64,000 nucleotides of DNA from Verrucomicrobiota bacterium (GTDB taxonomy: Bacteria > Verrucomicrobiota > Verrucomicrobiia > Verrucomicrobiales > DEV007), in contig JAHDID010000005.1 of the NCBI GenBank assembly GCA_020630975.1, positions 63,493-127,492 of the forward strand. The letters run 5' to 3'. The translations under genes and the position numbers were made by a program. Under the pieces are notes generated by a model that saw only the letters and a list, made by a program, of their open reading frames with translations, did no database searches and was not told where the DNA came from. Below, one piece after another: positions 1 through 64,000 of the stretch (positions are counted from its first letter, which is position 1; every line of letters starts with the position of its first letter).

Positions 1-2
1 CG

Positions 3-314
3 ATGGGACGTAAGAAGCGCAAAAAGTTCGTAACCACGACGACTAGGACGACGACCTCGACACCTGTGGGATATGTGGGGCAGTACCAAGCGAGTCCACA
101 AGGTTATTACCCTGTGTCAGTGCCTCAGCCGGCAGCTGTTTCGCCGCCAGTGGTAGCACCTCATCCAGTGGTGGTGCCACAGCCTACGGTCTACCCACAG
201 ACGCCGTCTTACTCGTCGCCTTATCCCTACGGTCCTTATGCGGCAGCGTATAGTACGCCGCAAAGTGCTGCACCTCAGATACCGCCGCCACCGATCGCGT
301 CGTATCCGCGCTAA
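3..314 (+). CDS. Pro/Tyr-rich low-complexity protein, possibly cut by the window edge
   Basis: The frame opens with an ATG two bases from the window edge and ends with TAA. The product (103 aa) starts with a basic stretch (GRKKRKK), then a Thr-rich run, then a long Pro/Tyr/Val/Ser-rich region with repeated PQP, VVAPHP and YPYGPY-type words. No known domain is visible. The composition resembles disordered surface or linker proteins, but no function can be given. Because only two bases lie upstream, the ATG may be internal to a longer gene; no ribosome-binding site can be checked. Confidence 0.45.
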   Translation: MGRKKRKKFVTTTTRTTTSTPVGYVGQYQASPQGYYPVSVPQPAAVSPPVVAPHPVVVPQPTVYPQTPSYSSPYPYGPYAAAYSTPQSAAPQIPPPPIASYPR

Positions 315-637
315 TTTTCTGAGATCTTCTCCAAGAATTTCTGTTGGTAGGAGCGTCTGTGTATTGGTATGGCCAGTTAGTTGCGCATTCGGTATAAAAA
401 TTTCTTTTTTGAAATATATAGTTTCCGAGCGCTGTACCTGTGTCTCAGGAAATATGCTATTTCACTTAAATGGAGGTCTGCAGCTATGGTCTGCAGATTG
501 ATATTCTTCGTATAGATTCGGCTAATTGTGACAGCGAAGAGGGATTTTTCTCTCAATAAAATCGAAGGTATCAAATATTGAACGAAAAGTGAGTTTCCGC
601 TTTCAATTCAGTTTCTTTTTCTGCTATACCGATCGAT
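315..637. other. Intergenic region upstream of the moxR operon
   Basis: AT-rich, non-coding stretch of 323 bases between the Pro-rich gene and moxR. No convincing gene, tRNA or repeat is seen. It presumably contains the promoter of the moxR operon. No strong Shine-Dalgarno precedes the moxR ATG at 638. Confidence 0.5.
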
Positions 638-1633
638 ATGAGTGAACCTGCCTCTCCTGACCATGAGCGCCTTTCGGCTTATTTAAAAGATATTCGCGAG
701 CGGGTGGGAGAGATCGTCGTAGGGCAGGATGTGGTAGTCGAGCGCACCCTGATTGCACTGCTTACCTCTGGGCATTTGCTGCTCGAGGGGATGCCGGGGT
801 TGGCGAAGACGCTTTTGGTGAATACTATCTCGAAGGCGCTGCATCTGGATTTTTCTAGGATTCAGTTCACCATCGATCTGTTGCCTTCGGATATCTTGGG
901 CACAGAGATCCTCGATGAAAAGTCGGGCGAGTTTCGCACTCACAAAGGACCGATTTTTACCAATTTGATGCTAGCAGATGAGATCAACCGAGCGGCTCCG
1001 AAAGTGCAAGGTGCTCTGCTAGAGGCCATGCAGGAGAGGAAGGTGACACTGGGAAATCAGACCTATGCGCTACCGACGCCATTTCTCGTGATCGCCACAC
1101 AAAACCCGATCGAGCAATCTGGTACCTTTGAGCTGCCCGAGGCACAGCTCGATCGCTTTATGCTATGTCATCGGCTCGCCTATCCGACCCCTGAGGAGGA
1201 GGAGGAGATCCTGCGTAGAAACTTGAAGCTGGGTATCGAAAAGAAAGGCAAGGGTGCGGTGGCCAAGAGTGAGTTTGATATGGTGTCGGACGATGCGGTG
1301 GGCACGGAGGAAGATCTGGTGGCAGCGATAGAGGCGACTCATCAGATCCATGTGAGCGAGGTGTTTTTGAAGCATACTGTGGACATCGTCGAGCGCACTC
1401 GGCAGCATCCGGATCTGGAGTTGGGTTGCTCACCTCGAGCGGGCATCGCGCTTTTGAAAGCATCGCGAGCGCGGGCGCTCATCCATGGTAGGGATTACAC
1501 GATCCCTGAGGATATCTTTGCTCTAGCGGAGGATGTCTGTCTGCACCGTATCCGCCTATCCTACGAGGCGCTGGCCGAGGGCAAGACACCGCAGGAGATC
1601 CTCCAGCAGATTCTCAACGACTCGATATCGTAG
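638..1633 (+). CDS. moxR: MoxR-family AAA+ ATPase
   Basis: 331 aa AAA+ ATPase. Walker A is GMPGLAKTLL (about residues 52-61), Walker B is LMLADEINRA (about 109-118), and a sensor ATQNP motif follows, all typical of MoxR (AAA_3 plus AAA lid). MoxR ATPases act as chaperone-like remodelers for partner VWA proteins. First gene of an operon with DUF58, two VWA proteins, a TPR protein and a giant BatD-position protein, the classic MoxR/Bat arrangement. Ends with TAG four bases before the next ATG, so the genes are likely translationally coupled. A second MoxR gene begins at 63178. Confidence 0.93.
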   Translation: MSEPASPDHERLSAYLKDIRERVGEIVVGQDVVVERTLIALLTSGHLLLEGMPGLAKTLLVNTISKALHLDFSRIQFTIDLLPSDILGTEILDEKSGEFRTHKGPIFTNLMLADEINRAAPKVQGALLEAMQERKVTLGNQTYALPTPFLVIATQNPIEQSGTFELPEAQLDRFMLCHRLAYPTPEEEEEILRRNLKLGIEKKGKGAVAKSEFDMVSDDAVGTEEDLVAAIEATHQIHVSEVFLKHTVDIVERTRQHPDLELGCSPRAGIALLKASRARALIHGRDYTIPEDIFALAEDVCLHRIRLSYEALAEGKTPQEILQQILNDSIS

Positions 1634-1637
1634 ACCG

Positions 1638-2486
1638 ATGCCTGAGCTGGATAACCATCGTCCCCTTGATTCGAGGCAGTTTATGCTAGCGATAAAGAAG
1701 CTGGCAGATTCGGTGTCTTACGGCACCGACAAGTCACCGTTTCTTGGCTCAGGTTTGGAGTATGTACAGTCGCGCCCGTATGTGCCAGGCGATCCGGTGA
1801 AAACCATTGATTGGCGAGTGTCTGCTAGGACGGGTGTCCCACATGTGAAGGAGTATGAATCTCCGAAATGCCTGCCAGTGTGGTTCGTCGTCGATACCTC
1901 GGCGTCGATGACGCTCAGCTCCACTGCTATATCGAAATATCAGTTAGCGGTACAGATCGCCGGCGGGCTGGCGCTGGCCTGCCTGGATAGGGTCTCGCCC
2001 GTGGGTGTGCTCGGGGCTGGTAGTCGAGAGATCAACTATCGCCCCTCGCTGTCGCGCGAGAAAATCATGGTCTGGCTGCATGAGCTTCGTCACTATGGAT
2101 TCGATGAGCCGACGGAGCTTGGGCGGAAGCTGTTGGCGCTGAATCCCTCGCTGCGCGAGCGGACGCTTATTTTTGTGCTCTCGGATATGCATGATAGAGA
2201 CTCGGTCTCGGCGGTGAAGCTGCTCGGACAGCAGCACGATGTGGCGGTCCTATTGCTGAGAGATCCTGCGGAGGATGGATTGCCTGGGGCAGGATTCATT
2301 CGTGGCCGGGAGGTGGAGTCGGGCGCTACATTCACTACAGCAGCACGTCGGCAGTTCACGTCATTGGCGGAGTCTTGCGCCTCATTGACCGAGGCCTCTA
2401 TCGATCACTTTACGATTCAGACGGATCAGCCTTTTCTGGGAGCGCTCAGGTTGTTTCTGCAGTCTCGAAATCTTTTGTCGCGGTAA
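1638..2486 (+). CDS. DUF58 domain protein (MoxR partner)
   Basis: 282 aa from ATG 1638, four bases after the moxR stop. An upstream in-frame start inside moxR is rejected because the protein would then begin with a basic shadow sequence. The DUF58 signature is clear: an RPYVPGD...IDWRVSAR segment followed by a VWA-like strand VVDTSASM and a later LSDMHD. DUF58 proteins pair with MoxR in envelope-stress/Bat operons. Its TAA stop overlaps the next start (TAAATG), indicating tight coupling. Confidence 0.9.
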   Translation: MPELDNHRPLDSRQFMLAIKKLADSVSYGTDKSPFLGSGLEYVQSRPYVPGDPVKTIDWRVSARTGVPHVKEYESPKCLPVWFVVDTSASMTLSSTAISKYQLAVQIAGGLALACLDRVSPVGVLGAGSREINYRPSLSREKIMVWLHELRHYGFDEPTELGRKLLALNPSLRERTLIFVLSDMHDRDSVSAVKLLGQQHDVAVLLLRDPAEDGLPGAGFIRGREVESGATFTTAARRQFTSLAESCASLTEASIDHFTIQTDQPFLGALRLFLQSRNLLSR

Positions 2487-3314
2487 ATGAAGCATAGGGA
2501 CTCACATGGCTGTCGTGATCTGAGACTTTGGGTAAGTCTCATGGCGCTGTTATTTGCCTGGCAGGGTGCGCGCAGTGCCGACCACTCTGCGCCTCTCGGT
2601 TACCCGATAGAGATTTCGGATTTGTATATACCAGGTGAGCTGGTCGAGGCGATTCCGCGTCAGGATCTCTCTGGTTCGCTAGTGATCCGCATCCTCCAGT
2701 CGAAGCCTGCAGAAGATGGCTATCGCTACGATCTGAGTGTGTATGGGCTGGATGCAGGCAAGCATGATCTGTTGGAGTATCTCCATTACGCAGCCACGGC
2801 ACTCCCGGTAGAGGCTGAGTCCGTGCCGATCGAGATCACGGTGAGACATCCGCTAGATCAGCTGCCAGCGCCGACCGAGCTAGAGGCGCGTGCTTTTGGC
2901 CGGCTCGGCGGGTACACCGCGCTGATGACGGTTTTGGTGGTGCTGTGGGTGATCGGCTTGTTGGTATTGATTTTCTACCGCAAGCGACAACCCGCGTCGG
3001 GTGATGATGGCGAAAGGCAGCCGACCTTACATGAGAAATTGTTAGTGTTGGTGACTGCTGCCTCGCAGGGGCAGCTGGATGAGGCTGAGCAGGCTAGGTT
3101 GGAGCGGCTATTGATAGGGCATTGGCGGCAGGAGCTGCCAGAGATCGATGAATTGCCTGCTGCGCAGGCGATCGCGAGGTTGCGTAGCCACGAGGCGGCA
3201 TCCCCTCTCATACTGAAGCTGGAGCAGTGGTTGCATGCTCCTGTCAGCGATGTCTCTCAGTCTCAGATTGAGCCGCTGCTGGAGCCATTTCGTAGAGGGG
3301 AGGGGAGTAGCTGA
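2487..3314 (+). CDS. Secreted/membrane protein of the Bat-like operon
   Basis: 275 aa. An N-terminal signal sequence (about residues 12-30) is followed by a beta-rich extracytoplasmic part, one transmembrane helix near residues 145-168 (TALMTVLVVLWVIGLLVLIF) and a cytoplasmic helical tail with Glu/Leu-rich segments. The position between DUF58 and the VWA gene matches the DUF4381-like or BatD-related subunit of MoxR operons, but the sequence match is weak. The TGA stop overlaps the ATG of the next gene (position 3314), so UGA acts as a real stop here. Confidence 0.7.
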   Translation: MKHRDSHGCRDLRLWVSLMALLFAWQGARSADHSAPLGYPIEISDLYIPGELVEAIPRQDLSGSLVIRILQSKPAEDGYRYDLSVYGLDAGKHDLLEYLHYAATALPVEAESVPIEITVRHPLDQLPAPTELEARAFGRLGGYTALMTVLVVLWVIGLLVLIFYRKRQPASGDDGERQPTLHEKLLVLVTAASQGQLDEAEQARLERLLIGHWRQELPEIDELPAAQAIARLRSHEAASPLILKLEQWLHAPVSDVSQSQIEPLLEPFRRGEGSS

Positions 3315-4231
3315 TGGCGTTTGCCTATCCCATCGTGCTCATTCTGTTGGCAGTGCCGTTGGTACTTATCGTAGTGCAGTGGCGTAGTCACACACGGGCG
3401 CTGCCTTTGCCATTCGATCGCGGCCGCGTGGGGCATTCGCGATGGCTGGCTGGTGTTTTGAATGTGGTCAATACTCTGCCGCTACTACTATTAGCCTGTG
3501 TGATTTTGATATTGGCTGGTCCGCGTACGTTTGAGACGCCCGAGTCGAAGCGCAAGATGACCAACATCATGTTCGTCCTCGATGTCTCTGGTTCGATGAT
3601 GGCGGATTTTGGCAGTGGTGACCGCTATGAGGTGGCGATGGACTCGCTGAATGATTTCCTCACCTATCGAAAAGGCGATTCGTTTTCTCTGATGGTGTTT
3701 GGCGATGATAACCTGCGCTGGATCCCACTCACTTCAGATGTGTCAGCCTTTCAGTGTGCGCCGCCGTTTTTGCACCCGATGTCATTGCCGCACTGGTTTT
3801 CCGGAGGGACCTCTATCGGCAAGGCGTTGCGCCAGGCGCGGAAATATTTGATTACCGCAGAAGAGGGCGATCGAATGGTGATTTTGTTATCCGATGGTGA
3901 GAGCTTCGATCTCGGCGATGGCAATGACACTCGCGTGGGGAATGAACTAAAGGACGACGGGATAACGGTCTACACCGTGCATATTGGATCCGGTGGGGCG
4001 CCTGCAGAGGTGGCTGTGATCTCTGCGATCACTGGGGGCGAGACCTTTGCGGCCGGCGATCCCGAGGCCTTGAAGGTGGTGTTTCGCCGGATCGATGAAA
4101 TGGCTCAGGCGCCGCTGGAGCGTCTGACACCGGACCCGATTGATAATTTTGGCCCCTATTTGATCGCTGGTCTATCGATCGCTGGCGTGTACCTACTCAC
4201 CTTATTTGGGCTGCGCTATACGCCTTGGTAA
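3314..4231 (+). CDS. VWA domain membrane protein (BatA-like)
   Basis: 305 aa. Two N-terminal transmembrane segments (about residues 5-22 and 45-65) precede a VWA domain with an intact MIDAS: DVSGSM (about residue 91), the Thr of GGTSIG and the Asp of LLSDGES. A C-terminal transmembrane helix (LIAGLSIAGVYLLTLFGL) completes the BatA/BatB architecture. The start overlaps the previous stop by one base. Probably binds a partner through the metal site and is remodelled by MoxR. Confidence 0.9.
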   Translation: MAFAYPIVLILLAVPLVLIVVQWRSHTRALPLPFDRGRVGHSRWLAGVLNVVNTLPLLLLACVILILAGPRTFETPESKRKMTNIMFVLDVSGSMMADFGSGDRYEVAMDSLNDFLTYRKGDSFSLMVFGDDNLRWIPLTSDVSAFQCAPPFLHPMSLPHWFSGGTSIGKALRQARKYLITAEEGDRMVILLSDGESFDLGDGNDTRVGNELKDDGITVYTVHIGSGGAPAEVAVISAITGGETFAAGDPEALKVVFRRIDEMAQAPLERLTPDPIDNFGPYLIAGLSIAGVYLLTLFGLRYTPW

Positions 4232-4242
4232 AAGATATCGAT

Positions 4243-5229
4243 ATGGAAGTAACTGTGCTCATCGTGACAATAGCGACTGCGATCCTCGCAGCAGGAGCAG
4301 AGTGTCTGCATCTCGGGCGTACGCGAGCCACGGCTAGGCTGACATACGGCCCTGAGTCTCGCGGTGTATCGTCAGTGGTGGTGGCTGCGGTGGTGCGTAC
4401 CTTATGTATCACAGCGTTAGCGTGGTCGATGGTGACTCTGCTACTGATGCCGACTAAAAACTTTTCTCAAAAGACACAGGAAGTCGAAGCCCGAGATCGG
4501 CGTCATTTGTTATTGGTGCTCGATGTCAGTCCATCGATGCGTCTGCAGGATGCGGGGTCCGAGGCAGGAGGTGTGTCGCGCACCGAGAGGGCCTCGCTGC
4601 TAGTGCAGTCGCTGCTCAAACGAATCACCGATAATAGGCTGCATATCACACTGGTCGCTGTCTACAATGGGGCAAAGCCTGTGGTCCAGGAGAGTCGCGA
4701 TACCGAAGTGATCCTAAATTTTCTAGATGGTTTGCCCATGGATTCGGTATTTCCCGTTGGCAAAACCAAACTGTTTGATGGGCTGAAAGAAGCGGCGGAG
4801 ATCGCGAAACCTTGGCCACGAGATTCGACGACTCTATTACTCGTCAGCGATGGTGATACGGTGCCTGCTACCGGTATGCCGCAAATGCCCAATTCGATCA
4901 GTGGCGCACTGGTCTTGGGTGTGGGTAGCCCGACTCGAGGTAGTATGATCAATGGTCACCAGTCTCGTCAGGATGTCGGCGCGCTGCGGCAGATCGCAGC
5001 GCGGCTGGGTGGCGAGTATCACGATGGCAATCTTAAGCACATACCCACCAAGATGCTCTCCGAGATGGGGGCGATCCGCGTCGACGAGGATGGGGTGCAG
5101 CTGACTCTCCGCGAGTACGCGCTGATCGTGGCTGGCCTGTCGGCACTAGCTCTGGCGCTGTTACCTTTTGTTTTAAACCTAGTGGGTACTCCGTTTTATC
5201 CGGGCAAGCGCCAACCGTTATTCCAATAA
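4243..5229 (+). CDS. VWA domain membrane protein (BatB-like)
   Basis: 328 aa from ATG 4243. An upstream in-frame TTG at 4225 would overlap the previous gene, so the ATG is preferred. N-terminal and C-terminal transmembrane helices bracket a VWA domain with MIDAS DVSPSM (about residue 88) and LLVSDGDT further on. It is a diverged paralog of the gene before it. Six bases separate it from the TPR selenoprotein gene, consistent with one operon. Confidence 0.87.
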   Translation: MEVTVLIVTIATAILAAGAECLHLGRTRATARLTYGPESRGVSSVVVAAVVRTLCITALAWSMVTLLLMPTKNFSQKTQEVEARDRRHLLLVLDVSPSMRLQDAGSEAGGVSRTERASLLVQSLLKRITDNRLHITLVAVYNGAKPVVQESRDTEVILNFLDGLPMDSVFPVGKTKLFDGLKEAAEIAKPWPRDSTTLLLVSDGDTVPATGMPQMPNSISGALVLGVGSPTRGSMINGHQSRQDVGALRQIAARLGGEYHDGNLKHIPTKMLSEMGAIRVDEDGVQLTLREYALIVAGLSALALALLPFVLNLVGTPFYPGKRQPLFQ

Positions 5230-5235
5230 ATTGTT

Positions 5236-5919
5236 ATGAGAATTCTATACATCACCCTCTGGCTATTGATACCTCTGGTATTAGCGGCGTATCACTTTGG
5301 CCCAGGCCAGCAATTGCGGAAGATGGATCTGGCGCAGTCGGCGCTGAAGACGGCTCGTCAGGCGGTGTCTGAGCAGGAGTGGAGTCAGGCGGTGGTAGCT
5401 TATCAGGAGGCACTGTCGAAGTTGAGTAAAGACGAGGTAGAGACGGCGACGCGTATCCGCATCGAGATAGCAAAAGCTCAGATGCAGAGCGCGGGTCTGC
5501 CGGAAGCTCGGGAGGATCTGATCGAACTGGTAGGCGAGCTGAGGGAGGATAAAAATATGCCTGCAGATGTACTGGAGGAGGCGCTATCGAGTCTGGCCAA
5601 TGCCCGCTACTACATGACCTATCTGATGAAGCTGGAAGGTCAGGCTCCATCTGTCTGGGAGCCTGAGATCGAGGCCGCTCGCCAGGAGTATAAGCTGCTG
5701 GCCCAGGTAGGTAACGATCGAGATCGGCATCTCAATGATTTGGAAGCGGCGATTCGGTTGGCTAGAGCGGAGCCCAAGGAATTGTATGGATTGCCTATTC
5801 CTAAGCCATGACAAGGCTGCAAATCGGGCGGTCGCTCGAAAAATCCTAAGCCGAAAAAAGCACCTGAAGACTCGCGTGGCGCAGGCAAGACGCCGCCACC
5901 TGATAATGCCGGATCTTAA
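5236..5919 (+). CDS. Membrane-anchored TPR protein with a C-terminal selenocysteine (UxxC) tail
   Basis: Read through the in-frame UGA at 5809-5811 the product is 227 aa: an N-terminal membrane anchor (about residues 3-18), TPR-like helical pairs (about 30-110), then a Pro-rich hinge, Sec192 in a UQGC motif, and a Lys/Pro-rich tail ending at TAA 5917. Three things support selenocysteine. The frame stays open for 36 codons after UGA with compositionally sensible coding. The residue sits in a UxxC redox pair. A 6-bp stem with a GGUC loop (5824-5839) starts its loop 18 nt after the UGA. The gene occupies the TPR (BatC/E) place in the MoxR operon. A conventional annotation would truncate it at residue 191. 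The alternative is a simple UGA stop followed by chance open frame. Confidence 0.8.
5824..5839 (+). promoter_or_regulatory. Candidate bacterial SECIS element
   Basis: Stem UCGGGC / GCUCGA (six pairs, one G-U) closes a four-base GGUC loop. The loop begins 18 nt after the UGA at 5809-5811. bSECIS elements need a short stem with G in the first two loop positions about 16-37 nt after the UGA, which this meets. GGUC is also the apical core of the Escherichia coli fdhF SECIS. Confidence 0.72.
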
Positions 5920-5945
5920 TACTAGAGAGGAGAAAATTGAACGTG

Positions 5946-8900
5946 ATGAAATATCTATTAGTTATCCTATTTTTCGTTAGTCCGATTTATGCGGATTCTA
6001 GGAGGGGGATGTCGATCGATGCATTGTTACAGCAGTCTGGTCGAAGTTCCTCGGCTGGATTTCAGAGGAACAGCAACCAGAAAACTCCCGAGCAGGAGCG
6101 ATCGCAGATGCTTCAAAATCTGAGGATTGATCGGACCAATTCTGGCATCCTAGAAGAGCGAATGAAAGCCCGTCGGGAGGCAGCAGAGAAGCCTGAACCC
6201 AAGCCTAAACCTAAACCCAAGGAAGATCCGAAAGAAGATGATAAAAAGGGTGAAGAGAAAGATAAAAAGGAAGACAAACCCAATAGGGATGAGGTGATCC
6301 GGCAGTACAAGGCTGATGTGGCGAAATTAGGTTCGAACGTGGTGTTGGGCGAATGGGCGGAGGTGAAAACCTATCTCGAGTCGTTGCCTGATGATGATGC
6401 TCGAAATGCCTATCAGCGTATCCTGCGTCAGTTGGGTTCTGCGACCCGAGTCTCGCCTCGTTCAGAGCTATCGACTTTGGGGGCAGAGTCGCATTCGCAG
6501 CCGCAGTATTTGCGCCCCCACGAGATATTGGATCTTTCGGATACCGCTAAAAAGAAGCCGGATGATTCCGCTATCGAGTCGATAGCGGATTTGATGAAAG
6601 ATATCGCGCCTCTACCGGAATCGTTTTTCGATTCCTTGCGTAAAGGCACTCGGTACTTCGGTCTGAAAGACCACGAAACTCGGGCGCTAACAGCTAAGCT
6701 ATTGCTGGCGGCTGGCTTGGTCGATGAAGCGACCGAGTTTATTCCAGATGAAAAAGAGGCTCGGGATAAGAAGGACTACGCATCGCTGAATCTATTGGCA
6801 CAGTATCATGCCGAGGCTGACCAGGCAGAGAAGGGCAAGACGCACTTGCCGACCGCGTGGGACCTGTGTATCGAGATCATCGGGCAGGAGAAAGCGCCCC
6901 TGGATCAGCGAGGGGCGGCTCTGTATCGAGCGTTAGCTCTGGTGCCGAGGCTCGATGGTAGTGTCGGCGAGGATTGGCTGGCACAGACTTTTTCGAATAC
7001 TTCTACCGAGGGGTTTGAGATCCTCTCAGCCGTGGGGACGCTGACGGCGCAGACTCGAAAGCACCGCTCGCCAGACTATCGTCTGAAGCAACTGGAGCTA
7101 CAGGGGGCGGCTGCACAGGCACTGCTCGCAGGGCAGTCCGAGCTGAAGCCTTGGGTGGAGATACTCACCCTGTTTGTACGCAATTGGAATGCTGAAGCTG
7201 CGCGGACTTATCAGAATGACTCGGATTCGAGTCGTCCTGAGTTGCGCTGGGATAACTATGGCAATCAATACTATGCCGATGATCCCTACCGCTATAGAAG
7301 CAATCAGGATAGAGCGTTCATTCCGTCGACTAAGATTCTAAAGACATTGCCTAGCTCGGAGTGGCTCGAGCATATCGATATGCCTATCCGGCTGGACCAT
7401 CTAGAGGTAGCGACTCGTCTATTGCTAAAGGTAAAGGAAGAGAAGAAATCTTTTCCGCTACTAGAGCAGTTGGCGGCTCACCGAAGGGACAAGGCAGAGT
7501 CGCTAGTCCGTGAGATGATAGAGGTCTGGGCGGAGAATAATAATCCGAATAAGAATGATCGCTATCGGTCGCGTTATTCCTACTTTTATGGGTATAACCA
7601 AGTCGCCGAATCGATACCGCTGACTCGCTCTCGGCAGGAGAGAAATCTGAAGCAACTCGGCGATCTGAATCAGCGGATCAAGTCGCTGAAACTCGAGGAG
7701 AGCTTCGAGGAGGAGTTAGCCGATGCCTTTATCCAGGCGCACTCGAAAGCCGAGGTGTGGCGGCTGGAGTCGATGGAATCGGTCTTTGGCCCGATGGATG
7801 AGCTGGATCCAGATACTATCGCTTCGCTACTGCGGCGGATGCGCATCAACCTAGCCGGCCTATGGCCAAATCCCAAGGTGCAACAGCAGAACAACACCAA
7901 GCGCACGGATAAAGAACTGAAAGCGCAGGTCTTTCATGGCTACGAGGTCGCTCAGAGACTCTGTGCCGATGCGATCAAGAAGCACCCTGACTCGTGGGCG
8001 CTGGAGATCCAGCTGGCATCTCTAGCCTACGAGGAATCAAACTACCGAGCGACACTAGGCTCGCACCCTGATCACAGTGCGATCAAAGTGAAGGCTCTGG
8101 ATGAGCTAGAGGTAGCTGCGAAGCGATACATCGCGACACTGCCTTTGGAGAAATCAGCCGAGGAGAGTGTCGAGCCGCTGATGACGTGGTTTTACGCGGC
8201 GATAGGCTCGCCTGCTCTGAGTGCTCTGAAAGGGCATCACCAGCCGGTGCCGTCGGCTCTGCCAAAGATAAAGGCGGCTATTCAATCGATACCTAAAGAA
8301 TCGCGCGAGCGACATATCGCAGAGTTCTCCAAAGCGATCGATCAGCGTCTGCCGAATGTGGGACCGGATCTAAAGTATCGCTACCTAGAGTCGGCGCTAT
8401 CGATAGTCGATGATCATGAGGAGATCGAAGAGATGGCGAAGATCTTTCAATACTACCGAGATCTGAACGCTGAGATAAAGCTGGATGCCCAGCTCGATGG
8501 GGATGATCAGATCGATGCAGAGAAACCGTTTGGATTGAAGGTAAACTTACTGCACACACGCGAGATCGAGCGCGAGGCAGGGGGCTTTAGCAAGTACCTG
8601 ATCAATCAGAATAGCTCACGTTATGCCTACAACTATGGACGCCCTACCGAGGACTATCGGGATAAGTTTGAGAAAAGCTCGCGTGGTATCCTAGAGGAGC
8701 ACTTCGAGGTGATGTCGCTCACCTTTCACGATCCGAAAGTCGAGGCGCGCACAGCGTCTGAGCTAGGCTGGACGCTCACGCCGTATGCCTACTTTCTCCT
8801 AAAGGCTAAAGGCCCCGAGGTGGATACCATCCCCTCGCTAAAGATCGATCTCGACTTCCTCGATACCTCGGGCAGCGTCATCCTGCCGGTGGCCTCGGCT

Positions 8901-9665
8901 GCGATCCCTATCGATGCCTCGCAGTCGACGGGCTCCAGGCCCTATCGCGATCTGAATCTCACCATGATCCTTGATGAGCGCGATGTGGAAGAGCTAAATA
9001 TCGTCGCTCTCGATGTGCGCGCCGCTGGTCATGGCCTGATGCCCGATCTCGATGAGCTGATCGAGCTGCCGATTCCCGGGCTGACACTGGTCGATACCGA
9101 GGATCGCCTACTGCAGGTCGAGCAGCTGGATGCTGAGACCGACGACCTCGCGCCACTATCGACACACGAGTGGCGTTTGAGCTTTGAGCCGGCCGATGGC
9201 GAGACCCTGCCGCTGGAGTTTCAGTTTCCCGCTGTGCTGGCGACACTTTCAGAAAAGCAAGGCGAGGGGCTGACGCTACAGAGATTTGACGATGTCGATC
9301 TGGTCGCGGTGGAGGCGGCGACTCCGCTGCTAGGCGGGGTGGAGCAAAAAGCCAGCTGGCTAGGCTGGCTGTGGCTCGTCCCAGTGGTAGCAGTGCTGGT
9401 CTGGTGGAGATGCCGCAAGAAACCTGAGGTCGCCCAGGTGACGGGTCCGGAGCTGCCTGAGCAGATCAATCCCATCTCCATCCTGACCTATCTGGAAAAC
9501 ATCTACGAGGCCAAGTCGCTGAAAAAAGCCGACAACCAAAAGCTGAGCGAAGAGATAGCGGGGCTGAAAAAAGATGCCTTTGCGCCGAAATCAAAACCGC
9601 CATCGGAGGGAGAGCTGAAGCGGCTCGCGTATCGCTGGAAACACACGGTGGGATCCCAGAAATAG
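5946..9665 (+). CDS. Giant secreted/membrane protein at the end of the Bat-like operon
   Basis: About 1239 aa from ATG 5946; GTG 5943 or TTG 5937 are possible starts, and an AGAGGAG ribosome-binding site lies at 5926-5932. N-terminal signal peptide (cut near IYA|DSRRG), then a charged Lys/Pro/Glu/Asp-rich linker (about residues 75-115), a long helical region suggestive of TPR-like solenoids, a beta-rich region near residues 850-1120, a single transmembrane helix near residue 1150 (SWLGWLWLVPVVAVLVWW) and a short basic cytoplasmic tail. No enzyme motif is seen. The position suggests the large periplasmic partner (BatD-like role) of the VWA proteins; that role is inferred. Confidence 0.75.
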   Translation: MKYLLVILFFVSPIYADSRRGMSIDALLQQSGRSSSAGFQRNSNQKTPEQERSQMLQNLRIDRTNSGILEERMKARREAAEKPEPKPKPKPKEDPKEDDKKGEEKDKKEDKPNRDEVIRQYKADVAKLGSNVVLGEWAEVKTYLESLPDDDARNAYQRILRQLGSATRVSPRSELSTLGAESHSQPQYLRPHEILDLSDTAKKKPDDSAIESIADLMKDIAPLPESFFDSLRKGTRYFGLKDHETRALTAKLLLAAGLVDEATEFIPDEKEARDKKDYASLNLLAQYHAEADQAEKGKTHLPTAWDLCIEIIGQEKAPLDQRGAALYRALALVPRLDGSVGEDWLAQTFSNTSTEGFEILSAVGTLTAQTRKHRSPDYRLKQLELQGAAAQALLAGQSELKPWVEILTLFVRNWNAEAARTYQNDSDSSRPELRWDNYGNQYYADDPYRYRSNQDRAFIPSTKILKTLPSSEWLEHIDMPIRLDHLEVATRLLLKVKEEKKSFPLLEQLAAHRRDKAESLVREMIEVWAENNNPNKNDRYRSRYSYFYGYNQVAESIPLTRSRQERNLKQLGDLNQRIKSLKLEESFEEELADAFIQAHSKAEVWRLESMESVFGPMDELDPDTIASLLRRMRINLAGLWPNPKVQQQNNTKRTDKELKAQVFHGYEVAQRLCADAIKKHPDSWALEIQLASLAYEESNYRATLGSHPDHSAIKVKALDELEVAAKRYIATLPLEKSAEESVEPLMTWFYAAIGSPALSALKGHHQPVPSALPKIKAAIQSIPKESRERHIAEFSKAIDQRLPNVGPDLKYRYLESALSIVDDHEEIEEMAKIFQYYRDLNAEIKLDAQLDGDDQIDAEKPFGLKVNLLHTREIEREAGGFSKYLINQNSSRYAYNYGRPTEDYRDKFEKSSRGILEEHFEVMSLTFHDPKVEARTASELGWTLTPYAYFLLKAKGPEVDTIPSLKIDLDFLDTSGSVILPVASAAIPIDASQSTGSRPYRDLNLTMILDERDVEELNIVALDVRAAGHGLMPDLDELIELPIPGLTLVDTEDRLLQVEQLDAETDDLAPLSTHEWRLSFEPADGETLPLEFQFPAVLATLSEKQGEGLTLQRFDDVDLVAVEAATPLLGGVEQKASWLGWLWLVPVVAVLVWWRCRKKPEVAQVTGPELPEQINPISILTYLENIYEAKSLKKADNQKLSEEIAGLKKDAFAPKSKPPSEGELKRLAYRWKHTVGSQK

Positions 9666-9668
9666 CCG

Positions 9669-9705
9669 ATTGTACCCTATTGAATGAAAATTGTACCCTA
9701 TTGAA
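9669..9705. repeat. Paired ATTGTACCCTATTGAA repeat, 21-bp period
   Basis: Two identical copies of the 16-mer ATTGTACCCTATTGAA start at 9669 and 9690. The same motif with the same 21-bp spacing recurs at 51069-51105, and in partly degenerate form at 40047-40083. All three are intergenic and upstream of a gene. Could be an operator, a promoter element or an IS/MITE remnant. Confidence 0.7.
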
Positions 9706-9860
9706 AATGCGGATTTTTTACGGAAAATCGAATTCACGCTTTTCCTCCATTGCCTTAGGCTAAGGTTAGGGATAACTTTCTCGTTTCTTAGAAAAAGCAA
9801 AGAGCGCCTGCCAGCGTCTGCCATCCTCCGCCCTTACCGACACCTGACTCTCTCAACTCG

Positions 9861-10847
9861 ATGCCTTGCTTCTCAGTTAGATCCAGCCGATGGCTTTTTA
9901 GCCTTTTGTTTAGTTTTCTGCTCGCCGCCTCAGCTCAGGCGGGCGATTGGCAGATCGTCACCAAGAGTGGGCGTGAGTATGTATCGGCGCAGAATGTGGC
10001 TAAATTTTACAAGATCGAGAAGCTGTCGAAGAGCGGTAACGACTTCATTTTTCAGCACCCCAGCCTGATCATGAAGTGGACCACAGGCTCGCAGAAGATG
10101 TATGTGAACAACATCCTGTTCAATCTCAGCTTCAGCATCGAGCCGCATGGGGGCGGTGCTCTCATCTCGACGGTCGATCTGGCGAAGCTGATCGATCCGG
10201 TCGTGCGTCCGAGCTTCATCAAAAAGCCGATCATCTTTGATACGGTGGTGGTCGATCCTGGTCATGGCGGCCACGATCCTGGTGCCACAGGTAAGCACGG
10301 TGTGGAGAAAGACTACAATCTCGACCTATCACTGCGGCTAAAGGCGGCGCTGCAGGCTCGGGGTTTCAAAGTGGTGATGACTCGCTCGGATGATCGCTTT
10401 CTCGAGCTGGGGCATCGCGTGGCGATCGCCAATGCGCAGAAACGGTCGATATTCATCAGCATCCATCACAACTCGACCAAGGCCCGCTCTGCCAAGGGCG
10501 TGGAGACATTTGCGCTGCCGCCGCAGGGTACAGCCGCCACCCATGGTAGCAGTCGCTCTGGCTGGTCGACAGCGCTCAGTGGTAATACTCGAGATGCTGA
10601 AAATATCGCCTTAGCCACGGCGGTGCATTCGCACGTGATCAATGATCTAAAGCCTGTCGATCGAGGCATCAAGCGGGCTCGTTTCAACGTGCTCACCGGC
10701 ATCACCAAGCCTGCGATTCTCTACGAGGGCGGCTTCCTCACCAATGCCTCCGAGGCAGCCCTGATTCACGATGCTGCTTACCGCCAGCGCGCGGCGGAGT
10801 CTATCGCCAATGCGGTGGTGAAGTTCAAGAGTGCGGTGGGTCGGTAG
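9861..10847 (+). CDS. N-acetylmuramoyl-L-alanine amidase (Amidase_3)
   Basis: 328 aa zinc amidase that cleaves the MurNAc to L-Ala amide bond in peptidoglycan. A signal peptide (about residues 9-28, ASAQA|GD) sends it to the periplasm. An N-terminal beta-rich domain (about 30-120) is followed by the Amidase_3 fold: DPGHGGHDPGA (first zinc His), EKDYNLDL (zinc Glu), SIHHNS (second zinc His) and YEGGFLTN (catalytic Glu). Stands alone, with TGTACCCTATT repeats upstream. Likely role in septal peptidoglycan splitting or remodelling, like AmiC; exact role not provable here. Confidence 0.92.
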   Translation: MPCFSVRSSRWLFSLLFSFLLAASAQAGDWQIVTKSGREYVSAQNVAKFYKIEKLSKSGNDFIFQHPSLIMKWTTGSQKMYVNNILFNLSFSIEPHGGGALISTVDLAKLIDPVVRPSFIKKPIIFDTVVVDPGHGGHDPGATGKHGVEKDYNLDLSLRLKAALQARGFKVVMTRSDDRFLELGHRVAIANAQKRSIFISIHHNSTKARSAKGVETFALPPQGTAATHGSSRSGWSTALSGNTRDAENIALATAVHSHVINDLKPVDRGIKRARFNVLTGITKPAILYEGGFLTNASEAALIHDAAYRQRAAESIANAVVKFKSAVGR

Positions 10848-10990
10848 TGTTGTTTTCTTCAGCCGTTTTTGGCCCGGTTAGCTATGGGGCAAAAATAAAT
10901 TGAGGTTTTTTAAAAAAGCCTTAGTGTCCGCGCTCCATTAACCAATCGCGGGAGAGGTTTTCTTGCCTCGTCAGTACCGCACCTATACCA

Positions 10991-11686
10991 ATGGCTAAGA
11001 AAAGAAGTAAAAGATACGAGAAGGCCGCCGAGATGGTGGATTCTGAAAAGCAGTACCAGCTGGCAGAGGCCGCCGAGTTGGTGAAGAAATTTCCTGCGCC
11101 TAAGTTCGACCAGAGCGTTACCATCAGCTTCAAGCTGGGTGTCGACCCTCGTCAGTCCGATCAGATGGTCCGTGGCACTTGCCCGCTGCCTCACGGTAGT
11201 GGTAAAGATGTGCGCGTGCTGGTATTCGCTGAGGGCGAGGCAGCGACTGTGGCTAAGAATGCTGGTGCTGAGCACGTAGGCTTCGAGGCGCTCATCAAAG
11301 AGGTCCAGGGTGGCTTCAGCGATTTCGACGTGGTGGTAGCGACTCCTGCTGCGATGTCTGAAGTGCGTAAGCTAGGTAGGCAGCTCGGACCCCGTGGTCT
11401 GATGCCCAATCCTAAGACAGGCACTGTCACCGATGATACGGCTGAGGCAGTGAAGGCGGTGAAGGCTGGTCGTGTCGACTTCAAACTCGACCGCAATGGC
11501 AATGTATCCATCCCTGTTGGTAAGGCGTCTTTCGATGCTGATAAGCTGGTAGACAACACCAAGGCGGTCATCAATGCTGTCGCTGCAGCTCGTCCTGCAT
11601 CTGCCAAAGGTATTTTCCTAGAGTCCGGCACTCTCGCCGGCACCATGACACCTGGAGTGAAAGTAGACATCTCCGAGTGGCGATAA
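10991..11686 (+). CDS. rplA: 50S ribosomal protein L1
   Basis: 231 aa, full length for L1, with the conserved block GPRGLMPNPKTGTVT near residue 140. L1 forms the L1 stalk of the 50S subunit and guides exit of deacylated tRNA. First gene of the rplA-rplJ-rplL-rpoB-rpoC cluster. The usual upstream neighbours rplK, nusG and secE are not present: the preceding gene is an amidase. No Shine-Dalgarno is visible in the pyrimidine-rich bases before the ATG. Confidence 0.97.
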   Translation: MAKKRSKRYEKAAEMVDSEKQYQLAEAAELVKKFPAPKFDQSVTISFKLGVDPRQSDQMVRGTCPLPHGSGKDVRVLVFAEGEAATVAKNAGAEHVGFEALIKEVQGGFSDFDVVVATPAAMSEVRKLGRQLGPRGLMPNPKTGTVTDDTAEAVKAVKAGRVDFKLDRNGNVSIPVGKASFDADKLVDNTKAVINAVAAARPASAKGIFLESGTLAGTMTPGVKVDISEWR

Positions 11687-11723
11687 CCTGAACTGAACGT
11701 AAAAACGAACCGAAAAAACTGAG

Positions 11724-12236
11724 ATGAAAGAAGTTAAACAAGTCATCATCGACGGCATCGTTGAGAAGATCAATGACTCGCCATTCATGCTCATCTGCGA
11801 CTACGGCGGCATGACCGTGCCTAAGTTCGAAGAGGTGCGCACAAAGCTGGCTGAGACAGGTGCAAAATTCTCCGTTGCTAAGAACTCATTCGTGAAGCGT
11901 GCGTCTGCCGATGCATCGCTTCCAGAGGAGTTGGCAGAATTCCTCAAAGGACAGACCGCAGTCGTGACTGGTGAGTCCGATGTGTGTGCTGCTGCCAAGA
12001 TCATCAAGGAAGCCGGTAAGGGCGATGTGCCACCACAGGTGCGCGCAGGTGTGCTCGACGGTGAATTCCTCGATGCGGCAAAGGTAAAGGCGCTCGCAGA
12101 CCTTCCATCCAAGGAAGTGCTCCAGGCGACTCTCCTCGGTATGCTCAACCAGCCTGCGCAGAAGCTGGCTACTGTGCTCAACGAGCCTGGTGCTGGTCTG
12201 GCTCGCGTGCTCGCTGCCAAGCAGGAGCAGGGCTAA
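11724..12236 (+). CDS. rplJ: 50S ribosomal protein L10
   Basis: 170 aa, normal length for L10. N-terminal RNA-binding domain with the FSVAKNSFVKRA segment and C-terminal helices that bind L7/L12 dimers (EPGAGLARVLAAK). Anchors the L7/L12 stalk to 23S rRNA. Thirty-seven bases after rplA. The 160-base spacer before rplL is GC-rich and may contain a control or processing element, but no structure can be assigned with certainty. Confidence 0.97.
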   Translation: MKEVKQVIIDGIVEKINDSPFMLICDYGGMTVPKFEEVRTKLAETGAKFSVAKNSFVKRASADASLPEELAEFLKGQTAVVTGESDVCAAAKIIKEAGKGDVPPQVRAGVLDGEFLDAAKVKALADLPSKEVLQATLLGMLNQPAQKLATVLNEPGAGLARVLAAKQEQG

Positions 12237-12396
12237 TCCCAAGCAACAAAAACACTTTTGGTGGGGCTGCCGATTTCGGTGGTCCTGCTAGAAACCTAGA
12301 AATAGATAAACAACTAACCGGGTTCCTTGCCGGTGGCCGAGCACGGCGACTTAATTGATCGGAGGCTTTCGATCGCGGCGACACCCATCTAAAAAC

Positions 12397-12777
12397 ATGG
12401 CTGATATAGCAAAAATCGTAGACGAACTAAGTGGTCTGACTGTCCTTGAGGTAGCAGATCTTGTGAAAGAGCTCGAAGAGAAGTGGGGCGTGAGCGCCGC
12501 AGCTCCAGCAGCAGTAGCTGTCGCAGCACCTGCAGGTGGTGATGGTGGTGGTGCTGAGGAGAAGGATTCCTTCGACGTGATGCTGACTGGTGACGGTGGT
12601 AAGAAGATCGCTGTGATTAAGGCGGTTCGCGAAGTTGTGCCTGGCCTTGGTCTTGCCGACGCTAAGAAGCTCGTTGAGGGCGCACCTGTAGCAGTCAAAG
12701 AGGGTGCTACTAAGGACGAAGCTGAGGAGATCAAAGGCAAGCTTGAAGAAGCTGGTGCCTCTGTCGAGCTTAAGTAA
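12397..12777 (+). CDS. rplL: 50S ribosomal protein L7/L12
   Basis: 126 aa from ATG 12397 (MADIAK start, as expected for the family; an in-frame TTG at 12355 is unlikely). N-terminal dimerisation helix, Ala/Gly-rich hinge (about residues 38-62), C-terminal domain with [11 protein letters not shown] and [12 protein letters not shown]. Recruits translational GTPases. No Shine-Dalgarno precedes it. Followed by a strong terminator. Confidence 0.97.
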
Positions 12778-12826
12778 TCGAGTCTTTCGAAGCCAGTTTC
12801 TGGTTTCAGAATTCTTTTAGTAAAAG

Positions 12827-12867
12827 CCGTGCCCGAGTTCGCTCAGGCACGGTTTTTTGTTTTTTTA
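12827..12867 (+). terminator. Rho-independent terminator after rplL
   Basis: Stem CCGTGCC / GGCACGG, one mismatch, then GAG / CTC closed by a TTCG loop, followed by a T-rich run. It separates ribosomal-protein transcription from rpoBC, at least partly. Confidence 0.88.
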
Positions 12868-12920
12868 GCTTTGCGCCCCGCCTTCTGATATCGACTCAGA
12901 AACAGATGCGAGGGGCGAAT

Positions 12921-13016
12921 GGGTTTGGGCTAGTGTGGCGGCGAGCGCCTAGCGAGTGGAGCTTCATCGTGCTGGGGCATTGGCTCTGGCGTTCGCCGCC
13001 ACACTAGCCAAGCCCC
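12921..13016. repeat. Long imperfect inverted repeat (possible transcript hairpin or MITE-like relic)
   Basis: Arm 12921-12949 and arm 12988-13016 are reverse complements. The core GGCTAGTGTGGCGGCGA matches exactly and the total arm is about 29 bases with few mismatches, around a 38-base loop. No clear target-site duplication is seen. An open frame crosses it but looks like chance coding. Confidence 0.7.
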
Positions 13017-13173
13017 TGGCTGAGCCGAGGCTGTTGGCGAAAAAAAATTCGTCCGGCCGATTGGGTGAAAAAACCTCGAAAAATCGCGCGATACGCTACA
13101 AATACCGAGCTAAGCGCCATCTAGCTCCAACAGCTATCCCTGCCGAATCAAGAAAAAAATAAAAGAAAAAGTG

Positions 13174-13201
13174 TTGCTTTTCACTAATAAGTGGATATAA
13201 G
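13174..13201 (+). promoter_or_regulatory. Candidate sigma70-type promoter for rpoBC
   Basis: TTGCTT (13174-13179), a 16-base spacer and TATAAG (13196-13201), in AT-rich sequence just after the large inverted repeat. If used, the mRNA leader before rpoB would be roughly 325 nt. Confidence 0.45.
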
Positions 13202-13533
13202 CATCGTTCGAAGGCGGTCAAGCGGATTTCGTGCTCTGTTTATTTTGAGATAAGCAGAGTTCGGCATCTGAAAAGGCAGGGTAAATTTTGAGATTTTTTG
13301 ATTGTGAGATCCACAACAGGGCGAAGCTCTGCTGTGGCTTCATCGTCTAAAATTTCGTGTGAGTTGTAGGCTCAGTTTTCCGTGGCTTGGAAGCTACCGC
13401 AGTAGTTGAGGTCCGCCCGTCGCCTCGATTGCGAAATATACCCGAATACCTCCATACCCTGTATCCAGTTTCAGTCAAGTCACCACCACCACTCAGCGCA
13501 CTCTTCACCAAGCATCAGCTTTTATCCCATACT
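13202..13533 (+). other. Long rpoB leader region with hairpin
   Basis: About 330 bases with no gene. A hairpin at 13312-13338 has arms CCACAACAG and CTGCTGTGG (eight pairs, one mismatch, nine-base loop). No known riboswitch or L10/L1 target is recognised. Could hold autogenous control of rpoBC. Confidence 0.4.
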
Positions 13534-16500
13534 ATGGCAGCAGCAAACCAACCAATCGAGCGAAAGTACTTCGGAAAGATCGAGGAAGCTATCGAGACTC
13601 CTAATCTTATAGAGGTGCAACTGGACTCTTACAAGGAGTTTTTGCAACAGGACATCCCACCCAAGGATAGAAAGCCGATCGGGCTGGATGCTGTTTTTCG
13701 CGAGGTCTTCCCAATCGATAGCTATGACGAGAAGTTCACTCTCGACTATGTGAAGTACGAAGTCGGCGAGCCAAAGCTGACCGCTCTCGAGTCTCTGCGC
13801 GATGGCGAGACTTTCAGCGCGCCACTGTATGTTACTTTCTCTCTCACCGACGAGTCCGGCACCAAAGAAGAGCGCGTCTATATGGGCGAGCTGCCGCTGA
13901 TGACTCAGCGCGGTACTTTCGTGATCAATGGAGCTGAGCGTGTCGTGGTGAGCCAGCTGCACCGTTCACCAGGTGTCTGCTTCGAGACCAATCAGCACCT
14001 CAATGGTAAGATCCTTTACGGTTTTCGCATCATTCCAGATCGCGGTTCCTGGATGGAGGTTCAGTTCGACATCAATGATCTGTTGTACGTCTACCTCGAC
14101 CGCCGCCGTCGTCGTAGAAAGTTCCTCGCTACCACTTTCCTGCGTGCCATCGGTTTCCCGACCGACCGCGATATCATCAATCAGTTCTACGACATCGAGA
14201 AGCTTAAGGTCGACTCCAACATGGACGAGGCGATCCTAGCGACCAAGGTGGTGTTTGAGGACGTTTTGGACGGAGACGTGATCGTCGCCAAGGCATACGA
14301 GCCGCTGACTCTCGCGGTGATCGCGCAGATCGAGGCTCTCGGCATCAAGTCGCTCGACGTGGTGAATGCGACTCACGACGACCTGCTGATCAAGTCGCTC
14401 AAGAAAGACCCAGCTGAGGACGAGGAGGAAGCGCTGAAGGATATCTACCGTCGTCTGCGCCCTGGTGATCCGCCTACTGTGGCCAATGCACGTGCTCTGC
14501 TGAAGCGCCTGTTCTTCGATCCGAAGAAATACGATCTGACTCGCGTCGGTCGCTACAAGATCAACCAGAAGCTCGGCCTGAAGATCGATGAGGAGACTCG
14601 CGTGGTGACTCCAGAGGACTTCCTAGCCTGTATGCACTACCTGCTCAGCCTGCGTGCTGGCGAGGGTGTGCTCGACGATATCGACCACCTCGGTAGCCGT
14701 CGTATCCGTGCAGTCGGTGAGCTACTCGGTAATCAGTGTCGCGTCGGTCTCGCTAGGACTGAGCGCCTCGTCAAAGAGCGCATGACTCTTTTCGATGTGA
14801 ATCTCGATGGCATGACTCCATCGAAGCTGGTCAACCCTAAGGCACTCGCTGCTGTGGTGCGCGACTTCTTCGGTCGTTCGCAGCTGTCGCAGTTCATGGA
14901 CCAGATCAACCCACTGTCTGAGCTCACTCACAAACGCCGTCTCTCGGCTCTCGGACCTGGTGGTCTGAACCGTGATCGTGCGGGATTCGAGGTGCGAGAC
15001 GTGCACCCATCTCACTACGGTCGTATCTGCCCGATTGAGACTCCGGAGGGTCCAAACATCGGTCTGATCAATTCGATGAGCTGTTTCGCTCGTATCAATG
15101 AATACGGCTTCATCGAGACACCATATCGCAAAATCACTAACGGTGCCGTCAGCAAGAAGATCGAATACCTCACTGCTGACCAAGAGGAAAGCTACCTGAT
15201 CGCTCAGGCGAATAACCCGATCGATGACAAGGGTAACTTCCTGACCGAGCAGATCACCGTGCGTCACCTAGGTGACTTCATCGAGGTGCCTCCGACTGAG
15301 GCAGCTTACATGGATGTCTCGCCAAAGCAGCTAGTGTCTGTAGCGTCTTCACTCATTCCATTCCTCGAGCACGATGATGCGAACCGAGCTCTTATGGGAT
15401 CGAACATGCAACGCCAGGGTGTGCCATTGCTCGTCTCTGACTCGCCGTATATCGGCACCGGTATGGAGGCCAAAGTCGCTCGCGACTCTCGCGCCGTGGT
15501 GGTAGCAGAGGGCAGTGGTAAAGTGGCTGCTGCGACTGCAGAGGTCATCGTGACATCCGAGGATGGCGAGCTACCATGCTCCGAGGCACAGTTCCTGACC
15601 AATCCGCACAAGATCAAGACCGACGCCAAGAAAGGTATCTACTGCTACCCGCTGCGTAAGTTCATGCGCTCGAATGCAGGCACCTGTATTAACCAGCGTC
15701 CGATCGTAAAGCGTGGTGAAAAAATCAAGGCAGGTCAGGTCATCGCCGATGGTCCTAACACCGAGCACGGCGAGCTGGCTCTCGGCCGAAATGTGCTGGT
15801 GGCGTTCATGCCATGGAATGGATATAACTTCGAGGATGCGATCGTCATCTCCGAGCGCATCGTGAAGGAAGATGTCTACACATCGATCCACATCGATGAG
15901 TTCAACATCAACGCTCGTGACACCAAGCTCGGGCCCGAGGAGATCACTCGCGATATCCCGAACGTAGGTGAGGAAGCCCTGCGCAACCTAGGTCCAGACG
16001 GTGTCATCCGTGTCGGTGCAGAGGTCAAGCCTGGTGACATTCTGGTCGGTAAGATCACACCTAAGAGCGAGACCGAGCTAGCTCCAGAGGAGCGCCTGCT
16101 GCGCGCGATCTTTGGTGAAAAGGCGGCAGACGTGAAGGACACCTCTCTGCGCGTGCCATCCGGCTGTATCGGTATCGTCATGGATGTGCGCGTATCCTCG
16201 CGCAACTCTTCTTCGAAAGAGAAACTCGATCCGAAAGAGGAAGAAAAGCAGAAGCGCCAGATCATCGAGGAGCACCGCCGCCGTTATGAGGAGCTCACCG
16301 AGCAGCTTACTGATAAGCTGTCCGACATCCTCCTCGGCGAGAAAGTGCCTCTCGATGTGGTCAATGGCCGCTCAGGCGAGATCATCATCCCGGCGAACAA
16401 GAAGATCACCAAGACTCTTCTCCGCAAGCTGGCCGAGAGCTATGCCGACATCGAGATCGATCCGAGCCCGATTCGCAACAAGATCCTCGACATCGTCGGT

Positions 16501-17379
16501 TCCTACGAGAATAAGTTCTCCGACATCGACATGGAGCGGGAGCGTCAGTTGGACCGTATCGAGTCCGGCGACGATGGTGCTGAGTCTGGTGTGATCAAAG
16601 AGGTGAAAGTCTACGTCGCCAAGAAGCGTAAGCTCTCCGTCGGTGATAAGATGGCTGGCCGCCACGGTAACAAAGGTGTGGTCGCTACTATCGTGCCAGA
16701 GGAGGACATGCCTTTCCTCGACGACGGTACACCTATCGATATCTGTCTAAACCCACTCGGCGTGCCTTCTCGAATGAACGTCGGGCAGGTGCTGGAGACT
16801 CACCTCGGTGTGGCTGCGCGCACGCTCGGCTTCAAGGTGGCTACCCCAGTATTCGACGGTATCCCAGAGAATCTGATCCAGGGCTACCTGAAGGAAGCCA
16901 ACGAGAAGAAATCGTGGATCGGTCTGAATGGTAAATCCCAGCTCTACGATGGCCGCACAGGCGAGCCATACTACCAGCCTATCGTGGTCGGCGTGATCTA
17001 CATGCTCAAGCTCGGTCACCTCGTGCAGGACAAGATCCACGCACGTGCGGTCGGTCCATACTCGCTCGTCACCCAGCAGCCGCTCGGTGGTAAGGCCCAA
17101 TACGGTGGTCAGCGATTCGGTGAGATGGAGGTGTGGGCACTCGAGGCCTACGGTGCAGCCTACACGCTGCAGGAGCTACTCACTGTGAAGTCTGACGATG
17201 TCCAAGGCCGAACCAGAATTTACGAGTCCATCGTGAAGGGTGATAACACACTCGACGCTGGCACACCGGAGTCTTTCAACGTGTTGATCAAAGAGATGCA
17301 GTCTCTCGGTCTCGACGTGCAAGTCGGCGGTGGTCAGAAATCCGAAGCAGATATTCTCACAGAGAGCCTCGGTGCTTAA
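13534..17379 (+). CDS. rpoB: DNA-directed RNA polymerase subunit beta
   Basis: 1281 aa from ATG 13534; the frame is open further upstream from a TTG at 13387, but MAAANQPIERKYFGK is the natural N-terminus. All beta regions are present, including the rifampicin-pocket region (SQFMDQINPLSELTHKRR), the GGLNRDRAGFEVRDVH block, the catalytic-region AGRHGNKGVV and the C-terminal GGQRFGEMEVWALEAYGA. Together with rpoC it forms the catalytic core of RNA polymerase. No Shine-Dalgarno; 59 bases separate it from rpoC. Confidence 0.98.
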   Translation: MAAANQPIERKYFGKIEEAIETPNLIEVQLDSYKEFLQQDIPPKDRKPIGLDAVFREVFPIDSYDEKFTLDYVKYEVGEPKLTALESLRDGETFSAPLYVTFSLTDESGTKEERVYMGELPLMTQRGTFVINGAERVVVSQLHRSPGVCFETNQHLNGKILYGFRIIPDRGSWMEVQFDINDLLYVYLDRRRRRRKFLATTFLRAIGFPTDRDIINQFYDIEKLKVDSNMDEAILATKVVFEDVLDGDVIVAKAYEPLTLAVIAQIEALGIKSLDVVNATHDDLLIKSLKKDPAEDEEEALKDIYRRLRPGDPPTVANARALLKRLFFDPKKYDLTRVGRYKINQKLGLKIDEETRVVTPEDFLACMHYLLSLRAGEGVLDDIDHLGSRRIRAVGELLGNQCRVGLARTERLVKERMTLFDVNLDGMTPSKLVNPKALAAVVRDFFGRSQLSQFMDQINPLSELTHKRRLSALGPGGLNRDRAGFEVRDVHPSHYGRICPIETPEGPNIGLINSMSCFARINEYGFIETPYRKITNGAVSKKIEYLTADQEESYLIAQANNPIDDKGNFLTEQITVRHLGDFIEVPPTEAAYMDVSPKQLVSVASSLIPFLEHDDANRALMGSNMQRQGVPLLVSDSPYIGTGMEAKVARDSRAVVVAEGSGKVAAATAEVIVTSEDGELPCSEAQFLTNPHKIKTDAKKGIYCYPLRKFMRSNAGTCINQRPIVKRGEKIKAGQVIADGPNTEHGELALGRNVLVAFMPWNGYNFEDAIVISERIVKEDVYTSIHIDEFNINARDTKLGPEEITRDIPNVGEEALRNLGPDGVIRVGAEVKPGDILVGKITPKSETELAPEERLLRAIFGEKAADVKDTSLRVPSGCIGIVMDVRVSSRNSSSKEKLDPKEEEKQKRQIIEEHRRRYEELTEQLTDKLSDILLGEKVPLDVVNGRSGEIIIPANKKITKTLLRKLAESYADIEIDPSPIRNKILDIVGSYENKFSDIDMERERQLDRIESGDDGAESGVIKEVKVYVAKKRKLSVGDKMAGRHGNKGVVATIVPEEDMPFLDDGTPIDICLNPLGVPSRMNVGQVLETHLGVAARTLGFKVATPVFDGIPENLIQGYLKEANEKKSWIGLNGKSQLYDGRTGEPYYQPIVVGVIYMLKLGHLVQDKIHARAVGPYSLVTQQPLGGKAQYGGQRFGEMEVWALEAYGAAYTLQELLTVKSDDVQGRTRIYESIVKGDNTLDAGTPESFNVLIKEMQSLGLDVQVGGGQKSEADILTESLGA

Positions 17380-17438
17380 TAAAAACCAAGCAGTATTCTT
17401 TAGTTTCTTTTCTTCTTAATCCTTAGCCAGCAGCAGTC

Positions 17439-20400
17439 GTGTCTATACCATCTCTTAGTTCAGAAAGTCACTTGGACGAAATCTTCGGTCTTGAGCGCAA
17501 GTCCGACAGTTTCGACCATGTGAGAATCACCGTGGCCGATCCCGATACCATCCGTAAATGGAGTCGTGGAGAGGTGAAAAACCCCGAGACCATCAACTAC
17601 CGGACATTCAAGCCGGAGAAAGGCGGTCTCTTCTGCGAGCGTATCTTCGGTCCTACTAAAGACTGGGAGTGTGCCTGTGGTAAATTCAAGCGCATCAAGC
17701 ACAAGGGCACCGTATGTGATCGCTGCGGTGTGGAGGTGACTCTCAGCCGTGTGCGTCGCGAGCGCATGGGCCACATCGAGCTAGCTGTGCCAGTGTCGCA
17801 CATCTGGTTTTACAAGTGTATGCCATCTCGTCTCGGTCTCGTGCTCGATATGAGTGCGCGCCAGCTAGAGCGTGTCATCTACTACGAGGACTACATCGTC
17901 ATCGATCCTGGTACGACTCCACTGGAGCAGTGCCAGCTACTGACCGAGCTCGAGTACCGCGATGCTCAGGAGGAGTATGGTGAGAATAGCTTCCAGGCAG
18001 GTATGGGTGCCGAGGCTGTGCGCGATCTACTCGCTCGCACCGACCTCGTCGCAGTCGCTGAGGAGCTCGTAGCTGCTATGGGCAAGACTCGCTCCAAGCA
18101 GGTGCGTAAGAAGCTGGCCAAGCGTCTCAAGCTGGTCCAGGGCTTCCACACCTCAAACACTCGTCCCGAGTGGATGATCCTCGAGGTGCTGCCTGTCATC
18201 CCACCAGATCTGCGTCCTCTCGTGCCGCTAGAGGGTGGTCGCTTCGCGACATCTGACCTGAACGATCTCTACCGTCGCGTGATCAACCGTAACAACCGTC
18301 TGAAGAACCTGCTGCAGCTGAAGACGCCAGACGTGATCATCCGCAATGAGAAGCGCATGCTCCAGGAGGCTGTCGATGCTCTCTTCGACAATGGCCGCCA
18401 CGGCCGTGCGGTGACTGGCGCTGGCAACCGTGCGCTCAAGTCGCTCTCCGACATGCTCAAGGGTAAGGGCGGTCGCTTCCGTCAGAACCTACTCGGTAAG
18501 CGAGTCGACTACTCTGGTCGTTCTGTGATCGTCATCGGTCCAGATCTGAAGCTGCACCAGTGCGGTCTGCCGAAGAAGATGGCTCTCGTGTTGTTCGAGC
18601 CATTCATCATCCGCCGTCTCAAGGAGATGGGCTACGTGCACACCGTGCGCTCGGCCAAGAAGCTGATCGAGCGCAAGACTCCAGAGGTCTGGGATATCCT
18701 CGAAGAGGTGACCAAAGGCCACCCTGTCATGCTCAACCGTGCGCCTACCCTGCACCGTCTGTCGATCCAGGCATTCGAGCCAGTGCTGATCGAGGGTAAT
18801 GCGATCCGTGTGCACCCACTGGTGTGTACTGCGTATAACGCTGACTTCGATGGTGACCAGATGGCGGTGCACGTGCCGCTCTCGATCGAGGCGCAGATGG
18901 AGGCGCGCATGCTCATGCTTGCTCCGAACAACGTCTTCACCCCATCGAGTGGTAAGCCGATCACGACTCCATCGCAGGATATTACCTTGGGTTGTTACTT
19001 CCTGACCTATTGCCGTAAGATCGAGCTACTCAAAGAAGAGGATGTCCGCACGCTGCCATTGTTTGCAGATACCTCAGAGGTCGAGTTTGCTGTGGCCAAC
19101 CGTGGTATCGGTATCCACCAGCCGATTCGTCTGCGCAATCCAGACTTCGGCACCGAGGGGCGTCCATTCGGCAATATCGAGGACAGAGTCATCGTCACCA
19201 CTGCTGGCCGTGTCCGCTTCAATGAGATCTGGCCTGAGGGGCTAGGTTTCGTCAATGAGAACGCTGGCAAGAAGCAGCTGTCGAACATCATTTGGCGTTG
19301 CTACCAGGTGGCTGGACAGAAAGGTACTGTCGAATCTCTCGACCTACTCAAGTCTCTCGGTTTCAAAGAGGCGGGTCGCTCGGGTGTGTCTGTGGGTATC
19401 TTCGACATGATGATCCCAGATGAGAAGGGCGAGAAGCTCGACTCCGCTTTCGCAGAGGTCCACAAGGCCAACGAAAACTACCGCTCCGGTATCATTACCA
19501 ACAAAGAGCGCTACAACCAAGTGGTCGATATCTGGACGCACGCTGGTGATGAGATCACTAAGGATCTATTCCGCACCATCGAGCACAATGCGGGCGAGGA
19601 CCTACCGTCGCCTCTGTTCATGATGGTCGACTCTGGTGCTCGTGGTAACCGCCAGCAGATCAAGCAGCTCTCAGGTATGCGTGGTCTGATGGCCAAGCCG
19701 AGTGGTGAGATCATTGAGCGTCCGATCACGTCGAACTTCCGTGAAGGTCTGTCCGTGTTGGAATACTTCATCTCCACACACGGTGCTCGTAAGGGTCTGG
19801 CCGATACCGCTCTGAAGACAGCGGACTCCGGATACATGACTCGTAAGCTGGTCGACGTGGCGCAGGATGTCATCATCACCATGCAGGACTGCGGTACCAA
19901 TAATGGTATCACCGTGCAGGCCATCTACGAGGGGGACGAGGAGGTCGTCGACCTGAAGACTCGTATCTACGGTCGTGTCGCAGCGGAGAAAGTCGTCAAC
20001 GGTGGCGATACTCTCGTCAAGCCTGGCGATATGATCGACGAAGCGATCGCGCTGAAACTGCACAACATCGGTCATCCGAAGCTCAAGATCCGCTCCGTGC
20101 TCACTTGTGAGGCGCGCCGTGGTTGTTGTGCGATGTGCTACGGCATGCACCTGGCGTCAAACGTCATGGCCAAGGTCGGTGAGGCTGTCGGTATCATCGC
20201 GGCACAGTCGATCGGTGAGCCGGGCACCCAGCTGACTATGCGTACCTTCCACGTGGGTGGTGTCGCATCGCAGACATTCACACAGCCGATCCGTAAGGCG
20301 AAGGAGAAGGGCACAGTCCACTTCAACAACTTCCGCTCGGTAGAGACTCCGGATGGTACTTTCGTTGCCCTGAGTAAGGATGGAACCGTCTCGATCCACG

Positions 20401-21647
20401 ACAAGGATAACAAAGAGATCGAGTCCTACGATGTGGTCATGGGTTCTGTCCTCCACGTCGGACACCTCGCCGAGATCAAGAAAGGCGCGACTCTGATCAC
20501 TTGGGATCCATATAACGTCCCTGTGATCACCGAGAAGGCTGGTAAGATCAAGTTCATCGATATGATCCAGGGTATCACCATTGATACCGAGATCGATAAA
20601 GAGACCAATACCAAGGGTAACGTCGTCATCGAGCACAAAGAGGATCTGCACCCGCAGATCACCGTGGTCGATGCCAAGACTGGCGAAGAACTCGCTGCCT
20701 ACTCCGTGCCGACTGGAGCGCACCTGTCTGTGAAGGAAGGTCAGAAAGTCGTCGCTGGTGAGCAGCTAGCTAAGACTCCACGCAAGGTATCGGAGACCAA
20801 AGATATTACGGGTGGTCTGCCACGAGTGGCTGAGCTATTCGAGGCTCGTAAGCCGAAAGAAAGCGCCGAGATCGCCAAGATCGATGGTGTCGTCTCACTC
20901 GGAGGTACCGTCCGCGCCAAGCGTAAGCTCATCGTCACCGACGAGGAGACCAAGGAGGAAGAGGAGCACCTCATCCCACTCGGTCGCCACTACCTCGTGC
21001 AGGAGGGCGATACCGTCTACAAAGGGCAGCAGCTTACCGAGGGCTCCGTGCCACCGCATGAGATCCTCGACGTGCTCGGGCCACACGCGCTCATGGAGCA
21101 CCTCGTCTCTGAGGTCCAGGCCGTTTACCGACTACAGGGTGTGGAGATCAACGATAAGCACATCGAGATCATCATCCGCCAGATGCTTCGTAAAGTCCGC
21201 ATCACCGACCCAGGTGATACCGACTTCCTCTGGGGTGACCAGGTAGAGAAGACTGAATTCGAGGCAGTGAACCAAGAGATCGAGGAAGAGGGTGGTAAGC
21301 CAGCAGAAGGCGAGCCAGTGCTCCTCGGTATCACCAAGGCATCACTCGAGACCGACTCTTTCATCTCAGCGGCGTCCTTCCAGGACACCACTCGAGTCCT
21401 CACCGAGGCATCGACCATCGGTAGGATCGACCGCCTCCGCGGTTTCAAGGAGAACGTCATCATGGGTCACCTCATCCCAGCCGGTACCGGCTTCCGCAAC
21501 GTGCGTAATCTTTCTGTGAAAGAGAACATCACAGCTGAAGAGCTGGAAGCTCAAGAGAAAGCCCGCAAAGAAGCAGAAGCCGCCAAAGCCGAGGCTGACA
21601 CCGACGCAGCCGTAGACGACATCCTAGCCGATGCCGATGCGGTATAA
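17439..21647 (+). CDS. rpoC: DNA-directed RNA polymerase subunit beta'
   Basis: 1402 aa, starting with GTG. N-terminal zinc-binding CACGKFK...CDRCGVEV cluster (about residues 77-98), active-site NADFDGDQ motif (about residue 468) that binds catalytic Mg, the second zinc cluster [11 protein letters not shown] (about 890), and the bridge/trigger region [18 protein letters not shown]. Ends in an acidic/Ala-rich tail. Co-transcribed with rpoB and followed by a strong terminator. Confidence 0.98.
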
Positions 21648-21689
21648 GCAGCACTGCTGACTCTCTAAGAGAAAAGAAGAATCAAGATA

Positions 21690-21723
21690 AAGCCGCTGAG
21701 GAGAGATCCTCAGTGGCTTTTTT
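21690..21723 (+). terminator. Rho-independent terminator after rpoC
   Basis: Arms GCCGCTGAGGA and TCCTCAGTGGC around a GAGA loop, immediately followed by a T run. Eleven pairs including one G-U. Confidence 0.92.
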
Positions 21724-21969
21724 GTTGTTTACTATTATTTGTGGGCGCCACGTCCTCGCCATAAGGTGTCACCTTGGAAGGGTTGATTTTCTATCGCTCG
21801 GCAAGCTGAGTCACAAAGCATCTCGACTGGGAGGGGCTGTTTTTAACTGCCCGGCTACCCCGGCTACAACCCCAGTCCCAGCATAGGCAGTGCCCTTAAA
21901 TCTCGAGCCCCTCAACTACCAATCACCTAGTCTGGAAGTGCCTACCCAATCAGCAACATCGTTACCAAG
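21724..21969. other. Intergenic region between rpoC and a small membrane protein gene
   Basis: No gene or RNA recognised. A short stretch (about 21800-21815, GGCAAGCTGAGTCAC) resembles the GGCTGAGTCAC/GGCTGAGCCAC element of the tandem array at 58.1-58.6 kb, so a degenerate copy of that repeat may be present. Confidence 0.35.
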
Positions 21970-22020
21970 ATGTATAAAAAGGTCTTGTCGACTGCTCAAA
22001 TTTTCCAGACAATCTTTCTC

Positions 22021-22209
22021 ATGCAGATCGATCTATCCTCCCCTTTGCTTGCTCTAGGTGCACTAGGGGTTCCAGAAATCATCGTCATCATTCTGATATT
22101 AGGCATCCCCGTGGCTATCACTCTATTGGTGGTATTTATTTGCCTGAAATGGTCGAAACGAAAGTCTCCACCACCGCTTCCTAAGCAGGAAGGGAAAAGC
22201 GATGAATGA
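22021..22209 (+). CDS. Small single-span membrane protein
   Basis: 62 aa from ATG 22021, or 79 aa from ATG 21970. One strong transmembrane helix (IIVIILILGIPVAITLLVVF) followed by a basic Pro-rich tail (KWSKRKSPPPLPKQ). Such short proteins with a PEIIVI-type helix are common in Verrucomicrobia/Planctomycetes; function unknown. Ends in TGA with no plausible SECIS after it. Confidence 0.55.
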   Translation: MQIDLSSPLLALGALGVPEIIVIILILGIPVAITLLVVFICLKWSKRKSPPPLPKQEGKSDE

Positions 22210-22307
22210 GTGAACTGCTTCTCGTTACTCGAAAATCGTCCTTCTACGACTCGACACAGACTGATGAGTGTCTACCAACCATCACGGATTGGATGTATGA
22301 TGGACTG

Positions 22308-22751
22308 CTAATCGTATGCAAACCATATATTTGCTTTATCATATTGGACTTTCCGAAGTGATGTTGGATCTGTCTCATCCTTCCAAACGACTCGAATACT
22401 TTGAGTTTCTTCGCCCTCAAAATCGCGATCAGGATCGAGTAGCGTGACCACGAATACCCCTTTCTTAAAAGAGTGAGGTTTGAATGAGAAGTTTCTAGTT
22501 TTTTCTGTTTCTCGATCTAGCACATCACCATATCCTTCGTTATTAAGATCGAACTCGATCTTATCGAACTGAAGGTCGCTGATCGCATCCTGGATATCAT
22601 ATTCAGATAGATTTTTGTTTTCTTCTAATTTGACCGTCTCATCTACATTGAGTTCCCAAACTTTATCTGCTGTAGCCGTGGTACAGCGTACTCCGCTAAC
22701 TGCTAAACATAGGGCAATTATTGCTAAACATTTTGAAATGATTTTTGTCAT
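22308..22751 (-). CDS. Secreted protein of unknown function
   Basis: 147 aa. Hydrophobic signal sequence in the first 25 residues, then an acidic, beta-rich domain rich in Asp/Glu/Lys. No known domain recognised. It begins four bases after the stop of the TIR gene upstream on the same strand, so the two are likely one operon; its job may be linked to the TIR effector, but that is inference from position only. Confidence 0.6.
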   Translation of the reverse strand: MTKIISKCLAIIALCLAVSGVRCTTATADKVWELNVDETVKLEENKNLSEYDIQDAISDLQFDKIEFDLNNEGYGDVLDRETEKTRNFSFKPHSFKKGVFVVTLLDPDRDFEGEETQSIRVVWKDETDPTSLRKVQYDKANIWFAYD

Positions 22752-22755
22752 CGGT

Positions 22756-23463
22756 CTAATCTATGGCTTTTAACCACTCTCGTTTGAGTCGTTTTATTCT
22801 TTCTGGGATGACAATTTTGTTGCCAACGTCTGGCCTTGCTTTATCTCGGACGATTTCCCAAAAATGATCTTCCAAGTCGGGGCGATCTTCAAGCCATTCT
22901 CTTTGTTGGTCCGATAGTTTCCCACGTAAATCTTGGTTTCTTCCAGCAATGGCCACCACGATACTTTTCGCGATTGCTAAGTCGTTCGTCATTCCAGGAA
23001 TCTGTTCGTTGGGCAAAATCGAGGCGAGGTCCTTTCTTGACTCGTTCGAGCTAAATCCGACTCGAACAAATTGTATTCTCGACAGAGCGGCTATGGTCTT
23101 TGGTAACTGATCTTTCGTGGGCATTTTAGTGTCATCAACTAAAATCGGTATCACTGCTTTCCTGTCGTTTAGAGCTTCAAAAATCTCGTCATGAACCCAA
23201 TCGCTAGGTTCAAATAATCGTAGCTTATGTTGATCCGTTTTTGCATTTAGCCAATTTTGTCCGATTACTACAAAAACAGTTCTACTCCGTGCAAGAGCGT
23301 CTCTTATGACTTGTGGGTATTCGTCGCCAGCTTTGATCCCTTGCGCATCGCGAAACACTTGCTTCTCGGGGAAATGGATAAGAAGTCTAAGGTAAAGAAT
23401 CTCGGATTCTCGTACCGAGTCTGCTATCCGATAATTGATGAAAAACGGCGGATCGATTCTCAT
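22756..23463 (-). CDS. TIR-domain protein
   Basis: 235 aa. N-terminal TIR domain (about residues 5-140): FFINYRIADS (strand A/BB-loop start), a VFRD box, TVFVVIGQNWL and the helix with putative catalytic Glu in DWVHDEIFEAL (about residue 93). Bacterial TIR domains cleave NAD or make cyclic ADP-ribose signals in antiviral defence. The C-terminal 90 residues are helical and charged (QQREWLEDRPDLEDHFWEIV) without a recognised domain. Paired with the small secreted protein downstream. It opens the island of four TIR genes. Confidence 0.82.
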   Translation of the reverse strand: MRIDPPFFINYRIADSVRESEILYLRLLIHFPEKQVFRDAQGIKAGDEYPQVIRDALARSRTVFVVIGQNWLNAKTDQHKLRLFEPSDWVHDEIFEALNDRKAVIPILVDDTKMPTKDQLPKTIAALSRIQFVRVGFSSNESRKDLASILPNEQIPGMTNDLAIAKSIVVAIAGRNQDLRGKLSDQQREWLEDRPDLEDHFWEIVRDKARPDVGNKIVIPERIKRLKREWLKAID

Positions 23464-23729
23464 TATTCTGAACTGTAAAATTTAGTTTGGTCATAAGTAA
23501 AGAGAAAATTGAGTGCTTACTTACGCGGATAGATCTTATTTGGGGTGATTTGGGATTAGTCTCAAGGTGGGTGAGACGTGAGTTGGTCAGCTTGCTCTCT
23601 AGCTATCATAGTCTCCATAGAGTCGAGCACTAAAATAGGGGTCCGGACCTAGCAGCGAAGGGTTCTTCATCTCAGTCTGGAAATGTGTGGCGTTTTGTTG
23701 CATAGAATACGCTCAGCAAGTTCCAATTT

Positions 23730-26700
23730 TTGTTAAACCGTAACCGATTGTTTCTCTTGAGCACTGAGACCTCACCCTGTACTTCTGTGATTTATTCGCC
23801 CGATGGCGAGCGCCCTGCTGGTTTGCCCGATGACCCGACTCTGATTACCAAGATCGTGATTGGCAGCTTGTCTAAAGACAGTGGGATCGATCACAGTTCA
23901 CTTTCGTGGCTAGATTTTGCGGATTATCCGCAGCTGCGGGCGTTGTATCTGTGGAATATCACTGGGCTTACGGAGTTGGCTGAGTTGCCCGCTAGTCTGG
24001 AGTGGTTGGATGTGCAGAAATGCCCGGATCTGGTCACCTTGCCGATGGTGAGTTCTGTGGCTTTGGAGTCGCTGGTGTTGATCGATCTGCCCAGGCTGGA
24101 GGCCGTGCCGGTGCCGATTGAGCGAAAACAGGCACTGCGGGAGATCATCTTGCGGGGGTGTCCCATGCTGAAGAATCACACCTTTCATGATTGGCTGGCG
24201 GTGGCGGGCGATCGGTTGACCCATTTTGATGGCTCGGGAAATGATCGGGTCACCGGGATTAAGCAATGGCCAGATTCATTGGTGGATATTCGGCTGAATG
24301 GCTGTCGCTCGCTGGAGCTGATACCGGCTTACCCGCCTGGTCTGCGGCGATTCGAAGTGGCTGGTACGCGGATCGCACGTCTGCCAGATTTTCCGGAGAG
24401 CATCGATTACATCTCTTTAGCCAGTATGCGCGAGCTCACGGTGCTACCGGATTTTCAGCAGGCGCGGACGTTGTTTTTGCATGGTTCAGCGATTTTGTCG
24501 CCTCCGGCATCGCAGCATGGTAGCTCGCCGTCGGAGAATGTCGCGCAAAAGACTCGCTCGTATCGAGAGGATCTGGCGATCTTTGGCGAGGGCGAGGTAA
24601 AGCGCTGCAAGATCATGGTGCTGGGCAATGGCCGTGCGGGAAAATCTTGCTTATCGCTGAATCTTTCCGGAGGCAACCCCCATCGTACCGCAGTGGACTA
24701 TCAGCCTGTGGATGATGCGCCGGAAAATGCCAAAGTCGACACCACCCATGGGGTCATCTTTTACGAGATGGATCGCCAGGTGCCAGTGGAGTCGCAGTAC
24801 CAGCGGGTCAATCTGCATCTGTGGGACTTTGGTGGGCAGGATATCTACCACAATACGCACCGGATCTTTCTTTCTACTGGCACGATTTTTGTGGTGGTGT
24901 GGGATCCTGATCAGGACGGAAAGCAGCCGCTGGAGGAGGGCGATGTCTGGCGTCCGCTGAGCTATTGGATCGATTACATCGAGACCGCCTGCCAGCCGAT
25001 CAAGCCAAGTATCGCAGTGGTCTGCTCGGGGGCCAGGCAGGAGTCACACGAGGATCTGTTGCAGCGCTTGGCGGCACAGCTGGGCGATGGATGCGATCGG
25101 GTCAGCCATTTCTTTGTCGATTCGCTGGCCGCCACGCCATCGCCAGACCAGGGGCCTCTACTCGACTGGGTAGATGAGCGCGCCGGGCGGATCATCGCCA
25201 GCCAGGGGACACGGGTGCCGAGCCACTGGGATATCGCCCAGGAGATGGTCGAGGCGTGGGTCCGCCGATTGGAGCAGGATTCCGATTTTGCCGAGCAGCG
25301 GCAGCAGATTAGTTTTCAGGAGTTTGGCCAGGAGCTGCTGCAGACTTGCCGAGCCGCCGTGCAGCAGTGGCCTGGCGACGAGCCGCCGCCGCTCGCTCGG
25401 GTACTGGATGGTGAGCCAGGGCAGCCATTTCGTTTCAGCGAGGATCAGATCGAGCGGACCCTCGATTTCTTATCGCACGCCGGCTGGGTGTATTGGAATC
25501 GCTCGCTCTACGACCAGCGGGTGATCATCGGCCAGAAGTGGGCGATGGAAGGCATCTACACCCTGCTAGAGCGGCCTGCGAGTCATCCGGATAGTCGGGT
25601 TCACTATGAGCTGGCGGATAGCAGAGGACGCTTCACGCTGGAGGATCTCAAAAAATGGGGTTGGGGGAAAATCTATACCGAAGACGAGCAAAAGCTGTTG
25701 CTGACCTTTTTGCAGGATGTCGGGTTATGTTTCAGTCTCGATCGCCATCACTGGTGGCGGGATGAGGTGAGAGAATACATCAGTCTCAATCATCTACGCA
25801 CAGCACCGATGGATCGCTGGCAGTCGGATTTTGAGAGCTTTGGTGAGGACGCCAGTTTGCGGCAGGAGACACTGTCTTTGCAGCCATTTCACCAGGGGCA
25901 GTTCGACCTATTGTTGATCGCATTTGGCCAGCAGTTCGGCAAGACTGGCTTCTATGCTCGTGATGGGTTTTATCTAAAAAATCAGCAAGGCCAGGCGGCG
26001 ATCGTGACGGCTGAGTTTCGCAGAGATTTCTTGGCAGGGGAGATCCTGGTGCAGAGCCGAGGAGCGGAGGTTGATGAGTTTCACCGCGCGATGGTGAGCT
26101 ATATCACAGACTCGGCCCACGGCCTGTCGGCTGGTGAGAAAAAGGTAGCTCCGCCTACCGATGCGGGGACGCCGGAGCCGTCGGAGGTGGAGGTATTTAT
26201 ATCCTACACTTGGAATCCATGGGACTCCGAGGGCGACTGTAGCTACGAGGAGCCAGTCGACTATATCTACGAGGCACTGAGCCAGCACCCCCAGATCAAG
26301 CCGCTCCGTGACAATATGGAGATCCAGCAAAAAGGCTCGATCAACGATTTTATGGGCCGGATCAGCGAGACCAGTTATGTGATCATCGTCTACAGCGACA
26401 AGTACTTTCGCTCGCCCTATTGCATGTGGGAGTTTATGGCGGTCATCGATAGCTACAGTCGCACCTCGCTCAACTACATCGATAATCTGATATTAGTCGA
26501 GCACGAGTCGAGTCAGATCCAAACCTTTGAGGGTAGCGATGCGGTCATGGCAGAGTGGCGCGCCAAGACGGGTAGCGATTTTCACGTGCGGATGAAGTCG
26601 CTAGACCCACCAGTCCGCTCGGTGGATACCTTTAAAATGCAGGCGATATCCTTCATCGATACCAAAATCCCGGAGATCTTCGATGGCATATCGATGGTGA

Positions 26701-26789
26701 AACCCTGGGACCCAGAGAAAGGTGACGAGATCGTTGCCTGGATCGAGGAGTCGCTGGGCTTTGGTGAAGAAAAGGGAGGTGTCGTATGA
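23730..26789 (+). CDS. LRR-Roc/COR GTPase with C-terminal TIR domain
   Basis: 1019 aa from TTG 23730 (no early ATG; start uncertain). Leucine-rich repeats occupy about residues 30-250. The Roc GTPase domain has P-loop GNGRAGKS (about 299) and switch DFGGQ (about 370), with a degenerate G4. A COR-like region spans about 480-700, and a TIR domain begins at VFISYTWNPW (about 820) with the likely catalytic Glu in YCMWEF (about 897). This is an NLR-like layout: sensor repeats, nucleotide switch, NADase-type effector. The stop overlaps the start of the next gene (ATGA), coupling it to a C-type-lectin/FGE protein with a hypervariable 3' end. Likely a conflict or signalling system. Confidence 0.88.
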   Translation: MLNRNRLFLLSTETSPCTSVIYSPDGERPAGLPDDPTLITKIVIGSLSKDSGIDHSSLSWLDFADYPQLRALYLWNITGLTELAELPASLEWLDVQKCPDLVTLPMVSSVALESLVLIDLPRLEAVPVPIERKQALREIILRGCPMLKNHTFHDWLAVAGDRLTHFDGSGNDRVTGIKQWPDSLVDIRLNGCRSLELIPAYPPGLRRFEVAGTRIARLPDFPESIDYISLASMRELTVLPDFQQARTLFLHGSAILSPPASQHGSSPSENVAQKTRSYREDLAIFGEGEVKRCKIMVLGNGRAGKSCLSLNLSGGNPHRTAVDYQPVDDAPENAKVDTTHGVIFYEMDRQVPVESQYQRVNLHLWDFGGQDIYHNTHRIFLSTGTIFVVVWDPDQDGKQPLEEGDVWRPLSYWIDYIETACQPIKPSIAVVCSGARQESHEDLLQRLAAQLGDGCDRVSHFFVDSLAATPSPDQGPLLDWVDERAGRIIASQGTRVPSHWDIAQEMVEAWVRRLEQDSDFAEQRQQISFQEFGQELLQTCRAAVQQWPGDEPPPLARVLDGEPGQPFRFSEDQIERTLDFLSHAGWVYWNRSLYDQRVIIGQKWAMEGIYTLLERPASHPDSRVHYELADSRGRFTLEDLKKWGWGKIYTEDEQKLLLTFLQDVGLCFSLDRHHWWRDEVREYISLNHLRTAPMDRWQSDFESFGEDASLRQETLSLQPFHQGQFDLLLIAFGQQFGKTGFYARDGFYLKNQQGQAAIVTAEFRRDFLAGEILVQSRGAEVDEFHRAMVSYITDSAHGLSAGEKKVAPPTDAGTPEPSEVEVFISYTWNPWDSEGDCSYEEPVDYIYEALSQHPQIKPLRDNMEIQQKGSINDFMGRISETSYVIIVYSDKYFRSPYCMWEFMAVIDSYSRTSLNYIDNLILVEHESSQIQTFEGSDAVMAEWRAKTGSDFHVRMKSLDPPVRSVDTFKMQAISFIDTKIPEIFDGISMVKPWDPEKGDEIVAWIEESLGFGEEKGGVV

Positions 26790-27631
26790 TTCAGCCCGCG
26801 GCTAAAGCAGGTGATCGGTTGGAATTGACGCTCGATGAAGAGGCGCGGGTGACGATGGCTTTTCGATATATTCCAGCGTGTCCTGAAGGTTTTTTGATGG
26901 GGGCGCGAGATGGAAAGATTTCGGAGTGGCTAGTGCATCGGGTCAGGTTGAGTGAGGGGTTTTGGTTGGGAGAGACCTTGGTGACCCAAGCGCAGTTTGG
27001 GGTATGGACTAGCAGTGAGGCCTATACGGATTGGCTGGCCGAGAATCGGGAGAAATTATTTAGTCCCTATCGTGATCCCCATCAGAACCGCTTTGCCCAG
27101 GATGCATCAGTCCAGTTGCCTGCCGGCAGTATTTCTTGGTACGAGGCGCGGGCGTTTTGTGAGTGTTTGGATAAACAGCAGGTCACCACGGATGCAGGAA
27201 CGGCAGGCCTACCTAGCGAGGCTCAGTGGGAATATGCCTGCCGGGCAGGGACCGACACCGAATACTGGAGTGGTGATGGAGAGGCCGCTCTAGCAGAAGT
27301 TGCCTGGTATGATGGAAATTCCGAGAGAAAAAGCCAACCTGTGAAAACCAAACCTGCCAATCCCTGGGGACTGTATGACATGCATGGCAATCTATGGGAG
27401 TGGTGCCAAGATGTATGGAAAGGCACCGCTTATGCAGGTAGGCCTATCGATGAGGAGTCACCAGTCGAGAAATTACAAGGCGAGGAAACAGAGCAGTCGA
27501 TCCGCGTTCTGCGGGGCGGGTCTTGGGTGAATTCCGCGGGGCTCTGCCGCTCTGCGAACCGCTCCGGGTTCGGGACAGGCTCTCGCGCCGGGAGCCGTGG
27601 ATTCCGTGTGGGGCTGTTTCCTGGTCCTTAA
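26786..27631 (+). CDS. FGE-sulfatase/C-type-lectin-fold protein, DGR-type variable protein 1
   Basis: 281 aa with the formylglycine-generating-enzyme-like (SUMF1) fold: FRYIPACPEGFLMGA, WLGETLVTQAQFG, LPSEAQWEYACRAG, NPWGLYDMHGNLWEWCQD and the C-terminal RGGSW...CRSANR...GFRVGL block. In DGR targets this fold is a ligand-binding scaffold rather than an enzyme. The last 40 codons show the expected variable pattern (see 27503-27628). Starts inside the stop of the Roc-TIR gene, so expressed with it. No signal peptide, so cytoplasmic. Confidence 0.88.
   Translation: MIQPAAKAGDRLELTLDEEARVTMAFRYIPACPEGFLMGARDGKISEWLVHRVRLSEGFWLGETLVTQAQFGVWTSSEAYTDWLAENREKLFSPYRDPHQNRFAQDASVQLPAGSISWYEARAFCECLDKQQVTTDAGTAGLPSEAQWEYACRAGTDTEYWSGDGEAALAEVAWYDGNSERKSQPVKTKPANPWGLYDMHGNLWEWCQDVWKGTAYAGRPIDEESPVEKLQGEETEQSIRVLRGGSWVNSAGLCRSANRSGFGTGSRAGSRGFRVGLFPGP
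27503..27628 (+). other. Candidate DGR variable region 1
   Basis: 3' end of the first FGE-type gene. Compared with the region at 28542-28667, codons 13-32 of the block carry 19 substitutions, 18 of them in codon positions 1 or 2, with the third base kept (codons of NNC, NNT and NGG form). Flanking codons differ mainly silently. This is what adenine-directed mutagenic retrohoming produces. Confidence 0.75.
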
Positions 27632-27658
27632 AACAACCAATAAACAGAAAATAATCAA

Positions 27659-27743
27659 ACAGCCAACACATATAGCGCAGCCAAACTCCACGGAGCTGGG
27701 AGTGACCGGAGGGAGCGGACGGCGCAGTGAGTTTGGCGGAGCG
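27659..27743 (+). repeat. Duplicated 3' flank, copy 1
   Basis: Sequence just after the first variable gene, about 85 bases, closely matching 28684-28769 after the second. Shared words include CAGCCAACAC and AACTCCACGGAGCTGGGAGT (an ACTCC/GGAGT inverted repeat). A position just after the variable region fits a DGR homing signal, or simply reflects gene duplication. Confidence 0.65.
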
Positions 27744-27766
27744 GTGCCGATACGATAGAGGGAGAT

Positions 27767-27925
27767 ATGCAGTATAAAATTTTTCAGTATACTTTGCCAT
27801 GTGATTCAGAGCCTGCAGAGCTGAATCGGTATTTGGCTAACAAAGGACACAAGAAGAGAGCGGGGGAGGTTGCTAGTGGAATGGTAGTAAGACCAATTTT
27901 TGAAAATGACAAAGACTGCGGGTGA
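27767..27925 (+). CDS. Small protein between the two DGR-type targets
   Basis: 52 aa from ATG 27767 with a good AGAGGGAGA ribosome-binding site, ending in TGA and overlapping the start of the second FGE gene. The N-terminus (MQYKIFQYTLPCDSEPAELN) resembles, from memory, the start of small accessory proteins often encoded in FGE-type DGR cassettes, but it is much shorter and diverges after about residue 28. It may be a decayed or truncated copy. The identification is tentative. Confidence 0.4.
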   Translation: MQYKIFQYTLPCDSEPAELNRYLANKGHKKRAGEVASGMVVRPIFENDKDCG

Positions 27926-28700
27926 CCGACTCGAACTGAAATTGGCCGAAGGCGTGACGATGGTATTTCGATACATACCACCGTGCCCAGAAGGCTTTTT
28001 GATGGGCGCGCGAGAGTATCTTGGTGAGCAGCCGGTACATCGGGTGACTTTGTCGGAAGGGTTTTGGCTGGGCGAGACGTTAGTGACTCAAGCTCAGTTT
28101 GGGCTATGGGAGCTGCCTAAGCCTCACGAGAATTATTTTAACCACGAAGCGCCGGAGGTACTACCGGTCGATCAAATCTCTTGGGACGATGCCAGCGAAT
28201 ATTGCCAATGGTTGAACGAAATTGGCTTTGCTAAAGATCAGGGCAGAGCAGGGTTGCCTGCGGAGGTACAGTGGGAGTATGCGTGCCGAGCGGGTAGTGA
28301 TACGGAGTATTGGAATGGCGATGGGGAGGCGGCTCTAGCTGAAGTGGCGTGGTACGGTGGTAATGCCGGTAGTAAAACTCACCCGGTAGGGAGCAAGCCT
28401 GCCAATCCCTGGGGCCTCAACGATATGCATGGCAATCTGTGGGAATGGTGTGCGGATGAGTGGGATGATGCAGCTTATGGGAAGCTGCCCTTAGAGACTT
28501 GTGCCCCCTGTAGGGACACAGATGCATCAGAGCAGTCGAGCCGCGTTCAGCGGGGCGGGTCCTGGATGAATTCCGCAGCGTACTGCCGCTCTGCGTACCG
28601 CAACTGGCTCGTGGCCGGCGGTCGCTACTGGTTCCATGGCTTCCGTGTGGGGCTTTTTCCCTGGTCCGTTAAACAACCGACAAACAGCCAACACGTGTAG
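27906..28700 (+). CDS. FGE-sulfatase/C-type-lectin-fold protein, DGR-type variable protein 2
   Basis: 264 aa from ATG 27906; TTG 27900 is also possible. Paralog of the gene at 26786, with the same block order: FRYIPPCPEGFLMGA, WLGETLVTQAQFG, LPAEVQWEYACRAG, NPWGLNDMHGNLWEWC and a C-terminal RGGSW..SAAYCRSAYRNW...GFRVGL block. It extends 12 residues past the first protein's stop because one base differs in the 3' flank. Probably a second sensor for the upstream Roc-TIR protein. No signal peptide. Confidence 0.86.
   Translation: MTKTAGDRLELKLAEGVTMVFRYIPPCPEGFLMGAREYLGEQPVHRVTLSEGFWLGETLVTQAQFGLWELPKPHENYFNHEAPEVLPVDQISWDDASEYCQWLNEIGFAKDQGRAGLPAEVQWEYACRAGSDTEYWNGDGEAALAEVAWYGGNAGSKTHPVGSKPANPWGLNDMHGNLWEWCADEWDDAAYGKLPLETCAPCRDTDASEQSSRVQRGGSWMNSAAYCRSAYRNWLVAGGRYWFHGFRVGLFPWSVKQPTNSQHV
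28542..28667 (+). other. Candidate DGR variable region 2
   Basis: Aligns without gaps over about 40 codons with 27503-27628. Encodes aromatic/polar-rich variable residues (Tyr, Asn, Trp, Arg, His), typical of a diversified C-type-lectin binding surface. No matching template repeat is seen elsewhere in the window. Confidence 0.75.
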
Positions 28701-28769
28701 CGTAGCCGAACTCCACGGAGCTGGGAGTGACCGAAAGAAACGGACAGCGCAGTGAGTTTTGCGGAGCGT
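28684..28769 (+). repeat. Duplicated 3' flank, copy 2
   Basis: Partner of 27659-27743. It begins inside the last codons of the second FGE gene and continues beyond its TAG. It carries the same ACTCC/GGAGT inverted repeat and CGCAGTGAGTTT word. Confidence 0.65.
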
Positions 28770-29013
28770 TTTGGTGATGGATAGGGACAAATGGTGTCAG
28801 AAGGGTTCGGATGAAGGCGCCTATCGCTCCCTTCCACAGCGAAGTCCGGTGCCTGGTTTTGCCGAATAAATGGCTTTGAGCCCATTTTCCATGGGAAAAA
28901 CCACTGAGGTAAAATTCCCCCTTCAGGAGATTATTTTCAGTCGGCACGCTACCCTCCTGAGGATCAGGTAGAAAGCCCTCATCATAGAGGCTGATAGTCT
29001 GCAGCCCTAGTCT
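28770..29013. other. Convergent intergenic region without a recognised gene
   Basis: Lies between the second FGE gene and the minus-strand TIR-SLOG gene. I looked here for a reverse transcriptase, an Avd gene or a template repeat and saw none. Confidence 0.5.
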
Positions 29014-31440
29014 CTAATCCTTCAACTCCCTCAGAATTTTTGCCACTTTGGAGATCAATCGAGTGCTACTGCTGGTGGCCAACTCTCTGAGCTCTGCGAT
29101 TTCTGAAAGCCGCAATTTCTGCTGGGATGTTTCGTGAATGTCTTTTCGCAAGGTCTCCAGCTGGCTTCTCATGTCGGTGAGCTTCTCTTTCCGGCTTTTA
29201 TGGTTCATCCCTGCTTGCCACTTGGCTCGCTTTTCTGCGTTTGGGCATGCTTGCCACCACCTCCATTGGGCATCCCAATCAAATGCACTGGGCCATGAAG
29301 CTTTTTCATCGATGAGGTAATCAACCAAGTAGTCTGTACAGCCTCCAAAGCCACCGATCAGTAAGATCCGCGATGTTTTGCCGTGATAAGCGGCAAGTAA
29401 CTCCTCGACGATACCCGGAATAGCGCCACTCCAACCAAAGGTGGAGCCAGAAAACAGTATCCTAACCTCACAATCGTCCGCCATTTTAGCCCTCATGCGA
29501 GTCAGTGCTTGGCTCGCCCATAGAGCCTCTTTCTTCTCCAAATGAGATTCTGATGGGAATGCGGGATCGCTGAGACGTTTATTTTTGAATGTCTCAGGCT
29601 CGATCAACTCAAAACCGCAGAGTCCCAACTGCTGTCCTCGCACTTGGGTAGAAATGTACTTGGTGTGTGGCCAAGCCGCGTAGTTCACAATTGGCGGGCG
29701 ACTCAGCCTATCGGATGCCGGATGTGGATGACTGGCCGACTCATTCACTTCAGCAAAAGAATTCCCGTCCACAAATGTAGCGGCGGCTTCGAACACTGCC
29801 TTGGTCAGGTTGTTGCTCATGTCATTAAGGGTGCCGCCATACGCGACTCGATGACCATCCTGCAGGAGCCGCTGGGTCATGCGCACCATTAAGTCATTGA
29901 CGTGGGTCATCCCTATCCCTGCAGATCGTACATCATTGTCCCCACCGCTAGCAGATAGACCAACCAGTCGAGATTCAGGTAGGCCGCCGTTTCCATCGCT
30001 AGGCTCACCATCGTTGTCTTCATCAAGAGCATCAATGGGGATCAACCTAGGCTTTGTTTTCGGCGATGGGATGAGTGCTTGCACTGTCTCGTTTATCTCT
30101 TTGCGTTCTATCGGGAGGAAGCCATGCCCCGGATAAACAAACTCTAAGGCATTCCTTGTTCTTTCTTGCTTCAGAATGTGCTGCAGTGTCCACGCATCAG
30201 GCAAGAAATTCAGATAAATGCGAAAAATATCTGTTTCGATGGGGCGAGGCATGTGGCAAACACGCAGTTGCAGGACTCTGGCCAGTAACAACTCCAGTAG
30301 TAGTCGATCCACCACCTCTCCTAGAGCGTCTTCCTCTCTACAGGTAAAATCCAGCTCTGCTTTTCTCTCCAAACCTCCGATGAGTGTCGCAAAACTGGGA
30401 TCTTTAGCGGCCTCGTCATCGCTTAGGTTGGGAAGAGATGGTTTCGATGGCCAGCTATACATAGGAGCTTGGGTGATGCTGGGAGGAGTCCGAGTCCAAT
30501 CGCTACCCTGCACCCGAACGATCACTGTAGGTTGCACTTCATAAAGACGTTCGTTTCCACCCAACTGGTATTTTCGATCTGCCCTGATTCGCCGAGGGGT
30601 ACGAGCGCGGGCGGCCTCGTGTCGGCACCATGGCCGATTGGGATAGGTGTCACTCAGGACCACAATCATGCCGCCAGTCGATCTAGCTGCCTCAAGAGTC
30701 ATTATCTTTCCTGGATTGACGCCCCAAGGCAGATCTGCGGAGTCGAACCAGGGTTGGAGTTTGCTCACCGAGGCTAGTCCGTCGTAAACCCGCTTGGCCA
30801 CATCAATGCCATCGGCCTTGGCATGACTGATAAAAACTCGTAACCGCTCGTCCACACTTCCATGCAGCAAGCGAATCAGCGCCTCTGTCAATCCTCGTCG
30901 CAAGCGGCGGCCACGACGTATGTTGTAGGCTTCGACTGCGTTTTCATCATCCGCCTCCGGAATCGGGTCCGAAGGATCGAAGACGCGCAGTGGATCCCGA
31001 TCTGCGAAAAAGTGTAGCGCGTCGAGACTGCGGGACAGCATGACTGGCAGAATCATATGACGTGAATCGGAGCCACCCTTGTCAGATGCTCCTGTCTTGT
31101 TTTGGGGGGGAGGCAGGGCACTAGCCATGTCTTCGAGCCCAGATTGCCAGTGAGGGTCAGAAGTCAGATGATCATCAGCCAGAACCACCACCACTGTGTG
31201 GAGCGCCTCTTTTTCAGGCTCGAGCAAGGGATCCACTACCCAACTTTCGCCCGTTTTCTTGAGTTTTGATCGATAATAGACGGGCAGGCCTACGGAAGTG
31301 CCATCGCCACGCAAGCCGGACTCGCGGTGAAGTCGTAGCCAACGAAAAAGGAAGTCGGCCATCCACTGGCCTTCGCTGGATTTCTCGTGAAAAAGAATGA
31401 ATACGGTTACTGGCGGTAGAGAGTGTTCGCTGTCTGGCAT
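29014..31440 (-). CDS. TIR-SLOG protein (Thoeris ThsA-like sensor/effector layout)
   Basis: 808 aa. Residues about 10-110 form a diverged TIR-like unit (VTVFILFHEK, VVVVLADDHL). Residues about 200-300 are a clear TIR domain (RVFISHAKADG, WFDSADLPWG, VVLSDTYPNRPWCRHE, with likely catalytic Glu275). Residues about 490-700 look like a SLOG Rossmann domain (LVGLSASGG, VAYGGTLND, RILLIGGFGG), the class that binds cyclic ADP-ribose signals in Thoeris ThsA. The C-terminus is helical (coiled coil about 740-800). Paralog of the gene at 33631. The role, anti-phage signalling and NAD depletion, is inferred from the families. Confidence 0.78.
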   Translation of the reverse strand: MPDSEHSLPPVTVFILFHEKSSEGQWMADFLFRWLRLHRESGLRGDGTSVGLPVYYRSKLKKTGESWVVDPLLEPEKEALHTVVVVLADDHLTSDPHWQSGLEDMASALPPPQNKTGASDKGGSDSRHMILPVMLSRSLDALHFFADRDPLRVFDPSDPIPEADDENAVEAYNIRRGRRLRRGLTEALIRLLHGSVDERLRVFISHAKADGIDVAKRVYDGLASVSKLQPWFDSADLPWGVNPGKIMTLEAARSTGGMIVVLSDTYPNRPWCRHEAARARTPRRIRADRKYQLGGNERLYEVQPTVIVRVQGSDWTRTPPSITQAPMYSWPSKPSLPNLSDDEAAKDPSFATLIGGLERKAELDFTCREEDALGEVVDRLLLELLLARVLQLRVCHMPRPIETDIFRIYLNFLPDAWTLQHILKQERTRNALEFVYPGHGFLPIERKEINETVQALIPSPKTKPRLIPIDALDEDNDGEPSDGNGGLPESRLVGLSASGGDNDVRSAGIGMTHVNDLMVRMTQRLLQDGHRVAYGGTLNDMSNNLTKAVFEAAATFVDGNSFAEVNESASHPHPASDRLSRPPIVNYAAWPHTKYISTQVRGQQLGLCGFELIEPETFKNKRLSDPAFPSESHLEKKEALWASQALTRMRAKMADDCEVRILFSGSTFGWSGAIPGIVEELLAAYHGKTSRILLIGGFGGCTDYLVDYLIDEKASWPSAFDWDAQWRWWQACPNAEKRAKWQAGMNHKSRKEKLTDMRSQLETLRKDIHETSQQKLRLSEIAELRELATSSSTRLISKVAKILRELKD

Positions 31441-31500
31441 GGTGCTTGTATCAGATTTGTCGGAGGATACTAAGCTCGTCAGCTTTGGACCTGCGGCTCC

Positions 31501-31704
31501 TCACTTAGGTGGCCAGATTCGCAACTGTTGATTAAGCCAAGTGGTATCATCTTTGTCATTTTTTAATCGGGTGCACAAACACAAATATTCTAAAATGGTG
31601 ATGGATTCTGTGGGGGGTAGGTGGGAAATGGCTCGCCTTGCCCGACGACTTACCGAATTCGGTTGCTTTCCGCTTAGGTAGGAAGACTCTTCAATGATCG
31701 GCAC
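31501..31704 (-). CDS. Possible small protein in the divergent TIR intergenic region
   Basis: 67 aa open frame (MPIIEESSYLSGKQPNSVSR start) in the 315-base gap between the minus-strand TIR-SLOG gene and the plus-strand peptidase gene. Composition is protein-like (SITILEYLCLCTRLKND), but no ribosome-binding site or homologous family is recognised. It may be a chance frame over the promoter region. Confidence 0.25.
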   Translation of the reverse strand: MPIIEESSYLSGKQPNSVSRRARRAISHLPPTESITILEYLCLCTRLKNDKDDTTWLNQQLRIWPPK

Positions 31705-31755
31705 GACTTAGGTAGTTTTAGTGACTGATCTAAACCACGGTTATTGTAGAAGCTC

Positions 31756-33594
31756 ATGAGTAGTCCAACTATCGACCAACCATCCGCAGATGAAAATGTG
31801 ATGCACGAGTCTCTTTATCGGGCGATCGCTACCGCCAAAAATACCTTGGATTTGGCTGAAAATCTGAAACAGGGGCGGACAGTTGCCGGACACGAGTTAT
31901 CAATGGCACCCAGGCAAGCTCAAGAGTTAAGCAGTTTCTTGGCAGCTTTTGGAGGTAGGCTGAATAAAATCGCCCAGGAACCCGATCCTTCTCTTGGGCA
32001 CATTAAGGAAGTCATTGCTTTCGAGTACGAAGTAGACCGAGCTTACCGATTCGTCGATCAAGCCTTCCTGTCACCTAGATCTTTGGGTCGAGAACAGAGA
32101 GCCTTGGGAGTGGCTGACTGGTTTTGTGTGGAGGGTTTTAGACTCTTGGTCGATGACCGACACGATGGCCCTGTAGGGCCGATTGTTGCAATTGAGGCCA
32201 GTCGTTCACCCGCTGTTTGGAGTGAAGATTCTTCTTTGCCAATTCCCTCTTTGTTGACGCCTAGCCCACAAGTGTTTAGTCGGAGGCGTCAGGGTGATGA
32301 ATCATCTAAGAAACTCGGTCGTTTTCCATTGATCTTTTTCCCGGGAAATCTAGTTCGGTCACCTGCGGATTTTTGTCTGCTCTCGCACGAGGTTGGTCAC
32401 GCAGCTGATACGGCTCAGAATTACACCAAGGCTATTCTTCTTGATGTCGGCAGGGAGGCCCCGAATTTTTCTTTTTGGCGTGTCTGGATGAGGGAAATCG
32501 TGGCGGATGCAGTTGGGGTTTTATTGTCTGGAGAAGGCTATCTGCTCTCCTTTATCTCCTTTACTCGTTATTTGGGGCTACGCGAAAGGGCCGATTCACG
32601 ATCTTCTTACCCCGGCTATACCTTGCGGCTCCATATCATGCTGAAGATGCTGGAGAATCTCGAGGCTCCTCACCTCGAAGTTCTCCAAAGTTTAGTGGCT
32701 ACAATTGAAGATAAAGAAAGTCGCTATCCTGAGTTATTGGAATCGTTTAACAACGATGTCTGGCCTAAGATTGAAACGCATATTTTTGCTACAGTCTGTA
32801 TGAGCGATTGGATAGCAAGCCAAGAAGGGATCTGGCAATTTGGAGAGTATTTGAGATCAAACCGCGATAGGGATACTGGGATAGGCGATTTGTGGCGAAA
32901 TACTTCTTCGGACAATCCTCCATTGCGCCACCTGTCATCTGCCCTAGCGGTGGTGAGGCACCTGGATCCGGAACGCAAAGACCTGTATGAGTGTTTCCTA
33001 AGGATCTATGAAGCGGTCTATAACGATAATCGGCCCGGGTGGATGGAAGATGCTGCGGGCTGGAGCTTCCTAGAGGAAGACGTTCCCAATCTAAGACCCA
33101 CCATCCTCAGTGAAGGAGGCGTCAAAGTTCCGCCTGAAGAGTTACTTATCGATCATGACCATATTGTTTTTGTGGCAGCAACAAATGGTCAATTGAAGGA
33201 AAGGTTGGAATCTGCATTCGAAAAGAGGGGGCGCAAACCATGGGCGCAATTGGAGTTCTTTTTCGCCTCCGACACGCTTCTCAAAATGACGATTCGAGAA
33301 GATATGAGTTGTGATCAAATGCGGAAGGAGCGAGATGATGCCAAACAGGCTATCCTCGGATTTATTGAGCAACAAAGTGCGTGTGTTCGAGCCATCGCAA
33401 AAGAATTTGATGGTCCGCCTACATTTGGAGCCTATTACGACTGGGAGCAACCTGGAGGGAGGATTCACATCAGTGCTCAACTTTCGGGTATCGATATCCG
33501 CCACTGTCCATCAACGGACTATGTCTGGACTGGAACAGAGCCGACGCCTACCTATCGAAAGCTAATGGAGAGCTTGGAGACACTTCGGGCCTAG
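31756..33594 (+). CDS. Zinc-peptidase-like protein in the TIR island
   Basis: 612 aa, cytoplasmic by appearance. A gluzincin-type HEVGH motif lies at about residues 211-215 (LLSHEVGHAADTAQ) and a candidate third-ligand helix REIVADAVGV lies about 35 residues later. The rest is helical and acidic with no recognised domain. Thirty-six bases before the second TIR-SLOG gene on the same strand, so probably one operon. Neither substrate nor role is known; a protease next to TIR-SLOG could be an effector or a regulator. Confidence 0.68.
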   Translation: MSSPTIDQPSADENVMHESLYRAIATAKNTLDLAENLKQGRTVAGHELSMAPRQAQELSSFLAAFGGRLNKIAQEPDPSLGHIKEVIAFEYEVDRAYRFVDQAFLSPRSLGREQRALGVADWFCVEGFRLLVDDRHDGPVGPIVAIEASRSPAVWSEDSSLPIPSLLTPSPQVFSRRRQGDESSKKLGRFPLIFFPGNLVRSPADFCLLSHEVGHAADTAQNYTKAILLDVGREAPNFSFWRVWMREIVADAVGVLLSGEGYLLSFISFTRYLGLRERADSRSSYPGYTLRLHIMLKMLENLEAPHLEVLQSLVATIEDKESRYPELLESFNNDVWPKIETHIFATVCMSDWIASQEGIWQFGEYLRSNRDRDTGIGDLWRNTSSDNPPLRHLSSALAVVRHLDPERKDLYECFLRIYEAVYNDNRPGWMEDAAGWSFLEEDVPNLRPTILSEGGVKVPPEELLIDHDHIVFVAATNGQLKERLESAFEKRGRKPWAQLEFFFASDTLLKMTIREDMSCDQMRKERDDAKQAILGFIEQQSACVRAIAKEFDGPPTFGAYYDWEQPGGRIHISAQLSGIDIRHCPSTDYVWTGTEPTPTYRKLMESLETLRA

Positions 33595-33630
33595 CTCCAG
33601 TGATCAAAAACAACTTGTTCGGTAAATGCT

Positions 33631-35637
33631 ATGAATCAACCACCTCTGAGAGTTACCATCGTATTCCACCCGGAGTCCCAGAACTGCCGTGACTTGGCCC
33701 GTTTTATCCACCATTCACTCAATGAGGAGGCGCTTCTGCCGGGCCTCCGGATTCCTACGATATTTTGCCCTGAAACTGGTGATCTTGAGCCGTGGGTGCA
33801 GGACCTAGATGAAGCTGATAGAAATTTCGTCATTGTTTTGGCAGATGCGCATTTGAATGCTTCAGAGCCATGGTGCGAGTTTGTGGCAGAATTGTACCAA
33901 GAGTGTGCGACATCGGCTCACCGTCTCTTCCCGATCCAGCTCGATGAAAATGCCTGGCCTCTACATGCTGATCTAAATGAGGTGTCTTTTGGGCGGGCTT
34001 ATCTCAAATCCACTGAGGAAGAGCGGCAGCAGTTTATCATACGAGCATTGTTGATTGAGCTGTGCCGCTTTCTGGAGGGAAATCCTTTAGGCGGTGATAA
34101 TCGGCATACGTCGACGACTCTGTTCTTGAGTCACGCAAAGACTGATCTGAATAACGAGCCTCAAGTTTTCAACGCCATACAAGAGCATTTATCGGCCGAT
34201 CAGCCAATAGAGACATGGATAGATTCTAGCGACATCGAAACAGGCTCCAAGTTCGCGGCGGCGATCGAGGAAGGTGTGAAGAATACTTCGATAGTGTGCA
34301 TTTTAACGGATTCTTATGCCAGCAGAGAGTGGTGCAGAAAAGAAATCTTACTCGCCAAAAAATACGATCGACCTGCCGTTATCATCGATGCATTAGTTGA
34401 CTATGAAGTGAGAAGCTTTCCCTACCTAGGTAACCTGCCTAGAATTCGGTGGAACGACAACCCTGAGCGCGCGGTCAACTTAATCCTGAAAGAGACTCTG
34501 GTTTATCTCCATGACCAAAAGATTCTAGAAGGATACCGGCGGGAAGACGATCATATTTTATTGAGAGCTCCAGAGGCAGCTACCCTAGTGAAGCTGCCTG
34601 AAAGCAGCTCGATCCTCTACCCAGATCCCCCAATCGGAATCGAGGAAAAGAATCTGTTGAGCTCGCTTAAGCACAGCTTTCAAACCCCTTTGGAGCGCTG
34701 TGCTGAGAATGCCGAATTCGGTGGGCGCATGATCGCCATCTCAATGTCTGAAGCTTCGAAAATACAATGCGAGGGCTTTGACCCAATCCATCAGGATCAA
34801 CAAACTTTAGAGATCTGTCGGCATCTGCTGATCGCGGGTGCAACATTGGTCTATGGTGGTCATCTCGGTAGTCAGGGCTACACAGAGCAACTCTGTGAAA
34901 TGGTTCGATCTTATAATTCGAATCCCGACGTTTCTCCGGTTGATTTGATTCACAATTACATTGGTTGGCCCCTTCCCCGCCCTGATGCCGCAAAGAAGAG
35001 CTACTTTAAAACTCGCGCCAAATTATTCGAAGTCAGTAGGCCATCAGGAGTCGATGAGACACTTCATCCCGACTTCGTCGAAGAACCAAACTTCTTCCAT
35101 GCCGATGTATCTGAGAAGCATCGATTCGCCTGGGCTAGAGGTATGACAAAGATGCGCCAACTACAAAGCAATAGCACTGACGCTCGAATTGTGCTTGGTG
35201 GAAAATATGATCCGACAGAAACCGCTCAAGCGGATGGGGGTAAAAAAGTATCGTGGTACATGAGCCGAATTCCCGGCGTATTGGAAGAGGTTCTCCTATC
35301 GCTAAAAGTCGGTAAGCCAGTTTTCCTAGTCGGTGCCTTCGGTGGTGTCGCCCGAATGATAATTGATATCCTGCAGGATGATATTCCAGAGGAAGCAACC
35401 TGGGAATTTCAAAAGCGAGCGCCCAACGCAGAGGCCATGAAGGAGTTGTACCAAGAGCGTGGCGAGGAATGGTGGGATTATCCTGAGATGATTGAATTCA
35501 TTCAAAGTAAAGGGATTGCCGGTATCAATCCTTTTCTTCAGTCTAGTGAACACAAGCTATTATTCGAGGCTAGAGATCCCAGTCAGATTGTTGAGCTAAT
35601 TCTGAGAGGGCTGGCAAGAATGCCAAAAAACTCCTAA
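33631..35637 (+). CDS. TIR-SLOG protein, second paralog
   Basis: 668 aa with the same layout as the gene at 29014: a diverged N-terminal TIR-like unit (VTIVFHPES, FVIVLADAHL, about 5-150), a TIR domain at about 160-260 (LFLSHAKTDL, WIDSSDIETG, ILTDSYASREWCRKE, likely catalytic Glu238) and a SLOG domain at about 365-590 (MIAISMSEAS, LVYGGHLGSQG, PVFLVGAFGG). A signal made by another TIR could bind the SLOG domain. Follows the peptidase-like gene by 36 bases. Function inferred from the Thoeris/STALD families. Confidence 0.8.
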   Translation: MNQPPLRVTIVFHPESQNCRDLARFIHHSLNEEALLPGLRIPTIFCPETGDLEPWVQDLDEADRNFVIVLADAHLNASEPWCEFVAELYQECATSAHRLFPIQLDENAWPLHADLNEVSFGRAYLKSTEEERQQFIIRALLIELCRFLEGNPLGGDNRHTSTTLFLSHAKTDLNNEPQVFNAIQEHLSADQPIETWIDSSDIETGSKFAAAIEEGVKNTSIVCILTDSYASREWCRKEILLAKKYDRPAVIIDALVDYEVRSFPYLGNLPRIRWNDNPERAVNLILKETLVYLHDQKILEGYRREDDHILLRAPEAATLVKLPESSSILYPDPPIGIEEKNLLSSLKHSFQTPLERCAENAEFGGRMIAISMSEASKIQCEGFDPIHQDQQTLEICRHLLIAGATLVYGGHLGSQGYTEQLCEMVRSYNSNPDVSPVDLIHNYIGWPLPRPDAAKKSYFKTRAKLFEVSRPSGVDETLHPDFVEEPNFFHADVSEKHRFAWARGMTKMRQLQSNSTDARIVLGGKYDPTETAQADGGKKVSWYMSRIPGVLEEVLLSLKVGKPVFLVGAFGGVARMIIDILQDDIPEEATWEFQKRAPNAEAMKELYQERGEEWWDYPEMIEFIQSKGIAGINPFLQSSEHKLLFEARDPSQIVELILRGLARMPKNS

Positions 35638-35661
35638 TGCCCGAGGTCGACTTCAATCATA

Positions 35662-37899
35662 TTAAGCACTAGCTCGTTTCTCCAGTGCAGGTATATACTT
35701 CTTCACCAACGAATGATCTTTTACGCTAAATCCGGATATTAATAAATCATCAAAGGGAAGATCAATTAATCCCTCGGGTCGCAGCTCCGTATCGTTTTTC
35801 AATGCAGTTCGTATTTGCTCAAACTGCTCCTCGGTCATTTCTGTTTCCACAGCTTCTTTATCTGGATTGATCAATCCAGCGGCTTTAACTTCATCATCCA
35901 GCCAGATGTACTCTCCAACATGTTTGAAATTTGGAGGGATTTTGGTGACAATATCCTTGCCGCATACAAATCTGAAGAACTTGTCAGGTAATTCATCTTC
36001 AATCAAATTCTGTAGGGCGCTTCTGCCTAGCTTAGGTTGGCCATAAGTGTATACTCCATGAATTTTTTCGGTGGAGAAGAGCTCAGCGGCTGCAATGGTG
36101 GCGATTGCGCCTCCTAGGCTATGCCCTGTAATCCATATTCCCTTGGACGGGTTGTCCTGTTTAGCCTGCTCTAGGGCGTTTCGAAGCTGGTTCTTGGTTT
36201 CGTGATAGGCTTCGTAAAATCCTTTGTGAACTTTTCCGTATCCCTCGGTCGCGATACTCTCAATGTCGAAATTTCGCAGCCAGTCTTTCACCTTTTTTTC
36301 ACTGCCGCGATAGCTGATAATAATATTATTTGAATCGCTGCACACGAAGCCTTGAGTCTCGTTAATATCGATGAAAGAACTTTCGGTGAAATTCCAATTC
36401 GCCATGGCCGCACGCGCCTTAACGTGGCTCACTTCATAGGCAATTCGACTTGCCTTAGCAAGCTCAAGAGCTTTTTCGAAGCTAAATTCTGGAGTCGCAA
36501 AGGGAGATAATTCAAAGGTTCGAACCTGTTCCTCGCGCTCCCCTCGATTTTGAATGAGAAAATCAGGCGCGAGCACGCTATCCTGAATAAATGCGACAGA
36601 ATCATCCGAAAGCCCTTCAGAGCTCTCCTCTTCGAGATCGAAAAGACCTGCAGCCCTAGATGGAGAAAATGAATCGAGATCGGTTGATATATCACTCGAT
36701 GCTAAAGGGTCCTTACGACCGATGGTAGCCACTGCGCTTATCACTGATTCTGAATTGTACAATTGACCATGGGTGCCAGCGACCAAATATAGCGGTAAGC
36801 CTGGTGCTGCTGAAGACTTGGTTAGTACGGCACCGTCACCATTGGTTGTCCACTTTGCATCGTCACCATTGAGGCCAAGAGGCATTTCGAAGATAGTCGC
36901 ATGCCCTTGGGATACCAGATGAGTCGATTTAGCGTAAATGGGACTCTCCCAAATTTTATTTTTGAGAGAGGCGCTATTTTCTAATAGGCTAGCAGCAGGC
37001 CTAATCTCATCTGGCCACTTATCACGCTCATAAAACACGGCTGCCTCGGGGAAAACATTCGGGTTGGGCAACATGTCGATCAATCCCGGAAAGCTCGTCA
37101 CCATCTTTCGGAAATCTTCTAGTGATTCGGACAATGATAGCTTGTCCAGTTTTTGAATTGATTCTGCCAACCCTAGCATCGTCCACGGTGACGAGTATGA
37201 ACCGCTTAGCGGTGACCCCGCAAACACACAATGTTCCACTAAGTCCTCCCAGTCTTCAAACTGAGAGGCAAACGTCGCCGCCACGAGTCCGCCCATTGAA
37301 TGACAGGCAAGAACGGCCTTCTTACCAGCAGCTACAGTCTCCAGCTCTGACAGATGTTTGTGGAGTTCTGCTGCAGATTTGGTGATCGATTTTCGCCAAT
37401 CATATTGGAAAACACTCACTTTAAAGCCTTCCTCTCTCCAGCTATCGACTGCCTTTTTGTATTTCTTTTTCAGGTAGCCATCGGTCACAAATCGGGTCCC
37501 AGGTGCATCTGAAAAACCGTCGTCTTGAACAGTAAGTGATCTGGTGAACCTGCCTAGTAGCAGTTGTCGCATCGACAACCAGATCCGAGGCGATGCGAGA
37601 CCGCCTTCATTCGCGAGATGGCAATCGGTAATGCCGTGCAACAAAACGATCTCTGGTAAATTAGGGTCAGCTTCTGGCGGGCCGAACAAACCTTCGGCAG
37701 TCCCTAGATTCGACTCAATCTCTGCATTTACCAATCCTTCAAGTTCTGCAGGCATGCCGGGAATGCCTTCGACTGAGTGGTTTCCAAATTCATCAGCAAT
37801 AATGCTGGCAATCAGATCAGCGTCTAGTTCAAAGAGATCACTCATAATGCTCGATTGGTCTTTCTCCTCGCGTTCATCGACAGTGAAGCGAACAGTCAA
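35662..37899 (-). CDS. Double alpha/beta-hydrolase protein (LCAT-like plus class 3 lipase)
   Basis: 745 aa from ATG 37899; Met19 at 37845 is another possible start. The N-terminal half has IVLLHGI and nucleophile elbow ACHSMGGLVAA (about residue 200), as in LCAT/PGAP1-like hydrolases. The C-terminal half has the lipase class 3 elbow WITGHSLGGAIATIAAAEL (about 592) and a downstream His region. No signal peptide, so cytoplasmic. Convergent with the TIR-SLOG gene. A phospholipase effector in a defence island is plausible, but not shown. Confidence 0.82.
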   Translation of the reverse strand: MTVRFTVDEREEKDQSSIMSDLFELDADLIASIIADEFGNHSVEGIPGMPAELEGLVNAEIESNLGTAEGLFGPPEADPNLPEIVLLHGITDCHLANEGGLASPRIWLSMRQLLLGRFTRSLTVQDDGFSDAPGTRFVTDGYLKKKYKKAVDSWREEGFKVSVFQYDWRKSITKSAAELHKHLSELETVAAGKKAVLACHSMGGLVAATFASQFEDWEDLVEHCVFAGSPLSGSYSSPWTMLGLAESIQKLDKLSLSESLEDFRKMVTSFPGLIDMLPNPNVFPEAAVFYERDKWPDEIRPAASLLENSASLKNKIWESPIYAKSTHLVSQGHATIFEMPLGLNGDDAKWTTNGDGAVLTKSSAAPGLPLYLVAGTHGQLYNSESVISAVATIGRKDPLASSDISTDLDSFSPSRAAGLFDLEEESSEGLSDDSVAFIQDSVLAPDFLIQNRGEREEQVRTFELSPFATPEFSFEKALELAKASRIAYEVSHVKARAAMANWNFTESSFIDINETQGFVCSDSNNIIISYRGSEKKVKDWLRNFDIESIATEGYGKVHKGFYEAYHETKNQLRNALEQAKQDNPSKGIWITGHSLGGAIATIAAAELFSTEKIHGVYTYGQPKLGRSALQNLIEDELPDKFFRFVCGKDIVTKIPPNFKHVGEYIWLDDEVKAAGLINPDKEAVETEMTEEQFEQIRTALKNDTELRPEGLIDLPFDDLLISGFSVKDHSLVKKYIPALEKRASA

Positions 37900-38263
37900 C
37901 TTAATTAAGGGTTAGTCTTTTTTGACCTTGTACGCAAGGCTGGATTCTTTGTGATGTGTATGGTGTCTGTGTAATAATCCGATAAAGATGTCGTTGATAT
38001 GGTGATGCAACTGTCTACGAGCTGTATACTTATTTAATTGAGGGTGGCGAAAGGGGGGGGCATTATTTTCGATTTTGAAGGAAACTATGATATTAGTGGT
38101 GTGTCTATTGATAGCTACACTCCAGGGCGCGTGAGGAGGCTCAAACAGCAATGTTGATTTTTAGTTTCGCTAAGCAATTGCTTGTGAATAATATTGTCCG
38201 GAATCCTTTGGTAAGTAATCTTGTGGATTTGACAGCGCGGCTTTCTGGATTGTACCTAGGAGC
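37900..38263. other. Intergenic region before the selenoprotein pair
   Basis: 364 AT-rich bases with no gene seen. A perfect -35-like TTGACA lies at 38229-38234 shortly before the Trx-like selenoprotein gene, with only a weak -10 match at the right distance. An AGGAG lies at 38258-38262, very close to the ATG at 38264. Confidence 0.4.
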
Positions 38264-38959
38264 ATGACAAGATTCCTCACCCTGTTTAGTCTAGCGATTG
38301 TTTTTGCCTCTTCGGCAAATGCTCAGTTTAAACCGCCGCGCAGCGCCTTTCCCATCAGCGAGCTGGCAGAGGCCAAGGAAAAGGCGATAAAGAGGGAGAA
38401 GCCTTTGGCTTTCATCATGTATAGCCCTAAATGAGGCAACTGAGGCCCTGCCGCTGCTGCCCGTGAGGCAGCATTTAAAGATTTAGGTCGCTACACAGAG
38501 GTCGTCTATTACACCCCTGAGCAGAAAGATAAGGTGCCTGAGTCGGTCAGAGCCCTGAGACCATCTGGCAGTCAAAAGTTTCCATATGCTTCTATCACCT
38601 CGCCAGACGCAACGGTGGGAATCAAATTCGTGTCCAATTCTGTGATCAGGACTCAGGAGTGTAGGGATCTCATGAGGGAGATCCTAAAAGAAGCTGAGAC
38701 TAAGCCCGAGTACCTGTCTACCACTGGCGGGGCTTCTCAGAGTGATGCGGAATCGGATAGCACGACGCAAACGGCATCGAAATTTCCGACACCGGTCATG
38801 GCGTGGAGCAATACTCAGGGCAAGATCATCAATGCCTCTGCTGTGAAAGTGGAGGGAGGGAAAGTGATCTTCGATATGGGTGGTCGAGAGATTCCCTATC
38901 TGGTGAGCGATCTGTCGCCTGAGAGTCAGGGGAAACTCAGGGAATGTTTGGGTGAGTGA
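38264..38959 (+). CDS. Secreted thioredoxin-like selenoprotein (UxxU) with SHD1-like C-terminal domain
   Basis: 231 aa when two UGAs are read as selenocysteine. Signal peptide MTRFLTLFSLAIVFASSANA (cleavage after ANA), then a helix and the strand LAFIMYSP followed by K-U-G-N-U-G-P (Sec57, Sec60), placed exactly where thioredoxin-fold proteins carry CxxC, then a FPYAS segment that may supply the cis-Pro. The C-terminus (about 170-225, WSNTQGKIINASAVKVEGG, LSPESQ) is SHD1-like. Signal peptide, redox motif and downstream domain share one frame with only UGA (38432, 38441) interrupting. A 7-bp hairpin follows (38455-38473). A conventional annotation would start at 38534 and lose the active site. 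Ends at TGA 38957 as a true stop. Confidence 0.85.
38455..38473 (+). promoter_or_regulatory. Candidate bacterial SECIS element for the UxxU protein
   Basis: Seven-pair stem TGCTGCC / GGCAGCA closes a five-base loop CGTGA. The loop begins 18 nt after the second UGA and 27 nt after the first, both in the range known for bacterial SECIS. One hairpin may serve both UGAs. Confidence 0.7.
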
Positions 38960-39160
38960 AGTAGTGTCGGAATTTTGCTGAGATTCGCGGCTTTGACCCG
39001 CCTACGCCGTGGCTGATGCCTAATGGCGGCTCTCCAAAATCTTCTGTGATCGTGGATAAATTCGCTGTTTCGAAAGGTCTCTTTTCGTTTAGCGTCGTAC
39101 GACTTGGGTAGTGATCAGCTCCTGGTAAATAAACAAACAATAATTAAACTTGTATAAAAT

Positions 39161-39736
39161 ATGAAATATTTAGCAATTTTACTCAGCCTGGGTCTTTTGG
39201 GGTTGAGTAGTGCCGAGGCACAATGACCGTCTAAAAAGAAGAAGGCGAGCCAGTCTGGCGCGTCGACATGAAGTAAGTCTAAGAAAAAGAACCAGTCTGG
39301 TTCTGATAAAGACAGTGCTGTAAAAACAGTATCTCTGGATATCTCTGGAATGAAATGAGGCGTGGGATGCGTCAAAAAAGTGCAGTCTGCACTTTCCGGA
39401 GTCGAAGGAGTCGCCAAAGCTGAAGTAGCGATGGGATCTGCCGTAGTATCGGGGGATGCCACAGCTGAGGCCTTGGTTAAAGCAATCGAAGTCGCTGGGT
39501 TCAGCGCAAAGGAGAAACCCACAGCACTCGTGCTCGAGGTCTCTGGAATGAAATGAGGCAATAGTTGCGTCAAAAAAGTGCAGTCTGCACTTTCCGGAGT
39601 CGAAGGAGTCGTGAGCGCGAAAGTATCTATGCCTGATAAGGCGGAGGTGACAGGTTCGGCATCTGCCGAGACACTGATCGCTGCCGTCAAAGAGGCAGGG
39701 TTTTCCGCCAAGGTGTGCGAAGAGTGCGCCAAATAA
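39161..39736 (+). CDS. Secreted tandem HMA-type protein with four in-frame UGA (Sec) codons
   Basis: 191 aa read with UGA as selenocysteine at residues 22, 37, 66 and 132. Signal peptide MKYLAILLSLGLLGLSSAEA, then a Lys/Ser-rich linker carrying Sec22 and Sec37, then two copies (66 residues apart) of a heavy-metal-associated-like domain, each starting ISGMKU.../VSGMKU... and continuing VKKVQSALSGVEGV. The canonical HMA motif is GMxCxxC; here it is GMK-U-GVG-C and GMK-U-GNS-C, one residue longer, with the first Cys replaced by Sec. Each UGA is followed at 23-26 nt by a hairpin with a GUC apex. The tail is VCEECAK. Probably binds soft metals in the periplasm. A decayed gene is unlikely because only UGA, never UAA or UAG, interrupts the frame. 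Confidence 0.87.
39245..39263 (+). promoter_or_regulatory. Candidate SECIS for Sec22
   Basis: GCCA-GUC-UGGC apex with three more pairs below an A-G mismatch. Loop begins 26 nt after UGA 39224-39226. Confidence 0.65.
39288..39304 (+). promoter_or_regulatory. Candidate SECIS for Sec37
   Basis: Perfect seven-pair stem AGAACCA / TGGTTCT with a GUC loop, 23 nt after UGA 39269-39271. Confidence 0.72.
39377..39395 (+). promoter_or_regulatory. Candidate SECIS for Sec66 (first HMA domain)
   Basis: Perfect eight-pair stem AAAGTGCA / TGCACTTT with a GUC loop, 26 nt after UGA 39356-39358. The apex resembles the UGCAGGUCUGCA core of E. coli fdhF. Confidence 0.78.
39575..39593 (+). promoter_or_regulatory. 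Candidate SECIS for Sec132 (second HMA domain)
   Basis: Same AAAGTGCA-GTC-TGCACTTT hairpin as at 39377, again 26 nt after its UGA (39554-39556). Copied along with the domain. Confidence 0.78.
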
Positions 39737-39829
39737 GTAATGATAGGATACAGCTGATCACTGCCTATCTACTATCTATACAAAAGGTGAATTTCACATA
39801 CGGAACCATTTTGCTGGTTTTCGACTCAT

Positions 39830-39989
39830 GGGAACCTCCGGAAACCTATGACTGCGGACTGGCTGGCCAAAATCACCGCTAACTTCGTTGGAAAAATGGG
39901 CCTCTATTGCCTGAATAGCGCCAATTTTACCGCCTCGTTAGCGTCAATTTTGACTCACCCATTCCTTGCCCTAGGTTTCCGGAGGTCCC
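39830..39989. mobile_element. MITE-like palindromic element with 5-bp target duplication
   Basis: 160 bp. Left end GGGAACCTCCGGAAACCTA and right end TAGGTTTCCGGAGGTCCC are inverted repeats (one base indel); inner parts also pair (AAAATCACCGCTAAC with GTTAGCGTCAATTTT). It is flanked on both sides by CTCAT (39825-39829 and 39990-39994), a 5-bp target-site duplication. No transposase inside; a short open frame there is an accident. Related elements elsewhere in the genome are expected but cannot be checked here. Confidence 0.82.
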
Positions 39990-40046
39990 CTCATCTGATT
40001 TTGTTTTCAGAGGCTTCATTTATCAATCCTTAGGAGGGGTGAGGCA

Positions 40047-40083
40047 TTAGAGGGTATTGAATAAAAGTTGTACCCTATTAAAT
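40047..40083. repeat. TGTACCCTATT repeat, degenerate pair
   Basis: GTTGTACCCTATTAAA at 40068-40083 with a degenerate copy (ATTAGAGGGTATTGAA) 21 bp upstream, the same period as at 9669 and 51069. Lies just before the DHH phosphoesterase gene. Confidence 0.6.
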
Positions 40084-40092
40084 TCGTGCCCT

Positions 40093-41082
40093 ATGCCAGA
40101 TTTTACCTCCTGTTTAGCCGCTATCGCCAATGCCCAATCGATCGTGCTGATGTCTCACGATCGACCGGATGGGGATGCGATCGGATCTCTGCTGGGGCTG
40201 GGGCTGATGCTGGAGGCTGCGGGGAAAACAGTGACGCTGCTGAATAATGATGGCGTGCCCGGGTCGCTGGCGTTTTTGCCCGAAGTGGACCGAGTGGTGA
40301 CTCCTGCGGATCGGAAGGCGGCGGTGGAGGCGGATCTGGTGATCGTGCTGGACTCTGCGGGGCGCGATAGGATCAGTGATCGAGTGTGGAAGCTGGTGCC
40401 GTCTAGTGATGATGATGGCGTGCCGCTGATCAATATCGATCATCATGTGAGCAACACCGACTATGGCACGATCAATGTGGTGGATACTGCAGCGCCGGCC
40501 ACGGGGGAGATTGTCTTTCATCTGGCGGAGGCGGCAGGGTGGCCGATCACCAAGCCGGTGGCAGATCACCTCTTCGCTGCGATTTCGACGGACACGGGGA
40601 GTTTTCGCTACCCCAATACTACTGCTACGACCTACCGCGCTGCAGCAGGCTTGATCGAGGCGGGTGTCGATCTGGGGCAGATCAATCAGCAGCTGTACGA
40701 GAGCTTTCCCCTGAGGCGGGTCGAGTGTATCCGCGATCTGCTGCAGGATATGAAGCTGTCGTTTCGCAATCGCTGTGCCAGCGTCTGCCTGACCAAAGAT
40801 GTGAAGCATCGCCTAGGGCTGCAGGCTGGTGATACCGAGGGAGTCGTCGACATCATTCGAGCAATCGATTCAGTGGTGGTGGCGGTGTTTTTTGAAGAGC
40901 TGGACGGCAATAAGATCCGAGTCAGCTCGCGGTCGAAAGATCTGGCGGTGAATGTCGGCAAGATCTGTGAGAGCTTCGGAGGTGGTGGGCACAATCTCGC
41001 GGCTGGTGCACGGCTACCTGGACCGATCGATGAAGCTGAGCGAATATTTCTTGATACAGTGGCAAATGTTTTGCCAGAGTAG
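40093..41082 (+). CDS. DHH/DHHA1 phosphoesterase (NrnA-like)
   Basis: 329 aa from ATG 40093. DHH domain: SHDRPDGDAIGS (metal ligands), VLDSAGRDR, INIDHHVSNTDYG (DHH motif) and a STDTGSFRYPNT segment. DHHA1 domain at the C-terminus ends in SFGGGGHNLAAGA. This family hydrolyses short oligoribonucleotides (nanoRNA) or pAp; the exact substrate is not readable from sequence. No operon partner is obvious, although the SHD1 gene follows 27 bases later. Confidence 0.9.
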   Translation: MPDFTSCLAAIANAQSIVLMSHDRPDGDAIGSLLGLGLMLEAAGKTVTLLNNDGVPGSLAFLPEVDRVVTPADRKAAVEADLVIVLDSAGRDRISDRVWKLVPSSDDDGVPLINIDHHVSNTDYGTINVVDTAAPATGEIVFHLAEAAGWPITKPVADHLFAAISTDTGSFRYPNTTATTYRAAAGLIEAGVDLGQINQQLYESFPLRRVECIRDLLQDMKLSFRNRCASVCLTKDVKHRLGLQAGDTEGVVDIIRAIDSVVVAVFFEELDGNKIRVSSRSKDLAVNVGKICESFGGGGHNLAAGARLPGPIDEAERIFLDTVANVLPE

Positions 41083-41109
41083 AGGTGTCTCGATTAGAAA
41101 AAGAAGCTC

Positions 41110-41613
41110 GTGAAATCTCAAGCCCTCAGTCTATTAGCGATATTTTTGTTTGTGCCGTTGATCGGGCTCTCGCTGCTCCAGCGTCTCAACCGCTACACGT
41201 CTACCGATCCGGAGACGGGATTGCCTGAGGTCGGAGCTGTGGGGTTTCGTGAGTGGAGCGATGCATCCAGAGAGTTTTCTGTGGAGGCGAGATTGGTCTC
41301 ACAGGATGATATTGTGATAGAGCTGGAGAAGCCCAATGGCGAGGTGGTAAAGGTTCCTGTAGGGCAGCTGAGTGCCGAGGATCTAGAGTACCTAGAGCTA
41401 GCCGAGCTGGGGCTGCACAATCGTGGCGATGTCTTGGCCGCTGTCGAAAAGTGGCTATCCAATATGGTCAGTATGGGCGAGCCAGAGTCTGAGTGCGAAG
41501 AGCCGATGCCGCCGATCGTGGAACCGCCTAAAATACCGCCGGGGATGCTGGCTTCTCCGCCGCCTAAGTCTTCTTTTAAAAATGTCGAGCTACAGGGTGG
41601 CTCGCTGCGCTAG
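41110..41613 (+). CDS. SHD1-like domain protein with N-terminal anchor
   Basis: 167 aa from GTG 41110. N-terminal hydrophobic helix (about residues 3-22), then an SHD1-like domain at about 45-100 (FREWSDASREFSVEARLV, VKVPVGQLSAEDLEYL), then an acidic/Pro-rich tail (PEPPK-type). SHD1-like domains are very common in secreted Verrucomicrobia and Planctomycetes proteins and may bind small molecules or peptides. The same domain closes the Trx-like selenoprotein at 38264. Function unknown. Confidence 0.7.
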   Translation: MKSQALSLLAIFLFVPLIGLSLLQRLNRYTSTDPETGLPEVGAVGFREWSDASREFSVEARLVSQDDIVIELEKPNGEVVKVPVGQLSAEDLEYLELAELGLHNRGDVLAAVEKWLSNMVSMGEPESECEEPMPPIVEPPKIPPGMLASPPPKSSFKNVELQGGSLR

Positions 41614-41734
41614 TTCCGGGCACTCAGAGATGGCGCTGATGCCTCCCCTGAGATGGCTTGCTTTTCCCTTCCGCTTGGGTCACCATCCCTTGCAAATCAC
41701 AACACTTCACTACGAAAAACCTTTTAGATAACCA

Positions 41735-42904
41735 ATGAACCGTAAGCTCAAGATGGGTATGGTCGGCGGTGGGCGCGGAGCGTTCATCGGGAATGTGCAC
41801 CGCATGGCGGCTAATCTCGACGGCAAGATCGAGCTGACAGCAGGCTGTTTCTCCTCTGATCCGGAGAAATCTCGCCTCTCTGGTGAGGACTTCTTCCTCG
41901 ACCCCAGCCGAGTGTACTCCAGCTACCAGGAGATGGCCGAGAAAGAGGCGGCGCTACCTGAGAGCGAGCGCATCGACTTCGTCTCTATCGTGGTGCAGAA
42001 TTTCCTTCACTTCGACGTGGCCAAGACCTTTCTGGAGGCCGGTTTCCACGTGATCTGCGACAAGCCGGTGACCCAGACTCTGGACGAGGCTCATGCGCTG
42101 CGCGACATCGTGAAAAACAGTGGCCAGATCTTTTGCCTGACGCACAACTACACCGGCTATCCCATGGTGAAAGAGGCTCGCCGCATGGTGGCCGATGGCG
42201 AGCTGGGCCGTATCCTGAAGATCGTGGCTGAGTATCCACAGGGCTACGCCGTAGGCGATGTCGAGGGCGAGGGACAGGGCAAGATCAACAACTGGCGCTC
42301 TGACCCGAGCAAGGCTGGAATCTCCAACTGCATGGGCGATATCGGTACTCACGCGCACAATCTGATCCGCTACATCACTGGGCTTGAGATCGAGGAGATG
42401 TGCTCCGATCTGACGGCTTTCATCCCGGGACGTGAGCTGGACGACGATGGCAACTGTCTGGTCCGCTTCAAAGGTGGATCGAAGGGCATCATCCACGCTT
42501 CTCAGATCTCCAATGGCGATGAAAATGCGCTCAATATCCGTGTCTATGGCACCAAGTCGTCGATCGAGTGGCATCAGGAAGATCCCAATGAGTTGATCGT
42601 GAAGTATGCCAACGCACCACGGCGCGTTTATCGCCGTGGTAATGACTACATCAGTGAGGCTGCGGCTGGCAATGGCTTCACACGCACGCCGTTTGCTCAC
42701 CCAGAGGGCTTCATCGAGGCATTTGCTAATGTTTACCTCGCGGCAGCTCAGGAGATGGCAGATCGCATCGACGGAAATCCAGCTCCCGCTGGCGGCTACG
42801 ATTACCCGACCATCGACGATGGTGTGGCGGGTATGGCTTTCATCAAGACATCTGTGGAGAGCTCTGCTTCCTCTGAGAAGTGGGTGCGCTTTCCGCTAGT
42901 CTAG
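41735..42904 (+). CDS. Gfo/Idh/MocA family oxidoreductase
   Basis: 389 aa. Rossmann start MGMVGGGRGAFIGNVHR binds NAD(P); CDKPVTQTLDEA corresponds to the EKP motif (Asp in place of Glu); HNYTGYPMVKEARRM and GDIGTHAHNL follow, typical of the sugar-oxidoreductase branch. Such enzymes oxidise or epimerise sugars and inositols and are abundant in Verrucomicrobia that degrade polysaccharides. Starts with ATG without a strong Shine-Dalgarno. Confidence 0.92.
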   Translation: MNRKLKMGMVGGGRGAFIGNVHRMAANLDGKIELTAGCFSSDPEKSRLSGEDFFLDPSRVYSSYQEMAEKEAALPESERIDFVSIVVQNFLHFDVAKTFLEAGFHVICDKPVTQTLDEAHALRDIVKNSGQIFCLTHNYTGYPMVKEARRMVADGELGRILKIVAEYPQGYAVGDVEGEGQGKINNWRSDPSKAGISNCMGDIGTHAHNLIRYITGLEIEEMCSDLTAFIPGRELDDDGNCLVRFKGGSKGIIHASQISNGDENALNIRVYGTKSSIEWHQEDPNELIVKYANAPRRVYRRGNDYISEAAAGNGFTRTPFAHPEGFIEAFANVYLAAAQEMADRIDGNPAPAGGYDYPTIDDGVAGMAFIKTSVESSASSEKWVRFPLV

Positions 42905-42927
42905 TTTCTCTAGATCGCTCGATAGGT

Positions 42928-43497
42928 ATGCACGAGACTCGTTCGACTCTGGATGATGAGACCAGCGTGGTCTTTCCGCAGATCTATCAGGCGGCAGCGA
43001 TCGAGGAGCCGCTGCAGTGGTTTGTAGCGGCCGAAGGGGGGGCTAGTGGTCCCCCTGCCAATCACTATCCCATGGCACAGTTGCTCGAGCTGTGCCAGCA
43101 GGATGGCCGCCTACTGGCTGGGTGCAAAGTCATCCAGCTAGAGCCGGCAGTGGTGTGCCACTTCTACCTAACAGGCCGTGTGCAGCCGGGAAGTCGGGTG
43201 GTAGTCGAGCTGAAAGACCAGGTCGGCAATGTGATCCACCATGTCGAGGAGACCGCAGATGAGTCTGGTACATGGCGTTTGGCCGATGCGCAGATGCTCC
43301 AGCGCGCGTTCGATGATCTGTGCTTTTTCTCGGTCACAGAGACTGCTGTCGCGTGGGATGGCAGCGCGTCTGGTGGGGGGCATCAGTATGAGTATGCGAT
43401 GCCTGCAGACTTTATGATCGATAAAGGTCAGATCCCATCCTTTCACGTGGGGCAAGTGATCGGCCATGTGCTACGGCCGCATGGGCATGCTGGCTAG
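42928..43497 (+). CDS. Conserved-looking protein of unknown function
   Basis: 189 aa from ATG 42928; the frame is open upstream into the Gfo/Idh/MocA gene but that part is a shadow. No signal peptide. Central part is beta-rich (VVCHFYLTGRVQPGSRVVVELKD), with a Trp/His-containing second half (FHVGQVIGHVLRPHGHAG). No domain recognised. Twenty-three bases after the oxidoreductase, so possibly co-transcribed. Confidence 0.6.
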   Translation: MHETRSTLDDETSVVFPQIYQAAAIEEPLQWFVAAEGGASGPPANHYPMAQLLELCQQDGRLLAGCKVIQLEPAVVCHFYLTGRVQPGSRVVVELKDQVGNVIHHVEETADESGTWRLADAQMLQRAFDDLCFFSVTETAVAWDGSASGGGHQYEYAMPADFMIDKGQIPSFHVGQVIGHVLRPHGHAG

Positions 43498-43685
43498 AGG
43501 TTGAATTTGGTTTCAAGGAGGGGCTCCTTCAGCTGGAGTCTCTGGCTATTGTAGCCCTTCTGCATGGATGAGGGATGAGGTGTCCAAGGGATTTCCGGCT
43601 AACGGGGTTGCGTAATTGAATTATGGAAATTATATTGCGTATAGCCTCCCAATTGAGCCCCCGAAACGATACACTGACTGGAGCC

Positions 43686-43907
43686 ATGAAACAGACCCAA
43701 CACAAAAAGACAAAACAAGCGAAAGAGCCTTCCCCGGCTCAAACACTGGAAGCGATACTACCCGTCGAGACTGATGCAGCAGCAGCTGAGCGTTTGGATC
43801 ATCTCGATATGATCCTAGCCGACCTGAAGCGTCCAGCCGCCGAGCTGAGCCGCAATGAATTGGCGAAAATGCCGACTCGATTCAAGTGGGCTCTGCGTTC
43901 GCACTGA
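43686..43907 (+). CDS. Small basic protein of unknown function
   Basis: 73 aa from ATG 43686. Lys/Gln-rich N-terminus (KQTQHKKTKQAK), then a helical part (LDHLDMILADLKRP) and a basic end (RFKWALRSH). Ends in TGA; the sequence beyond is the antisense of the DUF1592 gene, so readthrough is not likely. Function unknown. Confidence 0.5.
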   Translation: MKQTQHKKTKQAKEPSPAQTLEAILPVETDAAAAERLDHLDMILADLKRPAAELSRNELAKMPTRFKWALRSH

Positions 43908-43916
43908 TTTCCTTTC

Positions 43917-46547
43917 CTAGTGCTGCTCTATGCCGCTGTGCTGGGGGCGGTATTGGCTCTTGTGCTGGAAAGGGTAGCTCCGCACGATCTCGTGGATCAC
44001 GGTGGTGAATTGACCGCGATCCGCCATGACGGCGGCGACTATCTCGTCCACAGCAGGACGATCTGCGACCGATAGCTGTCGACCGAGGGCGTAGCTGAGC
44101 ATGTGCTCGCAGAAACCCCGGATGAACAGCTCTGGGCGAGCGAGCATGGCATCTTTGAAGCCGACGACATCGGTGAATTCATCGCCGCCAAACAGATCGC
44201 CACTGGCATCGATCGGTAGGCCACTGCTGTAGCTATCCCGCCAGCGACCGACCGCGTCGTAGTTTTCAAAAGCGAATCCGAGTGGATCGATTTTGGAGTG
44301 GCAGGAGGCGCAGCTTTCATTCTCCTGATGCTCCTTTAGGCGCTGACGCAGGGTCAGGCCCTGCGCCTCTATCGCAGCATCGTCGGCCTCGATCTCCGGT
44401 ACCACGTCTGGTGGTGGCGGCGGCGGTTGGTTAAACATCACGGTGAGAGTCCATGCGCCACGGTTGATGGGATTGGTGCGCAGTGGATCCGATGTCATAG
44501 TCAGCATGGCGGCAGTCGTCATCACACCGCCTTCGCGACGCGTATTCAGGCGGCGTCTGTGGTAGACACTTTGGTAGGTCTCGAATCGGTTTTCTCCACG
44601 ACCGGTGAATGGCGTGCTAGGCGTGCCATACCAAGTATCCATGGAGTCGGTACGCCAGGCGTAGTCGGAGTCGACCAGTAGCATGATCGAGCGGTCCTCG
44701 ACCATGATGCTTTCGAATAGTAGCAGAGGCTCGGCCATCGCATGTAGGCCAAACTTAAACTGCTCGCAGCCGAAGCGACTGTAGTAGTGGGTAAATCGCT
44801 CGTAGTCGGGGATGGCATTGATCAGTCCATCGAGACGCAGCCACTGCCGCGCAAAGTTGTGCGATAGCGATTGGCTACGCGGGCTCTCCAGCATCCGGGT
44901 GACCTGTTGGCGTAGACCGGCATCAGTCAGTAGTGCACCGCTCTCGACACTCGCCAGTAGCTCAGCATCGGGGATCGTGCTCCAGAGAAAGAAGGATAAC
45001 CGACTAGCCAGCTCGTATCCCGACAGCGGTAGCTCCTTATCCTCCGCCTGCTCCTCGACTAGGTAGAGAAATCTGGGCGAGGCCAGTATCCCAGAGATGG
45101 TGCTACGCATCGCGGTGGTGAAGTCGGTGCCTGCCGCCAGCTGCGCCTCGAAAAAACGGCTGAACCGCTCGGCGCTCTCGCCCGGGTCTGAGCGAAAGGC
45201 GCGATAGAGAAACTCGTGGATACGCTCTCTACCGATCGCAGTGGGATCGCTACTATCGCCGCTGGGTGGGGCAAACAGGCTGTCGTAAGATTTGCTATAG
45301 TCGGCGAACTCGGGGGCATTGAGCACCGAGTGCGAGAGCTTGAGAAAAGCCTCCATCAGGATAGGCGATAGGCTGAGCTCATCGCCATAGTTATTGAAGC
45401 CGTGCTCCGCCTGCAGATCGACAGAGTAGGGCACCACCCTGGTTAGGAATGGCTCCTCGACTTGGCGTTTGCCCAGAGGGCGATTGCCGAGCTTGAGGCT
45501 ATCGGGGAATTTCCCGGAAGCTGGATCGAAGTAGGGTATATCCGAGCGGATCGCTTTCTCCGGTAGAGGGTAGATATCGCCACGCAGGTGGAATAGATCT
45601 TTCACTGCATTGTTATACTCGTAGCGATTTAGTCGGCGCATGGTCACGACTGGTAGTCTCGCCTCGCCTGCTAGGTATTGGTCGATCCATGTCTCTGTAG
45701 TGGCTAGCATCTGCTGGCGTCTGGCAGCTGGGATGGCGGGCTCTTTCTCTGGTGGCATCTCGCCATACTCTATCGACTCAGAGACCATGCGAGTCAGCTC
45801 GATATCGGCTAGGTAGGCCTCTATCGAGTCGAGTGACTGCAGGTCGAGATCGCCCTTTTGCTTTTCGGCATTGTGGCAGTGGTAGCAGTGCTCCGACATG
45901 ACCGCCCGCATATCGTGAAAGGATAGGGCGGTAGTCTCAGTTGGAGCCTTTGATTCGCTAGCCACCCGGTGAGTGACGGCTGGCTTAGGGCGAGCGCCTA
46001 GTCGGCCCAGCTCGAGATAGTCGACACCGATCAGGTAGGTATCTGGATCGTTGACTTCTTTTACCTTGGGATTGATGCCTACTACCTGCAGAGCCAGGCG
46101 GTGGTTGCCAGCACTCAGCTGTCTTTCGCCGAGTTGGAGTAGAGTCATTAGCTCGGTTACATTCGAGTAGGTATCGATATCAGTAGCGATGGTTTCCCCG
46201 TTTAGGGCGATGTCGATCTTTGCGTAGTCGAGCCCGGAGGTGAGCTTGATAGCTAGCCGGTAGTCTCCCGCCTGATCGATGCGAAACACCAGATCCATCT
46301 GCTCGCCCAGGAGTCCATCCCACAGCACCTGGGTGCGATTGCTCCACTCGGGCAGGCGTTTGCCGATGTGTTGTAACCGAGCAGGCTGGGGATAATACAT
46401 GCTCTCTGCCTCGATCCGCTGGATTGTCTCGGGTCGGGGCGAGCGCCCTCTCACGCTGCGATAGTCAAATGCCGATGCGACGACGGTGGATAATAACAAG
46501 AGGACGGTCGCGAGACACCAGAGAAAACTAGAGAGAGGTCGGAGCAT
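43917..46547 (-). CDS. DUF1592-family (DUF1587/1592/1588/1585) cytochrome-like surface protein
   Basis: 876 aa. Signal peptide, a carbohydrate-binding-like beta domain with YPQPARLQHIGKRLPEW near residue 55, a c-type heme site CYHCH (about residue 220), then the DUF1587/DUF1592/DUF1588/DUF1585 series: RRLNRYEYNNAVKDL, LVEEQAEDKELPLSGYELASRLSFFLW (split over the blocks), RRGAW-type NRGAW and CASCHSKIDPLGFAFENYDAVGRWR with a second CxxCH. These families are typical of Planctomycetes and Verrucomicrobia, usually next to a DUF1552 gene, which is not seen here. Likely periplasmic redox function; substrate unknown. Confidence 0.88.
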   Translation of the reverse strand: MLRPLSSFLWCLATVLLLLSTVVASAFDYRSVRGRSPRPETIQRIEAESMYYPQPARLQHIGKRLPEWSNRTQVLWDGLLGEQMDLVFRIDQAGDYRLAIKLTSGLDYAKIDIALNGETIATDIDTYSNVTELMTLLQLGERQLSAGNHRLALQVVGINPKVKEVNDPDTYLIGVDYLELGRLGARPKPAVTHRVASESKAPTETTALSFHDMRAVMSEHCYHCHNAEKQKGDLDLQSLDSIEAYLADIELTRMVSESIEYGEMPPEKEPAIPAARRQQMLATTETWIDQYLAGEARLPVVTMRRLNRYEYNNAVKDLFHLRGDIYPLPEKAIRSDIPYFDPASGKFPDSLKLGNRPLGKRQVEEPFLTRVVPYSVDLQAEHGFNNYGDELSLSPILMEAFLKLSHSVLNAPEFADYSKSYDSLFAPPSGDSSDPTAIGRERIHEFLYRAFRSDPGESAERFSRFFEAQLAAGTDFTTAMRSTISGILASPRFLYLVEEQAEDKELPLSGYELASRLSFFLWSTIPDAELLASVESGALLTDAGLRQQVTRMLESPRSQSLSHNFARQWLRLDGLINAIPDYERFTHYYSRFGCEQFKFGLHAMAEPLLLFESIMVEDRSIMLLVDSDYAWRTDSMDTWYGTPSTPFTGRGENRFETYQSVYHRRRLNTRREGGVMTTAAMLTMTSDPLRTNPINRGAWTLTVMFNQPPPPPPDVVPEIEADDAAIEAQGLTLRQRLKEHQENESCASCHSKIDPLGFAFENYDAVGRWRDSYSSGLPIDASGDLFGGDEFTDVVGFKDAMLARPELFIRGFCEHMLSYALGRQLSVADRPAVDEIVAAVMADRGQFTTVIHEIVRSYPFQHKSQYRPQHSGIEQH

Positions 46548-46595
46548 GACTACCCGTGAGAGTAGTCTGAAAGCCCATTCACCGCAAGACAGGTC

Positions 46596-47396
46596 CTACA
46601 GGTGAGCTTGCTCGAAGCTCTGCACCAGCTGCATGACGCGCTGCGAGGATATGACGTAAGTCGAGTGCTGGTCGACACGAGAGATGGCGATGCCGTGCCA
46701 CTTGCCGCCGCGGTCAAATACCGGCGCACCTGCCTCGCGAGGGTGTAGAGCGAGGTCGGTCTCGACCACCTCTGGGTAGCCGGTGCGCTTGTTGTTTACG
46801 ATCAGTCCGATCCGCTCCCAGTGCTTGTGCAGAGCTTTTTCGGTAGCGGCTGCGACACCGGTGAAGGCGCTGCGCTTGCTATTGGTCACGGTAGCCGTTT
46901 TCCATTCGGTGTCTTTAGTAAGGATACCGACAAAGGAGCCCACCGAGCTAGGGGTGCTGGTATTGGCGCTCAGGCAATTGGTAGGCTGGATGCGCATCAC
47001 AGCCAGATTATCATCGCTGGATAGCACCTGGATCGGGGTAGATGCCACCCTCTGGTGGCTGCGGCCGTCGGAGGTGCGGACTTGGAAATTCTCATTGTGC
47101 AGAGCATCTGCCGGAAAGATCAGATAGCTGAAGCGGCTGTCCTGACCTGATACCACGCTGCCGTAGGAGATCACGCGCTGGCCACTAGTGAGCGTGGCTG
47201 TGGATGTGCGCGCCATGGGCTCTGCCTGCTGGCCGAATTGTTCGCCCAGTTTCTTTTCCATCATCGCGATCAGCATGGTCGGCGAGTTGAAGGAGCGTCC
47301 ATTGGATAGCTGAATCGACTGACCATAGCCGATCGTGGCTATCGCACTGAGCGCGAGGACGAGAGTCAATACTGATGGTTTCGAGACAAGCTTCAT
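46596..47396 (-). CDS. Secreted trypsin-fold pseudo-protease
   Basis: 266 aa with a signal peptide (ending IGYGQ). The pattern matches a DegP/trypsin-like double barrel, but every catalytic position seems lost: the usual AH of the His motif is YGSVVSG, the Asp of DLAV is N (DDNLAVMRI), and GNSGGP is EAGAPVFD (Ser to Ala). It probably binds peptides or protects partners rather than cleaving. Same strand and 48 bases upstream of the DUF1592 gene, so perhaps co-expressed. Confidence 0.6.
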   Translation of the reverse strand: MKLVSKPSVLTLVLALSAIATIGYGQSIQLSNGRSFNSPTMLIAMMEKKLGEQFGQQAEPMARTSTATLTSGQRVISYGSVVSGQDSRFSYLIFPADALHNENFQVRTSDGRSHQRVASTPIQVLSSDDNLAVMRIQPTNCLSANTSTPSSVGSFVGILTKDTEWKTATVTNSKRSAFTGVAAATEKALHKHWERIGLIVNNKRTGYPEVVETDLALHPREAGAPVFDRGGKWHGIAISRVDQHSTYVISSQRVMQLVQSFEQAHL

Positions 47397-47596
47397 ATTC
47401 AGAACGGTGTGGCGAGGCCGTTTTGATTAAGGATCTAGAACTATACGCCAAACCTTAATAACCTCAACTATTACAATATATTCCATAAATTTTATTATTT
47501 CAATTATTAATCAATAAAATTATCAATTCGTATTCTCAATGCTGAGAAAGGATCTAGTCTTGTCTGGAAAAGCTCGATCCTTTAGTCTCGCTGACT

Positions 47597-49708
<2,112 letters not shown>

Positions 49709-49769
49709 GCAAACTGAACTCGTCCCTTGCCATTCGCTCGGTGAAACGTTTAAATCGTAACCTTTACCT

Positions 49770-50801
49770 ATGAATACTCCTAAATTTTCTATAGCGAGCC
49801 GACAGCTCTGGTCGGTGGCTCTTTCGATCTTGGTTCTAGCGGGGTTGAGTTCTGTTGTCTTTCTCACGACCGGCTGCAAAGAAGAGGTGGTGGAGGAAAA
49901 GGCACCCGAGCCGAAAAAGATCGTGCTGATCACTGGAGTCCCTAGCCACCCATCTGGGCAGCATGAGTTTTACGCAGGGGCTGTCATCCTAGCTCGCGGC
50001 ATCAATGAGCAGAGTGGGCTGCCGCATCGTGTCGAGGTGGTCAAGCACGGCTGGCCAGAGGATGAGTCGGTCTTTGATGGGGCGCATGCTGTGGTCTTTT
50101 ACTCCGATGGCAATGCTCGCCACCCGGTGAATGGCCACGAGGCTAAGCTGGATGAGCTGGCGGCCAAGGGTGTCGGCATCATGTGCATGCACTATGGGGT
50201 GGAGGTGCCTCCGGGCGAGCAGGGTGAGCTTTTCAAAAAATGGATCGGTGGTCACTATGAGGCGGGTTTCTCGACCAATCCACACTGGACGGCGGCCGCG
50301 ACTCTGGACAAAGAGCATCCCATCTCCCGAGGTGTGCCTGCGGTGACGGCGAATGATGAGTGGTACTACAATATGCGCTTTGCCGAGCCTAAGACAGCGC
50401 GCGACATCCTGACTGCCGTGCCGACCAAGGAGCGCATCAATCGCTACGTGCACTGGACTCCAAAAGGTAAGGAGGGGCTAGGCAAGCGCCAGACGATGAT
50501 GTGGGCGGTCGAGCGTCCCGATGGTGGGCGTGGCATCGGCTTCACAGGCGGGCACTGGCACCGCAACTGGGCGAACGATGATTTCCGCCGCGCCGTGCAC
50601 AATGCGATGATCTGGGTGGCAGGGGCGGAGGTGCCTCACGTGGGAGTCGAGTCGCAGCCCGTGACCGAGGCCCAGCTCAACGAGAATCTCGACGAGAAAA
50701 AGAAGATGGAGCACATCTCGCTACCGACCGAGGCCGATAACAACCAGCCCGCAGCACCAGAGATAGATTTCCGCTGGCCCGGCTACCCACCGAAGAAGTA
50801 G
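49770..50801 (+). CDS. ThuA-like domain lipoprotein
   Basis: 343 aa. N-terminal signal with lipobox VFLTTGC (lipid-modified Cys about residue 37), then a class-I glutamine-amidotransferase-like ThuA domain (about 50-300): VLITGVPSHPSGQHEF, HAVVFYSDGNARHPV, IGWHWHRNW-like GGHWHRNWANDDFRRAVHNAMIW (split here). ThuA proteins are linked to trehalose and other sugar use and are common in this phylum. Ends in a Pro-rich tail. Confidence 0.85.
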   Translation: MNTPKFSIASRQLWSVALSILVLAGLSSVVFLTTGCKEEVVEEKAPEPKKIVLITGVPSHPSGQHEFYAGAVILARGINEQSGLPHRVEVVKHGWPEDESVFDGAHAVVFYSDGNARHPVNGHEAKLDELAAKGVGIMCMHYGVEVPPGEQGELFKKWIGGHYEAGFSTNPHWTAAATLDKEHPISRGVPAVTANDEWYYNMRFAEPKTARDILTAVPTKERINRYVHWTPKGKEGLGKRQTMMWAVERPDGGRGIGFTGGHWHRNWANDDFRRAVHNAMIWVAGAEVPHVGVESQPVTEAQLNENLDEKKKMEHISLPTEADNNQPAAPEIDFRWPGYPPKK

Positions 50802-50896
50802 TACGAACTACGAGGGAATCGCCCCAAAGGCATTGCCCCGATAGATCGCAGGCATTATTCCCATCACTCTCATTATTCCCATGCGTCGGAAGGGGT

Positions 50897-50926
50897 GAGA
50901 ATAATGGGGATGAGAATAATGGGGAT
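50897..50926. repeat. Tandem 15-mer GAGAATAATGGGGAT x2
   Basis: Two exact head-to-tail copies, followed by a degenerate third (AATAAGAATAAT). The upstream strand has the near-complement, so the area can fold into an imperfect hairpin. Confidence 0.75.
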
Positions 50927-51068
50927 AATAAGAATAATTTCTGGGCGCGAAGGCCCGTAGCGGGATTCCCCAGAATTCCGAACGTACCCAGCAGGTTGGC
51001 ACAGCCCCTGCTAACTGATGGACCAGCGGCTCGAGCCCAAAACCGGTTGAGCGATCCCAAATTTGTAA

Positions 51069-51105
51069 ATTGTACCCTATTCAGTCAAAACTGTACCCTA
51101 TTGAA
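51069..51105. repeat. Paired TGTACCCTATT repeat, 21-bp period
   Basis: ATTGTACCCTATTCAG at 51069 and ACTGTACCCTATTGAA at 51090, the same unit and spacing as at 9669-9705. Confidence 0.7.
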
Positions 51106-51250
51106 TCTGCCAAGCGCCGTTGAAAAAGTTCCCGTAGAAGTGATTCTAATAAAATCCCCCTTAAATGACACAATCTCCTTGCGCGGGTAAGATCTGCGCT
51201 TAGTATCCGCCCATCCGGTCAAGGGACCGGGTCAAGTTTTGCTATCCGCG

Positions 51251-52135
51251 ATGGATTTTAGCCTGTCTTTTACTAGCTTGGAGGCGATCTCCCCGCTGCT
51301 CGCAGCCGGAGGTCTTAATCCTGATGAGATCCCTGGTTTGGGATGGTTCACGAACTCTCTGTTCGTAGCTATCTTCGTCACAGTGGCGATTCTTCTCTTC
51401 ACTCGTATGGCCACTCGACGCATGGAGATGGTGCCGGGTAAGAAGCAAAACCTAGTGGAGTTTGTGGTCGAGTTTCTTTATGGTCAGGTCGAGGCCGTTG
51501 TTGGTGAGAAGGTGGCACCTAAAGTGTTCCCTCTACTTTGCACAATTTTCGTTTTTGTTCTGATCTGTAACTGGTCAGGTCTTCTGCCCGGTGTTGGTAC
51601 AGCGGGTATCGCCTATGATGAGGGTGAGATGGCCGCTCCGCTCACGATCAAGGCGGAGGGAAAGATGACTCCAATTCTTCGTCCACCAAGTGCTGATCTG
51701 AACTTTACCCTAGCCCTGGCAGCTGTGTTTATGATCGTCTGGGCATGGGTGACCATCCGTGAAGTGGGTGTTATGGGTTTTATTGATCACACATTTGGTG
51801 TGAAGGGTGGTGTCGAGGGGTTGATTAAATGGCTCCTTGTTCCGATCTTCATCCTTGTGGGTGTGATCGAGTTGATATCGATTGCCTCTCGACCGGTCTC
51901 TCTATCGTTGCGTCTCTTTGGTAATGTCTATGCGGGTGAGACTCTGCTTGCATCGATGATGGCTCTAGGTAAGAGCCTTGGTCTCACTGGTATTTGGGCG
52001 TTTATCTCCAGTGTGCTTCTTCCGCTACCTTTCTACTTTCTAGAGATACTCGTAGGTATCCTGCAGGCGACAGTGTTCTCCCTGCTTTGTGCGATCTTTG
52101 TGAAGCTCTCCACTACCCACGACGAGGCTCATTAA
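51251..52135 (+). CDS. atpB: ATP synthase F0 subunit a
   Basis: 294 aa from ATG 51251; an in-frame TTG at 51239 adds four residues. Polytopic membrane protein with the essential Arg in SLSLRLFGNVYAGE (about residue 220) that faces the c-ring Glu. Moves protons through two half channels. First gene of atpB-E-F-H-A-G-D-C. Confidence 0.95.
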   Translation: MDFSLSFTSLEAISPLLAAGGLNPDEIPGLGWFTNSLFVAIFVTVAILLFTRMATRRMEMVPGKKQNLVEFVVEFLYGQVEAVVGEKVAPKVFPLLCTIFVFVLICNWSGLLPGVGTAGIAYDEGEMAAPLTIKAEGKMTPILRPPSADLNFTLALAAVFMIVWAWVTIREVGVMGFIDHTFGVKGGVEGLIKWLLVPIFILVGVIELISIASRPVSLSLRLFGNVYAGETLLASMMALGKSLGLTGIWAFISSVLLPLPFYFLEILVGILQATVFSLLCAIFVKLSTTHDEAH

Positions 52136-52222
52136 TAATAGAATACGAATTTTTCTGTCGGGACCATGCGTAGAAAAGTGTGGGCGGCAGAGAACAGAAA
52201 CAAAATATAGGAATAGATAGAT

Positions 52223-52495
52223 ATGACGATGTTTACTCAGATTGCACCTGTCTTGGCTGAAGCTAGCGACGTTGCTGATAAAGCTGCCGCTGCTGGAGGT
52301 TTCAACGGAAACTTCGCACTTGCCATTGCTGGTGCTGGCGCTGGTATCGCGATTGGTCTCATCGGTAGCGCTGCTGCCAATGCTGTCGGTCGTAACCCCA
52401 CCGCTTTCGGTAACATCCTGGTTATTTCGATCATCGGAATGGCGCTCGCTGAGGCGATCGCGATTTACGGTCTGATCGTTGCTTTCGCAGGGTAA
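52223..52495 (+). CDS. atpE: ATP synthase F0 subunit c
   Basis: 90 aa hairpin of two membrane helices. Glycine-rich helix 1 (GAGAGIAIGLIGSAAANA), polar loop GRNP, and helix 2 with the proton-carrying Glu in GMALAEAIAIYGL. The residue after Glu is Ala, which argues for H+ rather than Na+ coupling. Forms the rotor ring. Confidence 0.95.
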   Translation: MTMFTQIAPVLAEASDVADKAAAAGGFNGNFALAIAGAGAGIAIGLIGSAAANAVGRNPTAFGNILVISIIGMALAEAIAIYGLIVAFAG

Positions 52496-52594
52496 GCCTT
52501 TTGGAGATTTCGGGCGGGGTTTGCCTCGCCCGGCTTCTCAATGGTTTGTTCGTTGTTGTCTTTCTTACTGCTCGTTTTTAAAACAGATTAAAGT

Positions 52595-53104
52595 ATGCAA
52601 GTTGTCACTGATATTTTCACAATGTTTGGCTTCAAGCTGGCGCCGTTCATTGCGCAGATCATCATCATTCTGGTGGTCTACTTTATTCTTTCCAAGTACG
52701 CCTTCGGTCCGGTGATGGCGATGCTTGAGGAGCGCCGTAAGCGTATTGCTGAAGGCGAGGCGAATCTCACTCAGATCGATGAGAAGCTCGCTAGTGCTGA
52801 AGCTAAAGTGCAGGAGATGCTCGACCAGGCCAATAAGGATGCTGAGCGTATCATCGGTGAGGCGCGTGAGAGTGCAGATTCTTTCCGCGAGCAAAAGACT
52901 CAAGCTGCTGTGGCAGAGGCTCAGCAGATCGTCGCCAAAGCTCAGGAGGCTACCAAGCTGGAGCACGAGCGTGTCATGGGTGAGCTGAAGCGCGACTTTG
53001 GTCGTCTGGTGATTGGTGCCACATCGAAGGTGTCTGGAAAGATTCTCGACGATGGTGATCAGAAGCGTATCAATGACGAGGTCGCTGGTCAGGTGTCTCT
53101 CTAA
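52595..53104 (+). CDS. atpF: ATP synthase subunit b
   Basis: 169 aa. One N-terminal membrane helix (IAQIIIILVVYFILSKYAF) then a long charged helix (ERRKRIAEGEANL... onward) forming the peripheral stalk with delta. Normal length for b. Confidence 0.93.
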   Translation: MQVVTDIFTMFGFKLAPFIAQIIIILVVYFILSKYAFGPVMAMLEERRKRIAEGEANLTQIDEKLASAEAKVQEMLDQANKDAERIIGEARESADSFREQKTQAAVAEAQQIVAKAQEATKLEHERVMGELKRDFGRLVIGATSKVSGKILDDGDQKRINDEVAGQVSL

Positions 53105-53140
53105 TACTTAAATCCTAGAAACGAATTTTTTTAAGTAACT

Positions 53141-53536
53141 ATGAAGTCAAGCAAAGAAGCGCTACGCACCGCACGCCAGCTAATAGAGGCGTCGATGGTC
53201 GATGGTAAGCTTGATCTTCAAAAGGTGCGCACCATCGTGGCTAAGCTGGTTGAGAAGAAGCCACGAGGCTATGTACAGGTCGCTGATCAATTGGGTCGCT
53301 TGGCCCGGTTGGAGGTTGAGAAAAATATGGCGCGTGTCGAAAGCGCTATAGCTCTCGATGAGGCGACTAAAGCAACCGTGTTGAATGATTTGCGGGCAAA
53401 GTACGGCTCACAAATCGAAGCTGAGTATTCTGTCGATCCTGATTTGATCGGTGGTATGCGTATCCGCATCGGTAGCGATGTGTGGGATGGCTCGGTCAAG
53501 AACCGTATCGAGCGTCTCGAACAACTATTTTCATAA
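53141..53536 (+). CDS. atpH: ATP synthase subunit delta (short form)
   Basis: 131 aa, shorter than the usual 175-180. The C-terminal conserved block is present (DPDLIGGMRIRIGSDVWDGS); what is reduced is the N-terminal helical domain that binds the top of F1. The gene is intact and in its normal place, so a lineage-specific short delta is likelier than a deletion. Confidence 0.85.
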   Translation: MKSSKEALRTARQLIEASMVDGKLDLQKVRTIVAKLVEKKPRGYVQVADQLGRLARLEVEKNMARVESAIALDEATKATVLNDLRAKYGSQIEAEYSVDPDLIGGMRIRIGSDVWDGSVKNRIERLEQLFS

Positions 53537-53571
53537 TACTAACGAACCATTCACTTATTTGACGCAAGGTC

Positions 53572-55110
53572 ATGAGCAATATCCTTCAGGAACTAGAGTC
53601 TGAAATCGCCGGTCTGAAGACTTCGGTGGCAAAAACCAACGTTGGTGTGGTCCGCGAGATTGGTGACGGTGTCGCCAAGGTAGAGGGTCTCAGCGATGTT
53701 ATGCTGAATGAGATGGTCGAGTTCCCTGGTGGGCTCTACGGTCTAGCGCTCAACTTGGAGGAGACCGAGGTCGGTTGTATCCTTCTAGGTGAGGGTCGTC
53801 ACGTGAAAGAGGGCGATGAAGTCAAGTCGACTGGTAAGCTTTTTTCCGTGCCTGTGGGTAAAGAGATGCTCGGTCGTGTGGTGGATGCTCTTGGTAATCC
53901 TATCGACGGAAAGGGAGCAATCAATGCTACGGAGAACTACCCCGTAGAGAAGATCGCTCCAGGCATTATGCCTCGTCAGTCGGTCAATCAGCCGGTGCAG
54001 ACCGGTATCATGGCGATCGATGCGATGGTGCCCGTGGGTCGTGGTCAGCGTGAGTTGATCATTGGTGACCGTTCGACTGGTAAGACGACTGTTGCGATCG
54101 ATACCATCATTTCTCAGTCGAATATCAATAAGGCGGCCAAGGAAGCTGGTGATGATAGTTACAAGCCGATGTATTCCATCTACGTAGCTGTTGGTCAGAA
54201 GCTGGCTAACGTAGCGAGAACGATCGCGACTCTCGAAGAGGCAGGCGCTATGGAATACACCATCGTCGTGGTGGCTTCGGCTTCCGATTCCGCGACTAAC
54301 CAGTATCTCGCTCCTTATGCAGGTTGTGCCATGGGTGAGTGGTTCATGCAGAACGGTATGGACGCACTGATCGTGTATGATGATCTTTCTAAGCACGCTG
54401 TGGCTTACCGCGAGGTATCACTCGTTCTGCGTCGTCCATCGGGTCGTGAGGCTTATCCTGGAGACGTTTTCTACCTACACAGCCGTCTGCTCGAGCGTTC
54501 GGCTCGTCTGTCCGATGCGAATGGTAATGGCTCCCTGACAGCGCTGCCTATCGTCGAGACTCAGGCAGGTGATGTGTCGGCCTACATTCCGACAAATGTT
54601 ATCTCCATCACCGATGGTCAGATCTACTTGGAGACTGATCTATTCTACAAGGGTATTCGCCCAGCTATTTCTGTGGGTCTATCCGTGTCTCGTGTGGGAT
54701 CATCCGCGCAGACCAAGGCGATCAAGAAGGTGGCTGGTACCACTAAGTTGGATCTAGCTCAGTTCCGCGAACTGCAGGCGTTTGCTCAGTTTGGTTCTGA
54801 TCTCGATGACAAGACTCGTGCTCAGATCGAGCGAGGCGAGCGTATCGTTGAGCTTTTCAAGCAGGATCAGTATTCTCCGATCCCGATGGAGGTCGAGGTG
54901 GTCGTGCTTTTCGCTATGCAGAATGGCTACTTCGACGATGTCGATGTCGAGAACATCAAGGACTGCCAGGCCAAGCTGCAGGAGTTTTTCACCACTCGTA
55001 AGGATGCGATCCTCAAGGCGATCCGTGACTCTGGTAAGCTAGAGGACGGTACTGTCAGCGATCTGAAGCAGGCTATCGAAGACTTCAAGTCTGGCTACAA
55101 GCCTGAGTAA
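53572..55110 (+). CDS. atpA: ATP synthase F1 subunit alpha
   Basis: 512 aa, full length. P-loop GDRSTGKTT (about residue 169), regulatory nucleotide site; [19 protein letters not shown] conserved block. Forms the F1 hexamer with beta. Preceded by an AAGG Shine-Dalgarno-like stretch. Confidence 0.97.
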
Positions 55111-55167
55111 AGGAACACTCGTCCACCATTACTGGTGAAGTAACCGATTTAATCATTTCTACCACCT

Positions 55168-56067
55168 ATGGCTAACCTTCGTGACATCCGCCGCCGCATA
55201 TCGTCGGTCAAGAACACGGCTCAGATCACCAAAGCGATGCAATTGGTCGCTGCGTCTAAGATGAAAAAGGCGCAGGATCAGGCAACCGCTGGTCGCAGCT
55301 ATGCGGATCTCATGAACAAGGTGCTCGTCAATCTCAAGGAGAACTGCGACGAGGAGTCTCACCCGCTGTTGACTGAGGGAGAGGGTGGCAAGGAGCTGAT
55401 CCTGGTCATCTCTACCGACAAGGGTCTGTGTGGTGGTCTGAATACCAACTTAGTCCGTCTAATCACTGAGAAGGCGAGCGAGGGTGCAGAGATCATCACA
55501 ATCGGCCGCAAAGGTCGCCAGGCGATGGCTCGTCTGGGCAAAGATCTGGTGGCAGATTTCCAAGTTTCCGATCCGGCTCCTTACAGCGAGTCGCGCCGCA
55601 TTTCCCAGTATCTCGTAGAGCGCTTTCTCTCCGGAGAGATCTCCTCTGTGAAGGTGGCATTTACGAATTTCGTCAACACCATGCGCCAGGAGCCTCACCT
55701 TGAGACTCTGCTACCCGTCCGCTCTATCGATCTCGGTAGGGATAAGGATTTTGTTGGTATGGGCAAAGATCAAGGTGAAGTGGAAAAGTCCAACCGCTTG
55801 GGTGACTACGGCGGATATATATTTGAACCCACTGCTGAGGAGGTGCTCGACAAGATCGTGCCTCAGTATGTCGACTACCAAGTCTATCAGATGATCTTGG
55901 AGTCGCGGGCATCTGAGCATAGTGCACGGATGGTAGCGATGAAGACCGCTACCGACAACGCTGAGCAGATGAAGAAAGATCTGACCTTGCAGTATAATAA
56001 GGCGCGTCAGGCCGCGATCACAGCAGAGTTGCTGGAGATCACTACCGCCATGAAGGCGCTTGAGTAA
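55168..56067 (+). CDS. atpG: ATP synthase F1 subunit gamma
   Basis: 299 aa. N-terminal helix RDIRRRISSVKNTAQITKAM and C-terminal helix AMKTATDNAEQMKKDL form the rotating coiled coil; the DKGLCGGLN block is typical. Followed by a GCCGGC-AG-GCCGGC palindrome just after the stop. Confidence 0.96.
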   Translation: MANLRDIRRRISSVKNTAQITKAMQLVAASKMKKAQDQATAGRSYADLMNKVLVNLKENCDEESHPLLTEGEGGKELILVISTDKGLCGGLNTNLVRLITEKASEGAEIITIGRKGRQAMARLGKDLVADFQVSDPAPYSESRRISQYLVERFLSGEISSVKVAFTNFVNTMRQEPHLETLLPVRSIDLGRDKDFVGMGKDQGEVEKSNRLGDYGGYIFEPTAEEVLDKIVPQYVDYQVYQMILESRASEHSARMVAMKTATDNAEQMKKDLTLQYNKARQAAITAELLEITTAMKALE

Positions 56068-56126
56068 AGCCGGCAGGCCGGCATACCCACATACTCTACT
56101 ATACTTACCATTTTAAAGAAAATTAG

Positions 56127-57560
<1,434 letters not shown>

Positions 57561-57598
57561 TTTTTAACGCCTAACTTTCCAACGTTTCCTTTAGGACA

Positions 57599-58006
57599 AT
57601 GTATCTCGATATCGTCACACCAGAGGCCAAAACTTTCTCAGATGAGATCGATAGCGTGGTCTTGCCCGGGTATAACGGAGAGCTAGGTATCTTGAAGGCG
57701 CACTCACCTCTAGTGACCACACTAGAGCCAGGTGAGCTGCGCTACACCAAAGACGGTGCAGAGCACTCTCTCGCCGTCGGCAATGGTATCGTCGAAATCT
57801 CCAACGACAACGTCTCCGTCCTCACCGACATGGCGATCGACGAGGACGACATCGATGCCAAGGCAGTCGAAGAGGCTCTCGAGCGCGCCCGCAAAGAGCT
57901 CTCCGAGACCGAGGTAGCCGAAGATGCCGAAGAGATCGAGAAGTCGATCATGCAGGCCCTCGCCCAGCTCGAAGTCCAGCGCCGCCGCAAGGCTGCCGGA
58001 CACTGA
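57599..58006 (+). CDS. atpC: ATP synthase F1 subunit epsilon
   Basis: 135 aa. N-terminal beta sandwich (LDIVTPEAKTF, LPGYNGELGILKAHSPLVT) and C-terminal helical hairpin. Last gene of the operon; ends in TGA, used as a stop, with a strong terminator after it. Confidence 0.95.
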   Translation: MYLDIVTPEAKTFSDEIDSVVLPGYNGELGILKAHSPLVTTLEPGELRYTKDGAEHSLAVGNGIVEISNDNVSVLTDMAIDEDDIDAKAVEEALERARKELSETEVAEDAEEIEKSIMQALAQLEVQRRRKAAGH

Positions 58007-58033
58007 TCGGGGTGACCCTTTCTTTTGTAAATC

Positions 58034-58068
58034 AACGCAGCACCTCTGCATGAGGGCTGCGTTTTTTT
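58034..58068 (+). terminator. Rho-independent terminator of the atp operon
   Basis: Stem ACGCAGC / CTGCGT with inner CCTC / GAGG, then seven Ts. Confidence 0.92.
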
Positions 58069-58123
58069 GTGTCGGCAATATTAGCGAATCCATAAGGATT
58101 CACCTTCCACCCGAAGGGTAAAC

Positions 58124-58576
58124 GAGGGGCGACGTCTCGTCGCCCAGCAGGCTGAGTCACTCCATGCTCGATGGCGGATAGGCTTATGCAGTCCGGCGGT
58201 TAGAAACACGCCGCTCCTTGGGCGCGGGTCTTCGCGCGCGCTCCACCTACGAGCACAAGGAGGGGCGTGCCTTCAGCCGCCCGGCAGGCTGAGCCACTGC
58301 CCATGGCTCGATGGCTGTTAGGCTTACGCAGCCCGGCGGTTAAAAACACGCCGTTCCTTGGGCGCGAGTCTTCGCGCGCGCGCCCACCTACGAGCACAAG
58401 GAGGGGCGACGTCTCGTCGCCCAGCAGGCTGAGCCACTTCCCATGACTTGATGGCTGTTAGGCTTATGCAGCCCGGCGGTTAAAAACACGCCGCTCCTTG
58501 GGCATGAGTCTTCGCGCGCTTCCACCTACGAGCACAAGGAGGGGCGCGCCTTGAGCCGCCCGGCAGGCTGAGGCAA
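58124..58576. repeat. Tandem array of ~138-bp GC-rich repeats
   Basis: Units begin at 58124, 58260, 58401 and 58539 (last one partial), at 136-141 bp spacing. Each has a GAGGGGCG start, GGCTGAG(C/T)CAC, a CCGGCGGTTA...ACACGCCG element, CCTTGGGC and ACCTACGAGCACAAGG. The first and third units carry a perfect GGGCGACG-TCT-CGTCGCCC hairpin; the second and fourth have a diverged version there, so two subtypes alternate. No spacers, so not a CRISPR. No coding seen. Confidence 0.85.
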
Positions 58577-58703
58577 ATGTGCGCTCCCACCTCTGTAGAA
58601 CAAAAGACATTGGGTAGCTGTTTTGATTTTAGCTAGAAGCTTAGTAGTGAAGCGAAAATGGCCTTGTGTTTCACTTTTGCTGACATCAGATTACTGCGCA
58701 CGA

Positions 58704-59420
58704 ATGAAACAGGTATTTTTCCTCCCCATATTTCTCGTTATGACTCTTTTGGTCCAGACGGGGTGCGTTTCGACCTCGCAGAACGCTGCGGCCACGACAA
58801 ATGTTTCAGGGCCAGCCGATCCAGGCGCCCTAGTTTTGAGCGCGCCATTGACGCTTACGGCGACTTATTACACGCCAGATCCTAGTGGATTGCTTGGCTA
58901 TAAGCATCATTATTTTCCAGTGGTGAAGGTCACCTTCCCGGCAGGAGAGTATCTGCGACTAAAAGGAACGGCGACGGATCATTACCAAATGTCGTTTTTG
59001 GGGCTCAAGCCTGCCACGGTTTCTTGGAATTCTGGCAGTGAGATGCTAGACACCTCAGCTTTGACTTTATTAACGATCTCAGATAAGAATTACGAGAGAG
59101 GTGCGAGAACTCCGGACAGGGTCAATTTTACGGCTGTGATCAGTAGTCGCTTTGTGGAGAGTGCTATGCCCAAACAGAAAGAAATGCCAACTCTGATAGG
59201 GATGGTGGCTCCTGGGGTAGATGAGAAAATTCAGAATGTCGGTAAGAAAATCACTGACATTGCTGCTATGGATAAGCCTGAGATTACAGGTTATCGTATC
59301 AATTGGTCGCGCTGCTCAGATTTTGTAGCCAAGGGAGGTCACTTCAAGCGTGGCGAGGATCATTCCGGAAAGGTATCGATCAAGTTTATCGAGAAGCCGA
59401 GTCCCGAGAAAAGTGAGTAG
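58704..59420 (+). CDS. Lipoprotein of unknown function
   Basis: 238 aa from ATG 58704. Signal sequence with lipobox LLVQTGC (about residue 22), then a Thr/Ser/Ala linker and a beta-rich domain with no recognised family. Three Met/Lys-rich segments and an acidic/Lys tail. The frame is open further upstream, but the lipobox fixes the start. Function unknown. Confidence 0.68.
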   Translation: MKQVFFLPIFLVMTLLVQTGCVSTSQNAAATTNVSGPADPGALVLSAPLTLTATYYTPDPSGLLGYKHHYFPVVKVTFPAGEYLRLKGTATDHYQMSFLGLKPATVSWNSGSEMLDTSALTLLTISDKNYERGARTPDRVNFTAVISSRFVESAMPKQKEMPTLIGMVAPGVDEKIQNVGKKITDIAAMDKPEITGYRINWSRCSDFVAKGGHFKRGEDHSGKVSIKFIEKPSPEKSE

Positions 59421-59720
59421 TCGTTTTTTGAGGTGATTTTGGGGCCAAGGCGCTTTTCTAGGCGGTAAGGCAATAGACTGTCGTTTGGGAAAACGAGGTT
59501 TTATCAGGGGGAATTCGTCGCGCAGTAAGTCGAAAGATTTTTCTGAAGGCAGGCTTCGGTGACTATTTCCCATAGAGTCGGACTCCTAACTATGTGGTAC
59601 CGACGATTTTTGAATTGGCTTGATTGAACCGACGTTATGAACAGTGTAAGTTGTGTGAGCAATGCTCAATGCAGCTTTTCCATTTAAGGTGATAAAACAC
59701 GACTTTCGCGAACTCCCAAT
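59421..59720. other. Intergenic region before the nucleotidyltransferase-like gene
   Basis: 300 bases; no gene, tRNA or repeat recognised. Several short T-rich and palindromic words (GGTACC at about 59597) but nothing that can be assigned. Confidence 0.4.
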
Positions 59721-60659
59721 TTGAACATCTCAATTCCAGTTACCATCCTTGCCGGCGGCGAGAGTCGGCCAGGTCGATTGCCTGAGGGTGAGGAGCATCA
59801 GCACTCGATACCTAGCTGCAAGGGAGCGGAGGTGAAGATCGATGGCAAGCCGCTGATTGCCTGGTTGGTGGAGGCATTTAATGGAGCGGAAGGGTACGGA
59901 CCAGTAACGATCGCGGGTCCTGAGGAGGTTTATGCGGCTTTGGAGTTGGGAGCACAGATTTGCGATACTCATGGCAGTATCGGGAAAAACCTAGAGAACG
60001 CGATCGCCTATCATCGGGAGATTTATGGCGATACGACTCCTATGGCTTTGATCAGCTGCGATGTCATGCTGACGAGCGAGGAACTTTCCGAGCTGCGGGA
60101 GCACTATGAGACGATTCGAGAGGGGAATACCTTTTGGATGCCATTTGTCAAAAAGCCGATCGACCCTGAGGAGCTGGGAGCCTTTGACTGGAAGCCCACC
60201 TACCAGCTCTGTGAAGCGAAGGATGCCGATCCGATCAATATCCTCCCCGGGCACACCGCTATCTTCCGCTGTGATAAGGTCGACTGGCCGTTATTACTGA
60301 GGCTGGCTGAGCTTTCCTACGAGACCAAAAATCTCAATATCTCAACCCGCCGTAGCACGCTAGCTCGTCGCATTTTGTTCGAGCTGATCCAGACGGATTT
60401 CAGGCAGCTTCTTCGGCTGCGGAAGCCTTACTACACTTATGCGATTCTCAAGAATGGGCTGCGTCTCGCGCGTGAGCTGAAGAGTGGCAAAATCGTGGTG
60501 AGTGAGTTGGCCGACATGGTCCGAGAGATGTTTCATCGCAGAGATTTGGGAGAGCCCGGTACGGTATTTTTTCCGATCGTCGATCTCCTAGCGTTGGCGG
60601 AAGATATCGATACCGAGGAGGAAGCAGCGGCTGTTCAGCAGCAGCGCTCGGATTCGTAG
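59721..60659 (+). CDS. Nucleotidyltransferase-like protein (NTP_transferase fold)
   Basis: 312 aa starting with TTG 59721 (no ATG nearby; the N-terminus must begin here to include the first strand). VTILAGGESRPGRLP fits the nucleotide-binding loop of sugar-nucleotidyltransferases (LAGGxGxR), and LISCDVML matches the metal Asp strand. The C-terminal half is helical and unfamiliar. It could activate a sugar or be a glycosyltransferase regulator; substrate unknown. Confidence 0.65.
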   Translation: MNISIPVTILAGGESRPGRLPEGEEHQHSIPSCKGAEVKIDGKPLIAWLVEAFNGAEGYGPVTIAGPEEVYAALELGAQICDTHGSIGKNLENAIAYHREIYGDTTPMALISCDVMLTSEELSELREHYETIREGNTFWMPFVKKPIDPEELGAFDWKPTYQLCEAKDADPINILPGHTAIFRCDKVDWPLLLRLAELSYETKNLNISTRRSTLARRILFELIQTDFRQLLRLRKPYYTYAILKNGLRLARELKSGKIVVSELADMVREMFHRRDLGEPGTVFFPIVDLLALAEDIDTEEEAAAVQQQRSDS

Positions 60660-60710
60660 GGGGCTTGAGAATAAGGAGGTGTTACTCAGAAGAGGACGGC
60701 TAAAAATTCT

Positions 60711-60750
60711 ATTTGCAAATGCAGGAAGGTGCATAAATTTGCAAAAGCGT
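60711..60750 (+). promoter_or_regulatory. Possible operator of the LacI-type regulator
   Basis: TTTGCAAATGCA (60712-60723) and TGCATAAATTTGCAAA (60730-60745) form an imperfect inverted repeat, with more TTGCA/TGCA words following. It lies just before the LacI start at 60768, as expected for autoregulation. Confidence 0.4.
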
Positions 60751-60767
60751 GCACAGTATTGCAATTA

Positions 60768-61814
60768 ATGAGGGATTCAGTCGTAAATCAGCAACTTATC
60801 GCCGAACAGCTGAATTTGTCGCGCACTACTGTCTCACGCTGTTTCACCAATCATCCGGGAATTAGTCCAGATACTCGGAGTCGAGTGTTTAAGTTGGCTG
60901 CTTCGCTGGGGTACACCTACCAAGAGGGTAGGACGGGAAAAAAGAGCGAGCGGAAGACCTTGCTGAACTATGGTGTGTTGATCTGCACAGATCCGGATAG
61001 CTATGCAGATGCAGATTATGAAAACCCCGGGGCAGCTCTGTTATCAGGTGTGTCCGAGTCGGCTCAACTGCAAAAAGCGAAACTCGATATTAACTATGTT
61101 CGCCCTAGAGAATCGAGCTTGAGAGGAGCGTCTTACTTGGGCATCGTTGGGCTGCAAGACCGTGAGTGGGATGGGGTGATATTGATCTATCCTTTTCCCG
61201 AGGTGGTGATCGAAAAACTGGATAAGCTTTTCCCTGTCGTATCCCTAGTCGAACAATTCACCAAGATTACGCTAAACAGTGTCGATGTGAATCATAATCG
61301 CGGCGTGGAACTAGCAGTCGAGCATTTGCGCAACAAAGGGCACGACCGAATCGGTTTTCTCACTCATTCTTACGATGTTTCGGCCAAGTGGAGTTTGCGC
61401 CGGCATTCGGCATTTCTAGCAGAGATCGGGCGGCATGGGATCAAAGTCTCCGAGGGTGATATCATCGATCCTTTTACCGCTGCGAATCTCACCAGCGACC
61501 AGATCAACGAGCGAGCGCTGGAGCAGACTCGCCAGGGCGTCACGGCCTGGGTGTGTGCAGCGGATCACCAGGGGTACCTGCTGCACTCGCATCTGAGGCA
61601 GGCTGGGCTCTCCGTCCCAGATGATGTCGCCATCACAGGATTTGATGGGATCAAGCCACCAGACTGGGCGCCTCCGCTTACGACGATTCGCATCCCGTAT
61701 CACGAGATAGGTCTGACAGGTGTGCGGCGGCTCAATGATCTGGTCAATAAACGCTTTGAGACTGCGCAGGACATTTTGATCGGCTGCCAGCTTCAGCAGG
61801 GAGAAACCACGTGA
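60768..61814 (+). CDS. LacI-family transcriptional regulator
   Basis: 348 aa from ATG 60768; GTG 60729 is the alternative (361 aa), but the helix-turn-helix NQQLIAEQLNLSRTTVSR then lies too deep. DNA-binding domain residues about 5-55, with GISPDTRSRVFKLAASLGY hinge region, then a periplasmic-binding-like sugar domain (GVELAVEHLRNKGHDRIGF, VPDDVAITGFDG). Likely controls the neighbouring glycosidase, 28 bases away. Confidence 0.9.
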   Translation: MRDSVVNQQLIAEQLNLSRTTVSRCFTNHPGISPDTRSRVFKLAASLGYTYQEGRTGKKSERKTLLNYGVLICTDPDSYADADYENPGAALLSGVSESAQLQKAKLDINYVRPRESSLRGASYLGIVGLQDREWDGVILIYPFPEVVIEKLDKLFPVVSLVEQFTKITLNSVDVNHNRGVELAVEHLRNKGHDRIGFLTHSYDVSAKWSLRRHSAFLAEIGRHGIKVSEGDIIDPFTAANLTSDQINERALEQTRQGVTAWVCAADHQGYLLHSHLRQAGLSVPDDVAITGFDGIKPPDWAPPLTTIRIPYHEIGLTGVRRLNDLVNKRFETAQDILIGCQLQQGETT

Positions 61815-61842
61815 CTCAATAACTACCTACCGATTTCGAACT

Positions 61843-63156
61843 ATGCAAAAACTCATAACAACCGCGATTGTTTTTCAATTGGCTATGCTCTCGGTGATGG
61901 CTGAGGAAGCCTATCAGCTGACAGGGAAAGCCTGGGGAGCCCTAGGATCTAAAAACTGGGACGAAGTCGAGCGACTGGCTAATCGATCCGCCAATCAGTG
62001 GGGGGAACATGCTCGGAGGCAGAATAATGGCTTAGCTAAAATGCCAAACACTCAAGAGGCGAAGAAACTCAATAGTCTCAACGAAGTGGCCACCATCACC
62101 TACCTAAAGGGTGAGGCGCTATTCAAGAAGGGCGATCGAGAGGGGGCGCTGGCTGCTTACTACACGCTTTTGGCAGACTACAACTACGGTCAAATTTGGG
62201 ACAATGGTGGCTGGTACTGGTCGCCGGCGAATGCCGCTCGTGAGCGGATCGCAGAGATCATGCCGGGTAGTCAAAAGGAGGTAGGTATCGATACCGAGCC
62301 GCTGAGTGAAACACTCAGGCTGCCGGGCAAGAAGGGGATTTGCTTCACTCTGCGAGAGTCGGGCGATGGTGGAGCCAACAGAAATCTCCCCAGAATCGAG
62401 GCCACCAATTCCTACTGGAATTACTCCTGGGGTTCTCAGCGGATCGCTCAGCAACCCGAGGACTTGGAGTTTATGCCGATGACCTGGGGCGCTTGGAGCA
62501 ATGAGGGATTTGCCAAAGATATCGCCAAAAATATCAAACCCCAGATCGAAGCCGGTCAGGCAAAGCGAATACTCGGTTTCAACGAGCCGGATAAAAAAGA
62601 GCAGGCCAATATGCCCTACCAAGCGGCTCTGAAATATTGGCCCATGCTGGAGGAGCTGGGCCTGCCTCTGTGTAGCCCGGCGTGTGCCAATCCGTTGAGT
62701 GATATCGATGAAAGTACCCAGGGCGTGCGTGGCACCTGGATGCGCGACTTCATGCGCGAGGCCGATAAGCGAAACTATCGAATCGACTATATCGGGGTGC
62801 ACTGGTACGGCAGTACCAATGCTCGATCTTTCAAAGAAAGAATGGTGCAAGTCTACGAAGCCTATGGTCGACGCCCGCTATTGATCTCCGAGTTTGCCGT
62901 GGCCGACTGGAATGCCAAGCGGCCCGAGGATAATCAGCACCAGCGTGCCGATGTGCTGAAATTCATGAAAGACGTCATCCCCTGGATGGAAAAGCAAAAT
63001 TGGATCGCTGGGTATTGCTGGTTCTCATTCGAGGATGGCGATCGCAATGGAACTTGCTCAGCTCTATTTGATAAGGACGAAAAACTGACTGCTTTGGGTA
63101 GATATTACCAGAGTGTCACTGTAGAAAACCCAGATGGAGATCAATCCATCAAGTAA
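61843..63156 (+). CDS. GH128-like (Asl1) glycoside hydrolase, secreted
   Basis: 437 aa with a signal peptide. Residues 20-150 form a TPR-like helical domain with repeated Trp (NWDEVERLANRSA, YNYGQIWDNGGWYW). The C-terminal TIM-barrel matches the Asl1/GH128 family: GFNEPDKKEQANM (acid/base Glu), DYIGVHWYG, ISEFAVADW (nucleophile Glu) and WFSFEDGDRNGTCSALFD. These act on beta-1,3-glucans. Located right after a LacI-type regulator, so probably sugar-controlled. Confidence 0.85.
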   Translation: MQKLITTAIVFQLAMLSVMAEEAYQLTGKAWGALGSKNWDEVERLANRSANQWGEHARRQNNGLAKMPNTQEAKKLNSLNEVATITYLKGEALFKKGDREGALAAYYTLLADYNYGQIWDNGGWYWSPANAARERIAEIMPGSQKEVGIDTEPLSETLRLPGKKGICFTLRESGDGGANRNLPRIEATNSYWNYSWGSQRIAQQPEDLEFMPMTWGAWSNEGFAKDIAKNIKPQIEAGQAKRILGFNEPDKKEQANMPYQAALKYWPMLEELGLPLCSPACANPLSDIDESTQGVRGTWMRDFMREADKRNYRIDYIGVHWYGSTNARSFKERMVQVYEAYGRRPLLISEFAVADWNAKRPEDNQHQRADVLKFMKDVIPWMEKQNWIAGYCWFSFEDGDRNGTCSALFDKDEKLTALGRYYQSVTVENPDGDQSIK

Positions 63157-63177
63157 CTAACTAAACGTGTCATAACT

Positions 63178-64000
63178 ATGGAACAAGCACCCATACCACC
63201 AGCTGCCGGACCTGTGTCCGACGAGGTGGCTATCAATAACCTGATGGAGTCCTGTGCAGCCGTGCGACAGGAGCTGTCGAAGGTGATCGTAGGTCAGGAG
63301 GAGGTCGTCGAGCAGCTGATGACCGTGTTGCTAGCCCGCGGTCACGCACTACTAGAGGGGGTGCCCGGTCTTGCCAAAACCCTACTGATCAGCACGCTTG
63401 CCGATTGTATGCATTTGGGATTCAAACGGGTCCAGTTTACCCCCGATCTGATGCCCAGCGATATCCTCGGCTCCGAGGTGCTGCAGGATGATCCTGAGAC
63501 TGGCGAGCGCCGGTTCAAGTTTGTCAAAGGGCCGATCTTTACCAACATCATGCTCGCGGACGAGATCAATCGTACGCCACCCAAGACTCAGGCCGCACTA
63601 CTCGAGGCGATGGCTGAGAAGCGAGTATCGGCTGGTAGTGAAGAGTTTCAGTTAGCGCCGCCGTTCTTTGTACTGGCTACGCAGAACCCTGTGGAGCAGG
63701 AGGGGACCTACCCATTGCCTGAGGCGCAGCTGGACCGATTTCTCTACAAGATCATGGTCGACTACCCAGTGCGCGACGAGGAGATCGCTATCGTCAAGCA
63801 AGTCAGTAACGATGGTGGCGAAAGGCCGTCTGCGGTGATGAGTCAGCAGCAAGTACTAGAGGCGCAGAATGTAGTCCGCCGAGTGGTGGTGCCCGATGCG
63901 ATCGTCGGCTATGCCACTGACTTGATTCGTGCCACGCGGATTCGACAGGACTCGGCGCCAGATTTTGTCAAGGAGACGGTATCCTGGGGGGCGGGTCCTC
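63178..64000 (+). CDS. moxR: MoxR-family AAA+ ATPase (cut at window end)
   Basis: Starts at ATG 63178 and runs off the right edge (274 codons visible). Walker A GVPGLAKTLL, Walker B IMLADEINRTPP and ATQNPVEQEGTY are intact. Diverged from the copy at 638. Presumably heads another DUF58/VWA operon outside the window. Confidence 0.93.
   Translation, partial: MEQAPIPPAAGPVSDEVAINNLMESCAAVRQELSKVIVGQEEVVEQLMTVLLARGHALLEGVPGLAKTLLISTLADCMHLGFKRVQFTPDLMPSDILGSEVLQDDPETGERRFKFVKGPIFTNIMLADEINRTPPKTQAALLEAMAEKRVSAGSEEFQLAPPFFVLATQNPVEQEGTYPLPEAQLDRFLYKIMVDYPVRDEEIAIVKQVSNDGGERPSAVMSQQQVLEAQNVVRRVVVPDAIVGYATDLIRATRIRQDSAPDFVKETVSWGAGP

Follow-up and report, generated by a model that had tools for sequence, protein, structure and literature searches.

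Proteins with two selenocysteines (Sec, U) in the spacing UxxU are already known (PMC13188914 and PMC2398784). PMC13188914 lists selenoproteins of the Prx-like, metal-binding (NF041115) and FmdB types with this spacing. SelL occurs in aquatic animals and in marine bacteria (PMC2397514, PMC2398784). For the bacterial SECIS element (bSECIS), the model given in PMC13188914 has a loop of 3-9 nt, a stem of 4-16 bp, G followed by G or U at the start of the loop, and a spacing of 16-37 nt. A first-pass annotation of the locus described here, made from the sequence, had called double-Sec proteins rare; this is a fair statement, but precedents are listed, with UxxU in three kinds of selenoproteins.

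The window, i.e. the whole stretch of 64,000 nucleotides analysed, is located on contig C31 of the genome of a marine Verrucomicrobiales bacterium (7.1 Mb, 95.8% complete), the source of the selenoprotein. With TGA read as U, a frame of 231 amino acids reads MTRFLTLFSLAIVFASSANA-Q...SPKUGNUGPAAA..., including the motif K56-U57-G-N-U60-G-P; its coding part ends at 38956, followed at 38957 by another TGA as the terminal stop (Table 1). The sole listing from a table-11 gene caller is a truncated ORF starting downstream of the motif, and therefore both the signal peptide and the Sec motif are lost from the annotation, as the first-pass annotation had foreseen. An alternative genetic code was judged unlikely, since long ORFs nearby are open under table 11. 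Sec machinery, the lack of which had been named as one of the points that would tell against this reading, was found by profile search of the same genome: SelA (411 bits), SelB (272.6 bits) and SelD (301.1 bits), all above cut-off, and in addition a tRNA-Sec (58.6 bits) with the anticodon TCA (UCA in RNA).

Table 1. Positions of the features within the window (first letter of the window = 1)
Feature	Position	Strand	Basis or remark
Selenoprotein CDS, 231 aa	38264..38959	+	TGA read as U; two internal UGA plus UGA stop; homology spans both UGAs
Predicted signal peptide, residues 1-20 (MTRFLTLFSLAIVFASSANA), cut likely before Q21	38264..38323	+	Sequence; model helix 2-18
Thioredoxin-fold domain, residues about 25-145	38336..38698	+	VIA-align Z up to 9.9
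UGA, probable Sec57, lineage-specific, -3 from the conserved Sec	38432..38434	+	One genome
UGA, Sec60, first position of the family UGPC	38441..38443	+	U in 70/86 rows
Ala63 codon, +3 from U60; partner Cys there in most relatives	38450..38452	+	Family alignment
SECIS-like hairpin TGCTGCC-CGTGA-GGCAGCA, 7 bp, 5-nt loop CGUGA (38462-38466)	38455..38473	+	Fits bSECIS model
Truncated GTG-start ORF, 141 aa	38534..38959	+	Sole listing from table-11 gene caller
Pro107 codon, thioredoxin cis-proline position	38582..38584	+	Invariant in 66 relatives
SHD1 (SLA1 homology domain 1), residues 176-231	38789..38956	+	2hbp match
Second selenoprotein: signal peptide, Lys-rich linker, two HMA domains	39161..39736	+	PF00403, 1.1e-23

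All sequence features listed in the first-pass annotation (leader, KUGNUGP, 7-bp hairpin and SHD1 part) were recovered, and its assignment of the product as a secreted thioredoxin-fold protein with a C-terminal SHD1-like part agrees with the following observations. The hydrophobic leader, evident in the sequence and helical in the model, also opens the relatives in the family alignment. In an AlphaFold2 model built with 66 family sequences (mean pLDDT 87.5), residues 22-155 matched thioredoxin-fold structures by VIA-align, 3ira with Z 9.9 (123 residues aligned, rmsd 3.7) and 7tkv with Z 9.7, and the best Foldseek match, also to a thioredoxin fold, had an E-value of 4e-4. The cis state of Pro107 is presumed from the modelled fold. 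The SHD1 domain of the model matched 2hbp with Z 8.2 and rmsd 1.4 over 56 residues (VIA-align). Among the 66 family members, matches were found to Pfam Thioredoxin_7 (10 members), PF03983 (SHD1; 11 members, best 1.1e-8) and, weakly, Redoxin (2 members). The window protein itself gave no match in Pfam, with SHD1, Thioredoxin_7 and AhpC-TSA included, nor in NCBIfam (E up to 1), NF041115 included.

The protein belongs to a large, unnamed family, delimited in the present analysis, whose homologs can be aligned with it through the UGA, beginning at the signal peptide and reaching as far as SHD1 (E-values down to 4e-29); full-length relatives occur across the GTDB family. In a sample of 387 genomes of the order, the thioredoxin part was detected in 114, representing 25 of 50 genera, and most of the top-scoring members in this sample carry an in-frame UGA. 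All matches in the phylum sample outside the order are without internal UGA, and those read there have CPLC, CCLS, CGLA or no Cys. The commonest motif of the family is UGPC; UGPS/UGPA, UPTC, UHAC and CPLC/CPKC are also found. No single model in Pfam or NCBIfam 20.0 covers the whole protein, and standard annotation therefore probably cuts or misses such proteins; since the close relatives are mostly Sec forms, selenoprotein prediction from Cys homologs is also weak here. No close relative came up when genome contigs were searched with the window protein; with UGPC relatives as queries, the search gave 22 named records, for the most part from Verrucomicrobiales, with Roseibacillus and Akkermansiaceae among them. 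Conserved gene neighbours of the family were not found, except those common to closely related genomes, and conserved neighbour genes gave no hint of a substrate or reductant.

Further family members are encoded in the window's own genome on contigs C33, C40, C79, C116 and C137. One of these, the UGPC paralog L041 (G000:C33:116969-117600), is split over two frames by a frameshift or an assembly error. In another genome, three family genes stand in tandem (L045, G017:C180), one with UGPC, one with CHHC and one without any Cys or Sec. The members of the UGPS/UGPA branch (L111-L117, L047 and L049-L051) keep the Sec and the hairpin and have neither a Cys at +3 nor a second Sec; these are apparently lone-Sec thioredoxin-fold proteins.

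The second of the two UGAs, U60, corresponds to the conserved Sec of the family. Its column in the family alignment (n=86 rows) holds U in 70 rows, C in 13 and another residue or a gap in 3, and in a weak profile match to human TXNDC12 the first Cys of CGAC is the counterpart of the family Sec. The 7-bp hairpin reported downstream of this UGA in the first-pass annotation was measured at the same place, its loop being located 18 nt from U60 and 27 nt from U57. With 7 of 7 positions paired, G-U in the loop and both spacings within range, the hairpin has the features of the bSECIS model as given in PMC13188914. An equally long hairpin follows 3.9% of the 2288 TGAs in the window, however, so that its presence is weak evidence taken alone, and single-sequence folding of the region was no better than that of shuffles (z 0.24). 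A TGA at 13360 in the window also has a good hairpin; the frame there is not gene-like.

Comparison among relatives gave a clearer picture. In 52 distinct relatives, 85.7% of the stem cells were paired, against 73.3% in shuffles (0 of 500 as high), changes were found on both sides in all 7 stem pairs, and stem covariation was 0.387, against at most 0.151 when the partner strand was slid. This set was picked for G-U at the loop position, so that the invariance of the loop there is partly an effect of selection. Among the 70 Sec rows, loop G-U is present in 69, in either of two registers (56 and 13; one exception). The loop stands 18 nt from the UGA in Sec members, a distance that an additional codon extends to 21 nt in one branch. 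Sec members form 6.0 of the 7 stem pairs on average, against 3.5 in Cys members. The homology across the UGA together with the covarying hairpin makes the U60 call secure, and in our judgement U60 is almost certainly decoded as Sec.

The position of U57 is different. The first-pass annotation took the two UGAs for the two thioredoxin cysteines, and expected Cys or Sec in homologs at both positions. This expectation holds for U60 as described above and fails for U57: neither Cys nor Sec occupies the U57 column in any relative within the order (86-row alignment) or in the phylum samples. The partner Cys of most relatives is located at +3 of U60, where the window protein has Ala63; with U60 as the nucleophile, as the family alignment indicates, the protein lacks the canonical CxxC or UxxC arrangement, in which the second chalcogen stands at +3. 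With Ala at +3 and the second Sec at -3, the two Sec residues of the window protein are not the two thioredoxin cysteines. In agreement with the rest of the UGPC/SHD1 family, the window protein has a signal peptide, the thioredoxin fold, Sec in the U60 column, an equal distance to the hairpin and the C-terminal SHD1; in contrast, the relatives carry one Sec and usually a Cys at +3. An alignment setting U57-U60 against the U-G-P-C of the relatives was also considered and discarded: two gaps would have to be introduced, and the match UGPxxxxxxAF, which runs without a gap, would be interrupted. Some doubt is left on this point by a one-residue insertion in the loop of the window protein relative to its relatives.

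The lack of Cys or Sec in the homologs lowers the confidence in U57, and is nevertheless compatible with Sec. Only one draft assembly shows U57, and a single base change would remove the TGA. It may accordingly be asked whether this TGA stems from faulty sequencing or from a recent nonsense mutation, the true protein being a single-Sec protein or a pseudogene; the long tree branch of the window protein (1.77) could also mean relaxed constraint. The frame is, however, intact on either side of U57, with no other damage in 231 codons, the hairpin is paired at 7 of 7 positions, U60 is kept and the SHD1 model is confident, all of which make an error or mutation quite improbable. We therefore judge it highly probable, with less assurance than for U60, that U57 is also decoded as Sec. 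As to its origin, tandem duplication of a 9-nt unit is possible: AAATGAGGC and AACTGAGGC are identical at 8 of 9 positions, but the net insertion is just one residue.

A second branch of the family with two in-frame UGAs was found in three genomes (L090, L091 and L092, from G276, G360 and G268, respectively). In these proteins the additional TGA is at -5, giving U-x4-U, the residue at +3 is Thr, and the -5 TGA is kept although the codons between the two UGAs vary. As in the window, two in-frame UGAs are combined with the absence of a +3 Cys and with a hairpin past the second UGA, which is the single hairpin and has its loop 33 nt from the -5 TGA. Unlike in the window, where Sec is at -3 and Ala at +3, these proteins have Sec at -5 and Thr at +3, and they stand apart from the window protein in the tree. 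This occurrence of double Sec without a +3 Cys makes an added upstream Sec credible for the window. Forcing the window protein and L090-L092 into one clade costs 5.4 log units (p-AU 0.27); two origins of the second Sec thus appear favoured, short of proof, by the tree as drawn, and a single origin is not rejected. Only tentatively, we suggest that at least twice in the order (-3 and -5) the resolving chalcogen may have shifted from the C-terminal to the N-terminal side of the nucleophile, being itself Sec and inserted with one SECIS.

For the function of the window protein, our main proposal, to which we give an even chance, is an exported thioredoxin-fold selenol oxidoreductase with SHD1, in which U60 would act as the nucleophile and U57 as the resolver, the two forming an Se-Se pair. 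In the model a helix starts at residue 61, immediately after U60. Located just ahead of this first helix of the active-site loop, Sec60 would be the ancestral nucleophile and would attack an oxidised bond in the substrate. The Cys that usually acts as resolver at +3 would have been lost (Ala63), and Sec57 gained in its place across the nucleophile. A U57-U60 diselenide, for which SelL gives a reported precedent (PMC2397514), would then be formed and be reopened by a periplasmic reductant. The one SECIS hairpin past U60 would direct Sec insertion at both UGAs. The first-pass annotation suggested an unusually reactive periplasmic enzyme, either a reductase or an oxidase, which is a plausible, if putative, assignment.

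It is also conceivable that U60 alone matters, U57 being decoded as Sec but remaining a catalytic bystander in a lone-Sec enzyme like those of the UGPS/UGPA branch. Among the 15 Sec members without a +3 Cys, 11 have no second Sec (UGPS/UGPA), indicating that a lost +3 partner needs no replacement, and U57 is unique among the relatives. On this reading, however, it would be a coincidence that a costly Sec sits precisely three residues away from the nucleophile in a protein that has also lost the +3 Cys, and a similar pairing is seen in the L090-L092 branch; we regard it as unlikely.

The gene of the double-Sec protein is followed on its own strand, 200 bp further downstream, by the gene of a CopZ/MerP-like protein with two HMA domains, which is interrupted in frame by four UGAs (39224, 39269, 39356 and 39554). 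Two of them lie in the metal motifs MKUGVGC and MKUGNSC, with the spacing UxxxC and not CxxC, and the other two in the Lys-rich repeat linker behind the signal peptide. A hairpin with an AGUCU tip follows each of the four UGAs, that of U22 being weak (4 bp), at a spacing of about 22-26 nt, which is near the 27 nt of U57. As known prokaryotic families go, two to three Sec residues are the upper range in PMC13188914. The HMA protein scored 68 bits against NF041115, below the cut-off of 95. Single-HMA relatives (L169, G000:C79; L165, L166 and L170), most of them with lipoprotein-like leaders, form a small group of Sec-HMA proteins within this GTDB family; the motifs found in them are MKUGSSC, MTUGAVC, MTUVVNC and MTUGVKC. 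The 9-mer AAATGAGGC (Lys-Sec-Gly) is found at 38429-38437, 39353-39361 and 39551-39559, i.e., around U57 and around both UGAs of the HMA motifs; its recurrence may be due to chance, codon context or sequence exchange.

The HMA protein is a possible functional partner of the double-Sec protein, and its adjacency makes soft-metal binding a serious rival to the redox proposal, with U57 and U60 gripping Hg(II), Cu(I) or a comparable ion between them as a diselenolate clamp. The Sec residues in the metal motifs of the neighbour, the existence of the UxxU metal-binding family NF041115 in NCBIfam and the several Sec transport proteins tied to metal resistance in PMC13188914 agree with such a role. 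In contrast, the fold and the invariant Pro107 are typical of thiol oxidoreductases, UGPC in most relatives is a redox motif, and HMA relatives of the neighbour are found in just 6 of 75 family genomes, the gene neighbours being unconserved. Metal binding was on these grounds considered improbable, and the selenol oxidoreductase is retained as the main proposal.

Two questions can be approached with the window as a natural test case. One is whether a single bacterial SECIS serves two UGAs at a distance of 9 nt from each other, the other what benefit a diselenide brings to a thioredoxin fold outside the cytoplasm. With the matched series UGPC, UGPS/UGPA, KUGNUGPA and U-x4-U, both questions are directly testable.

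In comparison with known systems, Thioredoxin_7, DUF255 (DsbH-like) and TXNDC12 share the fold and the general redox architecture with the window protein, but have Cys motifs. NF041115 shares two Sec residues in the spacing UxxU, but is an HMA-type family and matches the neighbouring gene, not the window protein. The covered part of the table in the 2026 inventory of prokaryotic selenoproteins contains no mention of SHD1 or SLA1. SelL and the Prx-like selenoproteins are alike in UxxU, with a diselenide reported for SelL (PMC2397514), and are set apart by description from the window protein, in which UxxU consists of an upstream Sec and the conserved nucleophile. As far as the searches reach, this arrangement of the Sec pair is new.
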